The position numbers and the translations under genes are program-made. The notes under the pieces are model-generated. The model saw only the letters and a program-made list of their open reading frames with translations, was not told the origin of the DNA and searched no databases. From Macrotrachela quadricornifera (taxonomy: Eukaryota; Rotifera; Eurotatoria; Philodinida; Philodinidae), in assembly GCA_022393335.1 (NCBI GenBank), contig JAJEKB010021013.1:770838-834837 (forward strand): a stretch of DNA of 64,000 bases. The letters are read 5' to 3'. Positions 1 through 64,000 of the stretch are shown in pieces (position 1 is the stretch's first letter; every line of letters begins with the position of its first letter).

Positions 1-59
1 ATGGCTAAGTAACACCAGGCCACGAACTTTTGGTACACCCTAAGTAATTTCTAAAGAAA

Positions 60-707
60 ATGTGTACACAACTTGAAAATTCTATCAACATAAGGTTTGC
101 TGGTATTACAAAACGATTAGCGCAACAAGTTGTTTCCACGAATGATCCCTTTTCGGATCCGGTTTATTTTGTTTGTGCTGTTTTAGATCCTGAGTTCAAG
201 TTTTATTGGCTCAGTCAAATGAATTATAGATCAGCAGCAGAATCACAAATGAAACAGTTATTGATTCAACTGATACTAAATGAATGTGAAACAAATGACA
301 TTAGATCTTTCGATAATATACAGGGTACACAATCATCACCGCCAGACTTTGTTTCGAACAGTTATGCATCACAAACAGTTGATACATCAATCGTTAAAAA
401 GAGAAAGTTATTTCAATACCAAGATAATCCAAGTTTCTCATTTACTCCGAAAATGGATCCTTTAAACGAAATCAATGCATATATAAATGATCCCACACGT
501 TTTAAATTCTCCTTATACTGGAATAATTCACAATTACATTCGTTAAAAGCTGTAGTTCATCGAATATTTTCTATTCAAGTAAGTTCAGCGCCGATAGAAC
601 GAGTTTTTAGTCAAGCCGGTGTTACCATGAGTCCTAGGCGGACATCAATGCATGAAGAAGTATTCAGGAGTTTAGTCTTTTTACGTGTGAGTCAAAACTT
701 TATCTAA
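60..707 (+). pseudogene. hAT transposase, C-terminal fragment
   Basis: The 215-residue open frame ends with the hAT-family dimerisation signature: a segment reading VSSAPIERVFSQAG followed by R-rich residues, at about nt 579-640. In intact hAT transposases (usually 550-700 aa) this region mediates dimerisation at the C-terminus of the RNase-H-like catalytic domain. The zinc finger and the first catalytic residues are absent. In-frame stops at 6-8 and 45-47 lie directly upstream, so the start at 60 is only the first ATG of a 5'-truncated copy, unless an upstream exon lies outside the window. The frame itself has no break and stops at TAA 705-707. It is probably a dead remnant; domestication cannot be excluded. 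Confidence 0.8.
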
Positions 708-1089
708 GAGATGGTTTTAAAACTAACCCTTAGCTTTGATGCACTTAAATATTTCTTCACTTTTTTACCGATAATTTTTTTATTAGTGTTACATTTTCAC
801 GATTTTGATTTTTAAAATACATGCTTCCAAACGGCTACACATTCTTACGGGTCTGAAATTTATGTAAGATTCAAGTTAAAACTATACAACATAATTTATA
901 CAAGATGTAAATAGATTATAAAATATAGCACTTATAACTCAACTTTATTTCCAAGATAAGAAATGTGCATTAATTTATAGTTAGACCATTGAAACGATCT
1001 AAATTTTAAGATGATCAGCACAGGATAATGTAAAACAGTCTAAGCTTAACGAAATCGACGTGTTTTCGTTACCAAATAGAATATCATAG

Positions 1090-1215
1090 CATACATCAGG
1101 AACAAGTACCAAGTACTCGTCCTAAAGTACAAGTACAAGTACCAAGTACTCTTCCGAAAGTACAAGTACAGTACTTATACTTGAAAAAGTATAAAAAGTA
1201 CAAGTACAAATACTT
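1090..1215. repeat. AGTAC-rich short tandem/palindromic repeat
   Basis: The words AAGTAC, GTACCAAGTACT and AAAGTACAAGTAC recur about ten times in 125 nt. GTAC is itself a palindrome, so the stretch can fold on either strand. The same AAGTAC word fills the interiors of the foldback elements at 27328-27471 and 51996-52103, but the conserved ends of that family are not visible here. The repeat runs into the beginning of the piggyBac remnant. Confidence 0.6.
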
Positions 1216-1867
1216 GCGTCCTAGCTCTGATTTGTACCAGTTCGAAATTGAAGGTGATAATCAAACAATAAACACACATCCAGATATTGCAGCAGCCGGT
1301 AACGTCGTGATCCGTCTGACGCAAAATATGCCACCAAAATCATTCATCTGCTATGATAATTATTTTGCAACCATAAAACTAATGAAATTTTTGCATACTA
1401 AACAATATCATGTGGTATCTACTATCAGAGCGAATCGGTTCGATTCATCTCGTCTAAAATCGGACAAACGGCTAAAACAAGAAGGCAGGGATTCATTTGA
1501 TTTCCAGACAACTGATGACGGTCTCTTTGTGATTACAAAGTGATTTGACAATAAGGCAGTATATGTAGCCTCGAATTCTTTCGGCTCCGTTCCAGTCGAC
1601 AGCTGCGAAAGATTTGACCGGAAAAACAAAACTTACATAACGATAACGCGACCACATTCCATTAAAGCGTATAATCAAAGCATGGGAGGCGTCGATGCCT
1701 TTGACATGCTCATGAGTTTATATCGGAGTAAATTGAAGGGAAATAAATGGTATAGAAAGTTTTTCTACAACTTTTTAGATTCTGCTATCATCAATTCATG
1801 GCTTATTTACAAACAGATCACATCCTGTGAGATTGATCCGTTGAATTTTAAATTGAGCTTAGCTTAA
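1181..1867 (+). pseudogene. piggyBac transposase remnant (DDE_Tnp_1_7)
   Basis: One reading frame from 1181 to 1867 is broken by a single TGA at 1541-1543. Before it are piggyBac-type motifs, including PKSFICYDNYFAT, which holds a catalytic-region Asp in CYDNYF. After it come VYVASNSF and the family-typical YNQSMGGVDAFDMLMSLYR followed by KGNKWYRK and the W-rich C-terminal segment. About 228 codons are present, against about 550-600 in a full transposase. The N-terminal half and the Cys-rich C-terminal domain are missing. The first residues (K/Y-rich, encoded by the AGTAC repeat) are not transposase sequence. This is a decayed copy; no terminal TTAA repeats were found nearby. Confidence 0.85.
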
Positions 1868-4800
1868 AAAATAATTTTATCAGTTGCTGGTTTGCAACAA
1901 GACTCAAACGGTCCGAATGACTTTTCAAGATATAACCAAATTGGTCATTTTCCTTGATCGAAAGATATGAATGGCACAACAAGACATTTTTAAAGCAAAC
2001 GGTGCCAATTTCCAAGATGTTGAAAAAGAACCAGCACCTATTGCAAGAAATGTAAAGTTTGACTTTGTTATGCTGAAACTAATCATTTCCAATTATACCA
2101 CCAATTACAAGAATAGATCTTTCAAACTCTGAATGCATCACAATAATGATAGTTTACATACTGAATGCATTTTTTGTATGGTTACTATAGCAGTATTATT
2201 CTATCCATTTTATTGTGACTTTCATAAGTTTTCTATACAATAAAGTTTATTGAACGTTTAAAACGTTAACTATATTAACACTTAACGGATATGATTCAAA
2301 CCTTTTCTGTGCATATTATAGACCATTATGATTACAGTGATGGACGAATTTCGCTTTCAGGTCTTAAACTTTAGTCATGGGAAAGAAAGGGTTAATACTG
2401 TACTATTCTTCAAAAACAATAATTTTTCATTTTATTCTCTGATTTCCCATGTATCTTGAAAATTCGATATCTCGGGAATAAAGGCACGAGAGCACGAATC
2501 CTTCTGAGGTTTTTCATACCTCATCTAGGTCTATCTATCGCCAAAAGATGGGGTTTAAAGGGCTTGAACACCTAAATATGTTCCCTCGTAAGTCGAAACC
2601 ATCTGGAGAGACCCTTAAGCAAGGTCGAAACGCGTCATGCTTTGCTTTGACTCATCCTCCACCCTGTCAAACTTTATCCTCATGCATTATGATTATTACC
2701 ATTTATACAACTACTTATTCTTCTCTATAGATGTGACACATTTACATCATTATATTGTATTAATCATTTTAGAACTCATCATTTGGCTCAATAGATGGAC
2801 AGAATAGATGTCGCATTGTTACGATAATCCCATTCATTCATCGTTTTGTTTCTATTCATCGTAATTCAAAGCATGACCAATCCATAAACATTATCTAACG
2901 TACTGTTTACGTAATCCGGAATAGCTTCTAGACTCAAAACACATCTGATGATGACTATCTAAGTAATAATTAAAACGCGTCGTAGTTCATTTGTGTTTGT
3001 TGCTATTCAATTAGACTTGTCAAATAGGCAATCATAAAAGCAACCGGTTTTTTTTGCAATTCAACTGTTGATGTATGATTCTATTGTGCCAGTTGAAAGT
3101 GCACTCTATTCTTTTTGTCGATTGCAGTGCATAATAAAATGTGAAAATGATTTCAAGGATTTATTTTTCATTCAGCTTGCTGTTGATCAAGTATGTATTT
3201 GAAGGACGTTCGCTGTTGCGAAGCCGTAACTGGATAAACAATCAAGCATCGTGCATTTGCCTACGCACCTTTGACAGAGTTATACACTCTCGAATGAAAC
3301 ACATAAGAGAAACAGGTCTGCTCTGATTAAACATTTAAACTTGTAGGTGCGCGAAAGCTAGTCTATCTATTATCGTTTTTATTGATTTTTCTGTTATCAT
3401 AGCCCAAAAAGATGTACTAATATCTTCGATCATGCAAAATGCATCGATGATAACCAACAAAAATTAACAGCAATTTAGAACGAAAGCTTTTCACCTGGGA
3501 ATTTTAAGCTCATTTCCGGACTGTTTTTAATTGACTTTTAGAAATTCTCGGCAGCTAGTAGTTTTCCATTCATGTGCGTCATTATTTAGCAGAAAATCTT
3601 GATTTTGTTGTGAAAGATTTTCCCATTGGCTGGTCTAGTGTAGCTAAAAAGATATCAGGTTTGTAAGAAGCTTTAGAGCAGAGATGGAACCGGTCTGCAA
3701 TTCCTATCAATACGAGTAATTTTTCTGAATAATTAGTATAATTTTATGCAATAACCTTTCACCACATTTTTCTTATGTATTCTCCACGAGATATAGCTAC
3801 AATGAAACTTCATCAAAATTGAGAAATCCTTCAGATGTGTTAAATAACAAGTTCAAACAGGAAAACATTCAACTTAATCACTCTTGTACATAAATCACTC
3901 CTTTATTGATGAAAGTCAGTCGAAACAAGGCACACGTATAGTTCTACATCACTTATCATCAACTACAAGATGATAAATTTTGATACAGCTGTTCTCTTAT
4001 TCTTAATATTCGTATGTACGAAATGCATTAGATTAAAACAACAGTTACTTCTATTAGAATCCCCACTGTTTATACAAATTTTTTCTGCGAAGCTATAGTG
4101 ATATTTCTTTCTCATCAGAACTAGTAGTTATAGGTGTATTACATAAAAAAATCTAACTTGCCAAGGGTCCATCCCATGTTAACGCTATGTTATACTTAAG
4201 AGTTTTCGACAATGTTTTTTCTTTTGTCTAGCGGGTGCCTCTGTCCAAAATTCTAGAAAATTAAGAAACGATGAAGCATTTTCAATTACATGATTACATT
4301 CAGCGAAGAATGGGCTACATTCACGATTCCTTAATCAACGTTCAAATTTAAAAATTTAATTTTAAAGCTGAAGACTTAGTTTTTTAAGATCTAGTCCGTT
4401 GTTTGTTGAACATAACTATGTAATTAGAAATGCTCCATCGTTACTTAACTTTTCAGAAAAAAAAGTGTTACCGACAACTAATCGATCCAAGATTCATGGT
4501 TTTCTAGAAAACATACTTTTGAGAACTTAAGACAAGAGTGATATAAAATCTTTGAGTACCAAATGGCGTTGAACTTGGATGTGTTCTTGTTAAGTTAGTT
4601 TTTTCATGTAATACGTGATTGACTTTAGAATAAAAATGTGAACGTATCCATGGAAGTTACAATCGCTTCTACCCAATTCAGATTGAAGTGTACTGAAATT
4701 TACGATTACGATATGGCCTATACGAATAGATTAGATGACAGTATTTCAACTTAGAATTCTGACTATGTACCGATAGTTTTTTTATGAGCATAGGTAAAAT

Positions 4801-5005
4801 TCTAGAATTGTGGAAATACAAATACGTCGGAATTATATTGAAATGCTTTCATATGAGAATTGAGTTTATAGTCTCTTGAAGATCTTAGAATGAAAGATAA
4901 ATAATACAGTTTATTAGATATCATACATTTGAGTTTGTTTATCAGAAGATGAGAATGTAATTTATTTTTCTTCAAAAGATCTAATAGTTGCCAAAATATA
5001 TATCA
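1868..5005. other. Intergenic, no recognisable gene
   Basis: AT-rich sequence with only short open frames (up to about 60 codons at 2548 and 3141) that show no domain, motif or splice pattern I recognise. The final 80 bases are presumably the 5' flank of the NACHT-WD40 gene and contain an acceptor-like CTAATAG at 4981-4987, just upstream of its ATG. Confidence 0.5.
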
Positions 5006-8000
5006 ATGGATCATACGCATAATTTCTATGATAAGTTCAAATCACTCTATCGTGGTCAATTTAGCGATGTTCCCGATCATAAGAAAACTTCAGTACAGAT
5101 CTTCATTAGTTCTACATTTACAGGTAAATCCATTTGTAATGAGATGATGATAAAATTATTATTTCATTCTTTAAAGATACAGTCGAAGAACGTGATGCAT
5201 TGATAAAATATGTGTATCCAAAGCTGCAAGAATATTGTCTTCAAACTTACAACATACAATTTCGGGTCTGTTCTGTCAATGCAATTAAGACCACTAATGA
5301 ATTTTATTTGTTTCAGTATTCTGACATGCGTTGGGGCATACAAGATCTGCCTACTAATGATCATTCGACTGAAGATATGTGTTTACAGGAGCTGGATCGA
5401 TGTTGTCATCTTTCATTGGCTACTAATTGCGCTGTAAGATCTTTTTTACTAGTCTTAACAAACAATCTGTTGTTATCAGATTCTTTTAAGCCATCGGTAT
5501 GGAGGTCGAATGTTACCGATACGTATTAAGCAACATATTTTTGAAAAGCTTGCAAGCGTTCTATCGAGTGAAGATAGTGTCGATATTAATGATGCTTATC
5601 AACTGGACGAGAATCCACGAGAACCAGTCTACGTTCTTCGCCCAGTTGATGAAGCTGAACAGAAAAAATGGAAGAAGACAGAAGAGAAGCTGCAAAAGAT
5701 CTTGCGTCATGCTGCTAACCAATGCTTCCAAAATAAAACAATTAGTAAAAAGGAACGAAACGAGTTTAACATTTCAAGTACGTATTTTTCTGTATTTTTA
5801 TTATTTAATATTAATAATGACGTGTTCAGCAACGGCCAAAGAAATTTATCGGGCACTAAAAAACAATAAAAACTGCTCACAGCTAATGGTCGTCTTCTTT
5901 CGAGAGATTGATGATATTGATCACTTCGAGCAAGAGCTGAAGACAAAGTTTACCGACGAAAAGTCAAAATCGACCGATACAGATGTTGAAGAAGCACGAA
6001 AACTGCTTAACGAAATAAAAGTATATATTAAACGCAAACTTCCCAAACAAAATATATTCACTTATCAAGTTTGTATAAACACAAATTTCGTATAAGATAA
6101 AACGAACAATTATTGTTTTACAGGTCAAGTGGAAAGATGAGTCAAACAAAAAAGAATACCTAGCAAAGTTTCTAAACGATTTCTACAATGTTATCACACA
6201 ACAAATCGATCATCAGATGGTGAAAGTTCAACTAAAAGACACTTTGCACAATGAAGTTCTTGAGAACGCCATACAATGCAAGATCCTCAATAAAAGCTAT
6301 TTTCCGCGATCTGACATACTGCACAAGGTAAAAAGTGTGTCATCAACAAATCAATCTTTCTATTTGATTTAATAGATTAAAGGTTATGTTTTATCGGATG
6401 CACTGCAACAGCCATGTACGATATATGGTGATTCGGGCACAGGAAAATCGTCCATTATGGCTCAAGTCGCTATCGAGGTAATCTGTGAATTGAACTAACA
6501 CGATCTCACATCTACCATATCTAGGCTCCAAGCTGGTTTCAGGATCCAAACACAGTTTCGATCATTGTTCGTTTTCTTGGTGCCACACCATCAACGAGTG
6601 ACATTCGTCGACCACTCATCTCTATCATTCAACAAATTTGCTTCATTTATGGACTGAATAAACCTCATATAAATGACTCAATGACTATTCAGGATATCAA
6701 AAGTGAATTAGAACAGATTCTCAACCAAATCCCATCAAGTGAGCAACTCATTCTTCTGTTCGACTCTATTGATCAACTACAAGTCGAAAACTACGATTGT
6801 TCAAACTGGTTACCTGTGAATTATCCATACAATATCAAGTGCATCCTTTCTACTATACCAACGGTCGATTATAAGTACACAATTCTTGATAATCTGAAAT
6901 ATTTTCTGAGTGATGCTACCATGATTGAGATAGCAATGTTTGACATAGATCTGGCTAAAAAGGTTTTAAAACAATGGCTGAAACACGATGAACGATGTCT
7001 CACGTCGCTCCAATGGGAGTTGTTGCAATCAAAACTACAGTCTTATTCGAAAGAGCTCACTCCATTGTTTATCTCTTTGTTATACGAGATGACTCTTGCA
7101 TGGCATTCGTTTGATACCAATTTCAATACCTTCCACGAAATAAAAAACACAACAACTGCCATTCGCCACTTATACTCTCAATTGTCCAAGAAACATGGTA
7201 AAGTTTTATTCACACGAGCGATGGCCTATCTACGGCAAGCTGGTGGTCTGACTGAGACGGAATTGGAGGACATGCTTAGTGCCGATGATGAAGTTTTACA
7301 ATCCATTTTTGTTCACTATCTTCCACCACTTGAGGTTTTTCGACTGCCAGGTACTCTTTGGACTCGTATTCGGAATGATATGCATAAATACCTTGTGGAA
7401 ATAGAAGTCGACAATGTGCCTGTTATCTACTTGTAAGTATACTATTTGCCTTATATGCAATTGGCACATTTTTCAACTTCTTTTGTCCGAAATTTTTGTA
7501 ACTCTACAATAAGCTTCCGACTATTTTATTCTTTTTCTTCTCTTTTTTCCTCGATCAATGACTAGCTAAGTCTGATATACGCTTGCCCTGATGCTGATTC
7601 TTTTTTGTCCAGAGCATGTCCGTGGTGAACATACTCTGTACTTATGATTCTTTATTTAATCTTACATTTTTAGAAAATGTTAGCTTAATATTTATTTACT
7701 TTCTTTAATTTTCAAAAACAAAAGAAAAATGTTTTTAATTGATATAACTCATTTTGACCTAGAGACAGTTTCAAGTTCTAGGACAAATAGACATAGACAA
7801 CATGTAGACCTTTCTCTTGATAAAAGAAAGTCGCTGATGAATATCTTTTCTCATATTCTATTATCTTTGCTTGATGTATTGTGAAATTAACGTTCATACT
7901 ATCATACCCATTTTGTTATTTCTTACTGTCTTTTTATAAATTGTTTTGAAATATCATTTTTATACAGTTATCATCGAAGTTTCCGAGAATATCAAGTATG

Positions 8001-10846
8001 CTTTTATCTCGATGAAATAGAAGTAAGTGTCGAGCGTGTTCGGCGTGCATACTATGCGGGCACTGTTGGGATATATATGAATTTGAACAATCAACCGTTC
8101 GAAATCAAAGAAGAAAATCGCAAGACATACGACGAGCTCATTAAGAAAAAGTATCATAAACTCATCGATACGTATAATGGTACTTGTATTCCCATTAATC
8201 GATGCCTTACCAATCAAAGGTTATACGTGAACAAAATCAAAGGAAAAGGTTGGGTATATAACAAGCGACGAATCACGCAGTTATACATGCATATGAAGTA
8301 TCCTAAATGTAACCCATACTTCCTCTATGACTATAGCTTCATGTCAGCTTTTCTTCATTGCTACAAAATAAGCAAGATATATGATCGATGTTATGGCAAT
8401 ACTAAGATTTATCCACAGCTTCGATTTCTTCTCGAGTTGTATGAGACTTGTATAACTATCATTAACAGTCATCCCGATAACTTTGCTTTTGAAATCTGTT
8501 CTCGGTTAGCTCCTCTTGCCGAGTTTTTGCCTGAACTTACCTACAATCTTCTTCAGCAATGCCTAAGTAATTGCACACTCCAAATATTGACTGATGAAAC
8601 ACGATCTTTTGATGTATGTACAAGAAGGCGTGCGGTTGGGGTCGCTTACGCCATTACACTGATGGTCGACTGTCTAACTGTACTGGTCACAGGAAAAGTT
8701 CTTATGTTTTGCTGGAATGGTGAGACTGACGAGTACGAATGGTCTTCAAGTGATCAATTCACATCGCTTAAGCGACTGGATAGATACATCTGTATCTACT
8801 CAACATCATCTCTTCTATTATATTCACACTCTCGTAGACGTTGTCTACTAAAATTGGATATCGAAAATTTAATATGTGTTGATTTAATCGAGAACGATCT
8901 ACTACTTGTTTGCTCGAAAAATAGCAAATCGATCGATTTTTGGGAATTTCGTGAGTATTGGGAATCTACGGATTGCACACGTATTGGACAACATATATTC
9001 GATGAACCTATTCTGGAATGTACTACCGTTGGTAGAGAAGCAAATATGTTGATCAAAGTTACACTTGAAACCGGCGCAACTCACTATCTACGTAACAACG
9101 AAGACATATATAAGAAAACATCCCTTCAACCTATCGCTATATTGAAGGACAAACCTGAAAAGCAAAGCGTTTTACTTAATACTGTAACGGATGTTTACTA
9201 TTCCGATGGACAATCACATATTTATCTTTATCATTGCAACGGTATTCATAACGCTCATCTCCAAAAGATTGAAAATTTACCTCCTCTTACCAGTCCTTGT
9301 AATCGTGTTGTTTGTCATCAACAATCTCTCCTGCGCAATTTTAACGCATCACTCATATGGTTTACTACTGAATTCGCAGTTATCTTTCACCTGTGTGGTA
9401 ATCACTTTATCATTCCTGGTGAATATACCGATGTGTGTGAGATTCAGGTCTCATTGCCTAATTTCGAAAGCATTTTTGGTAATTTTCTCTGTTGCTTTAA
9501 ACGAAATACATCACAAATTAGCATTTTTGAATGGCGATGTGATGAGCGAGTGCATATGTGTCGTTTACTTACTCGCCTGCAGCTCGACCACAAGATTTCT
9601 CATTGTACGTGCAATATAGGTGAGTATCGTGCAAATAATAAATTCGCACAGATCTATTTTTCATAGTAGGCTTGTACAGCGGCATTACTGTTTATTGCAC
9701 GTTAGAGAATGGCGAGCTGCATAGATATAATGCGACAATGATTAGTCATTTACAAGGTAAATCAGTCGCTCTTCCAAACAATTCAAAGCTTAAAACCAAG
9801 ATAAGTCATTTGCAAATTCAAGGCGAGTTTGTGATACTTCTCGACGAAACACAATGGTGAGTAGTATAGATGATGAAACGACTTATAGAGAAATTATTCT
9901 GTATTACAGCCTATTGGAACTATTCACATTTTCAAACTGTCTGTCATTCGTCATGCAAATTTTCATCTCTACTGCAATCTCTCACTGTACTATCGTTTCA
10001 TCGTATATTCTTATCATGGACTTAAAGAGTATCATCTCTATATACTCCATTTGCTCTACACCAAAACTACTTTTTCTAACGACTCAATTTGAACATGGTT
10101 GCGTTAGAGTGCATTCATTTATATCATCTGTCTTCGTTATTGATGGCAATAATCGACAGCTTTTTCGTATAGATGCTAAACTGCCCTTCAAATTAAACAA
10201 CATTGCTCATCTCGAATTCGGGTGCCGTTCTCTGTTGAGTACAGTAGTATTTGAACGATCGAAACTATTTATTTTATCTGATGATCATTGTATGTTAACT
10301 ATATGGGACTGGAGTGAGAACAAGATTCAACATCTTTCAATGACGTTTGAAAAGACCATTCAGATAAAAAATCTATGCGCTCTACCAAATATGCTTGTTT
10401 TTCATAGTCACGATCAGCAAGTTCATTTATGGGATATCGACAAAGGAAGTATAAAAAGTACTCTAGAACGTGCCGATCTTCTTGAGATAAAAAGCAATCG
10501 CCTCGTCCTATTCAATCAAACTATTAAAAAATTAATCATCTACGATGTGAAAGAGAAGCTGCGCGGCGAAATTCGATTGAAAACATCATGTGATGCATTG
10601 TGTTTCTCAGGAGAAGGAAAATATTTATTTATGATAGCTGAAAAAGAATCCATGTTACTGATATATGAAGTTGATAGTGGAAGATGTTTAGAGAAACTAT
10701 TCATCAAAGATCTATCATCACTTATCCAAGCCACAACTGATCATCTCATTATAAGTCGTAATAATAAATTACTCTTGATGTCAATCATTGGAAGAGATAG
10801 ATTTCCATTAGAACGGTTAGAAAACGTTAATTTTAGGCATCGTTGA
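5006..10846 (+). CDS. NACHT and WD-repeat protein, NWD1/NWD2-like (11 exons)
   Basis: I read eleven exons: 5006-5123, 5177-5265, 5317-5433, 5480-5777, 5830-6068, 6124-6327, 6376-6477, 6525-7432, 7968-9619, 9670-9856, 9910-10846. All introns are GT..AG; nine are 46-55 nt and one is 535 nt. The joined frame is 4851 nt (1616 aa), close to vertebrate NWD1/NWD2. Domains: IFISSTFTDTVEERDAL at about 32-48 and DMRWG further on (the DUF4062-like N-terminal module of NWD/TEP1 proteins); P-loop GDSGTGKSS at 373-381; Walker B LILLFDSIDQL at about 464-474; winged-helix region ending in YHRSFREY; then a divergent WD40 propeller (LTIWDW, VHLWDI, LIIYDV, LLIYEV). NWD proteins are presumed NTP-driven cytosolic scaffolds of the STAND class. 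The start is the first ATG; the preceding in-frame codon run begins with TTG. It lies 570 nt before a caspase-like gene on the same strand. Exon joins are supported by match to family spacing; the last exon could extend further. Confidence 0.88.
7433..7967 (+). other. Long intron of the NACHT-WD40 gene
   Basis: A donor GTAAGT at 7433 and acceptor TATACAG ending at 7967 bound 535 nt of T-rich, non-coding sequence, ten times longer than the gene's other introns. Removing it restores the family motif Y-H-R-x-F-R-E across the junction. I see no gene or mobile-element end inside. Confidence 0.75.
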
Positions 10847-11416
10847 TTGGCTATATTTCTATTTTAGTCACACTGATACTCCAATGAAAGCGTGTGCAAT
10901 ATTCAATCAGCAATATTGGCTATGGTGTCATAAAGACGAACCTTGGATGGTAACATGCTCTATTTGTCTAAAAAGAAATCAGTAGATGGTTGCCATTATT
11001 CTATGATATCTGATTCTGAGATGAAAAACATCTCTCTCAGAGGTTGTTAAAAAAAGGGCACCATCTGCTAGGGAGAAGGGAAGGTATACGTAGAGGGAAG
11101 TCATCTATTTTTCCAGATAAAGCTGGTTGTAAATAGTTTTCAAGTGTATCAGGTCAAGTGTAAACCATCATCTTCATCCTCTAGACATTTATTTAAGACG
11201 ATTTTCTAATACGGTGAAATAAACTACATACCCCTGCTTTTCTGATAGACGACCCTTCATTAAAAAACTTCCTCCAAGAATTGAAATATTTCAAATCAAG
11301 TGATCATCTTCTTGAAATCATGTTTTACATTAGATAAACAAGTTTCATGAGACAGGATATTTTCAGACTATTGTATAGGCAAGAAACATAAGCATTTTCC
11401 TAATTTGATTCAGATT
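10847..11416. other. Spacer between NACHT-WD40 and caspase-like genes
   Basis: No independent gene seen. The frame from about 10869 to 10985 is open (about 38 codons) and follows an acceptor-like ATTTTAG, so a further 3' exon of the NACHT gene is possible, but no donor in a compatible phase was found. An acceptor-like GATTCAG ends 3 nt before the ATG at 11417. Confidence 0.4.
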
Positions 11417-13625
11417 ATGGCCTTTATATCCTCACCGTCGCTCGACTTGCCAGGCAAGAAACGAGCTATTCTCATTGGTAATAATGCGTACAAAAAAGGA
11501 GATCAACTTGATTGTTGTATCAATAATGCTAACGATCTTGGTGAAAAACTGCACAATATCGGTTTTCAAGTGATTCTTGGTACTGATTTGACCTACGAAC
11601 AATCGAACATAATGATCGATAGTTTTACGCGTGAAATTTGTCCTGGTGATCTTGTTGTATTTTTCTTTTCTGGGTATGGGGTACATTGTGATGATCAGAA
11701 TGTTCTCATGCCCATTGACAATAATGAATTCAGCAGACCGACAATGCTTGGATGTCGAGCAATCAATGTTCAAGCTACCATAGAGATGATCATGGCACGT
11801 CATCCATCTCCAGCCATATTCCTGTTTGATTGCGTCCAAAGCAGTATCATTCATAATCAAGCTACGTCTGAAGATGTTTGTATTTACGATGGCTTGTCGA
11901 ATATAAAAGAAGTCGATGGTTCACTTATCGTCTATACCTGCGATGCAGATAAGACGTCTTCAGGCAGATCAAAGAACCAACGAAATAGCATTTTCACAAC
12001 TCATCTTCTTGAACATATTTCTAAGTCGAATTTGCTTATTAAAGACATGATGCAGCTTGTGTGCGATAGTGTCAAGAATGAAACCAACGGTGATCAGTGT
12101 CCTTTTCAAGTCAGTTCCCTACCCATTCCAGATATCTATTTAAGTCATCAAAATGAACCTGGTAAGTATCCATTTTAAAATACTAATCAAGAAAAATATT
12201 ATATTTTGTTGCTGCACTATGCTAATTGCAACCGACTACACAAATGCACTGTTTGAGTACGTACGAAGACGAGTGTAAAGTTACTCAGTAATGTGATAAT
12301 CGAAAACTCAATTGAAAATGTAAAGAATATGGAACTTATTGCTTTGACAGCATGATCAATATTAAAAAAACTCATCTCCAAGAAAAGCTCTTGAAAGATA
12401 TTGATGTTGAGAATATGCTAGCGAGTAAATCTACTGACAGATTTTCCATGATCCACACACTGCTTCTTAACGCACTTTTGGAAGGACAGTTTTTCACCAA
12501 TTTGAGAAATTCATTGTTTTGATGTCGAAGACCAAAACAAGATATTTTCGCAATGGCGTACCTAGTTGATAGTTGTTAAATTTTAATACTGTATCAAAAT
12601 CTTAGTGTCAAAAGAAAAGAAAAAGTGAGCTCGATTATTTTTGATCTATTTACAGAGATCTGCAAAAAGTTATTTAGATTTTATCAACAAATGTCAGTGT
12701 TGGTACAGAGTTTACAACACTCACTGTAATACTTTTAGAAATATTTCGTGAAAAAGTTATTTCCTCTAAATCAATAGAAAAATCTGTTCTTCTATATAAT
12801 TTTGCGATCTAAAAATATATGCATCAGCGTTTCTCAAGAATTTAACTAAGATAATGCTGCGAGTTTTTGAGAAAAACGTGATGTATTGTCAATGATCGAA
12901 TAACTTTTCAACTATACAATGAAGTTTCTAACACATCTAATTGATCAATGTGTCTAACTAACACTTTAACAGAGACAATACAGTAATAACAAGAAGGTCC
13001 TCGGTCACCGTTATTAAATGAATTCATTTATATGATGAAGAATGAGGGTGTGTGCAGATGTATAGAAAGATAAGATAGCCATAGAGAACTAATTTTGTCT
13101 GTCTTTATCGTATAAGAGTTTTAATAAAGCTTTATTCCAAAAATCAATTTTCCCTTAGACGTGACCAACCTCAAAAAACATCAGTCATCGCAATAAAAGA
13201 AAAGGAAGAAGTACAGTTCTGTTATATTTACACAATTTCATTTTCTTCTTTCTCTACTCTCTCTATGATAGTCACTGTATTTGCATTTAGGCATTTCAAC
13301 ATCACTTGCAGTTATAAATCCCAGATCATCCTCTCAACAGCATTTAGATTATGATGCGAGTTATTGGAGTATTATAATGAATCGTCGTAATGTTGATTGT
13401 ACTTTTGATGATCTTATTTATAATGTTGAACATGAAAATGATGATTATGATCTTCATGATGCTCTTACTGGTTATCACGATTATAATTTTGGCTGTTGGT
13501 GTCTTATTCATGCTCTTAAATATGGTATTAATAATGACGAATATGGTAAATGTATTATTGATAAACATATTTATAATTATCTTGCTGCTCTAGCTGCTAT
13601 TGATCGTAAAGATATGTGTGATTAG
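11417..13625 (+). CDS. Caspase-fold (peptidase C14-like) protein lacking the catalytic dyad
   Basis: Exon 1 is 11417-12161 and exon 2 is 13291-13625, joined over a GTAAGT donor and a CATTTAG acceptor. The join keeps phase and gives 359 aa. The p20-like fold is clear: KRAILIGNNAY at about 15-25, a CINNANDLGEKL segment, then GDLVVFFFSGYGV at about 77-89, IFLFDCV at about 134-140 and LIVYTCDADK. In active C14 enzymes these sites read S/AGHG (His) and D-x-C-R (Cys). Here they are SGYG (Tyr87) and DCVQ (Val140), so both catalytic positions appear substituted and the protein should be a pseudo-protease. Exon 2 encodes an acidic, His/Tyr/Asn-rich tail of no known domain. If the intron is retained, translation stops 5 codons after the donor. 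It lies downstream of a NACHT-WD40 gene on the same strand; a scaffold or decoy role is inference. Confidence 0.8.
12162..13290 (+). other. Long intron of the caspase-like gene
   Basis: 1129 nt between a perfect GTAAGT donor and an acceptor TTGCATTTAG. The sequence is AT-rich with no open frame of note and no mobile-element termini that I recognise. Support is phase compatibility and the open downstream exon; transcript data would be needed to confirm it. Confidence 0.6.
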
Positions 13626-15379
13626 AAACTTTCTTTTAAAAATGTTTGACTCTTATAATGTTGAAATTCTTATGATTCATAAAACGAAACAAAAGAAAAA
13701 GGAATAAGTAAAACAGTAGATGTAATATGTTCTCCTGTGTCTCTTCGATATATACATATACGTATCCTGTGCACACTATCTTTATTAAATCTCTATTCAG
13801 CATATAAAGAAAACCAAAAAGTTTTGAAAGTGTTCAGATATTGGACAATCTGATCTAGTAAAATAAACTAAGAATTTAAATAATTATCAGTTAATTTAAT
13901 TCGTTTATGATTAACCGTTATTTCAGTTGATTGAATTATTTTCTTTCCAAATCATATAGTAATACAATCAAACCCTTCTGTCAATGAAGAATCAATGATG
14001 TTTTCAGTAAACCACTGGATGGTTTGTTTGCAGAACTCTGTACTTTTTTCATGTAATGTGATTTTTGATAAGTTTTGACACCGTTCAACAATGCTTTTTA
14101 TCTAAATCACGTCATCTATTGATATTTCCAAATGTTTTAAATGACGTGGAAGAATTGGATAGAAACTTTTCATATTTCGATTTATTTTGGAGCCATAGAA
14201 ATTCCACAGCATAAACAGTGACGATGCTAAAATCCATCTGTGTATTTTTATTATATTTATTGTAATCATCAAAAGCCATTGCCATAGAAACTATTTATGA
14301 AATATCGATGAATATGGAAAATGATTGTAGCGAAAAAAAGGTCAAAGTCTCTGAAATCCACGAGTAATTTCAGTTATTTTCTAAAAATAATCAAACAAAG
14401 ATGCGATCTTAATTCTGTTGAATTAAATAAATTAGCAATAAAAAATCGAAAATTTTTGTTAATGATTTTTATCATGTGATGAAATCGATTTAACTCAATA
14501 GAATATAACATAAAGTCCGTAAATTAAAGGAAAATTATTGATAAAAAGAGAAAATAATGTAATACAATCGATTGTATATTATAATAATTTTTTGAAAAAT
14601 CAAAAAAAATATCAAATACATTTCGATCTTTTTATATTTTGTTGTATATATTTATCATCTTATACTGTATTCAAAAAGTTATTTCAAATTTGCTATTTTA
14701 ATATAAGAGCAGCAGAATTTTGTTACATTAAGTTATATTTTTAAGTTTTATGAATAAAAGTAGCTGCGTATTGACAGAAAAATGTGGATGTTTTATATTT
14801 ATACGAACCAAATATCGTTCTTAAAAGAACAAAATATTCTAGAAAACGTGCAGCACGCTTTCTGACATTTGCAGAGTTAAGGAGCTGCGCCCTCCTGATA
14901 GAAATTCCTGGCGCCGCCTCTACGAGCATGTCATGAAACAAACTCAAGCTTTAAAAAAAAGCAACTACTACGCTATTACACATCGAAGAACAATTTTTAA
15001 TCAAGTTTTTAGTCAAAAATTTTTACATGGATACCATATTTTCATGAAAGATATCCATTTTAGTTCTATTACTTGACCGCAACATAATCCGGCTTGATTA
15101 ATTTGAAATTAAATTAATCATTTTATTTTAGTGTACATTCTCTTACTTAAATATATTTACGTCTAATACTACGTAGTCTAAAATTATTCTATCAAAGTCG
15201 AATAAAAAATATTAAAGATATATTTAGTATTAATTAAATTTTGCTTAGTAAACAAATTCAGTTCATCTTGTTTGATTTTTATTGAGATTAAATAACTACT
15301 GATGTTAGTAAGAGTATTACGGTAAGATTAGGAAGAAAGTTTTTCACATATTGTTCATAATCATATTTTTAGTTCGCAG
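13626..15379. other. Intergenic, mostly featureless AT-rich DNA
   Basis: No gene recognised. At about 14868-14930 there is a GC-richer patch whose minus strand reads GTAGAGGCGGCGCCAGGAAT, resembling a single hAT-type terminal repeat; no partner end was found nearby. The last part is probably the 3' flank of the minus-strand RING gene. Confidence 0.45.
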
Positions 15380-16492
15380 TTAGGATGAGGTAATGAGTCG
15401 AGTGATTGTAATAATGAAAATGCTTACGCCTGAAATGAAAGTTGCTGTTACATAAGCAGAAATCCAGTGAAAATAAAAGCGGATGAGTAGCAAAACCGAT
15501 CTCCAAAGTAGAATAATTGCAATGTATTCAATCAAAGTATATCCTAGTTTTGTTTTCTTGTTCAAATAATGAACATTACAATAAATAACCAAAGAGTCAA
15601 CTACTAGACAGATAATAGTAGAAAATATCATAATTGACTTATCATCGATCAAGTCGAGAAACCAGGGTACTGCTGAATGTAAAAATCCAGTCAAAAATAT
15701 AATAAACAGAAAACCAATGCATATATTTCGAAAACAATAAGTGAAAATCATGAAAGACCATCCAAGCAGATATCCTAGCATGTAGCCGTAACCTGTCGTC
15801 CCTATAGTGAGTAGGATATAAGGAGCATTGAGCGGATTAGTTAGAATGAGGCAAAATAAACGCCAAAAGCGACACCACCAAACTAAGTTATAATACTGGT
15901 TCCGGATATACTGCTCTTTTGGTGTAAAAAAAGGATTTGTCCACAAATTTGTAGTGTTATGTATTGGAATGTTAGGTTGAAATGTGTAAACAGGTTGCGC
16001 TAAGTTCTGGAATTGATTATTAGTTGGTAGGTAGTATTGTTGTGGATTCACTGGAACACAATACAATTGATGATCTTCCAACAAAAACATTGGAATAAAA
16101 CATCTGCATTTACTACAATTACCAAGTCTTTGACCACATTCTTGTTCATGAGCTCTGATTGCACTAACTACCATGAGCTCCTCGCAATATTGACATTGAG
16201 TCGAGGGATATGGACATTGATTTCTCTGATGTTTCTCTAATGTATCATAAGTAAGCACAGCTGTACAGCCATATTGAAAACTTTGGCATCGAATCAAGAT
16301 ATTTGATAAAAGACATCGAATCTGTGGTGAACAACATTTATCTTCATATCGTCCACATCCATATGGACAACTCTCTTTCACTTTCAGCCACTTCAAAATA
16401 CAAGCCTCGCAAAACAAATTTTGACATTTGCCACCGGAACGCGGTTGCCACAATAAACATGAACGGATCGGGCAAAAGAATTCTTTTGGCAC
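15380..16492 (-). CDS. RING / TRAF-type zinc-finger multi-pass membrane protein
   Basis: The 370-aa frame begins with a C3HC4-like RING at about residues 7-46 (CPIRSC, LFCEACILKWL, SCPYGC), followed by TRAF-type zinc fingers at about 60-145 (C/H pattern including CPYPSTQCQYC and HEQECG). A linker then leads to five or six hydrophobic segments from about 205 to 365. RING plus TRAF fingers suggests an E3 ubiquitin ligase acting from a membrane; targets cannot be told. The 5' end is uncertain: the open frame starts at a GTG (VPKEFFCPI), with a stop 6 codons upstream. A plausible N-terminal segment containing EYSNEMMLETNMNRR lies immediately upstream in another frame, so a frameshift or a missed short first exon is likely. 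It points away from the flanking genes. Confidence 0.78.
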   Translation of the reverse strand: MPKEFFCPIRSCLLWQPRSGGKCQNLFCEACILKWLKVKESCPYGCGRYEDKCCSPQIRCLLSNILIRCQSFQYGCTAVLTYDTLEKHQRNQCPYPSTQCQYCEELMVVSAIRAHEQECGQRLGNCSKCRCFIPMFLLEDHQLYCVPVNPQQYYLPTNNQFQNLAQPVYTFQPNIPIHNTTNLWTNPFFTPKEQYIRNQYYNLVWWCRFWRLFCLILTNPLNAPYILLTIGTTGYGYMLGYLLGWSFMIFTYCFRNICIGFLFIIFLTGFLHSAVPWFLDLIDDKSIMIFSTIICLVVDSLVIYCNVHYLNKKTKLGYTLIEYIAIILLWRSVLLLIRFYFHWISAYVTATFISGVSIFIITITRLITSS

Positions 16493-17301
16493 ATGTTCAC
16501 CGTCTGTTCATGTTTGTTTCTAACATCATTTCATTGGAATATTCTGAATTCGACTTTATCTTTTCTTGTCTACTTCCTAGGAAAAAGGTGAACTTGATGA
16601 ATAATACAATTACTTTCTTTATCGTAGCACATATATATTTGTTTTCTTTCTGTAATGATACATAACAGATGCATGTGTGTCAGCTTGATAGCGACGACGA
16701 GCTTAACGTGTGTTTATTTAAAATAAAATATATTTCTCTCTCTACACATATACACACATAAACATATTTATAACTGAAGAGAAGAAAAGAGAATAAACAA
16801 TGATATAGAAGGAAGTAGAAGATACTAAAATATATAATCAAGGATCGAACGCTAACAATATGCAATAAATGCACATGAGTTGTATGTGACTCAACTGTGT
16901 CTCTCATAGATGAACACAGTCCACATTTTGAAAATTTGAACCGGACCGAGGCCGAAATCAGAAAAAGTAAGCCGAACCGAAGATGAAAAAAATAAAAACA
17001 CTGAACCAAACCGAACCAAACTTCCTAAAAAACGACCGAATCAAATCAAATATTAATAAAGCTTATTGGTAAATGCGATTAAGTGATAAATAAGTTGATA
17101 AACAAGTATGGTGTTACAATAACGAGAAACATTGCAGCGCAGGTTTTTGAACAAAAATATTTGCATAAAAAGTTTTATGAAGTCTTGAGTGAGCGTGACG
17201 AGGGAAGTGAGGATGTGGATTCGGATAAATAAAGGCCAATGGAATACTTAGACGTCCTCATTGTCAAAATAGATGTTTTTAAAGAGTTATTCTTGACTAC
17301 A
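16493..17301. other. Spacer with CCGAACC-type short repeats
   Basis: The first 150 nt may hold the 5' part of the minus-strand RING gene. From about 16937 to 17052 the words CCGAACC, GAACCGGACCGAGG and GAACCAAACC recur, a short degenerate repeat patch. The remainder is pyrimidine-biased AT-rich DNA, and the open frame on the minus strand at 16680-17009 looks like low-complexity translation. Confidence 0.45.
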
Positions 17302-18392
17302 TAGGCGGCGGCGGAAAAAGAGGTAATAGTTAAATTTAAGAATTCGTAAGTTTCTACTAGGAATCTCTTTACAGTAGTCTTAACGCCATGTTTCTTAATT
17401 TCATGATAAACAGAACGTTTGCAAGTGGTGTTGAATAGGATAATTGAAATGATTATCAGTTCTTGGTGACTGCTCGACGCACAACACGATTGTCTTAATC
17501 ATGAGAGAGCTAAAAGTTGCACGGAGAAAATTTTAACTTTATATACAACAAGCTAACAAGCTGAGGATGATACTGTTTAGCGAGAAATTATGGATTCAAG
17601 GACTCGAAGAAAGATTTTTTTACCGTGCTTAGGGTTGGGACGCTACAAAACTTTCTAATGTTAGGAAGAAATTATTCAGTCATACACGTAACGAAAAGTC
17701 GACGTTTTATACATAAAAACTGTACATTTTAATGCGTAAAAAAATATTTTTTTCGAATAAAAAAAGTAAACTGATCAAAATGAATGCTTTCAAACTTCTT
17801 TATTTTGAAAGAAAAATTTTTTTTAATGTGTTAAAGTATGTGCTTTTACGCCTCAAAGCAGTTTCTTTTTTGTTTCTTCTTTATCTGAGTAGACAAAAAG
17901 TAAAGAATTCATTGAATTTTATTCGTTTACACGTGTTTCATGATGTTGTCTGATATAATTGTAGTATGGGGTGAGGGTGTAATGAAATGTATCGTCTCTG
18001 TCTCTCTCCCTTTCTATATATTGACTTGGTGCTTCCTCCTTCTTATGCAGTTGCTTTGTTTGACTGCTGTTCATTGTCTATTTCTTCTGCATAAACGTAT
18101 GTTTTGAATGTGAATGGGACAATTTGTTGTGTGAAGAAGCCGGATAAAGCGAGTATCACTACGTCGTAGGCACTTCTCTCATCAAGTTTGTTACATTAGG
18201 ATTTTTAATAGCGATAGCCGTCGATGGCAGCTAAATTTTGAGCTTTTCCTGGGAATAACTATTTATTCAGGTTTTGATCACGTTGTTGGAGACTCTTCCA
18301 ATAGCACAGACCAAGTCCAGCCTTCCAAAGGCTTCGCTTCCCCGAATCAGGGTAGACTGGAGCCTCCCTAAACCTCATGACTACGCCGCCTA
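17302..18392. mobile_element. Possible non-autonomous hAT-like element, ~1.1 kb
   Basis: The left end reads TAGGCGGCGGCGG and the right end, inverted, reads TAGGCGGCGTAGTC. The words TTGACTA occur just outside both ends, though not flush against them. No transposase is visible inside. The termini are hAT-like in composition; given the short match this is a tentative call. Confidence 0.4.
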
Positions 18393-18689
18393 TACTTGAC
18401 TATGATCAAAAGAACGCGTAAGAGTTGATGTTTATCGAAGGATATCACCTATTATTTCTCATGTCAGCTGTGCATATTTGCATCTTGTCATGAAGAATTT
18501 CTAGCGTTCAGAATTCTTAATATTTTACTAATTAAAAATTGAATTTTCGCTATTCTTTTATTTTGCTAATATGTTTTTCGTTCGAATGGTATCATACCAC
18601 ACTATGAAAATTTGATACATTAAAAATATGCGGGTTAGATAAATTTTGTTTGTTCTACAAGTAATAGATAAAACAATGTAGATGTAGCA

Positions 18690-18768
18690 GTAACCACAAT
18701 TCACAAATTGGCAAATTTAAGAAAATTTCCAGATTTTCTTAAAATGCCAATTTCTGGATCGTGGTTAT
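18690..18768. mobile_element. 79-bp hairpin with GTAACCA ends
   Basis: A near-complete inverted repeat: the left arm begins GTAACCACAATTCACAAATT and the right arm on the minus strand begins ATAACCACGATCCAGAAATT, with a second internal stem rich in AAATTT. It shares its end sequence with the right end of the larger element finishing at 47026, so it looks like a miniature element of that family. Confidence 0.6.
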
Positions 18769-20515
18769 ATCTCTCGGTTTCCAGATTTTCTTAATTGCCT
18801 CATTCCATGACAAAGAATCAAAAAAAAACTAGCAATACAATAAAAAATTGTTCATCAACCATTCAAAACAATATTTATCAGTAATAGATGAACAAACAAA
18901 CACTCGACTTCTAATTTTATTAATAAAAATATATATTCTATGCCTTGCCTTCGAAAATGATGACAACAGTCAATCAAAACATACTAATATCACAATAAAC
19001 AATAGAGTCATTTTCGATCTACTTAGCCAAACATCATCAACTAACACTCATAACAATAAGACGAAAATCACTATAACTATCAAAGTGCATGCATACTCCC
19101 AAAAATCAAAGTCAACAAAACAATGATGAGTTGTCTAGATTGTTTATAAGTAATTCAAATGACAACAACTATATACTACAAACTCGTAACAATACTTCAT
19201 CTAATAAAGCTTCAGAAAAAAACCACAATCCTTTATAAACTGTAAATTTCCTTGTACTCATCTTTTTGATATGACTCTCAGTTCTGAATAAGACATCAAT
19301 AACATAAAACTCAACACAGATTCATAACCAATAATGTTTTCTACATTGGCTCACCATCGAAGGTTCATTAAAACAAAATCCATTGGTATTTCTAAAAAAG
19401 CTGGATATCATCTGATGAGACCATTGAGCATCGTCGAAATCACGATCACGACTTGCTTTACAGCTCACAACTATTACAAAGTTATCTATCGTTTCTTATG
19501 AAAATCTATATATCAAATCGATATAGATGTCTTATTTACGAATGTGTCGTAGTTTCATTGCATAACCCTCATCCACACCCATTAATGGCAGAATATGCAA
19601 TCGGTTATTGGTAGATACGAGTTTGATTCCTACCTTGATTATATGATCCTTTTTATTTAAAGCCTTCAACACATTAGAAGACCCCTCTGAGAAAAGTTTT
19701 TTTTAATAACTCCTAAAACTATTTGATTTTTTAGCGTTTATGTACAGGTTACTATCTAAGTTATTTTATTATACATAATATTTTACTTTACTCGTCTTAG
19801 GAGCGTGTCAGCCTTCAGTTGGACAAGCTACGAAGAAAAGCTAATAGGAAAGAATAAGTAATAAATAATTTTTTTTTTCTATATTACGAAGCGTGTTTTG
19901 AGGTCACCTCGATGCTCCTTTGCATTGTGTTGTGAAGAAGTCTGTTAGATATTCTCCCGGAAAATATTCGTTTTAACAGCCATAGGACCTAATTAATGTG
20001 ATGCGCATTCAAAACCCTTTGCACATGAAAAGACCTTTCTGAAAATAAGAACATTTTCGGTAACAACCATATATTCACTACTTAAAACCTCACTTCGTTT
20101 TGTGCACGTTCTCCTGTAATTTTCAGTACGTTCTCTTCACGGAAGATCTCATTTATAATTTGGAAAAATATATTTCTCAGAAAATGTAACAAGACACATT
20201 TTATGAAATATTCCTGTTATGTCTGAGGATATATTTCTTTTTATATAAAGATGGCAAGATGCATTTCGACATAGACACATAAGATTCTAAAATCATTCTC
20301 AACATGTATTCAACTGATCCTTTTCTGTGAATTGTTTTTTTTAACGCAATCGCATTCATTTCAATTAGCTAGGCACCAATAACTACGCCGATGATAATTT
20401 TCATTTTGAACCAGTTCTGTTTATCCGAACAAATTCTCAACATAAGCAACTAAATTAAATAACTTTGACAAAAAAATATTAGATCTTCTTACTTACTTTA
20501 AGTGATTTATACTCT
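18769..20515. other. Intergenic, no secure gene
   Basis: AT-rich; the frame at 18848-19126 (92 codons, Asn/Thr/Lys-rich) has no recognisable domain. A hammerhead-like core is noted separately at about 19400-19455. Otherwise nothing recognised. Confidence 0.4.
19400..19455 (+). ncRNA. Hammerhead-like ribozyme core (weak)
   Basis: The plus strand reads CTGATGAGAC at 19412-19421, an 11-nt loop, then GTCGAAA at 19433-19439, followed by TCACGATC. This fits CUGAUGA, a 3-bp stem II, GAAA, and a very short stem III before an AUC cleavage triplet. Stem I pairing is poor. It may be a degenerate copy or chance. Confidence 0.25.
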
Positions 20516-20729
20516 CAGATAAAAGTCTTTCCTTCCTTATCTCAATGCTATCATACTTTGCATCAAATTTATGGTCAAATAAAGATAAGACATACGACTT
20601 TTATTTCAATGTGACGTATATTATTTTGAAATAAAACTCTTATGTCATATCTTTGCTCGCCTATTATTTTGAAGTAAAGTATGGTATTGTAGAAACAAAG
20701 GTAGGTGGAGAAGACTTTTATTTAACTGT
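20516..20729. mobile_element. Foldback/MITE-like palindrome, ~214 bp
   Basis: Arms converge on about 20615. The left arm starts CAGATAAAAGTCTT and the right arm (minus strand) starts CAGTTAAATAAAAGTCTT. Blocks such as ATACTTTGCATC / TACTTTACTTC and GACTTTTATTTCAA / AGTTTTATTTCAA repeat in inverted order toward the centre. No coding capacity. Confidence 0.55.
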
Positions 20730-21049
20730 GTAGTTGTATAGAACGTAAATATTGCCAGTAATAGATCGTATGCTTTAGAAAAAATGGTGCTGTTATGGAG
20801 CGCACCAAAATTTTGGCGTATGATGCCTATTTTGTTTCAAGAACATTCTTTTAACCAATAAGTGTTTTCTGTTTTTTTGCATGAAAACATTATCTGAATC
20901 CTTTCCATTGTGTGAGCGCGGTATAAACAAAATAAACACATTTACTAACGATGTACTGGATAAAAAGGAATAGAAGACCCCTTTGTAACTTGCGGAAGAT
21001 AAGACAGAATAGAAGACTTAGGGTTTTCTAATGTGTCGGGGGCTTTAGT

Positions 21050-21752
21050 GTATTTTATTTGAAACTTCTTATTAAAAAGTAACAATAAAAATAAAATAAA
21101 TTTGAATTAAAACTATAGAACTTCAGTTGAACAATTGATCACGTAAAACGAAGTAAGAGTGTACTACTATATGAATTTCAGTAGTCGCTAGGTGTTAAAA
21201 TCCATCTATTATGCATTTCTTTCTCCGATGTGCTTCTCAGAACAAACCAATTTTTCTTTTCTCTATTAAAACTTTTTTTTTTCATCATTTCTTTGGTTGT
21301 CTCTTGAATAATTATCCATTTGGCATATCTTTCACTAACATCAAAGTGCATCTTCTCCAAAGACAAAGCAACGTAAAAACGAATAAAACACATGAGTTAA
21401 TGACGTATATTTTGATCAGTCCGTAACAGACATGCTTCTTTCTTTTTTACAAATATTCTGTAAATAAGCATTAAAATAAATCCATATACAGAACACATTG
21501 AAGAAAAAGATAAACTAAAAAAAAGACCACTATCATAAACATGATGATATCAGACAGAATGAAAGTTGATTCCTTGTCTAAAACACATATCAAAATACAA
21601 GAAAGAATAATAGATATTGTTTTTATTTAATATTCATTATAACAGAACACTCTTACTTCATTTCAGATGATCAGTTGTTCAATTGAAGTTCCATAGTTGT
21701 AGCTAAAATTATTTTTATTTTTATTTTTCAATAAAAAGTTTCAAATACAATA
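21050..21752. mobile_element. Non-autonomous element with ~110-bp terminal inverted repeats
   Basis: The left arm (21050-21160) and the reverse complement of the right arm (21647-21752) align over about 110 nt, sharing ATTTGAAACT near the tip, ACTATAGAACTTCAGTTGAA versus ACTATGGAACTTCAATTGAA, and GAAGTAAGAGTG at the inner edge. The interior of about 480 nt has no recognisable transposase; the overlapping short frames on both strands inside it are not convincing genes. Confidence 0.7.
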
Positions 21753-22749
21753 GACTATTTCGTATGAGATATTCAGATGTTCAATATTCTTAGATTTTTG
21801 AGCAAAACAAAATATTCAAAGCAAGGAAAAAGAATGATACCATCACCTTCTCCATCAAGAATTACATAGGTCTCAATAAAATAAAATTAAAATTTAACAT
21901 CAAAGCCATATATGAAGACCTCTGCTAGAAGTCGCTTCTAGAGATCCCAGGCTGATTTTTTCTTGGATTGTAGCCTAGGCATAGTACTTTTAATATGTAA
22001 ACATCTGGCCTCAAACTGATCCATATTTTGAGAGAAAATCGATCTTGAACAATTCAGCTTTTGTAAATATGAAAGGGCTTCCAGAAATCCAACGGTTAAA
22101 GAATTTTGGGTGGAAATTTTATAGCAAGTGTAATTTAATAGGATACATATTTGTAAAACATTTCAGCTTGATTGGTCAAGCCGTTCTTGAAATATTACCC
22201 CATTCGTACCCACATTTTTTAAGTTTTCGAATTTTGACGATTTTCGTAAAATGCTTATAAAATTTGAAGGATTCAATATTTTTAAAATCGGCATGCGTCA
22301 AAATTCATCAAAAACATTGTTCTATCACATATTAAAAAATGAAGCAAATCTGAGAACTTTGATTGAGCAACTTCCGACGTGGCTTACATGCAGTGACTCA
22401 TATACCATCTATAGAAAAAAGGCCTTATCTTTTTATCTTCATATCTCGAAGAGAGTTCGTCGAAAAGTTCTGAATTCTTTATGTGAGTAAAGTCTTATTT
22501 CATAAAAGCGAAAATAAAATTGTGCTGGAAAAGTAAAGTGCTATAGGAAAAATGCACTAAAACGTCGATATCCCGCCAGAAACATGCCATGGGCTTGAAC
22601 TCTTTTAACTATAAACATAATTCACAAAGATCTTTAAGATGCACTAAACCTCGACTCAAAAACGCTCTGGCGCTTGGGAAGATTCCCTTGTAAGTAAAAC
22701 GATAAAAGGAGCTATTTGTTAATGTTTCAGATAAGAGTAAAAGTGAGAA
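21753..22749. other. 5' flank of the ART gene; no secure gene
   Basis: Short open frames at 22045-22260 and 22251-22490 match nothing I recognise. An acceptor-like TTTCAG ends about 20 nt before the ATG at 22750, consistent with a 5'-UTR intron or a trans-splice site. Confidence 0.4.
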
Positions 22750-23886
22750 ATGGCTTTGCCAAAACCAAAAACACAGAGTTCATTCAAGCATGTTGAGTGG
22801 ATGTGGAGATCCAATCAAGATTCATTCTCGACATCTGTAAAAGAGCAATGGAGTTACTATTCAGATGTGGAAAACATCATAATTGAGAGGGCATTTGTAA
22901 ACAACCAGCCGACAGCTGTTCTTGACGAATATTATATCGATTTCAAGGAAGGTCGTCAAATATCAATCACTGACGACTGCAAACAACTACCTGTCAAGCG
23001 TCTCATCAGAAATCGAGAAGACAAACATTTTCGCGAAACACGATTTGTAGATCTCCCTATTGTCAATGGACGTTCGTTCGGCGGACAATATGGTTGGGTT
23101 TCCCCTTTTATCATTGAAGTTCGAAGATATTTGGGACTGAAAGACAACGAATTACCATCGAAAGAATCGGAACTGATCCCGATGATCATTGAAAAGGCAG
23201 CGCAAGGCATTATCGAAGAAGGAAGACATCTAAAGAAACGATGTGAAGCAGAAGAAATAGCCAATCAACTTCTCGAACAGAAAAACAATGCAATGAAAGA
23301 AGTTTGGGAATGCTGCGTTTATTTATACACATTGGAAAGTTTCTTGTACAAACTATTGAACGAGACGATGCGGCTAATTGGAGACAAAAACAATGAGAAA
23401 GTCTGGAAAAGTAGAGTTCGCACTCTAGGACCATTTTGTTTGTTATTGTGGGACGATCCTTTTAATTCAAAAGTGACAGTGAATAAAACACTGTATCGTG
23501 GAGCAAGTTTGACGCCCGAAATGATCGACAGATATCGGCATATGGCCGAGAATAAAGACGAATACGGATCATTTCAAGCTTTTACATCGACGAGTCGAAA
23601 TCGAAAAATGGCAGAACAATTTGGAAATACTTTATTTATTATGGAAGTCGAATGGGCTTTTATCGCTGATCTCAGTCATTTATCAGAATATGAAAACGAA
23701 GAAGAAGAATTAATCACACCTGGTGTTTGTTTTCGTGTTCAAAGTGTAGAAGCCAAAGAAAACAAGTATCACATCCATTTGAAATTAAGACAACGATTTT
23801 CGAGTAAGTTCAAATCGATATTTGTTTTGCTTGAAGAATTTCAATTAGAGAAAAGAATTAATTTATCCAATGGAGTTCAGTATTGA
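22750..23886 (+). CDS. WWE-domain mono-ADP-ribosyltransferase (R-S-ExE class)
   Basis: Intronless 378-aa protein. Residues about 13-85 look like a WWE domain (W17/W19, KEQWSYYSD, YYIDFKEGRQ). The C-terminal half is an arginine-specific-type ART fold: TLYRG with R250, FQAFTSTSR with the STS motif at 280-282, and EEEELITPG with the E317-x-E319 pair. The R-S-ExE triad is therefore complete, so transferase activity using NAD+ is expected, transferring ADP-ribose to a protein side chain. WWE domains in other proteins bind poly- or iso-ADP-ribose and often accompany ubiquitin ligases or ARTs. There is no signal peptide, so an intracellular role is likely. Such ARTs are numerous in bdelloids. Substrate unknown; no break in the frame. 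Confidence 0.88.
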   Translation: MALPKPKTQSSFKHVEWMWRSNQDSFSTSVKEQWSYYSDVENIIIERAFVNNQPTAVLDEYYIDFKEGRQISITDDCKQLPVKRLIRNREDKHFRETRFVDLPIVNGRSFGGQYGWVSPFIIEVRRYLGLKDNELPSKESELIPMIIEKAAQGIIEEGRHLKKRCEAEEIANQLLEQKNNAMKEVWECCVYLYTLESFLYKLLNETMRLIGDKNNEKVWKSRVRTLGPFCLLLWDDPFNSKVTVNKTLYRGASLTPEMIDRYRHMAENKDEYGSFQAFTSTSRNRKMAEQFGNTLFIMEVEWAFIADLSHLSEYENEEEELITPGVCFRVQSVEAKENKYHIHLKLRQRFSSKFKSIFVLLEEFQLEKRINLSNGVQY

Positions 23887-26800
23887 AATCATTGAAAATG
23901 AATTAAAAGAAAAGGAGAATTGTGTCTTTTCATGTTCGACTAGATTCTCCTCGATTTTGAACGGATTGTCATACCATTTTTATCGTTCCCAATTAACCAA
24001 TTAATAGATTTTATATTTTACTATTTCGTTTTAAAATTATCTTCATGAAATAATATGAAAATCTAACGAGGAAATATTTCCAGGTTTTTTATTCTGATTC
24101 GGTTTGTTTCCATATCATTCAAAACGAAACCTCGAGTAGATAAAAAGACTGAAATGAGTTAGATCGACGGATTTTTCTTCAAAATTTACGCTCGTTTTTA
24201 CTGACTTGTCGAACGATTTCAAGTTGTTTACCGAAGAATCGAATTACAAAATTTAGATCTAGAGATTTGTCTGTAGATACAAGTTATTACATAAATTTCG
24301 GCCCCTTTTTGTTTTTTTTCCTATCTTTATCATAGCCATTATAGAAAGATATTGAGTATAGGTTCTTGAGAAGCAACATCGAAGTTATTATACCAAAATT
24401 TCGGTGATGAATAGTTCGACGGTGGATTCCATTGGATTCCGTCAAAATTCTGATTTTGGATCCACTATCGGTTCTCTAGTACCGGAATCTCATCAAATCG
24501 TGCAAAAAACCGATCGAAATCTTTTTGGAATTCGGCTGCTAAAATTCCTGTCAAATCTGACAGTTGGATTCGGTCGGATGTTTGCTGCATTCTAACACTA
24601 GAAATTCGTTAGTGAATCCGAAACCCGAATTCCGTTTGGACTTTGTCAGTTAATTAAATCCTACTAGAATCGATCGGATTCGCTGTCAGATTGATTCATC
24701 TAGATTTCTACATAATTTCATTCAGGAGATATAAGGATTTTCCAAAAACTTCCTTTTTAGAATATCCAGTTGCGTATCACTCCAAAATGTCTCCGGAAAG
24801 GACTAATTCGCCATACTCAGACAATTGCAAATATTTGTTTTGCGTTTAAAAACGCTCTACCATGATTATAGCGAGTTTTTTCACATCTGATATTTTCTCA
24901 CAATAGGACTAAACAAGGCTATGCTGTAAGAAACATCCTGTAAACATACCATATCGTTTTGTAACAAAAAACAAATATCACTAGTTGACTTAGCATGGCT
25001 GATCAAACTTGGAATTGTACCGGTTCTTTCGATTCAGTTCAGACTAACTTTTAGACCGGCCGGTCTTTTAACAGTTTTTACCGATCATTTTTTTATTATG
25101 AAAAGCTTCTTAAGTGACTAAAACTTTCCCGTTCTGCTCATTTAAATCTTACCTTAGATGTTCAGTAATATTTCCACTACAAAAGGAGTGTCAAAGTTCG
25201 TTGAATAAGAAAACTTAAGCACACATAAAACTTCGCAAACATTTGACGATGGTACCGATTCATCCAATATGTTTTCCATGTTGAAATTTTGGGTTCATTT
25301 CTCTGGTCTATTTCTGAACAGCTATCACAGAATCTCAATATCTTGTACTTTCCAGTTCGCGCTTGCATAATAAAATATCAGTTTCATTAAATTTTAATTT
25401 ATATATATATATATATATAACTTCAAATATATTTAAACCTGTGAGGTCTTCATCGTATAAAGTAATATATAACCATATATGATTATATATATATGGATAA
25501 ATATGAAAAAAGCTTCCAAACTCGCAAGACCCGTGCCTGCGTATAAAAGTGACTGATTATGTTTTTGAAAAATTCAATCTCAAATTAAAAATACCATAGA
25601 CTCAAAGTTGCATCGATCTTGCGCCGGTAAAGTCATTAGTTCTGATGGCCCGCTTTCTACCAGCTATTTTCGGGTCTAGTATGAAGTTCAGACCGGCTAA
25701 TAACCAATTGTTCCGACCCGATAAAATCACAACAGTTTCACGTCTGTGGCCGAACATTTTTTCTGGGGACATTTTAGATGGATAAGGGATCATATATCAG
25801 AAAAGAGCAATTTCTCGAGAATGTTTATATCTCTTGAACGGAATAATTGAGAAAGGTCAATCTTGCGTAGATTGATAAAGAGTAATATTTATCATTGTAT
25901 CTAATGATGTTATTATATTTTAATCTGAATAGATAAAAACCTATGAGTGCATTTAACTTAACTTTTTCAAAATTTTCATTAATTCAATTCTCTCTTTTAG
26001 TTCTTGAGAATTACATATATTTTTTTCGCATGATAGCTTCGATGTTACTCCTCAAGAATTTAGGTTAAATATCTTTCCACAATAGAACATGGTAAAGATA
26101 GGGAAAAAATGCGTCGAAATTTATGAAACGCTGTGCAAATCTAATGTTCTTCAGAATATCTTGAAAATTTAAACGAAATAGAATATTCCTTTCTCATGGT
26201 ATTAATTTGTCAAATGATCTCGATTCTTGTGACTTAGCTTTGATAAGCGACTATTTTTTGAAAATTAATATTCCGAGAAGAGAAAATACTGTTTGGTTTA
26301 ATGCTATAGAACATTCAAAGAGCCATTAGACCAATATACAGATACAGTTTAGAATCTAAATTCCGTTATTTGATTTTTCGATGTACGTCTTAGAATGGGT
26401 CGAAAAGTCAGTAAAGCGACCATAACTTTTGTAGAAAGAGCCATCGGCTGAAAGTCTTTTTATATATTCGAAGTTCCTACCGAATGATTTATAAATGAAG
26501 CGAATCGAAGTGAGAAATCTGGGAATGTTTTCTCTTAAATGTAAACAAGATGAATTTAAGTGGAAAATAAAAAAATTCGATTATTTTCGATCGATAGATT
26601 ACGAAATTTTAAAAGGATGTTGTTTGTAAAATGTGAACATATCAGAAAAGACTTTAGTTGAGATTTATTTCCTATTATTAGAAATGAAACTTTTATTTTC
26701 TTATTTTTATTTTATATCATCAAAAGCAAAAGGTTAATTAAATACGTATCTTCAATAGATGATTTTTCAATGTACTTGTTTGATTAAAACGAGGACAAGC

Positions 26801-26900
26801 CTATTGACTTTATTGAGTAATAGATAGGGAACGAAATTATATATCAATATTTTGATTAATTTCCTTTGTTCAGTTAAATATTTAACTTCTTAATGAATCT
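23887..26900. other. Gene-poor AT-rich DNA
   Basis: No gene recognised. A patch at about 24400-24720 is rich in the words GGATTC and GAATCC on alternating strands and may be an old element. A TA microsatellite lies at 25399-25421 and TATA-rich words at about 25475-25495. Confidence 0.45.
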
Positions 26901-26932
<32 letters not shown>

Positions 26933-26936
26933 AGAG
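26901..26936 (+). repeat. (TGAGGG) array, five exact units
   Basis: Five uninterrupted TGAGGG units at 26901-26930, followed by TGAGAG. G-triplets on one strand spaced by TGA resemble a telomere-type repeat and could form a G-quadruplex. It is flanked by ordinary AT-rich sequence. Confidence 0.9.
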
Positions 26937-27327
26937 AAATTTCCTTCAGTTAGAAGAAAAAGAAAATTTCTGAATAGATTTCTATTGAACTTTTGACATT
27001 TCACTAAGTTATTTACACAAGAAATTATTATGAAAACATTTGATTTTAGTTTACATTTACATTGTTCTTCTGTTCTTTACTTTTTCTCACCTGATTTGAT
27101 TGATTAATTATTTTTTGTTCTTTATTTCGTCATACTAATTTTATAATGATTCACATCGTATACAATTAAATTAAGTCATATATTTAATATTTAACATTAG
27201 AATAGATTTATTTCGCTCTCTCTAAAAATATTTATTAGATTGTTTTCCATTTCTCTTATAATTAAAATCAAATTTTATTCCAATAATTCTGTTATTCATG
27301 TAAATATAATTTATTATCAGTATCGAT
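26937..27327. other. AT-rich spacer, nothing seen
   Basis: Low-complexity AT-rich sequence without open frames of note or repeat termini. Confidence 0.5.
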
Positions 27328-27471
27328 CAAGGGAGAAACAGCGAACTTGAAGTGAAAAAGTACATCAAAGTACTTTACTTGAAGTAAGCTTAAAGTATCG
27401 TGAAGTATCATGAAGTATCGCAAAGTAGCTCAAAGTTACTTCAAGTCCAAAAGTACGCTGTTTCCCCCTCG
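27328..27471. mobile_element. Foldback element, GGGGAAA..AGCG family, AAGTAC interior
   Basis: The left end reads CAAGGGAGAAACAGCGAACT and the right end on the minus strand reads GAGGGGGAAACAGCGTACT. The interior consists of recurring AAGTA words (AAGTACTTTACTTG, AAAGTATCGTGAAGTATC). Flanks read TATCGA on the left and TGTCGA on the right, a possible diverged 6-bp target duplication. It belongs with the elements at 51996-52103 and 41101-41309. Confidence 0.65.
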
Positions 27472-27663
27472 GTGTCGAGTGACGAATTTATTGATGTAAT
27501 TTTATGTTAAATTTAATAAACAAAAATTATTTGTCAAAGTTTTCATTTGATCTTTAGTTAAATCCTGAATTTGGTTCATTTCATTATAATTCCTGGTTTA
27601 GAGAAAATTAAACGTTGTATTTTCATCTTCGAATACTTTACTATTGTTAAATACACATTCATA

Positions 27664-27987
27664 GGTCCACGAAAAATAAAATTTATCCTGTTTTATCTTT
27701 CTATATAAAATTTTACTTTTTACAAATGATATTTAATGCTTTAGTTCCAGCACCAGTTGTAGTGTATTTGGTGCCTTTAGTTCTTTTTGACCCTTTTGAC
27801 ACCTTTATTCTTGATAGGTTTTTCAGTCGCTTTAATCCATTTAGTTCCTTTAGATCTTTTCAGTATCTCTAGTCCTAGTACTAAAGGGACCAAAAGAAGT
27901 AAAAGGACCTCAGGGACTCAAAGAACTAACAGATGATATATTCTATATAAATAAATAAAACAGGACAAATTAAATTTATCGTGGACC
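27664..27987. mobile_element. MITE with GGTCCACGA terminal inverted repeats, 324 bp
   Basis: The left arm reads GGTCCACGAAAAATAAAATT and continues to CCTGTTTTAT; the right arm on the minus strand reads GGTCCACGATAAATTTAATT and continues the same way, about 45 nt of inverted match. The interior carries a second inverted pattern of TTTAGTTCCTTT / AAAGGGACC words. No coding sequence. Confidence 0.75.
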
Positions 27988-30900
27988 TCTAATTCTTGTT
28001 TGCTTTTTCATTTTCAAAGCATTCTCGTTTAGACAATATTTTATCGGCGATGAGAAAAGGACATTGATTTTTTTCATTTCTTCTAATAAATGTTTCAGTT
28101 TTTATTCGATAAAAAAAGAAAATAATTGTTCTATCAGAATCATTATAATTAATATTTAGAAAACCGATAAAATATAAATAATTTATTCTAATTATATTCT
28201 TTTGAATTCAAATAAATACAATAATAAATTTCACCCAATCAACTTTACAATACTGAATAATCTTATCTATTTGAATTTTTCATAGATGAAGTTCATTATA
28301 GTTTATGAGTAAAAGAATTTCTATTTTCAATTCATTTGTTTCACAACAAGATCAACAAAAAATCATTAATTCAATCAATGGGATAATTCAAAATTTCTCA
28401 CACTTAACTAGTAAATTGAAGATAAATTAAACGAAAAATTCGAATTCTCACTTTATTGTATTGGAATCGAAAAGAAATCTATTAGATATCATCTTTCTTT
28501 AATAGAAAATAAATATCGATTTATTAAATTCTAGTGCTAAATTAATAAGATCAACTTGCATACCTATCAAACTGTCATACTTATATGACTTTTAACGAAA
28601 ACTATTTATTATAATCTACTGGGATGGGTTTTAATTTCAAGACAAAGAATTGCTTGTGTTACATGAAATCACAATAATTAAACAAGAGTTGTTTATTTAA
28701 CATCATAGAATTGATTTCAAGATGGAACAGAACTAAAAATATTCTAAAGTTTTCAAGTCGTGAGAGGATAGGGAGATTTATAGTAATATAAAATAATAGT
28801 TAATATCCGATATTCTCATTCGCAGTGAATTAAAAGAAGGTCTTCAGTAGACGAAAAAGAAATTCAGGAAGGAAATATAATAACGCGTTTCTTTATTTAG
28901 AAGAATCAGCGATTATAACATCTAGTAATATTTTACATAATAGAAACAAAATCCAAAGAAAGCATTTTCGAATTCACCATTTTTCTCTTTGTTGATTTCG
29001 AAGAAATATTTCAAATGATCACAATTTGTTGATGATATTATCCATTAAAATATTTATCTTCTCAATATAAGTTTTAATTATTTTATCGAAGATCAAATTT
29101 AATTTCATCGTAAATCTAAATTATTCTTTCATTCAAATACCTTGTTCACATTCAATATAATGAAAAGACAATTATTTTTTTCATTATTTCCATTTCATCA
29201 ATGTTTTCTTCAACGTGGATAAAGTGACTTGAGAATGAAATACTTCGTACATTTTAGAAATTATTTTCAAAATAATTCAGAATTCTCTTTGTTTCTCTTA
29301 TGAACACTGACGACCGCCAATTTTGTAAGAATTTCGAGATTGACTAGAATTTATCTTTCTTTTCTATCTTTTTATTCAATGACATTTATCGAAAAGTATT
29401 TTCATTGTTAAAATTATTTTTCTCGAGATCAACGAACCAATTTTTATTGTTACATTGTATACAATTTCTAATTAAAAGCAACAAAGAATATTTCTATGAC
29501 ATCGAATTCAATTCATATGTTGTTCAGCACATAGGGTCTCTTTCCATTTTCATCTTTCAAAACATAAAACCGTTCAAATTGAAAAAAGTCGTTTATCAGT
29601 GTCTTTTCGCATTGAAACATTTATATTCATCTTTTTGTTTCATTTGAAAACATCGCAACTGCCATGATTTATTTTACTTGGACTAAATATGTTTTTGTCG
29701 GCAAACATTACTATTAGTAATTTCTCAAAACCCCAATTTTCAATTATTGACGATCAAAAATTTATATCAATGAAACGCATATTTGATTCAACAAATCTTC
29801 CGTCTTTTTATATAAATTTTATTATATTCTACAAAAGTATTGTAATCATTGAGAAAAGATCATCATTCAAATGTACTCGAAAATACTGAGCTCAAGGGTA
29901 CCCATGTACCGAGAAAGTCTTAAAAAGGCATCCGATATAGGTAATTCGCAAAACCTCAATAACTTTACTGATGCGGGCTCTGCATTGGTTACCCATGACA
30001 GTATATTTGCCAAACTAGAACTTGCATCTGCATCCCCATCTATAATTCTGCTGAAAAAATCTCTACAGAATGCTCCAGATTTGTCGCCTTGAGTTTAGCA
30101 AATCTTCATTCACTGTTTTCTTTTCATACTAACTTCTGCTAAATTATTTGTTGACTACTTACTAGTCGAGAACATGCCTATTTCGAACTTAAATTGAGAC
30201 AAGAGCACCCTAAAGTAGTGTGATAAACATTCGATCTGCTCAAGTCTGGTCATATGTCTAAATTTGACTTGCATGAGTTTTCAGAATTTGAAATGTTAAA
30301 TTCAATAAAGTCGAAAAAATATGGCAAATTTCTTTGAGAAAATGAAAAATGAAAAAAGTCGAAGGTTGGGTTTGGTCATCAATATACCGCAATTTTGGCA
30401 ATATGGTGTCACAAAATACAGTGCAATAGTACCCAATTAAGTATTTAATTACTACCTTCAAGCACCAATTTACTAAACGCTTTCCCATAGGGTACCTACC
30501 TGAGTACTTACTACGTATTTGAAATTACTTTGCGATACTACTGTGCCCGAAACTTCCTCACACATACCACTAGCCAGATATTTTTTCGGATACCCTAGCT
30601 GGATGCGTTAACCATGCTAACATTTAACACTTCCAAATAAAATTGAATTCAAAACTAAACAGCACTTAATTCGTTTCATGCCAAAAAATCACTCTGTGCA
30701 TATCTGAAAAAAACTATTCTCATTTCCATTAAACACCCATTTTGAATTAATGAAATGCAGATATCTACAACTAGCGCATGTATTTCCCATCAAACTTCCC
30801 TTAAATAAAAAGTATTTCTTCAAACAAAATATTGCAATCCCATGTCAAACTTGTATTCAACCAAAAAAGAATTTTCCAGCGTCTCCCAAACTCAACAAAC

Positions 30901-31189
30901 AACATTTTTTCACTATATATATCACAGCACCGATAGTCTCCTACCACAAATTTTCCAAAAAAACCTCGATCAAGCGCCCATTTCTTCAATAGTAAAAATA
31001 AGCCATTTTTTCTATTTTCAGTGCCACAAACCAATGAACTTTCAACTTATAGCAAAACAAACCGAAAAAAAAATAAATTTTGAACCCCTTCGATTCACAT
31101 ATAAAAATAATCCAAACAAATTACCTATATTTTACCGTAAAAAGCTTCACAATTTCTAAAAAAACACATGGTGAAACCACACAAATATT
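27988..31189. other. Gene-poor AT-rich DNA
   Basis: Several short open frames (for example 29405, 29871, 30842) are AT-driven and carry no recognisable motif or splice context. Nothing else found. Confidence 0.45.
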
Positions 31190-34100
31190 CCGACGATCCT
31201 CATTTCAATGAAAATCATATTCATTTGCATTCGTTCAATCAATTAATAATTGAACAAGATTATCGTAGGACTCATTCTCAATTGATGTGATCTTCATTTC
31301 AAAGAAAATCATATTTTATTTCATTAGTTCAATCAATTAACAATTGAATAAAACAATGCTGACACTCATTCTCAATTCATATAATCTTCGCTTTAATGAA
31401 AATCATATTTACTATCACTAATTCAATGAATTAATAATCGAATAAGATATGCTAAGATTTATTCTCAATTGATCTGATTTTCATTTCAGTGAAAATCATC
31501 TACATTTTCATTAGTTCAATCAATTATCAATTGAATAAGATTATGATGAGACTCATTCTTAAATAATACAATCTTCATTTCAATGGAAATTATATATGTT
31601 TTCATTATTTGAATCAATTAAGAATTGAATAATACTATCGTTATGAGAGTCATTCTTAATTGATATAATCCCTATTTCCATGTAAACCATTTATTTTCAT
31701 TGGTTCAATCAAATGATAATTAAATGAAATTATGATGAGACCCATTCTCAATTCATATGATGTTTCTTTCAAGGAAAATCATATGTATTTTAAGTAGATT
31801 AATCAATTAATAATGGAATAAAATTATGTTCTGACTCATTCTCAATTGACATGATGTTCATTTCAATGAAAATTATGTTTATTTTTATTAGTTCAATCAA
31901 TCAATAATTGAGTAAGATTATGCTAAGACTTATTCTCAATTGATATGATGTTCATTTCAACGAAAATCATATTTCTTTTCATTAGTTCTATCAATTAACA
32001 ATGCATGAGATCATGCTAAGCCTCATGCTCAATTGATATGATGTTCATTTCAATGAAAATTATGTTTATTTTCATTACTTCAATCAATTAATAATTAAAT
32101 AAGATTATCGTAAGACTTATTCTCAATCGATCTGATCTTCATCTCAATGAAATTCATGTTTATTTTATTCCTTCAATCAATTAATAATTGAATAAGATTA
32201 TCATGAGACTCATTCTCAATTAATATCATCTTCATTTCAATGACAATCCGAATTATTTTCATTAATTCACTCAATTAACAATAGAATAATATTGTTTTCA
32301 GACACATTCTGAATTAATATAATCTTCATTTCAATGAAAATCCTACTTATTTTCATTATTTCAATCAATTATTAATCGAATAAGATGATGGTAAGGCTGA
32401 TTCTCAATTGAAGTGATCTTCATTTCAATGAATATCATAATTATTTGCATTGTTTTAATGAATTAATAATTGAATCAGATTATAATGAGGCTCATTCTAA
32501 ATTGATATAATCTTCATTTCAATAAAAATCATATTTATTTTCATTACTTCAATCTATTAACAACTGAATAAGATTATGATACGACGCATTCCCAATTCAT
32601 ATGATGTTCATTTCAATGAAAATCATATTGATTTTCATTATTTCAATCAATGAATAATTGAATAAGATTATGATGAGACTCATTCTCAATTGATGAGTTC
32701 TTGATTTTGATGAAAATCATATTTATTTTCATTACTTCAATGGATTAGCAACTGAACAAGATTATGATGAGACTCATTCTCAAAAGATATGATGTTCATT
32801 TCAATTAAAATCATGTTGATTTTTATTAGTTCAATCAATTAATAATTGAGTAAGATTATCGTAAGACTCATTTGCAATCAATATCATCTTCATTTCAATG
32901 AATATCATATTTATTTGTATTGTTTTAATGAAATAATAATCGAATAAGATTATGATAAGACTCATTCTCAATTCATATGATCTTTATATCAATGAAAATC
33001 ATATTTATTTTCAGTAGTTGAATCAATTAATAGTTGAATAAGATTATCGTAACACTGATTCTCAATTGATGTGATCTTCATTTTTAATGAAAATCATATT
33101 TTTTTTGCGTTACTTCAATCAATTTATAATTGAATAAAATTATGCTGAGACTCATTTTCAATTTATATCATATTCCTTGGAATGAAAACCATAATTATTA
33201 GCATCGATTCACTCAATTAACAATTGAATAAGAGTTTTTTCACACGCATTCTGAATTTATATGATCTTCATTTAAATGAAAATCACATTTATTTCCAATA
33301 GTTTAATCAATTATTAATTGAATAAGATTATGATGCGTCTCATTCTCAATTGATATGATCATCACTTCAATGAAATTCATATTTATTTTCATTACTTGAA
33401 TCAATCAATAAGTGAATAAGATTATCGTAAGACTCAATCTGAATTGATATGATCTTTACTTCAATGATATTCATGTTTATGTTCATTACTGGAATCAATT
33501 AATAATTGAATAAGATTATGATGAGATGCATTTTCAATGAATATGATCTCCACTTCAATGAAAATCACATGTATTTTCGTTAGTTCAACGAATTAATAGT
33601 TGAATAAGATTATCGTAAGACTTAATCTGAATTGATATGATCTTTACTTCAATGAAGTTCATATTTGTGTTCGTACTGGAATTAATTAATATTTGAATAA
33701 GATTATGGTGAGACTCATTCTCAATTGATATGATGTTCATTTCAATGAAAATCATATATATTTTCATTACTTCCATCAATTAACAACTGAATAAGATTAT
33801 GGTAACACTCATACTGAATTGATATGATCTTTATTTGATTAAAATTCATATTTACTATCAATACTGGACTCAGTTAACAATTGAATAATTTTGTCTTTAG
33901 ACTCATTCTCAATTGATATGATCATCAGTTCAACGAAAGTGATCTTTTATTTCATTACTTCAATGAATTAGTAATTGAATAAGATTATCTTCGGACTGAT
34001 TTTGAATTGATATAATATTGATTCCAGCAAAAATCATATTTATTTGTATTAGTTTAATCAATTAATAATTGAATAAAATTATGCTGAGACTGATTTTCGA

Positions 34101-34262
34101 TTCATGTGATATCGATTGCAATGAAAATTATATTCATTTTCATTCGAACAATCAATCGATAATTGAATAAGATAATGCTGAGACTGATTCGCAATTGATA
34201 TGATATGAATTCCAATGAAAATCATATGTATTTTCATTAGTTCGATCAATTAATAGTTGAAG
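31190..34262. repeat. Satellite of ~95-bp monomers, about 32 copies
   Basis: A monomer of about 95 nt recurs with moderate divergence; successive TTCAATC anchors at 31233, 31328 and 31422 are 94-95 nt apart and the pattern continues to about 34262. Each monomer strings together short inverted repeats: CAATTAATAATTG, GAGACTCATTCTC, ATTTCAATGAAAAT and AAAATCATATTTATTTTCAT. Small frames on the minus strand inside it are repeat translation, not genes. The right edge is abrupt, passing into a T-rich tract at 34265. Confidence 0.92.
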
Positions 34263-35425
34263 GTACGTTTTTTTTGTCTTGTTCATTTGCTCTGAAGTTC
34301 TTTTCTTCATGTGAACTGAAATTTTATTGAAAGGATAGTCACGATAGTGGAAGGATGTGTTGATCGTTGGATTCAAAATGGTTGAAATTCGTGTTGACGT
34401 TAATAGAGATTAAGCTGTTTTGTGTGTGGTGATGGTATTTGATGAATTTTATCGTAAAGCATTTCGGAAAGTGTGTCATATGTTTACCTTAAAATGGTTA
34501 AAAGAAGTATATTATGAATAAAAGTTTTTGAAAAGGTTGATGACATTCTTGATTGGAATAGATCTGACAATTGTTGTTAATAATGGAATAAATCTTTTGT
34601 TTTGCGTTGAGTGAGATAAACGAACGTGTTCACGGTTTACTTTGTTATTGAATGAGGTTTTATTGTTATCGGTGATTGAGAAGTGTGATTTACTTTGAAG
34701 AGCGGAAGATAGTCGAATAATAATATGATTATTGCTCTCAGTCTGTTTTTGCATGTGCTGATGTGAAGAAGATTGTTTTGATAGTTCTTTCAAGTTAAGG
34801 TGATTGTTGAATCGGGATATATTGAGAGTAGTTTGTTTACTTCGCTATATTTTACTCAGGTAATATTTTAAACTTGTCGAATTCGGACTGTGATATGGGG
34901 ATGAATGGATAAATAGTTTAATATTATATGGATTTAAAAAATTCAAAGGACTTTGTCGACTCAGTTTTCATCTTTTTTTGTATTAGGCGAAGTTGAACGA
35001 TGTTTTTCTCGACTGAAATGACAGAACGTCAATCTTTTGATGGAACGTTTACCGAATGAAGTGAAATGTTTTGTTTTTTATTGAATAAAATCTAATTAAT
35101 GATAGATAAAAGAAGACGATCTCCTAAGAAATGGATGAATTCACTCGTTTGATAGTTATTACCAAATTAGAGGAATCAATGTCTTATGTTTTCAGGTAAC
35201 ATTTTTCTTCTAACTTTGTGAAATGTGAATTATTTTGATTTTGGCTAATACCCTCGACTGAAGAGAGGGTCATATGACAAAAAAAAGTATGCTTGTCATC
35301 GAGGTCAAAGGTGAAAACAACATGTTCTTAGGAAAACCGATCAAACAATCACAACTTCAGAGCCAACTGCATGCTTAACGTTTGAATAGAGGTAATCGAG
35401 GTTGGGGAATCGAATGGTACTATTA
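34263..35425. other. Spacer, no secure gene
   Basis: The minus-strand frames at 34152-34376 and 34512-34793 have no recognisable domain and are Ser/Asn/Lys-rich. No element termini seen. Confidence 0.4.
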
Positions 35426-35532
35426 CAGTGGTCTGGTCTAAAACTTAGACTGAAATGTTGATTTTTTTGACTACGTAATATACGTGATTAAAAAAATCAA
35501 AATTTCAGTCTGAGTTTCAGACCAAACCACTG
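35426..35532. mobile_element. Tc1/mariner-type MITE, 107 bp, TA target duplication
   Basis: A near-perfect hairpin: the left arm starts CAGTGGTCTGGTCTAAAACT and the right arm on the minus strand starts CAGTGGTTTGGTCTGAAACT; both continue to a seven-T run. TA dinucleotides flank both ends (35424-35425 and 35533-35534), as expected for Tc1/mariner insertion. Only about 15 nt separates the arms. Confidence 0.85.
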
Positions 35533-37061
35533 TAGTTTTTGATTTTTTTCAAATAATTTTTTGTTTCGATGAAAGTGAGGTTATATGAAAAATACTAATA
35601 GGATTTCGTGTGTATGTCAATTTGTGCCAGTTCATAGTGCGCAGGTTAAATAAGCGCAAGATTAAAAAAGCGATTCTCGCAGCTCAAAATTGATTCAATC
35701 AGTTTTTCGATGCCACGCGTTGAACCAAGCAAATTTATTTGGCTCCAGGTTTCGTAGAATCGAATGTTTTCAACCTCGTTTTCTCCATCAATTAGAGTTT
35801 TCAAGTTAGAAGTCAATCCCATTAAGGGTTTTTGGTGTTCCGTTTTCAATCAATAAAAGTGTTGGAGCTAAAAAATCCACTCAATCATAGATTTTTAATG
35901 CTAGATTTAGGGCAATTGAGATTTTATCAGGCTGAAAATGCAAGGAATCAGAAGTTTGCGTGTTTGTGCTCTCTTTCAATTGCATTTTTTCACGCCTAAA
36001 TTTTAACTAATGATAAATTTTCGATGTCGAACTATTCATCAATTACATTAGTTTCAGGCTGGATATCCAAACACTCAGAAATGTATTAGGGAGTTATGTA
36101 AACAACGTTGCGCAACTAGAGTCTCTACATCGATCGTACAGGAAAATTGGAGAACCACAAGGATAAATCGTATAGATAAAGCTAGAAAGAATGAAGAAAT
36201 ACGGATGCACAAAAAAACGGCTAGTCGTGAGTGGCGCCGACCAACAGCTAGCCGTTCATTTCTATTCTTAATTAAAATCAAGTATGTTCGATACTCATTA
36301 GGGACTGTTCCAACAGAATTACCTTTACGAGAGAACATCTCCAATTGTCTCCTCATTTTTGAATCAAGTAAGGTGCCGGCAAGTCGAAATTTGAGCAAAA
36401 ATTTTGTTTGCCGATTTTTTTGCATGGTTGGATAGAGCTCGTCGAGTTACCTATAAATATGTTGTTTTTAACATTTTCAGATCAATTTTTCTATAAAAAA
36501 TTTCTAAAATACTATTGTTTCCAAAATAGCCTTAAAGTGATATATCACTATTTAAGTTATAATTAGTATATTGATATTTTTATATTTAATCTTGATTTTA
36601 AGTTCTCCAAATATTTTAATCGATATTTCCAATAAGACTTGATATAAAAAAGTAACTTTTAATGGATTTGAAAGAAAACATGATTTGAAAGTCGAGTCTA
36701 TAATGGCTATACCTACATATAGATATATAGGCTTCATACGGGTATCTTCTAAAGACTTCAACTCACCATAGGTACATGTTATACTGATTCTTTTTCCATA
36801 GTTATAACCACCATATATATACTAAAAAAAGTATGTACGGGTTTTGGACCATCTCCTACTGTTGCTTACAAACTTGAATTATATTCCATGTCAATGGACA
36901 AGTCATAAAAACTAGTTAAAAGTGAGCGTATATTTAGCAGTTTTCATTATTTTAAGTCAATGCAAAAGCAAAATAAATAGCATATTCGGAATCAGCGTAA
37001 AAAACTACGTCGAATCAGATGTATTTTGTCGAAAAAATTTTTTCACAAAAAAATGGCCCCT
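35533..37061. other. Spacer; overlapping frames of unknown meaning
   Basis: Between 36058 and 36435 the plus strand is open for 125 codons after an acceptor-like GTTTCAG, and the minus strand is also open at 36075-36425. Neither translation matches a family I know, and I cannot choose between them. The rest is AT-rich. Confidence 0.35.
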
Positions 37062-37069
37062 ACTCAGAA

Positions 37070-37830
37070 AAAAAAGGTGTTTTACGGAACTATTTTTGGT
37101 TCTGTAACACATGCAGAACTTTTTAAAGTTCTGTAAAGCATCACAAAAACCAGTGAAGGTTCCGCTCAATAAAGCTGAACCATAAAAAGTTCTTCCTAAG
37201 TATTCCGAACCACAAGGGTTTCTGAGTTTTGTTGCGAAACCCTACAACGTGGTTTCTCAGAAGGTGATGAACCCACTAGGTTCCGTCTTATAGATACGGA
37301 ACTTCAAAAGGTTTCGTACATTATAGTTAAACCATACAAGGATTTGTATTAGACAATCTGAACTGAGCGAGTTTCTAATTACAAACACAGAATCATAAAA
37401 GGTTCTGTATGAAAATGCTAAACTATAGAAAGTGACTTATACGGTCCTAAATAAATAAAAAAGTTCTGTCCATAGCTACCGAACCTAGATAAGTTCTGGC
37501 TAATGATCTCGGAACTCCAAGAGGATCTGTTTATAGCTACGTTTAATTCACAGGGTTCTCCTAGATAATACTAAACCTTAAAAGGCTGTGTCCAGCAATG
37601 CTGAACTATATAAAAATTTTTATTGGATTATAATGAGTCGAAAGGTTCTGTCCGGCAATGCTGAACTATGTAAAAAAATTTATCAAATTATAATGAGTCG
37701 AAAAGGTTCTGTGTAATGATGCAGAACCTTGTAAGATTCTGTCTCTCAATATTAAAAGATGAAAAGTTGCTTTCATTGTGCTAACAAACTGAAAAGATTC
37801 TGTTCGTGCATACGACCAATAACATTTTTT
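37070..37830. repeat. Subterminal repeats, GGTTCTGT..GAACC units of ~30-45 nt
   Basis: About twenty degenerate units each contain GGTTCTGT or a close variant, 8-15 variable nt, and GAACC or GAACT, so each can fold as a small hairpin. Related words occur at the other end of the element (39540-39830), giving the element repetitive arms. Confidence 0.65.
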
Positions 37831-38214
37831 CTAAAATGGTTTAGACTAAATATGACAGAACTATTTTTTCAGATATAGTTCTGACTGTGTTTGACAGAAC
37901 CATTTTTTTTCTATCAAATTGTTATTCATACTCATAGCATGTTTATCCTGACATACTTATTAGAAAATGAAATAAAGAAAAATTTTATCAAGTATCATAT
38001 TTATCCCATATTAATAGTAAGTTAGTTAGTTCACAACAACGACAAATCTTTTTCTTCTATTATGTAAGTTCATCTTGACGTAATATCCGTGATGAGTGAT
38101 GTATCGAAAATGAAAAAAATATTTTCCTTTCAAATTCACTTCATATCGATCGCATCCAAATGGTACCCTATATATTTTAAAACAACAAAACTAATATCTT
38201 ATTTTTATATTTAG

Positions 38215-39435
38215 ATTCATCGTCATGTGATTTCAATAGTAAATTATGTATTTTAAAATAAACAAAACAAATATCCTCTTTCTGTATTTAGATTCATCGT
38301 CACCAAATTTGAATGGTGAGTTATATATTTAAAATATATAAAACTAATATCTTTTTTTTTATTTTAGATTTGTACTCAGCTGATTTCATTAGTAAGTTAT
38401 ATACCATAAATAAAAGAAATAATATCTTCTTTTTATATTAAGATACGTCTTCATCTACTTTCAATAGTAAGTTATATATTTTAAAAAAATAAAACTAACA
38501 TCTTCTTTTATATTTAGATTGATCCTCATATAACTTCTATAGTAAGTTATATATTTAAAAAACAACGCTAATATCTTCTTTGTTTTAGATTTATCCTCAG
38601 CTGATTTCATCAGTAAGCTATATGTTTTAAATAAATAAAATAGTATCTTTTTTGTATTTAGATTGATCTTTATCTAATCTCAGTAGTAAGTTATATATTT
38701 GAAATAAACAAAACTATTATCTTCTTTTTATATCTAGATTCATCCTGAACTGATTTCAATGGTGAGTTATGTATTTAAAAAAAACAAACTAATATCTTCG
38801 TTTTTATTTTAGATTCATCGTCATCTAATTTTAATGGTGAGTTATTTATTTTAAATAAAGAAAAATAATAACTTATTTTTAAATTTAGATTTATCCTCAG
38901 CTGATTTCATAAGTTATATGTTTTAAATAAACAAAACTAATATCTTTTTTTAATATTTAGACTGATCTTCGTCTAATGTTAATAGTAAGTTATATACTTT
39001 AAAAAAATAAAACTAATATCTTTTTTATTTTAGATTGATCTTCAGCTGAGTTCATAAGTAAGTTATATATTTTAAATAAACAAAAATAATTTATCTTCTT
39101 TTTATTTTAGATTTATATTCATGTGATTTCATGGGTAAGTTATGTATTTTCAATAAACAAAACTAATATGTTGTTTTATGTTTAGATTGATCCTCATCTA
39201 ACTTCAATAGTAAGTTGTATATTTTAAATATATAAAACTAATGTATTCTTTCTGTATTTAGATTGATCTTCATGCGATTTCAGTAGTAAGTTATGTATTT
39301 CATTAAACAAAACTAATATCTTTTTTTTATTTTAGATTTATGCTTAGCCGACTACATGAGTAAGTCATGTATTTTAAATAAATAAAAGTAATATCTTCTT
39401 TTTATATTTAGATTTATCCTCATCTAATTTCAATG
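38215..39435 (+). repeat. Tandem array of 17 intron-like / 24-nt microexon-like modules
   Basis: Modules of about 76 nt each contain a 24-nt block preceded by a polypyrimidine-TTTAG acceptor-like sequence and followed by GTAAGT, GTGAGT or a close variant. Blocks start at 38215 and the last ends at 39435. I counted exactly 24 nt between AG and GT in 16 of 17; the tenth (about 38889) has lost its donor. Spacers between intact neighbours are 47-53 nt, the same size as genuine introns in the genes at 5-10.8 kb and 41.7-43.4 kb. Read from the first base of each block, 14 of 17 are open, with the pattern I-[D/H/Y]-x-[H/Q]-L-I-S-x; blocks 2, 12 and 16 contain stops. No flanking host exon was identified. 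It may be a coincidental minisatellite or a true splicing cassette array. Confidence 0.85.
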
Positions 39436-39867
39436 GTGAATTATGCACTTGAAGTTTCACGATCACTATGGTCGTTCTGACATTTGGTTCTCATTTGAAA
39501 CATGGTCATCATTTGGATAGGTACGCATGCTCATAATAAGACAATATAGTTTGCAGTGATTCAGCAGATTCTGCAATGCAGAACCTGTTGCTACATTCGA
39601 AGATGGTTTTTAAAAGGAAACCATCGAATTATGGTGTTTCCCGTGTGAAACGGAACCTCTTCTAAAAAGGCGTTGATGAGTGGTTTCATCCGGTTTTTGA
39701 CTGAACTTTTTTCTAGACCGAACCATTTTGTGATGAGGACGGATGTATGATTCAGTTAGTTTTTCACAAAACCCACTTTGAGCCAGAACCCTTCTGAGGG
39801 GTTCTGAATAGTACTCGCGGGCCGAACCCCTAAAAAAGTTTTGCAAAACTCCCTTTTTTTTCTGAGT

Positions 39868-40270
39868 GGAACAACATGGGGTTTCACGGGAGAGCATGGG
39901 GTTTCATGGGACAACATGGATCTTCATGGGAGTATGGGGCCTCATGGGAATTCATGGGAGTATGCAGCCTCATGGGACAGTCCCATAGTCTCATGTAGTC
40001 CCATCTTGTCTCGTGAAACCTCATGTTCTCCTGTGAAGCCCTATAGTCCCATGTTGTCCCGTGAAACCCCATGTCGTCTCATGAAGCCTCATAGTCACAT
40101 GTAGCCCCACAGTCCCGTGAAGCTCCATGCTGTCCCGTGAAGCCTCATGTTATACTATGAAGCCCCATAGTCCCATATAGCCCCATGTGGTCCCACGAAG
40201 CTCCATAGTCTTATGCAGCCCCATGAATCCTCATAGCTTCATGTAGCCTCATAGTTCGATGTGGTCCTGG
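39868..40270. repeat. Minisatellite of ~18-20 bp units with a strand switch
   Basis: From 39868 to about 39975 units read GGTTTCATGGGACAACATGG; from about 39975 to 40270 they read as the reverse complement, CCCCATGTTGTCCCGTGAAG and variants. The two halves can therefore pair as a long hairpin. The array begins exactly at the right tip of the 37062-39867 element. Open frames across it are repeat translation. Confidence 0.85.
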
Positions 40271-41100
40271 AAAATTCTATGTAGTGGCGTAGTCATATGA
40301 AGTTCCATTTAGTTTCACAAAGCGGCATGAAGACCGATGATTCAAATAGTCCTTTTACTTCGGTGTACTTTAAAGTGCGAGCTATAGTATGATATTTCTT
40401 ACGTAATTGAATAATTGAAGATGGCATGTAGTTGTCAATAGTTGTTGTTTGCTCAAAATTCCATTTAATCATTATAGTTTGCATAACGAATTGTTAATGA
40501 AAAATTCGCCAGAAATGGCGTTTCATCGTATTTTAAGAATAGGTTAGATACGTTTGGTTTCTATATAGTGGAGTGGAATGCCGAGAGTTATCATTGTGGA
40601 TAATGTAGAAGTCTCGTTGTCAGTCCCATTAGTCCCATAGGGTTTTGAAAAGGTTGAGGTGAATTCTTTTATTTTGGAATTCAATCTGAAATGGAAAAGA
40701 TCATAGACTCTCTAATCCTGATCCCAACGGGATCGGAATGAGATGACACTTTTGGGACTTAACTATTTATTTCATATCAAAATGAAACTTTCTGCATACT
40801 CAAAAATTCAATATAATCTTTCGTAAAAATAAAACTAGAAAACATGTGTACATATGTCAAGAAAAACAATGATCATAAGAGATAAATAAGTAGGGTTGAA
40901 GAAACAACAAGTTTTGGTCATGCTTTGAGCTCATCTTCACTTGATACGATGTTATTACTTTCGATTCGGCGTTTCTTCGATGATGAAGGTGTCTGTTGTT
41001 CATCTTCATGCTCTTTATCAGACTCACACTCCTCGATTGACTTTCGTGTTCGATTATCTCTTTTTTTTCATCTAATTGTTTGAATGAATGAAGGTTTTTT
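40271..41100. other. Spacer, no secure gene
   Basis: At 40632-40760 there are GTCCCATTAGTCCCATAGGG and TTTTGGGACTTAA words that may be ends of a small element with a GATCCCAACGGGATC palindrome inside. Otherwise nothing recognised. Confidence 0.4.
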
Positions 41101-41309
41101 AAGGGGAAAATAGCGGACTCCAGGCTCTTGGAGTCGCACGGAGTCAACTGGATTCATGTGGAGTCCCGGAATCTGCTGCTTCCCACTTAATTGATTCCCA
41201 TAAAAGAACAAAAGCTTTCCGTTTTTGGGAATTATATTTGAATAATTGCAAGAAAGAAACTGCAGACTCCAGTCTGATGGAGTCATGAAGTCTGCTCTTT
41301 TCCTCTTGG
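41101..41309. mobile_element. Foldback element, GGGGAAA..AGCG family, GGAGTC interior
   Basis: The left end reads AAGGGGAAAATAGCGGACTC and the right end on the minus strand reads AAGAGGAAAAGAGCAGACTT. The interior repeats GGAGTC/GACTCC words near both arms. End sequence and organisation match the elements at 27328-27471 and 51996-52103 although the internal word differs. Confidence 0.6.
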
Positions 41310-41666
41310 TTTAAAAACTATTTCTGGCAGATTCAGAAGAATCAGTTTGAAACGAGATCGGGATCGGGACGGGAAAACCCGATCCTGTCGAACCCTACAA
41401 CTTAGTAATGTAGGTGAAAAACCATCCTTGTAAGATTTGATTTGACTGTTTGTGTGGTCTTTCTTGAGCGGAAGAGTTGTCAACTCATTTATATACATTG
41501 AAAAACCTTTTAGTTTATTATGTTAAAACTATCTTGAATAAAATACTAATTTTGTCAAAAGTACAAATCAAATAACACAAAATACAATAACGAACTCTAG
41601 TTTAATTTTAAAAAAATGAAACAACTGATCCTCATATGCAGGTCATCGATAAATGTGATGTGGTGT

Positions 41667-43439
41667 TCAAATGTAAATACGAACAAAAGCTTCAATTTCT
41701 CGTCGACAGATGGGACATGTTCGAAGAGAATGACCACACGGGACACAGGTCGCAAGATGTCCACAGGGGATACATGCAAGGCGTTTCTCTTCCATCCAAC
41801 AGAGTGCACATGGATTGGACAGTGATGAACTACTTGTCGAATCCGTTTTCACGTCTGTTTTCTGTCCAGTGTCACCTTCAACTTTCTCTGGTTTCGACGC
41901 TTTGATATCCTTTTCATTTAAAGGATTCTGAGATTGTAGTTCTTCAACCATGGGCACGGACGATGATGGTGTAATTTGTTCTCGAATCATTTGCATTTTG
42001 ATACTTGGAATGACAATATTATCTTTGTTACCGTTGATATACTCAATTTGTTTTTGAAGAATCATACAAGCAACCAATAGATCACAGTCTGAAACAAAGT
42101 CATCCTCTGATAAAAGATACATGAAGATGTTCATCAAGATTTTATCTTTATTGCTTACGTTTAATTCGGAGTTGATCTTCCCAACAGCGTTTGATGACTG
42201 ATAGTTTGAAATTTCGATCGAGCAAACTTTGTGAAATTGGCAAATCTAGTCTAGCGGCAACCAGTCGTGACAAAGTGCTCTCATCCGGTATCACTAATCG
42301 AGAACGGTTCGTTGTGTAATTGTTGCCATTTATTTCCGATTGACTAACTCGGGCGCGTTCTGAAAGACAAAAAAGATTGTTTTTCTTTTTTTGAAGAGAA
42401 TAAACAAACCTTGAGCTTTTCGTTTCGAATTTTGAATCTTTCGATAGAGTTCATCTCCGCATAACTGTTTGGCATAGGCACAATGTGGAAACCATCGACA
42501 ATGCTCCACTATTGGATTATCTTTCGGTCCCCAATTCTGAAGTGATCCATTGCAATAGAAACAGGTTACTATTGTATTTGTTCCTGTGTAGAAAAATCCA
42601 GCTCGCACTAGATCATCGACAGAAGGTAATTGCTCTTCAGGCCATGACTCAAACGATGCATGACGTCTTGGTATTTCCACATAATTAATATGACATGGTG
42701 ATGCGTACACGATTTCATTTAATCGAAGAATATTCGATGTTTGTGATTGACGGTTGCCATTGTTTGTAGAATTTTCGTTGAGAATCGATATTGGCATTGC
42801 TTGACGAGTTTTTAACATGAGTAGAACATAAGGGCAGTTAGGCGAAAGAGTTTTATGCACTTGCTCTGGATCATCTACATGTGGTGTCCATTGTTGGCAG
42901 ATCAAATTGCAATACAAACAAATAACTCGATCACCAACGTTACAATTGAAAAAACCAGCTGATATTAATTGAGCTGCCGATGGTGATTGTTGATGAGGCC
43001 AATGTGTGAATGTTCGACGACGAACTTCTTTCATGATTTTAACTTCAACCAGTAAATTTTCCGTACTTACATCGATCTTTCGACGTTTTGATGAATTTTC
43101 TTGATTAATTGCCGTTGATACACGAGAAGAAGATAAGCTAATCGATTTCTTAGACTGCACGAATGGGCAAGCCGGACTCTGCTCAGCATGAATCATGAAC
43201 GGATTCATATCTTTGGTCCATTCAGACACTGTCAGCCCACATGTCTCACAGTGAGCAGTGTCAGCATCGTCTAAATATGTCCAGCCAGCTGCTCTCATCG
43301 CTAGAGACGAATGAACACCTCGCTTCTTCAGTTGCTCACAAATGTCAACAGCGCGACGACATAGTTCATCTTTTGCAAAACCCTTTCGTGGCTTATCATC
43401 AAGAAATTTTAGATGATGTATATTTTGGTTTATTAACAT
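41667..43439 (-). CDS. Inhibitor-of-apoptosis protein: three BIR domains, UBA-like region, RING
   Basis: Three exons on the minus strand: 43439-42410, 42359-42159 and 42106-41667, with GT..AG introns of 50 and 52 nt; joined length 1671 nt (556 aa). BIR zinc ligands are visible: C64, C67, H84, C91; C174, C177, H195, C202; C293, C296, H313, C320. Exon 2 encodes a helical LVIPDESTLSRLVAARLDLP region like the UBA of cIAPs. The C-terminus is a RING (CALCWMEEKRLACIPCGH ... CPICRREIEAFVRIYI, closely IAP-like). Order and length match BIRC2/3-type IAPs, which ubiquitinate and restrain caspases and NF-kB pathway kinases. The first BIR is the most divergent. An ATG follows an acceptor-like TTTTCTAG by about 12 nt. 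All joins keep frame. Without exon 1 splicing, translation would run into the short intron and stop soon after. Confidence 0.92.
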
Positions 43440-44318
43440 AATTGATTTTACTAGAAAATATTATTTACCTATAGGAAAACAATTTTCAATAATATGCAGA
43501 ACAATAAACGATTTTCAATGAATATTATTACTAGTTTCCTAGAAAGAAAAATGACTCTTGTTTGTTTCTCGTATTTATACATTTGAAGAAGGAACTGAAT
43601 AGCTCATAGCGTAATAACTTGATGACTCATTGTATTGCGTAACATTTTGGGAAAAACTTTGTGTAAAAATAGGATTGGGTATTTTTACTACCTATTGTGT
43701 AATTCGCCTACGACACAAGATATTTAGCGCCCTCTTGCATGAAACGAATATAGATGTCCGTAGTGTCCCATTTCGAAATTAATACACAACTTATCTTTAA
43801 TATTGCAAAAATGTTTTAACCGTAAGTCCAACAATCGAAATACTAGTTCAATAGGTTCTGCATTTAATACAGTCAGTCAAAATCTCTAAATAACGCCCAC
43901 TTAGATTCAGTCATCTATGTTATTAAAAAAAGGAGTCATTTCATTTTAGAAATGATACTATATCGATAGAGTGGATACCAAAGTTCGTGTACAATTTTCA
44001 ACAGAACCGGGACTTAAAAAAGTCATTTTGTAGTACCTTAGCTCACCCTCATCTAGCGTTAGAGTAGATAAGCAGTAAACAATATTGTTATAGACACGCG
44101 ATTCAGATCATTTTTGGGAAACACATCACTAAAACTTTTTATTTGAATTAGTTTATTGATCAGCAAGGAAAAAGGAATAGCAGAAGAAAAAGATCCATTC
44201 TAAGATTTAATACGTTTAAACGTAAAAGGAAGAGTTACATAGATTTGTCCTACTACTCTCGTTAAAGCCACGATGACATTTTATTGATCGATCTTGATTA
44301 TGTGAGCTGCTCGACATA
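43440..44318. other. 5' flank of the IAP gene; nothing else seen
   Basis: AT-rich, no open frame of note, no repeat termini recognised. Confidence 0.45.
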
Positions 44319-45216
44319 CCCTAGTCGACTCTCTCCCACGAAGTCATCGGTGAGTCTCTCAAAAAATATGAACTCCCTTAGTGAATCTCTAGGGAGTTCT
44401 TAGTGAGTCTCTCGGGGATTTTTTAGGGAATCCCTAGGTATTAGGAAGGAGGGATAAAATACACACTCTTTAGGGAGTTATTTTTATGTAGATTTTTTTC
44501 ACAAAGTGCGGAAATATTGAATCCATAGCATATATCCGTGATATTTTCACTGGAATTTTTCTTCCAAGAGTATCATATGAGGCATGACAGATAGGTAAAC
44601 AGGTAGATAGATAAATAAGGGCATAGATAAATAGTCAGATAAATAAATAGATGAATACGTAGATGTACAACTGGGTGAGTAGATAGGTAGACAGATAAAT
44701 AGATAGGTAGGTGGATAGATAAATAGGTAGATAAATAAATAGATAGATAGGTAGGTAGATAGATATGTAGATAGATAAATAGGTTGATAAATAAATAGAT
44801 GGATAGGTAGACACATAACTAGGTAAGTAAGTAGATAGATAGGTAGGTAGATAGACAGATAGATAGATAGATAGATAGGTAGATAAGTAAGTAGATAGAT
44901 AGGTAGGTAGATAGACAGATAGATAGATAGATAGATAGGTAGATAAGTAAGTAGATAGATAGGTAGTTTGAGTAGTCAGATAGATAAATAGGTAAGTTTC
45001 TCAGTTATAATGCCACTAATAAATTTCCTGCACTATATTTTTGATTACAAAGCCGTTCCCCTGACAACCACTAGTGACTCCTGGTAAACTCCCTCGTAAA
45101 TTCCCGGGGAGTCCCCTAACTCCCTTCCAAATCCCTGGTGAATCCCTATCGTGATTCCCCGGTGGAGTTTTCATGGGGACACCCTGGGGACTTCGTGGTT
45201 GAGAAGTCGACTAGGG
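44319..45216. mobile_element. TIR element with CCCTAGTCGACT ends, ~0.9 kb, TA flanks
   Basis: The left end reads CCCTAGTCGACTCTCTCCCA then CGAAGTC; the right end on the minus strand reads CCCTAGTCGACTTCTCAACCA then CGAAGTC. TA lies on both sides. Next to each end are runs of CTCCC / GGGAGT words (44340-44480, 45070-45170), and the centre is a GATA microsatellite. No transposase. It is a non-autonomous element, possibly Tc1/mariner-like by its TA flanks. Confidence 0.7.
44577..44998 (+). repeat. GATA/GTAG microsatellite, ~420 bp
   Basis: Imperfect tandem TAGA, TAGG and TAAA tetranucleotides, including two copies of a longer period of about 64 nt (near 44824-44887 and 44888-44951). The open frame on its minus strand is tetranucleotide translation (Y/L/I/S-rich), not a gene. 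Confidence 0.95.
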
Positions 45217-45550
45217 TACCCAAAGATTCATTCTCTTCTCCACTTTGGCACTAGGAATTTATCCGTCATATCAATATGATCGACATGCTTGGAGTAAAGT
45301 CCTCGGTCTTGTTTGATCTTACCACTATGGCTAACTACTCTCTTGGTTGGAAATGATTCTTCATCTAGAGATATTAACCTATCCTTTCATTGGCGGTGAC
45401 AGCGGCGAAATCCTTCATATATCAGTTCACAATCCGTCCGTGGCTTCCCACCGTAGAGGCGGCCTGTTCTTATAGAAAAAAAACATTGTATGCTTCTTGC
45501 AACATGAATCTCTTCTTCTTTAAAACAATTTTCCTCTACACTTGAGATAT

Positions 45551-47026
45551 ACACAGGATCCTCTAATTAGCAATTCAATGAATTCAAAGAATTCACCAAC
45601 ATCAAAATATTCAAGGAAGTTCCATAAATCTTCTTAAATTTCTTCAATTCCGCTATACTTGTTAAGAGAAATGTGCGTTCATCTCACAAGCCAAAATGCC
45701 CTGGAATTCAAGAAAATCAAGGAAATTTTAGAAATTTTCTTCAATTCCTTACATTCTACTATATCTGTTACGAGAAAGATGCCTTCACCCTCACTATCGA
45801 AAATGCCTTGGAATTCAACGAAATCAAAAAAATCAAGGAAATTCTAGAAACTTTCTTAAATTGTTTGATTTCCTTGACTTCCATGACATTCCTAACACAG
45901 GCCTGAAATATTTATTCCCTTGACTGTAGGTCAGGGTCTAAATCCCGAAATTATCGGTGTGTTTGTGGGTTTGTCCGCAGGGTCAAAGGTCAAAAAAACA
46001 TCCTCAACTGCTATACTATGGGGATACCCTTAGATCGTGAACTGCTATACTATGCAGGTAAGCATAGCTTCTCAAGTCTTACTCTATAAAGGAACTCATG
46101 GATCCTAAAGTACCATACTGTAAGTTTAACTGTAGCTCCTCAAGCCTTATACAATGGGTATACCGAAAGGTCCCAAAGCTGTATACTATGAAGGCACCTG
46201 TAGCTCCTCCAGTCCTATGCTATGAAGGCATGCGTAGTTCCTGAACTTCTATACCATGAAGATACGTCTAGGTCTTGAAGTGCTATACTATGAAGGCACC
46301 CATAAATGCTATCGTTCGCCTCGAACATCAGAATGTTGTTCCATTATGATAGTGAAAAAACAGGAAATTGAGCAGGCCATTATAGAAGTGGCATGATGGA
46401 CCCTCAATATTACCACTATTATACGGGTGAATCATGGGTTTGTTCGGGTAGATTAGAAGTTATCATATATATGCTAAAATGCGCCTCAAACACCAGGATG
46501 TTGTTCCAGTATAATAGTGGGAAAACGTGGAGTTGGGCAGACCATTATACAAATGGAATGATGGGCCCTCAATATTGCCACTATTACACGGGTGAAACAT
46601 GGGGTTATTTGGATAGATTAAAGGTTGTCATAGACATTCCCTTGATTATAGTGAGGATCTCAATCCTGAAACTGACGGTGTGTTTGTCCGCACCTCGGAT
46701 TGGTCCATTTTTTTCGATCAATCAGAATACATCTTTGCTAGGACTCACACATGCTCACGTAGCCTACTACGGGTAGGTCCTCAACTACTATATATTTGGG
46801 ATACCCTTGGGTGCTCAACTACTATGTATCGGTGGTATTCGTTATTATCGAGACCTATCCCGTGGGCTTCAGTCGTAATCTTAATTTCTAAAAGGAATGT
46901 ACTTGTCGGCAGGGTATTAGCCTGAACCTACAGTCAAGGGACCTAGTGGATCATCTCGATCCACACTACTTGTGAACCTTGAATTCCTTAAATTTCTTGA
47001 TTTTCCAATTTCTGGATCCTGGTTAC
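45551..47026. mobile_element. Composite TIR element, ~1.5 kb, with a nested inner TIR pair
   Basis: The right end on the minus strand reads GTAACCAGGATCCAGAAATT; the left end near 45551 (ACACAGGATCC, then AATTCAA words) is a weaker match. A cleaner inner pair lies at 45917-45930 (CCCTTGACTGTAGG) and 46927-46940, its exact reverse complement, both continuing into CAGG. Between them are ~40-nt units of the type CTATACTATGAAGGCACC (about 45998-46310) and a ~160-nt direct duplication. No transposase recognised. Confidence 0.55.
46327..46645 (+). repeat. Direct duplication of ~160 bp
   Basis: Two copies starting at about 46328 and 46482 share CGCCTC.AACA, ATGTTGTTCCA, AATGATGG.CCCTCAATATT.CCACTATTA, ACGGGTGAA and GGATAGATTA.A words in the same order. 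They lie inside the element at 45551-47026. The 127-codon frame across both copies reflects the duplication. Confidence 0.75.
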
Positions 47027-47319
47027 TAGTGCTGTTTTGATATCGATATTGTTTAGCGCTTAGTCGAGCTGAGCAAGGTCGAAGTAAAACTCATCTGTAT
47101 TCTATAAATGGTGATTTTCTCCGTTCTTAAAAATGATACATATTTTACTAAATTGTACTCTTTTAAAAGGTATTTGACGAGTGTGAACTCATATAAAACA
47201 ATAATCGATTTCACATATAATCTATTAAAATCGCTTTCGGTGTGTGAATTTAAAGTGACTAATTTTAAATTTGATCAATCTTAATCGATTAGAATGTAAA
47301 AAAAAACAATTTAAGACAA

Positions 47320-47525
47320 GCCGCTATGGCAGAGTGGTGTAGTCGTTCGACGTGCATGGCCATGGTATTATGTTCGAACCTCGGCGTCATCAATTATAAA
47401 ATGACCTTAGACAAGTCACTAACAGATGTTTGTCTCGTATTATCCGTCTGACAGCACACTTACTACTTTATTGACAGACAGAAAAGCCCTTATGGCCAGT
47501 ATGTGGTCAGTTAGTGTGCATGGAG
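47320..47525 (+). mobile_element. tRNA-derived SINE
   Basis: The head resembles a Ser/Leu-type tRNA: A box TGGCAGAGTGG at 47327-47337, and B box TGTTCGAACCTC at 47371-47382; GCCGC at the 5' end can pair with GGCG after the B box. The anticodon arm is not intact, so it is not a functional tRNA gene. The body contains CCTTAGACAAGTCACTAA, very like the CCTTGGGCAAGTCACTT word found in the bodies of several animal SINE families. The 3' end is ill-defined. Confidence 0.75.
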
Positions 47526-48960
47526 AATTCAAGTAATTAGGCGGAAGAAACTCTGAATCAGATTGGCCTTCTCTCCAGAATTACAGCTAGAAATAGTTGT
47601 AGGAAAATATATTGGACTTATGAAAATGTTCTTGGATATCACTCCATACGGGAAGGTGGCTGAAAGGTAGGACAGTTCTATGTCTTCTTCAATTGAAACC
47701 GATTTTTCCATGATTATAAATTGTTTTAAAATCATTCCATTTTAATTCATTTTAAATCACAAGAAAAATCGATTAAAATATGATTTTTGTCGGTTTTTTA
47801 ACATGTAGTTGTCACATGAAATGGGAAAGGATGGAAAATTTTAAGAATTATTTCATGTCATAAGACAATTTTTTTTGTCCCATCCCAAGCGGAGCCCTGA
47901 TCTAGATGACTAAGAGAAGCATGGCCAACGGTAAGAGACGCTAGTTGATTGTTACCTTAAATTAGCTGAATTGTAATTGATTAAGATTCAGATAAGTGCG
48001 TGAGAAAACTTCAGTTTGGAGTACGACACTTCGTCAACAAATGAATTGTTGTTTTGCGAAAAAAAAATGTAATGTTGGAAAAAACCTTTTAACAAAGTGA
48101 TACGGAAGTGAGATAAAATTTCGACATGACTACTTGTAAAACAGAAGAAGTTAGTCATTAAAAATAAGCAAACATGCAAATATATTGGAGGGTAGATGTG
48201 TTGTGTGTTGGAAAAAACCCAGTGACGAGTAGACATGCATCAGTTCCAGTCATGACAGGTGGCAAGGCTCTCAATAATTTTAAGGGGTGGGAGTGGGCAA
48301 AAAATTTCCCAAACATTCTAACGCACACTGTTTGTGAGGAAAACCAGCTAAATAGTTGACTGATCAAATTTGCTAGACAATTTTTGAGGGATAACTCAAA
48401 ATTTCTGCAGACATGGCGTAAAAAGTGGGAGAGGCTAACCCATCCTATCCCCTCCGACATCGAGAGCCCTGACAGATGGACCGGATGTGTACCTGTTAAT
48501 AATTTATTATTATATTAAGTCATATTCTGTTATAATGGCGTACTAAATACAGTCGTCGGATAACAATCTCAATATTAGTCAGAAAAAAAACTGAGCGTTC
48601 TGCTGTCATGAGTGTTCTCTACTAAATTTTCAAGGATGATACTAATATTAACATCACAGTCATGCAGTAATTTTCTTAATTATGCTCACATTCTTCTGCT
48701 CATTGACAAAGATACGCTCGGACAGTTTTGTCGATCTTAATTCTTATTTTTCCGAAATAATAAATCCTATTTGATAAAGAAAGCTCCTCTAAGATATTAT
48801 TGAAACTGTTTCGATAAACGACAGATCTTAAAAGCCATTTTTTACCAACTAGAAATAACAAATAATATAGCATCCTGACTAAATAAAAATATACTATAAA
48901 TGTTTATTGTCTATTTGAGAGTTAAATGGTTGTGGTCGTTTTGTGAATGACTTTTTATAG
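47526..48960. other. Spacer with hAT-like CAGGGCTC words
   Basis: No gene. CAGGGCTC occurs on the minus strand at about 47896-47903 and 48466-48473 in the same orientation, so these are not the two ends of one element but may be solo hAT-type termini. Confidence 0.35.
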
Positions 48961-49350
48961 GAGCGAGATAGGGCTGGTGAGTTATCGTTGGAAAGAGGAG
49001 ATGAAAATGGATCGAATCATATATAGAAAGTTTTTTTCAAAATATTTTTCTAAAGGTTTTAGTCGAATGTTTTGAAAGAATTCTTTTTTTTTCTTCTATG
49101 TTAAAAAAGAGAATCGATGGTTTCAATATTTTGTTAGTGTTAACGATCTTGAGGGTGAAGATGGTGATTGTCGCGCACTCCACAAAAACCAATAAATTAA
49201 TATCATGACCATGACAGACGTGCTGTTTTTCTTGAAGTTTCAAGTAAAACCTTCAGGAAAGTAGTTCAAAAAAAAACTTTCTATATATGATTCGATCCGT
49301 TTTCATCTCCTCTTTCCACCAGTAACAGCCCCACACCCGTATCTCGTTGC
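48961..49350. mobile_element. MITE with ~80-bp terminal inverted repeats, ~390 bp
   Basis: The arms share GTTGGAAAGAGGAGATGAAA versus GGTGGAAAGAGGAGATGAAA and then GGATCGAATCATATATAGAA and a run of seven T, in inverted orientation (48961-49040 and 49262-49350). Tips read GAGCGAGATAGGG and CAACGAGATACGGG. No coding sequence; the short minus-strand frame inside is not convincing. Confidence 0.8.
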
Positions 49351-50510
49351 TGCGAGAAGATATTCTAAAAATGTCCATAGCCACGTAATTGTGAAATGGA
49401 CAATAGTTGCAAGTAAAGTTAAATTTTGATGCATCATTCTGAATAAAGAGACGATTCTCTAATTGCGATGCTTATAATTTTCTATGAAGATATCATTATT
49501 ATTTGAAAATAACATTTATATAAATAAACATGAATAGCAACAACTGATACTATAAATTTTAACTGGCTAAAGCTTCTTATGATAAAGAAGTCTTCTATAA
49601 CTTTTAGATAGTCAATCATATTTTTTGATTATTGTTAAAACAAGAACAAATTCTTTCTGGTTGGAACAATAATCATTTAAGATGTAACGTATTCTGTAAA
49701 ATATAATGATATAGACCTATCATTTTTAATAACTATCAATAGTGACAAGAAATAGTTAACAGATAATCATATAAACAAATTGTTGCTATCGGGTGCCTTA
49801 TAAAAATCTAACTAATATGTAGTGAGTTATACATTATTCTGACAGATAACAACGAATGAGCATATAGTAAATACAAGAGTCATTAAATAAATATCATATG
49901 TATCATGAATACTTCAACAGTCTCACATCCCAATAATTATTAAAATATATTGGAGAAAAAGAGAGTATTTGTCATTCATTGACCTATAGTTCAGCTTAAG
50001 TCAATAGCCAGTTAACTGGACTAGTGCATGTCTAGTTAGTAACGAGCAGCTAGATGGCAAGAGCAGAAAGATAGAACAAATCATGGTAACAGCTACCGTA
50101 GACAAAATCGATAATAACACACTCAACATTCATACATATGTCCATGAAAGATTCAAATCTCTCGAGAACTGTCTTGCTAAGCTCAAAATTAACTTCTGGA
50201 CTACGTCTTTGGTAAAAGAGATTTAAATGAGAAATGTCTTGAAGTGCAATAAGAAACAGAGGATGAAAATTTTAGTAAGTTTTTGTAATAATACTATGCA
50301 GAAGTATTGAATCAATTTAATGTCTGATAACTATGTCGCTTTTTAAAAATATTTATATTCAGAAAGCAACTCCATGTTGTCTTTACAGATCAGATATAAC
50401 TTTGAAATTGCAAAGAACTACTTTTTTTATCTATTTGGGTGATAATGTTCGAAGCGGCTATTTTTTTTTCTATATGAATATGATTACTTTATTTTAGTGT
50501 CTCTGAGCTC
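49351..50510. other. AT-rich spacer, nothing seen
   Basis: No gene, no repeat termini, no notable composition shift. Confidence 0.45.
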
Positions 50511-51995
50511 TAGTGGCAGAACCAGGGTTTTGAGCTGGAGAGGGGGCTCAACCCTCCTAAGTTTTTCGGTACCTTTATAATCTGGCCTATGATTATGAAT
50601 TATTCAGAAAATAGGAATCCTTATAAGATTGAATTTTTTAAAAAGTAAGGATCCTTTATATAGAATAGGAAAAATATGGGTATGTATATTTTTTTCTCAA
50701 AAGCCCTTTACTATCCTATGGTTTATCGACATTTCAAGCTGTAAGATTGGAATTTTGATTGCATGTAGGTAGTGAGGAAACGCTGGTCCTTTTCTGAAAG
50801 AAGGAATATCTATCGTTGTATACTCGAGAAGAAAATTCATTCCGATGCCGTCGATGTTGTTCCTAGGAATGGACGATTTCAATCTCAAATCGGAGCTACA
50901 CTGTGTACAAAAAAGATATTTTATCGAAGTCTAGTTTTTCCATCACCAATATACCAGTTACTTATCTCATGCTCTACTATATAAACAAAGATTATACTGA
51001 AGACAAAATTTTTATGATGACGTCACATTTATTCCGCTCAATATGCATTACTTTTAAGAAAAGGATACCGCATTTGAATCATTATTAAAAGTCAATTATT
51101 GTTTATTAGTTTTTACTGGTATTTCATAAATGAATTATTAAAATTTGAAATATGATCTTTTCATAATGCTATTATAGCGATCCTAATGACGTATTAGTTT
51201 GAGAATAACTTCATGTAAATAAAACGAAAAAAAATTCTTCTGTTTTTCTACAGAAAGATTATACGCACAGTTGAAATAATATTTGAGAACGGAGGTTGAA
51301 GATTCATATTAAGATACACAGTTAGTTTCAAAGTATAATGAAACATATTGTAATGAAGAAAATTGAGACCAATGCTTAATGTACATATTTTAAAGATATA
51401 GAGAAACGAATTTCCGAATGATGAAATATATTTTCTAACCTTTTTAAGTGTACTCTACAACGTGATACAAACAGTAATTTCGAATTCTAATGTAAATACT
51501 TACGTCTGAAGTATCAGATTACATAGAAAAATTGATATACACAGTCAGACGTACTTACGATGAGAATTAACGCTGAAATATATCGAAGTTGCTTTTATAT
51601 ATCTTAGAAGCAAGTTATCTTACGTATTTATATTCATTGAAATTGGTTGGTTTTTTCCAAGTAATGTTTGTTTACGTGAATCAATCAATCGCGTTATTTC
51701 AAAACACGTCATAATGAGTAAGACAGATGAATAATTTTCTGACATGTTGTCTTCATCACGCTACACTATCTTTTATCTTTTTCGATTCTTTCATCGGTGT
51801 ATGATAATAATAAACGCATATATATATATATGATATAGTCTTTTTACTAGATTTTTCTCTTTTCATATTGGTTTTTTCGCTAAATATGAGCCAATATTTT
51901 AGATTAAGGTATCCCCTTCTTTTTCCTTGCCGAACCTTTTAAAAATTTCTTTTTTGTTTATATGCGTTGTAGATAGACCATGTGGTGGTATTTCG

Positions 51996-52103
51996 ACAAG
52001 GGGGAAAAGCGCGATTTCAGTACTTCGAAGTACAAATGAAGTACGTACTTCACTTGTACTTCACCGTATTTCGAAGTACTGAAGTCGCGCTTTTTTCCCC
52101 TTG
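51996..52103. mobile_element. Foldback element, GGGGAAA..AGCG family, 6-bp target duplication
   Basis: Almost perfect 107-nt palindrome: the left end reads CAAGGGGGAAAAGCGCGATT and the right end on the minus strand reads CAAGGGGAAAAAAGCGCGACT, each continuing to TTCAGTACTTCG and AAGTAC words. ATTTCG lies directly on the left (51990-51995) and right (52104-52109), a likely 6-bp target duplication. This is the best-preserved of three related copies in the window. Confidence 0.85.
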
Positions 52104-52545
52104 ATTTCGGTCGGTCCTGCCATTCAATTGCTATCGGGTGTCCACTAAACGCTTCTACCAAAAACAAATTTAAAAAAAAAATTTTGTGAAACCTCTTGAG
52201 GACGGTGATACAGGAGTTGTCCCACCTATTTTCCGGCAAGGAAAATGTTTGTTCCGTATTAAGTTGTTATCATCTGTAAGCTAGTAGGTCGTTCTGGCTG
52301 CCATTTCATGCATATCTTTTATGAAACATGATCTAAAAAGAGTGTTGAAGTGTATAGGCGTAGAAATTTGGATCTCACATCCTGATCTTCATAGACATGG
52401 CAGACATCTTATCAACGAGTCGTCACAGACACCTTTAGTGAAACTTCCTCTCTACCACAGACCGTGACAGACATTACTAAGGAATTATTACAGACTGTTA
52501 CCGAGACAGTATCGCAAATAGCGTCGGTCGTATTGTTCTTAAATA

Positions 52546-53146
52546 ACTCTTTGACAGACGACTTTTGGACGGTCGACTTATGTCGATATTAATATCTTTA
52601 TTAGCTCGGTCTTGATCCAAAATATAACGCGCGAAGATGGGATCAACAATATTGGATTACTTCACGTGTGATGAGGCTATTTATTGAGATCAAGATAAGC
52701 ATTTTTATGTAAAATTTCAGTAAAGTTAGAAAAATCAATCAATTCTGTTCTGCGATACGTTCAATTTTATCCTATGAGCAAAATAAAAGTCAAATGTGAC
52801 AAACTTCTATTTAGTAAAAGCGATACGGCTTTAGAAGAGGAACAAGAACACACCCCTGTGTTGAGAAATAACCGAACTTGAATACAACGTAAGGCGAACT
52901 TTCAAGTTTGTCACACCTCTTCTGTCTCTTTTTAAAAGTAAAAACGAGCGACGCACATCTTTATAATTAACTCTAGAAGGAGAGCATAAGCATTGAAACC
53001 AAAAGTTGCATATCCAAAAATTAATTTTATACTATACATGCAGTGATGTTTTCCTTTCTAGCGGAGTCATTGTATCTATTTTATTATATTCCTATAATAA
53101 CAAATAAAAAAGCGGTCCATATATGGAACTCCGTCTGTCAAAGAGT
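52546..53146. mobile_element. Tc1/mariner-like non-autonomous element, ~600 bp
   Basis: TAACTCTTTGACAGACG at 52544-52560 is repeated exactly in inverted orientation at 53132-53148. If the outer TA is the target duplication, the element runs ACTCTTTGACAGACG to its complement. The interior has no recognisable transposase. It sits inside the hAT-like element. Confidence 0.65.
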
Positions 53147-53303
53147 TAATGATAGTTAGATCATGTTTCAAATTTTAATCCTGCAGGAATTGTGCTAACA
53201 GCTATTTTTCTTTTTCTTCCTGTCGTATACACACCTCTCAGATGCATCGCATAAGGCTTTTGTGTAATCATTTTGAGCCAAATACACGAAATTGACGCAA
53301 AAA

Positions 53304-53632
53304 CCATTTTGTGGAACTCACATATTTTTTCGAAGAAAAATAGTGAGTGTAAGTTTTAAGTCGAGGTTCTTAGCCCTCCTCCATTTACAGACATCCCTGT
53401 TACAAGCCCTAGCAACCAAAGTCAAAAAGCATGGCACGTGCTTTGAAATTGATGAGGGGGACAAAGAGGAAAGATAAATAAAATGAAGATCTTTACATAA
53501 GTTTTCCTAGGTAGTGGGGCGACGAAAGAAAAGAGCAATCAATATCACTACATATTTTGCTTAGTAGCAAGCAAGAACTGATGGTTGTTTAGTATATTTC
53601 TTCTGAAAATATGTGAGTTCCACATTTTCGTC
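53304..53632. mobile_element. Small foldback element, ~330 bp
   Basis: TTTTGTGGAACTCACATATT at about 53308 and, on the minus strand, AAATGTGGAACTCACATATT at about 53625 form ~38-nt inverted arms that continue into GAAGAAA words. No coding sequence. Confidence 0.6.
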
Positions 53633-54257
53633 CCAAAGGGACTGGCCTGACAAGCCTTTTTCATATAATATAGGTAAAATAGGAAAAGTAGTCGAAATAT
53701 AGGATAAATTAAAGGATTTTCCAAAAATATAGATTTTATAGGAAATATAGGTCGAATCGGAGCCCAAATATAATAAAAAAACTATTGAAAACACTACTGC
53801 ACATTTCCTGATTTTTCAAAAAGACGATGATCGGGAAGGGAGCGGGAGTAGCTTCGCAAAGGTTTCCCTGTACTCCCTTTCAAGGGTAGGCCACATCTCG
53901 GGAAATTTCTGTACCCTCCTACCTACAATTTCGGGCTAGGGGGGCTGAGTTCTCTCTGGCCCCTCCCCTGATTCCACCACTCAATACATACAAAATCCTA
54001 TATTTTTAAAAACTAATTGGAGGATAATTTGTATCACTTATTGATAAACTTTGTTTGTATAAATTTAGGTGAAGAAAAGTGATAGTAAACGTGCTATGAT
54101 GATGGGCTAAATTCAGTTTTAGAAACACTTTAGAAAGAAAACACGAGTGTGTGGTTATCATTAAGCGAGCTATAAATAAAGATGGTCGAACGATTTAAGT
54201 TAATGTAAAACTGATTTCGTCTGTGTTATCCTCTATGCAATCTAAATTTAATTTATT

Positions 54258-54306
54258 TAATTGTATGACGTACGTTTCGCAACTTTCAGTTGCATCATCA
54301 GACAAA
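54258..54306 (-). ncRNA. Hammerhead ribozyme core
   Basis: On the minus strand: CTGATGA (54301-54295), stem II GCAACT-GAA-AGTTGC (54293-54279), GAAAC (54278-54274), loop GTAC and the cleavage triplet GTC ending at 54267. The A and C of GAAAC pair with the U and G of GUC to give the minimal two-pair stem III seen in hammerheads of Penelope-like retroelements and retrozymes. Stem I is partial (U-A, G-U and U-A next to the core). All conserved core bases are present. It lies at the outer edge of an inverted-arm element, whose right arm carries a degenerate copy on the plus strand. Confidence 0.78.
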
Positions 54307-55080
54307 GAGATTGAATTGAATTATAATACAACTTGAGTGATAAATCCAGACAACATAAGGAATAATTCAATTAATATAGGAAGAAAATAAACATTAGTCG
54401 TAATTATAAAACGAAAACATGTTAGGAAAGTAAAGCAAATAAATCCTTCTATTATTCTCCTGTTTCTTGGAATATTTTCATCTTTACTTTTGGTTTGAAC
54501 GCTACTTCATCTTCTGGATAGATAACCAATAAGGTCGAACGAACAATTCTATTGAGAGTTGGTTTATATCTAGTAATAGTTGAAAATTCACCAACAAATA
54601 AATACGAGCATTTGATATCTTTACTAATAATCTTCTAATTTTGCTAATCGACTTCGTGTCTCGTTTTTATTACATGTTGATTTCTCTTTGATGAGATCGC
54701 TCAGCAATTTTTTATTAAGTGTATAATTAATAATGTTTTTGTTTCTACTGGAGCGCCTGACTGATATTGGCAAGGTTGAAGTTGATTGAACTTGTTGGCT
54801 AGAAAAGCTATTGGATTGTTGAGAAAAGAAGAAGGAAGTTTTAGGTTTACGATGTTCAATAAACGGTCTTTCAGATTGGCAAGTGGTTATTGCAATATAC
54901 GATGTTGGATATTATTCACAATTATCATGATAGACAATATGAGAAAACAAACTTTCGTAACATGTTTTTGTTCTATGATTATAACTAATGTTTGTTTGCT
55001 TTCTATATTAATTGCATTATCCCTCAAGTTGTATCATAATTCAATTCGATCTTTTCGTTTGATGATGCAATTCAAATGAG
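54280..55080. mobile_element. Inverted-arm element with hammerhead cores (Penelope-like or retrozyme-type candidate)
   Basis: The left arm (about 54286-54437) and the reverse complement of the right arm (about 54945-55078) align over 130-150 nt: TTGCATCATCA, GAATTGAATTATAATACAAC versus GAATTGAATTATGATACAAC, AATTAATATAG, and AAACATTAGT followed by AAAACATGTTA. The hammerhead core sits at the tip of the left arm and a decayed version (TTGATGATGCAATTCAAATG) at the tip of the right. Penelope-like elements can carry hammerheads in inverted terminal repeats. No reverse transcriptase or GIY-YIG domain is visible in the ~500-nt interior. Confidence 0.6.
54452..54619 (-). pseudogene. Unidentified coding remnant (55 codons)
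   Basis: Minus strand, open from 54619 to a TAA at 54454-54452, reading GEFSTITRYKPTLNRIVRST then LLVIYPEDEVAFKPK. Upstream at about 54707-54630 a second open segment (LLSDLIKEKSTCNKNETRSR then LAKLED) precedes a stop, in a way that suggests a decayed intron or a frameshift joining the two. Composition looks protein-like, but I do not recognise a family. It lies inside the inverted-arm element and may be its cargo or host sequence. Confidence 0.45.
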
Positions 55081-55488
55081 TGAAATTTATCTTTACTGTT
55101 AAAATTGTATTAGTGATTCTAAAATATAGATGTCCATCGCGGTTGAGAATCTGCCGCTGCCGCGCCGCGATGAACATCTCTGTCCTAAAATTATGGCCTG
55201 TCGATTAAAATAATTATCTTTCTGCAATCTAGTAGTCATTCAGAAAGAATAAACAGAGTGAATTTCTCTTCAACTACGAAGTCTTTTTTTTTTTATTAGA
55301 CGTATACTGAAGAGAACAGTTTTTCTACCTTGCTGATAACCTTATCAGAGAATGAATGCGACGATTCAATGTAAATAATAATTACAACATCAGAAAAAAT
55401 GTGATAAGAAAAAAAAACTGCAAAGCACTTCATTTGCTTTTTTTGCCACGTCGAGAAACACGATAGTATTACTGAATACATTGCAAAA
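55081..55488. other. 5' flank of the F-box gene
   Basis: No gene. A short palindromic GC-rich patch (GCGGTTGAGAATCTGCCGCTGCCGCGCCGC at about 55139-55168) is unusual for the neighbourhood but unexplained. Confidence 0.4.
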
Positions 55489-57228
55489 ATGTATTTTGAA
55501 TTGTTAGCCAATGAATTGTTACTCGAGTTATTTGAATATATAAACGCGATCGATCTATTTCATGTTTTCTACGGTCTTAATTCTCGGTTTAATGAACTTC
55601 TTATGATTCATTTCCGTGCCTATAATATTGACTTTCAATCTGTGTCTAAACATAATTTCGATATCTTCTGTATCAAGTACCTTCCATTAATTATCAAACG
55701 AGTGATTTCATTTCGTCTATCGAATGATCAAGAAACTCCAGGTTTGCCAAATCATTTTCTTCGCTATTATTTTACAATTAATCAATTTACTCATTTGAAA
55801 TATCTTAAACTTCATGCTTTCGATTCTATTAAATCATTACTAAAAATTTTATCTGATTGTTATCATCTAGCACATCTTACTCATGTGAAAATTACCGAAT
55901 GTCCCGATGTATATGGTAATAATTTTAATGATATGATTGAAAGTATTTGGCATTTACCAAAACTGACTCATTGTCATCTGAATTCAAATTTCGTTTACTC
56001 ATTTCAATTGGAAAATTCGACATTGATTTCATCAGAAACAATCAGACATGTGTTCATGAAAAATATTCGATTTTCGCCAAATGATCTGATTGAACTATTC
56101 GCACATACACCAAATCTTCAATATTTTAACACAACATTTGAACATAAGCCTGCGTTCTCACAGTCATTCATCGTTGTTCCATCGATCACTAAGTTAAATT
56201 TGGCAATCAAGCATCCACTACATCTACAGGGTAAATTTTTCGAATTGATGCCGAATTTGTCTCATGTAACACTCGAAATTACCGATAGTTCAAATAATAC
56301 TTATTTGAATGGACATCAATGGAAACAGTTTATTATTGATCATCTATTCAATATTAAAGTATTTCGATTTTTTGTAAGATACCGATTTTCTGGTAAGACA
56401 GATCCTGAGGAAACAATCGATAAAATACTTGATACATTTCGAACTCCATTTTGGCTTCATGAACATCGTTGGTTTGTTCAATGTCAGTGGATTCCACGAC
56501 TTACAGATCAAACAATATCTCTTTATACTTTACCAAGTTGTTCTAGCGACGTTTATGCTCTGTATTCATTGACGGTACGATCGAAATCTACTTGTCCTGT
56601 AAGTCAAAATGATTGGACATCCAATGATGTGTGTCTTATGATTCATAAAAATGAAATCTACATGGACTATCCATCATGTATTTTTTTCTCAAAAATCGGT
56701 CACTTAAAAATCAGCCTTCCTACAGAATGTAATATTTGGTCATTTATTTCTACACTTGATCATCTCATTTCATTGGATGTATCACTAACCAATAGGACTG
56801 GTCTATCTCAGCTGCAAACTTTGATCGATCGAGCACCTCATTGCTCTTCGTTAACTGTCAAAAATGCATCAGCTTCCCAATTGGCACAATTAGATACCAC
56901 TTATACACAGATTCGTCGAGTTTTTTTAATAAATTATTGTTTCAATGCTCCAGAATGTTCTTTGTTAGCTAATTCATCGCTAGGACATCGATGTGAAGTT
57001 CTTTCAATTGCTGTTACAGATCGACGGCATGTTCCTGATCTTATTGAAGAAATACCAAATCTTCGAGCATTGGCATGCTATTGTGAAGACAATAAATGGG
57101 ATGTGGATGGATCATTATCATCAGAAACGAAAAATGTACTCGAATGGCTGAAAGAGCATTTACCATCAACATACTTCATTCGTATGCTTATGAAATACCA
57201 TGAAAATATTCAAATATGGATTGGCTGA
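55489..57228 (+). CDS. F-box protein with LRR-like C-terminal region
   Basis: Single-exon frame of 579 aa. Residues 4-45 form an F-box (ELLANELLLELFEYINAIDL then FHVFYGLNSRFNELL), which would bind Skp1 in an SCF ubiquitin ligase. The rest has irregular leucine-rich segments (HLKYLKLHAF, HLAHLTHVKI, LPKLTHCHL, NLQYFNTTF, SITKLNLAI), typical of substrate-binding repeats, and a second LRR-like block near 430-530 (LISLDVSL, NLRALACY). This architecture is a large expanded family in bdelloid genomes. The start is the first ATG of the frame, four residues before the F-box proper. The frame is intact and the codon use resembles the other genes here. Substrate unknown. Confidence 0.88.
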   Translation: MYFELLANELLLELFEYINAIDLFHVFYGLNSRFNELLMIHFRAYNIDFQSVSKHNFDIFCIKYLPLIIKRVISFRLSNDQETPGLPNHFLRYYFTINQFTHLKYLKLHAFDSIKSLLKILSDCYHLAHLTHVKITECPDVYGNNFNDMIESIWHLPKLTHCHLNSNFVYSFQLENSTLISSETIRHVFMKNIRFSPNDLIELFAHTPNLQYFNTTFEHKPAFSQSFIVVPSITKLNLAIKHPLHLQGKFFELMPNLSHVTLEITDSSNNTYLNGHQWKQFIIDHLFNIKVFRFFVRYRFSGKTDPEETIDKILDTFRTPFWLHEHRWFVQCQWIPRLTDQTISLYTLPSCSSDVYALYSLTVRSKSTCPVSQNDWTSNDVCLMIHKNEIYMDYPSCIFFSKIGHLKISLPTECNIWSFISTLDHLISLDVSLTNRTGLSQLQTLIDRAPHCSSLTVKNASASQLAQLDTTYTQIRRVFLINYCFNAPECSLLANSSLGHRCEVLSIAVTDRRHVPDLIEEIPNLRALACYCEDNKWDVDGSLSSETKNVLEWLKEHLPSTYFIRMLMKYHENIQIWIG

Positions 57229-57685
57229 AAATAAACATTCTATTTACTCTATTGCTACACAATAGCATTGAACGCGAAAAGACAATGTTTGTCTATAGAT
57301 TGACAATACTATTTTCAATGTTTTGTTTTTCGTATATGAGAACGTTGCATTGTATTATTCATAAGCGTAATAATACATTTTTTAATGTTCATATTTTTCG
57401 CTGGATTCATCTCGAATTATGAAATCTTTTCTAGTTGATGAGAGATGGATGCAACCAAATGAATACATGCTGTATGCATAGATAGTGTCGTATATTTGCG
57501 TCTGTTAAAAGGGAAGACATAAAGGAATCACCAATGAAATTCTTTCACACATTTTCAGAAAATTCAATCCGACCTGTAGATCCGATCATCCATGAATCTC
57601 CTGGGTTAACAGATTCATTTGCTCAATTTGTCTGTGTTGTCAAAGGAGTTTTAACTGATTGGAGAATAAATAATCCTTGTGTATA
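57229..57685. other. 3' flank of the F-box gene
   Basis: A 68-codon frame at 57216-57422 is AT-rich and unconvincing. Nothing else seen. Confidence 0.4.
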
Positions 57686-58606
57686 CAGTCTACGAAAAAA
57701 ATTCTGAGACACTCAAGAATGGTTTCCCAAAATCTTATATTGTTATTTCACTTAAGGGACCGTGTCGGATAAGGTAACATATTTAGAATTGACAGACCTA
57801 ATATATCACCTTGTAGAGAATTTCAAGGTGCATCGAATGGTATATAATAAATCTATTTTTTAAAAAATCTAGGCGAAGTTTTAATTAATTTACTAATGGA
57901 GAGAATTTTGGAAAATCATTCTTGAGTATTTCAGAATTTTTTTACCTCACCTGTATTTTTTTCCTTTTAGAATATTGTCTTTCGGAAATTGTGGACAACA
58001 ATCTGCAAATGCTGCGCGATATTCTGTAGAATTTTTGGTCCGATTTTTTGTAATTTTCCTGAGTTTCGACAAAGAGAACAATATCATTGAAGACTGACCA
58101 TAACGGTAATATGAGCACAGACTTTGAACAGCTCAATGAACCTTCATCAAATTTTTAGTTCAGATGGGCATATACAAGAGCTACATAACGATTAGTTTTC
58201 CAGTCCATAGCGATCTTTTGTTCTTGAACTATAAGGCTCACAATAGTATGAGCTGCTGCTCATCATAACTCCTCTCTAAATTAATCTATAAAGATCGGGT
58301 TGATATCGCTAATCTACATATCTCATGTAGTATATGTACACAAATATTCAGCATTATATCTCTTATATCGATTAAAATATGGGATGCATACTTTTGACCA
58401 ACGGCCATGTCCCAGAACTTTTTCTGCTAGATAATTTTTATTCTCTGTGTTTTTTTACATTAAAAACAAAAGTTTTATGTTTGCATGTTATAATATGAAA
58501 GCTTAACCAATAACCCTATTCACTGCACGTGTAAAATTTAATTTGAATGAGATATTGAAATTCGGGAAGCCATTCTTGAGTGACCCAGAATTTTTTTCGT
58601 AGGCTG
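57686..58606. mobile_element. Tc1/mariner-like non-autonomous element, with a third internal terminus
   Basis: The left end reads CAGTCTACGAAAAAAATTCT and the right end on the minus strand reads CAGCCTACGAAAAAAATTCT; both continue to CACTCAAGAATGG and are flanked by TA. A third, inverted terminus ends at 57953 (minus strand CAGGTGAGGTAAAAAAATTC, then CTCAAGAATG), also followed by TA, so 57686-57953 alone could be a 268-bp MITE. No transposase is readable inside. Confidence 0.75.
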
Positions 58607-58617
58607 TATACCTTGTG

Positions 58618-58725
58618 CCAATTGTCTGTCTACACATCTGATCTTAACCGTTACCAGGTTTTTTTTTAACCCCGAGGGCCAGCCAAAGACTAATCTTTTT
58701 TGACCCGGTAACAGACAGACACACA
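58618..58725. repeat. Imperfect hairpin with TGTCTGTC arms
   Basis: TTGTCTGTCTA and CCGTTACCAGG at 58620-58662 are answered in inverted orientation by GACCCGGTAACAGACAGACA at 58701-58720. Possibly a small foldback element; the loop is about 40 nt. Confidence 0.5.
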
Positions 58726-58794
58726 ATGAACATTATAATATAGATAACATTAAATTCATAATCAATATTATTTCGTTTATTGTGACTAACGAAC

Positions 58795-59120
58795 CTCTGG
58801 TAACTGTTGAATAAAAGAATGAATATTAGCTTTTCTTGATGCAATGATAATATTTTTCAATGAAATATTCTCTAATCCGTATGCTATATTTTCAGCAACT
58901 GTTAAATCAAATAAAACTGGTTCTTGACTAACAAGACCAAATTAATTGAACATTCAATTGTCGAATATCAGTACCATCAAGAAATTACATTATATCAATT
59001 TATTTAATACTTTAAAAAAAAACTTTCATTTAATTAATACTAACCAAATGATCAGTTGTGACATCATAGAATCGTTCTAATAGTTGTATGATTGTTGATT
59101 TTCCACAACCAGATGGACCT
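58795..59120 (-). pseudogene. ABC transporter (ABCB/P-glycoprotein-type) NBD fragment
   Basis: On the minus strand the frame opens with a Walker A, GPSGCGKSTIIQLLERFYD, just inside 59120. After an intron-like AT-rich gap comes LDGTDIRQLNVQ, then a frame change, then [20 protein letters not shown] with the Q-loop and [14 protein letters not shown]. This order is that of ABCB-type nucleotide-binding domains. Signature motif, Walker B and all membrane segments are absent, and a few residues are missing at the frame change. It is a truncated, frameshifted pseudogene. Sequence upstream of Walker A (beyond 59120) is unrelated. Confidence 0.85.
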
Positions 59121-61587
59121 ATATCAATTACATTATACTACAAGTAACGCTCGTCTGCAGACCAACTTAGGTTTTTCTCATGGAAGTGCTGTTTCTAAAC
59201 TGTTACCAAATTGTTTATATACGTGTTTCCACGATTCGAAATCAGCACATTCACACTGCATTGTTCTGCCAAGTTTATCTATCTACATGTTTCAGTTTAG
59301 TATTATGATCAGAAAGATGGACTGATTTCTTCCTAAAGCTATGGTGAAATTATACCTTTTATCTCGGATATCTATGGATAAACTTATTTTTATAAAATAT
59401 TCATAGTTAACTACTAAGTCATAATTAATCAATAAGAAAATTACTTTACTTTTCGATTCCTCACCCTAAATTATCTTTTAGTCAAGTCTTATGGGCAAAT
59501 TAATAAAAACTAACCTCAGATTCGAACTCCCCGTTCTCAATTACTTTTCGGTCAAGTTTTATTGAAAAGGATCCTTTTTTGTTTCGACATCATTATTCAA
59601 CCAATCAGTTAAGTGTGAGCATACAAGCAATCAAGCAAAGAATTTATTTCATTTCCTTGGTTCTATATTCATTTAAAATTTATTCAAAATATTAAATGTT
59701 GATGGAGTTGGATAGGCAAATAGAACTTAATCAAATTCGATTTTTCCACGAAAATCAGTCTACATAAATAATAAGAGTAAACAATTAATGGAAAGAAAAT
59801 AATTATTCTCTGTCTTCTTACTAATTCTAATCCTTCTATTGATGAATTATCAATAGTTGGTTTTTAATCAGAAAGATCAAAAAAACTTTTAGCAGTCGAT
59901 ATTGATGAACCGATTCCTCTACATTTATATGAATTAATAAAAATAAAATAAAAGAACTAATTAAAAACTAATGATATCTTACAATGCTTCAATAGCTCTT
60001 GTTGATCAAAGCGCAAAAATAGCAAAAGCAAATAATCTAGAAAAATAAAAAAAAAAACATAACAAATTATTCTGTCGAGTTTATGGAACTAATAATATGA
60101 TTACATTATAATATCATTCGACTTTATTTTATTATATTCAAGAAATACGAGAGAACGCCAAAACAGAAATCCTGAAACGCATGGAGTCAATGATACCATT
60201 TTTACGAGAAGTTATCGGACAAGAAATTGTTCTTTGACCCGAAATACTGATATTTTAGGACCATCCAAAAAGTATTTTCTGTCCGGATTCACTATATTAC
60301 TTGAGTTGGGTCTAACAATGAAACCTTTTGTATTGTTAATCGAGTTGAGTGAGTATGTTCCGGTTAAATGAAAGCTCTCACATCCAAACTAACAAATTTT
60401 AAAACTTACATCTTCATAGCAAGTTTCGTAAATTTCAAGATATGTGAAACTTAGGTATAAAAATGAATTAAAGAAATTTTTCTCCACAATTATAAGGACA
60501 AAACATAGTGTTGTTCATGTCTATCTTAGAATTATCAAGGATGCCTCTTCATATGATCTGAACAACGGCATACTTTGCCCTTATAATAGTAGAGTTGAAT
60601 TTCCTAGTAGTTGATAGAAAAGCTAGTTAGCGCAGCTCCACTGGAGCTAAACTATGGAACTCATATATCTTTTGACTTAAATAAAACAAATCAAGTAAAA
60701 AATCTTTTCTAGAGTATTTTTTTTATGTAGGCGATCTATTCTTTATTTTGCATTGTTATTATCCGCTCGTTATTTGTCATTTTTTTATTTTATTTAATAT
60801 CATTATTTTTCTTATTCTAACGTTATATTATCATTTTAATCACTGATTTAACTTAAATAACCCAATGTTCGACAAACCAATGATTACATGAAATGGCTTA
60901 AGGTCTTTCTCTTTTTTCTCATCTACTTATCTACCTTTTGTTAAACTTTCAAAAGTGGTTGGAAAAAACATTATCTACTCGTTATAAAAATCATGAAAAG
61001 ATTGATTTCCGACTTTGTTGTTGTTAGCGAGAAAAGATAAGATAAAAATAATCTCTTATCTGTCTCTGTTATTTTCCAACATAATAGATATTAAGATGAC
61101 GTGTAAGATAAAAGTACGATAATATGCAATACTATTGATTTCATATGAATCAAGTACATTATTCGGGAGATTTAATGGAAGCGTAGATGAGAAGATCAAT
61201 GCCCTGTACAGTGATCGAACAAAACACTAATCTCAAAGTTTCAATCAAAAGATATGAAAGAATTCGATACGTTTGTATCAGAATAAAAAAATCATGTTTT
61301 GTTGGAGAATAAATGGTCAATTCATGCACTAGAAAATGCTTTTCTTGTATTATATTATCTTAAAATGATGACATTGACTAATGAAGAAAAGTGTGTAGTT
61401 CTCTTTTGACAATAATTTAGATTTATCTCATAGTTGTTTAAAGTTTGACTACTGACAAAATAATAACTTTCTTCATTCTATGTTATCTTTATAGTTGATA
61501 CACTTGAAGGTCGAATTTCTTCTCTTATTTATATTGTTCGTTATAATAAGACGATATTGCATAAAACAGTTTCTTCTTTTTTCGAAT
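59121..61587. other. Gene-poor AT-rich DNA
   Basis: No gene recognised. Imperfect direct words (TTTTAGTCAAGTCTTAT / TTTCGGTCAAGTTTTAT near 59478 and 59547) are the only repeat noted. An acceptor-like TTTATAG ends at 61494, in front of the next gene. Confidence 0.4.
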
Positions 61588-62586
61588 ATGTCAACGAATA
61601 TTGAAATAGACCAACAACAACAACAAATACAAATACCGATTTCAAATGATGAAGTACAACCTCCGAGCTATGACCAATTAGTCGGTGAACCTACAATACA
61701 AGCATTACAGAGTAATTCATCGAACAATAACTTAGATTCTGGTGTAAACAATAATTCAACATCTCAATCACAACAACAACTGGACATCACAATTGATGTC
61801 GGTGATCGTTTTGGTCAAAGTTGTGCACCAATTTTATCAGTAGCTCAGATTGTCAACAATATAATAGAAACAAGCATCAAATTAGATCGTCAACGGTATC
61901 TGTATCTTTTCATAGGCTGTATTCCATCATTTATTCTTATGTCTGCCTCATGGATAACATGGGCTGCTATTAATGGCTCATCGGAAAGGGAACGGACTAT
62001 AAAAATTCTTATATTATGTTTTCCAATTCTTATATCCACCATACTGACCATTGTGATACTACTTTGGACTTTATGTTATGGTGCAAAGAATTATTCAAAT
62101 AGGGATAAATATATTTTGTTACAGAGCAATGTTCGCCATTTGATTAAACTTGAAGATGATCAATGGATAAGATACGTCGAATATTTGTATGGATCTAACA
62201 GAAAAAGCTTTTGGCATTTTGGACCCATTGGAGCTATAACATTTTGTTGCTGTCGAAAGTCTCATTATAAAGATTTAATCGCACGAGGATATGGATATAT
62301 TGTCTTATGTCAGCAAGGTTTTATACTTGATGAGATGGGTTTTGTTGTACGTAATAAAACACACAATATTCTAGCAGTGACCTACATGATAGGCATGGGA
62401 CTACGTGTGTATCTTCTCAGAACAGATGCAAAATATTCTGTACGTCATTATACCTCTGAAGCAGAACGACACCGAATAGCTGAAAGAGAATTTAAGCGAC
62501 AGTTGGTAACGCTGGATATTTACTTACCTAATATACCTCAAAATCTTGCCGTGCTATTAGGACTTCAAATTCGGTATGGATTATAG
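61588..62586 (+). CDS. Two-TM protein with N-terminal PPxY motif, family unknown
   Basis: 332 aa from ATG 61588 (MSTNIEIDQQ); the frame is open back to 61495, but those codons start with TTG right after an acceptor-like TTTATAG. The N-terminus is Gln/Asn/Ser-rich and disordered-looking, with QPPSYDQL (PPxY at 25-28), a binding site for WW domains of Nedd4-type ubiquitin ligases. Two hydrophobic segments lie at about 104-129 and 139-166. The C-terminal half is soluble-looking, with a CCCRKSHYKD cluster that could be palmitoylated and a basic R-rich stretch near 290. The arrangement recalls small PPxY adaptor/trafficking proteins, but I recognise no named family. No breaks. Confidence 0.72.
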   Translation: MSTNIEIDQQQQQIQIPISNDEVQPPSYDQLVGEPTIQALQSNSSNNNLDSGVNNNSTSQSQQQLDITIDVGDRFGQSCAPILSVAQIVNNIIETSIKLDRQRYLYLFIGCIPSFILMSASWITWAAINGSSERERTIKILILCFPILISTILTIVILLWTLCYGAKNYSNRDKYILLQSNVRHLIKLEDDQWIRYVEYLYGSNRKSFWHFGPIGAITFCCCRKSHYKDLIARGYGYIVLCQQGFILDEMGFVVRNKTHNILAVTYMIGMGLRVYLLRTDAKYSVRHYTSEAERHRIAEREFKRQLVTLDIYLPNIPQNLAVLLGLQIRYGL

Positions 62587-63199
62587 CCTTTGGATTATTG
62601 AAATTTTTCCATCGATGAAAAATACTTGATTCTATTTTTTTCTGCTAAAATATGAATGTCTTTTTGCTATGTTTTGACTGCATGGATTGATATAACAACA
62701 GTTTTTAGTAACTAAAAGATTTTTTTTTTTGCGTGCGATAATGTATGAAATAAAATTCTTATAAAAGTAATCATTTTTCAGAAAAATGCATGAACACGAA
62801 CTATGAGTAAATTTCAAGTGATCAATCAATTATTCATTGTTAGATTTTTAATTTTGTTTATTATTTATTGATTTTATATGTAATTGTGTATAATTAATCC
62901 ATCGCATATATGAATAAGATTTTTAAATTTCAATATTTATAATAATTTCTTAATAAAAATTATATAATGTATTCAAATATGTTTCTTTAAAAAATATATT
63001 CTTTTCAATGAAAAACTTTTTTTTACCATGAACTGTTCTTAATGAAAATACATTAGGAATCGACAAGTTCACTTCCATCAATATACAGTTTAAAGACGAT
63101 TTATAAAAAAATCATATTAAAACAATTATTCATTGATAATTAATGTCAAAAGAAAAATAATTAACTAAAGAATTGTTTTATTTATTATATTTTAAACAG
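62587..63199. other. AT-rich spacer, nothing seen
   Basis: No convincing gene or repeat; the short minus-strand frame at 62632-62829 is Lys/Ser-rich with no motif. Confidence 0.45.
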
Positions 63200-63720
63200 G
63201 TTTTATAATCGATTTTATAGTCCATTCTGGTACCAAAAAACAGCTTCGTATAACTAGATCTATAGATACAACTATATTGGAACACACCTTAAACAAAAGT
63301 CATTCTTTGTTCGTAGATAATTATTATTCGAGTCCTACTTTGTTTGAATATATTCATCAATATAAAGCCGGAGCATGTGAAACTATTACGAATGATACAG
63401 CTGGTTTACCAGTTTTTGAAGAGAAACGAAAATCTGTTGAGCAAGTTTTTTATCACACGGATAATTTACTTGTATTATAATGAATTAATATACACAAAAT
63501 CACAATTTTATCCACTCTTTATGAACCATTTATGGTTCCAACCAAAACAGTACACTTTATAACGAAAGAATATAAGGTGAACCTTCTTTGTATAAAAGAG
63601 TATAATGACAAGTGGGGTTTGGTCGACAAGTATGACATGCAAATTTTCCTTCGCGCATTCTATCAACAGCAACTCAAACAAATCCAAGGAGAAAATGTTA
63701 CATTTATGCTAATACCGTAA
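63200..63720 (+). pseudogene. piggyBac transposase remnant, PGBD4-like lineage
   Basis: The first segment (about 63200-63480) reads LFVDNYYSSPTLFEYIHQY with the conserved D-N-Y, then KAGACETITND and GLPVFEEKRK, corresponding to the strand carrying the second catalytic Asp and the C-G-T-x-R-x-N-R-x-G region. Stops and a frame change follow at 63478-63485. A second segment in another frame reads PTKTVHFITKEY, then CIKEYNDKWGLVDKYDMQ, the YN-x-x-MGGVDK-x-DQ motif of PGBD4-type transposases, and ends at 63720. Catalytic-core parts only; disrupted. Its sequence is clearly different from the piggyBac remnant at 1181-1867. Confidence 0.82.
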
Positions 63721-64000
63721 AGAGAGCCAAGGAAAACAAAAGATGCTTCGTATGAATGTATTCAATGTCATGTAGGATTGTACCTTATCGACTGTTTTGA
63801 GGGTTATCACACTTTAAAAGCGTTCTGAATCATGTATTTCGTGATATTCTTGCAAAATAAATGTTAGTTTGTAATTATACAAAACTTTTGCTGTATAAAA
63901 ATAATCCCCGCCTCAAAAAGCTAAATAAATAACCGACTCATGTATGAGTCAGGTCAAAGTAGAATTGATCATCGGCTAAGTTTTATAAGATTAATCTAGC
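63721..64000. other. 3' flank of the piggyBac remnant
   Basis: No gene. May include the 3' part of the transposon (some piggyBac elements encode a Cys-rich domain here, for example the CIQCHV-like codons near 63752), but no TTAA-flanked end was found. Confidence 0.35.

Follow-up and report, generated by a model that had tools for sequence, protein, structure and literature searches.

A dispersed bdelloid DNA transposon carries a tandem array of intron-like units enclosing 24-nucleotide micro-exon-like blocks

The window analyzed here is a 64,000-nucleotide stretch of the Macrotrachela quadricornifera assembly GCA_022393335.1 (contig JAJEKB010021013.1). It opens with transposase fragments at 48–707 and 1034–1543 of the hAT and DDE_Tnp_1_7 types, the DDE_Tnp_1_7 fragment presumably being piggyBac-type. 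These are followed by an ORF with a caspase domain (11351–12178) and an ORF with WWE and ADP-ribosyltransferase domains (22747–23886). A satellite of 94-bp period (32.6 copies, 31195–34261) lies 3 kb upstream of the element described below, and its consensus has no evident splice donors. An inhibitor-of-apoptosis gene on the minus strand (41667–43460) encodes a RING finger and a BIR domain split over three stretches; its inferred introns measure 50 and 52 nt. The best named relatives of a further ORF (55408–57225) are F-box proteins of Adineta ricciae (44%) and Rotaria sordida (42%); its top match stands at 59%. Between the satellite and the inhibitor-of-apoptosis gene lies a transposon copy with the following features.

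37063..39866, plus strand (that of the array): non-autonomous DNA transposon copy of 2804 bp, delimited by ends common to dispersed copies with unrelated flanks
37063..37077, plus strand: left terminal inverted repeat; the preceding two bases (37061–37062) are TA
37100..37980, no strand assigned: left subterminal region in which numerous short motifs of the GGTTCTG/CAGAACC type are seen by eye; no overlapping ORF longer than 98 aa
37983..38214, plus strand: decayed upstream units with most splice signals gone, recognized by eye and by match to the array of a diverged relative
38215..39435, plus strand: array of micro-exon-like 24-nt blocks, each with a T-rich tract and AG before it and GT after it
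38889..38918, plus strand: unit with the degraded donor GTTATA; the consensus of its own class is GTAAGT
39436..39480, plus strand: decayed 3' edge of the array (GTGAATTATGCACTTG...), an edge shared with copies L033 and L039
39852..39866, minus strand: right terminal inverted repeat; the following two bases (39867–39868) are TG

The array forms the center of a non-autonomous DNA transposon with inverted-repeat ends. The inverted repeats CTCAGAAAAAAAAGG and CCTTTTTTTTCTGAG bound the element and recur in copies at unrelated flanks, the mark of a TIR DNA transposon. The initial annotation had called the carrier transposon-like, which the common ends, unrelated flanks and dispersed copies bear out. 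A search of the assembly (450 Mb, 5695 contigs) with the left end returned 38 matches. Twenty-one are near-full at 96–100% identity, the window's own among them, with those on C5372 and C5373 at similar positions and possibly one locus. Two more loci match in pieces (97% and 93%; 98% and 90%), and 13 weaker matches cover shorter stretches at 66–90% identity. The close copies number about 23 and are dispersed in the assembly. The array itself gave 249 matches, located at 22 places on 21 contigs among the matches listed. The 21 arrays compared below comprise the window's own and those at 20 of the listed places, C4300 excluded.

Copies range from 2.3 to 4.9 kb, and the orientation of the array relative to the ends is identical in all copies in which an end can be seen. 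In the 17 copies with both ends visible, the two bases flanking the element, a candidate target-site duplication, are identical in 10 (TA/TA in 8, CA/CA in 1, TG/TG in 1) and different in 7. A transposase was not detected: ORFs overlapping the window element reach 98 aa at most. The longest ORFs of L033, L037 and L039 (158 and 142 aa), like two 79-aa ORFs, had no Pfam match at cut-off; the 158-aa ORF lies at the right end of L033 and runs into its flank, and the 142-aa ORF belongs to a nested insert. This 1.1-kb insert lies left of the array in L033, L039 and L044, has CAGAGCTGGGCAACTCAG-type inverted ends and is flanked by the 8-bp repeat ATCCAAAT (read in L039). It was considered as an upstream exon and rejected, since, with 8-bp repeats on either side, it resembles a nested element, which we take to be hAT-like. 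An extra 0.85 kb on the right side of L037 is absent from all other copies compared.

The array at 38215–39435 consists of 17 tandem units, each running from a T-rich tract through an AG and a 24-nt block to a GT; TTTAG is the usual acceptor and GTRAGT the usual donor. The AG precedes the block in 17/17 units and the GT follows exactly 24 nt past the AG in 17/17. The initial annotation had counted 16 of 17 for this spacing. GTRA-type donors number 16/17, the exception being the GTTATA unit at 38889. Spacers between units are 47–53 nt, as first described (partly counted by hand). The extent originally assigned also holds, with the addition of decayed units upstream to about 37983, a stretch that closes with the first intact acceptor, a TTTAG ending at 38214. 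Tandem Repeats Finder reports a period of 75 and 16.9 copies at 38169–39434. Ten first-order Markov resamplings of 264 kb contain on average 0.6 pairs of successive equal-length AG-N(k)-GTRAG units (k of 15–40). In 268 kb, most of which consists of loci of the window array's family, a near-identical two-unit pattern (k of 15–39) matched 248 times with k = 24 and twice with k = 26; no other k gave a match. A chance origin of the array is ruled out.

The spacers have the size of host introns. Continuity of ORFs across the DNA examined identified 28 candidate host introns in a scan of 40–74 nt, 18 at 46–57 nt and 10 at 63–73 nt, in agreement with the earlier remark that the spacers match introns nearby. 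Published intron medians for bdelloids are 55–67 bp (PMC5916493).

Divergence among the units was used to examine which positions are retained. Scoring covered 356 unit positions in 21 arrays, one with N being left out and one in L031 being doubtful. The AG is present in 346/356, the GT 24 nt further on in 349/356, and both in 341/356. Nearly all units (350/356) sort into 25 classes, each with 6 or more members and recurring from copy to copy, and the order of the classes along the arrays is visible from common spacing patterns. Recurrent classes in a common order therefore suggest that diversification of the array preceded its copying with the element, units being lost by deletion. In the 25 class consensus sequences, 8/44 fixed columns are invariant, both AG bases and both GT bases among them. 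Mapped by parsimony onto a tree of 24 classes with right-justified ends (the 25th class has no complete member), columns change 2.27 times on average, and 10/52 fixed columns do not change. All four GT/AG columns are among these 10 (hypergeometric P = 7.8e-4, with incompletely independent columns taken as exchangeable and units sharing ancestry). The only adjacent pairs of unchanged columns are the GT and the AG, plus the AG running into the first base of the block. The donor +3 position is A or G in 23/24 classes, and a TAAT branch-point-like motif starts 20–24 nt before the intron-like end in 17/24. The units carry a donor, a branch-point-like motif, a T-tract and an AG at host intron size, the signals of a spliceosomal intron. 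The constancy of GT and AG among the old classes looks like a past splicing constraint.

Diverged relatives at 66–70% identity show a similar pattern. L051 (contig C3995), with a left end 69% identical, has the AG/24/GT arrangement three times with quite different blocks, and a fourth AG-bounded stretch has no donor. Block lengths are 29 and 24 nt on C4565; 24, 24, 29 and 24 nt in a first stretch of C4385; 24, 25 and 28 nt in a second; and 23 nt on C4660. Fourteen blocks, one of them at the edge of its stretch, were hand-parsed from an AG onward, a count that is blind to loss of the AG: GT follows 12 and GC follows one. By eye, two or more additional spacers (in L054 and L055) lack a terminal AG; they stand outside this count. 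The sequences of the blocks differ strongly, and the GT kept after 12/14 of them, with the unchanged GT and AG of the old classes, backs the intron-like nature first proposed for the units. The unit profile recognizes parts of L051–L054 (E = 3e-5 to 2.4); its match to L055 is poor (E = 4.9).

An array at L035 (8255–8520, plus strand) has three 26-nt blocks between AG and GT with spacers of 34–56 nt, and it is not detected by the unit profile of the 24-nt family. A genome search with this array gave at least 86 matches on at least 36 contigs, many of them in tandem (40 of 109 candidates scored). The L035 array appears to represent a second dispersed family of like design with no detectable homology to the first, its 26-nt block length having been read in this one copy. 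A short run at L046 (8930–10000, minus strand) has intron-like spacers and blocks that measure 23, 26 and 24 nt, and adjoins about five larger units of ~90–105-nt exon-like plus intron-like sequence. It sits beside another subterminal-repeat family and has one other relative in the genome.

The blocks of the close copies are nearly constant in length. The one 23-nt block, in L048, escaped the ungapped block profile used to detect units, which was trained on 24-nt units. The L048 interval is the sole two-unit-length interval otherwise unexplained, the bigger gaps in L031 and L038 being inserts. This single block indel compares with about 5 expected (P = 0.04) from 7/13 flank events, or 9 (P = 0.001) from all 13; the expectation derives from non-homopolymer events in the left flank of 17 copies, 6/13 of which sit at alignment edges. 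A strict constraint at 24 nt was rejected. One indel against 5 to 9 is low, though not decisive. Spacer length varies mainly in A/T runs. The 24-nt constancy is largely explained by descent together with the absence of slippage-prone runs, in line with the original caution that common ancestry weakens the length evidence. Variation of block length elsewhere had also been named as a point against the cassette reading: close copies hold to 24 nt apart from the 23-nt block, and among the diverged relatives 8/13 measurable blocks are 24 nt and 5/13 are 23, 25, 28 or 29 nt.

Recent mutations in the copies were examined for ongoing protection of the splice sites. Core columns changed in 13/1400 positions versus 194/12250 elsewhere (P = 0.064), and 12 unique mutation events fell in core columns versus 16.8 expected (P = 0.15). 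The splice AG is mutated in 7/350 and the splice GT in 6/350, compared with 14/753 and 14/705 for other AG and GT of the unit, an imperfect control that takes in AG and GT within the donor motif. Mutation in the element flanks (AG 52/1215, GT 54/1373) is marginally higher than at the splice AG and GT (P = 0.055 and 0.049). Base-adjusted counts are low at the AG (7 versus 20.6 expected) and GT (6 versus 21.1), and the blocks are also low (136 versus 182.9). The AG and GT depletion is gone once matched for dinucleotide context within the unit, and current selection on the splice sites is therefore not claimed. The lower mutation in units than in flanks may reflect the retention of recognizable units only. 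Recent mutations give no clear extra protection to the splice sites, and the present copies may be inert or neutral.

These data bear on the alternative that the array is a neutral minisatellite inside a transposon. A captured intron with a bit of exon would have been amplified by unequal exchange and never selected as an array, and its likeness to introns would reflect inheritance and homogenization. The absence of clear splice-site protection in recent copies fits this account, as do array edges decayed in the manner of ordinary satellites and a 24-nt constancy that needs modest constraint only, with spacers varying mainly in A/T runs. We consider it somewhat unlikely, because GT and AG are unchanged across a divergent set of units, the relatives retain the GT after 12/14 blocks, and the same design is present at L035 with no detectable homology.

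The reading frame was considered because 24 nt equals 8 codons. The initial annotation proposed a cassette of coding micro-exons that could be included or skipped to diversify a protein, by analogy with schistosome micro-exon genes, and gave 14 of 17 blocks as open in one frame. The count in the window is 13/17 (frame 0). Across the 21 arrays, frame 0 is open in 286/356 blocks, frame 2 in 241/356 and frame 1 in 63/356, and all four listed L051 blocks are also open in frame 0. Against these openings, stops lie in frame in 5/25 class blocks, and changes in the class blocks number 42, 37 and 30 at first, second and third codon positions, so that first positions change most and third positions are least variable. 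Block length divisible by three holds in the window's family, apart from the 23-nt block, and fails in 5/13 blocks of the relatives. No ORF longer than 98 aa overlaps the window element, and the joined block peptide has no protein match at E ≤ 1 (883 candidates). The 26-nt blocks of the L035 array likewise speak against an 8-codon cassette. A frame-preserving coding cassette was rejected on these grounds. The coding interpretation is already largely contradicted and we regard it as barely credible.

The array could also be a series of sites bound by a DNA- or RNA-binding factor, such as a transposase, a small-RNA source or a chromatin component, with a fortuitous resemblance to introns. Other repeated motifs occur in the ends of the element (by eye), as such an account would have it. 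The positions that remain unchanged include those that define introns, and an Rfam search of the window found no family at the gathering score, leaving a binding-site array decidedly improbable.

The explanation we favor, and hold to be on balance probable, is that the array arose by tandem amplification of a non-coding micro-exon and mini-intron cassette that was once spliced and is carried by a transposon. Each unit would comprise a miniature intron (GTRAGT, in most classes TAAT ~20–24 nt before the end, a T-rich tract and TTTAG) and a micro-exon of ~24 nt, and the exon-intron unit would have been amplified in tandem within a transcribed ancestral element. This ancestor is proposed to have been transcribed in the sense of the array and spliced while the array diversified. 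Units with a broken GT or AG would therefore have been purged by selection for a time, with block sequence and, from family to family, block length less constrained. The micro-exons would be non-coding. The element would later have spread recently with the array as cargo, still splice-competent in appearance and probably no longer under selection. A broader proposal, which we put forward tentatively, is that two unrelated families of mobile, or at any rate dispersed, elements in this bdelloid lineage independently built spliceable mini-intron arrays with micro-exons of fixed, family-specific length (24 and 26 nt), selection keeping the splice sites and not the sequence or frame; these would be a new type of spliced non-coding transposon cassette.

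An adaptive version of the formerly spliced cassette holds that chained introns allow a transposon that has landed in a gene largely to leave the transcript, so that insertions are tolerated. The constant orientation of the array relative to the ends, the host-intron size of the spacers and the acceptor-like right end of the element, a T-tract ending CTGAG, are consistent with this camouflage. However, stop-bearing micro-exons would stay in the mRNA. Joined flanks, assessed in 15 correctly joined copies with L034 and L047 left out, have an ORF longer than 100 aa in 8/15 versus 35% of 234 random positions. Insertions are therefore not clearly enriched in coding sequence, and we judge camouflage improbable.

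Each part of the favored design is known separately: introners, micro-exon genes, repeated exon-intron non-coding hosts and tandem repeats in transposons. Non-autonomous TIR DNA transposons with internal tandem repeats are a known kind, and the present element resembles them in its short inverted ends, absence of a detected transposase, dispersed near-identical copies and a central array of variable copy number. It differs from ordinary members in that the repeat unit is a mini-intron plus micro-exon with conserved splice dinucleotides. Schistosome micro-exon genes likewise have strings of very short exon-like blocks of a length here divisible by three, whereas the array has no coding signal, contains in-frame stops, lies in a transposon and has diverged relatives with lengths not divisible by three; the schistosome-like reading fails on these points. 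Repeated exon-intron snoRNA host transcripts, for example at the Prader-Willi locus, consist of tandem exon-intron units in a non-coding transcript, as proposed here. Typical snoRNAs would not fit into introns of ~52 nt, and unlike those hosts the array has intron-like spacers of ~52 nt and no Rfam match in the window. An introner becomes, as a whole element, one intron at its insertion site, and its ends lie at the splice sites. Introners, which are intron-generating DNA transposons (PMC9860276), share with the present element the combination of a transposon with spliceosomal signals. Unlike introners, the 2.3–4.9-kb element contains many intron-like units, with splice-like sites repeated in its interior. 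The ends themselves do not coincide with evident splice sites, and the left end shows no consistent donor among the copies compared. The combined design is not described in the titles and abstract openings examined on bdelloids, introners, micro-exons and transposons, tandem repeats with splicing, and rotifer trans-splicing, subscription papers falling mostly outside this scope. The combination of known parts appears to be new.

If the array is not spliced, it is a satellite that preserves functional-looking signals by descent alone and calls for caution with motif-based claims. If it is spliced, this transposon would have at its core introns chained at very high density, the exons between them measuring just 23–29 nt. 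It would then offer a natural test of minimum exon and intron length and of tandem intron multiplication, and a test of whether transposons hide by splicing in gene-dense genomes.
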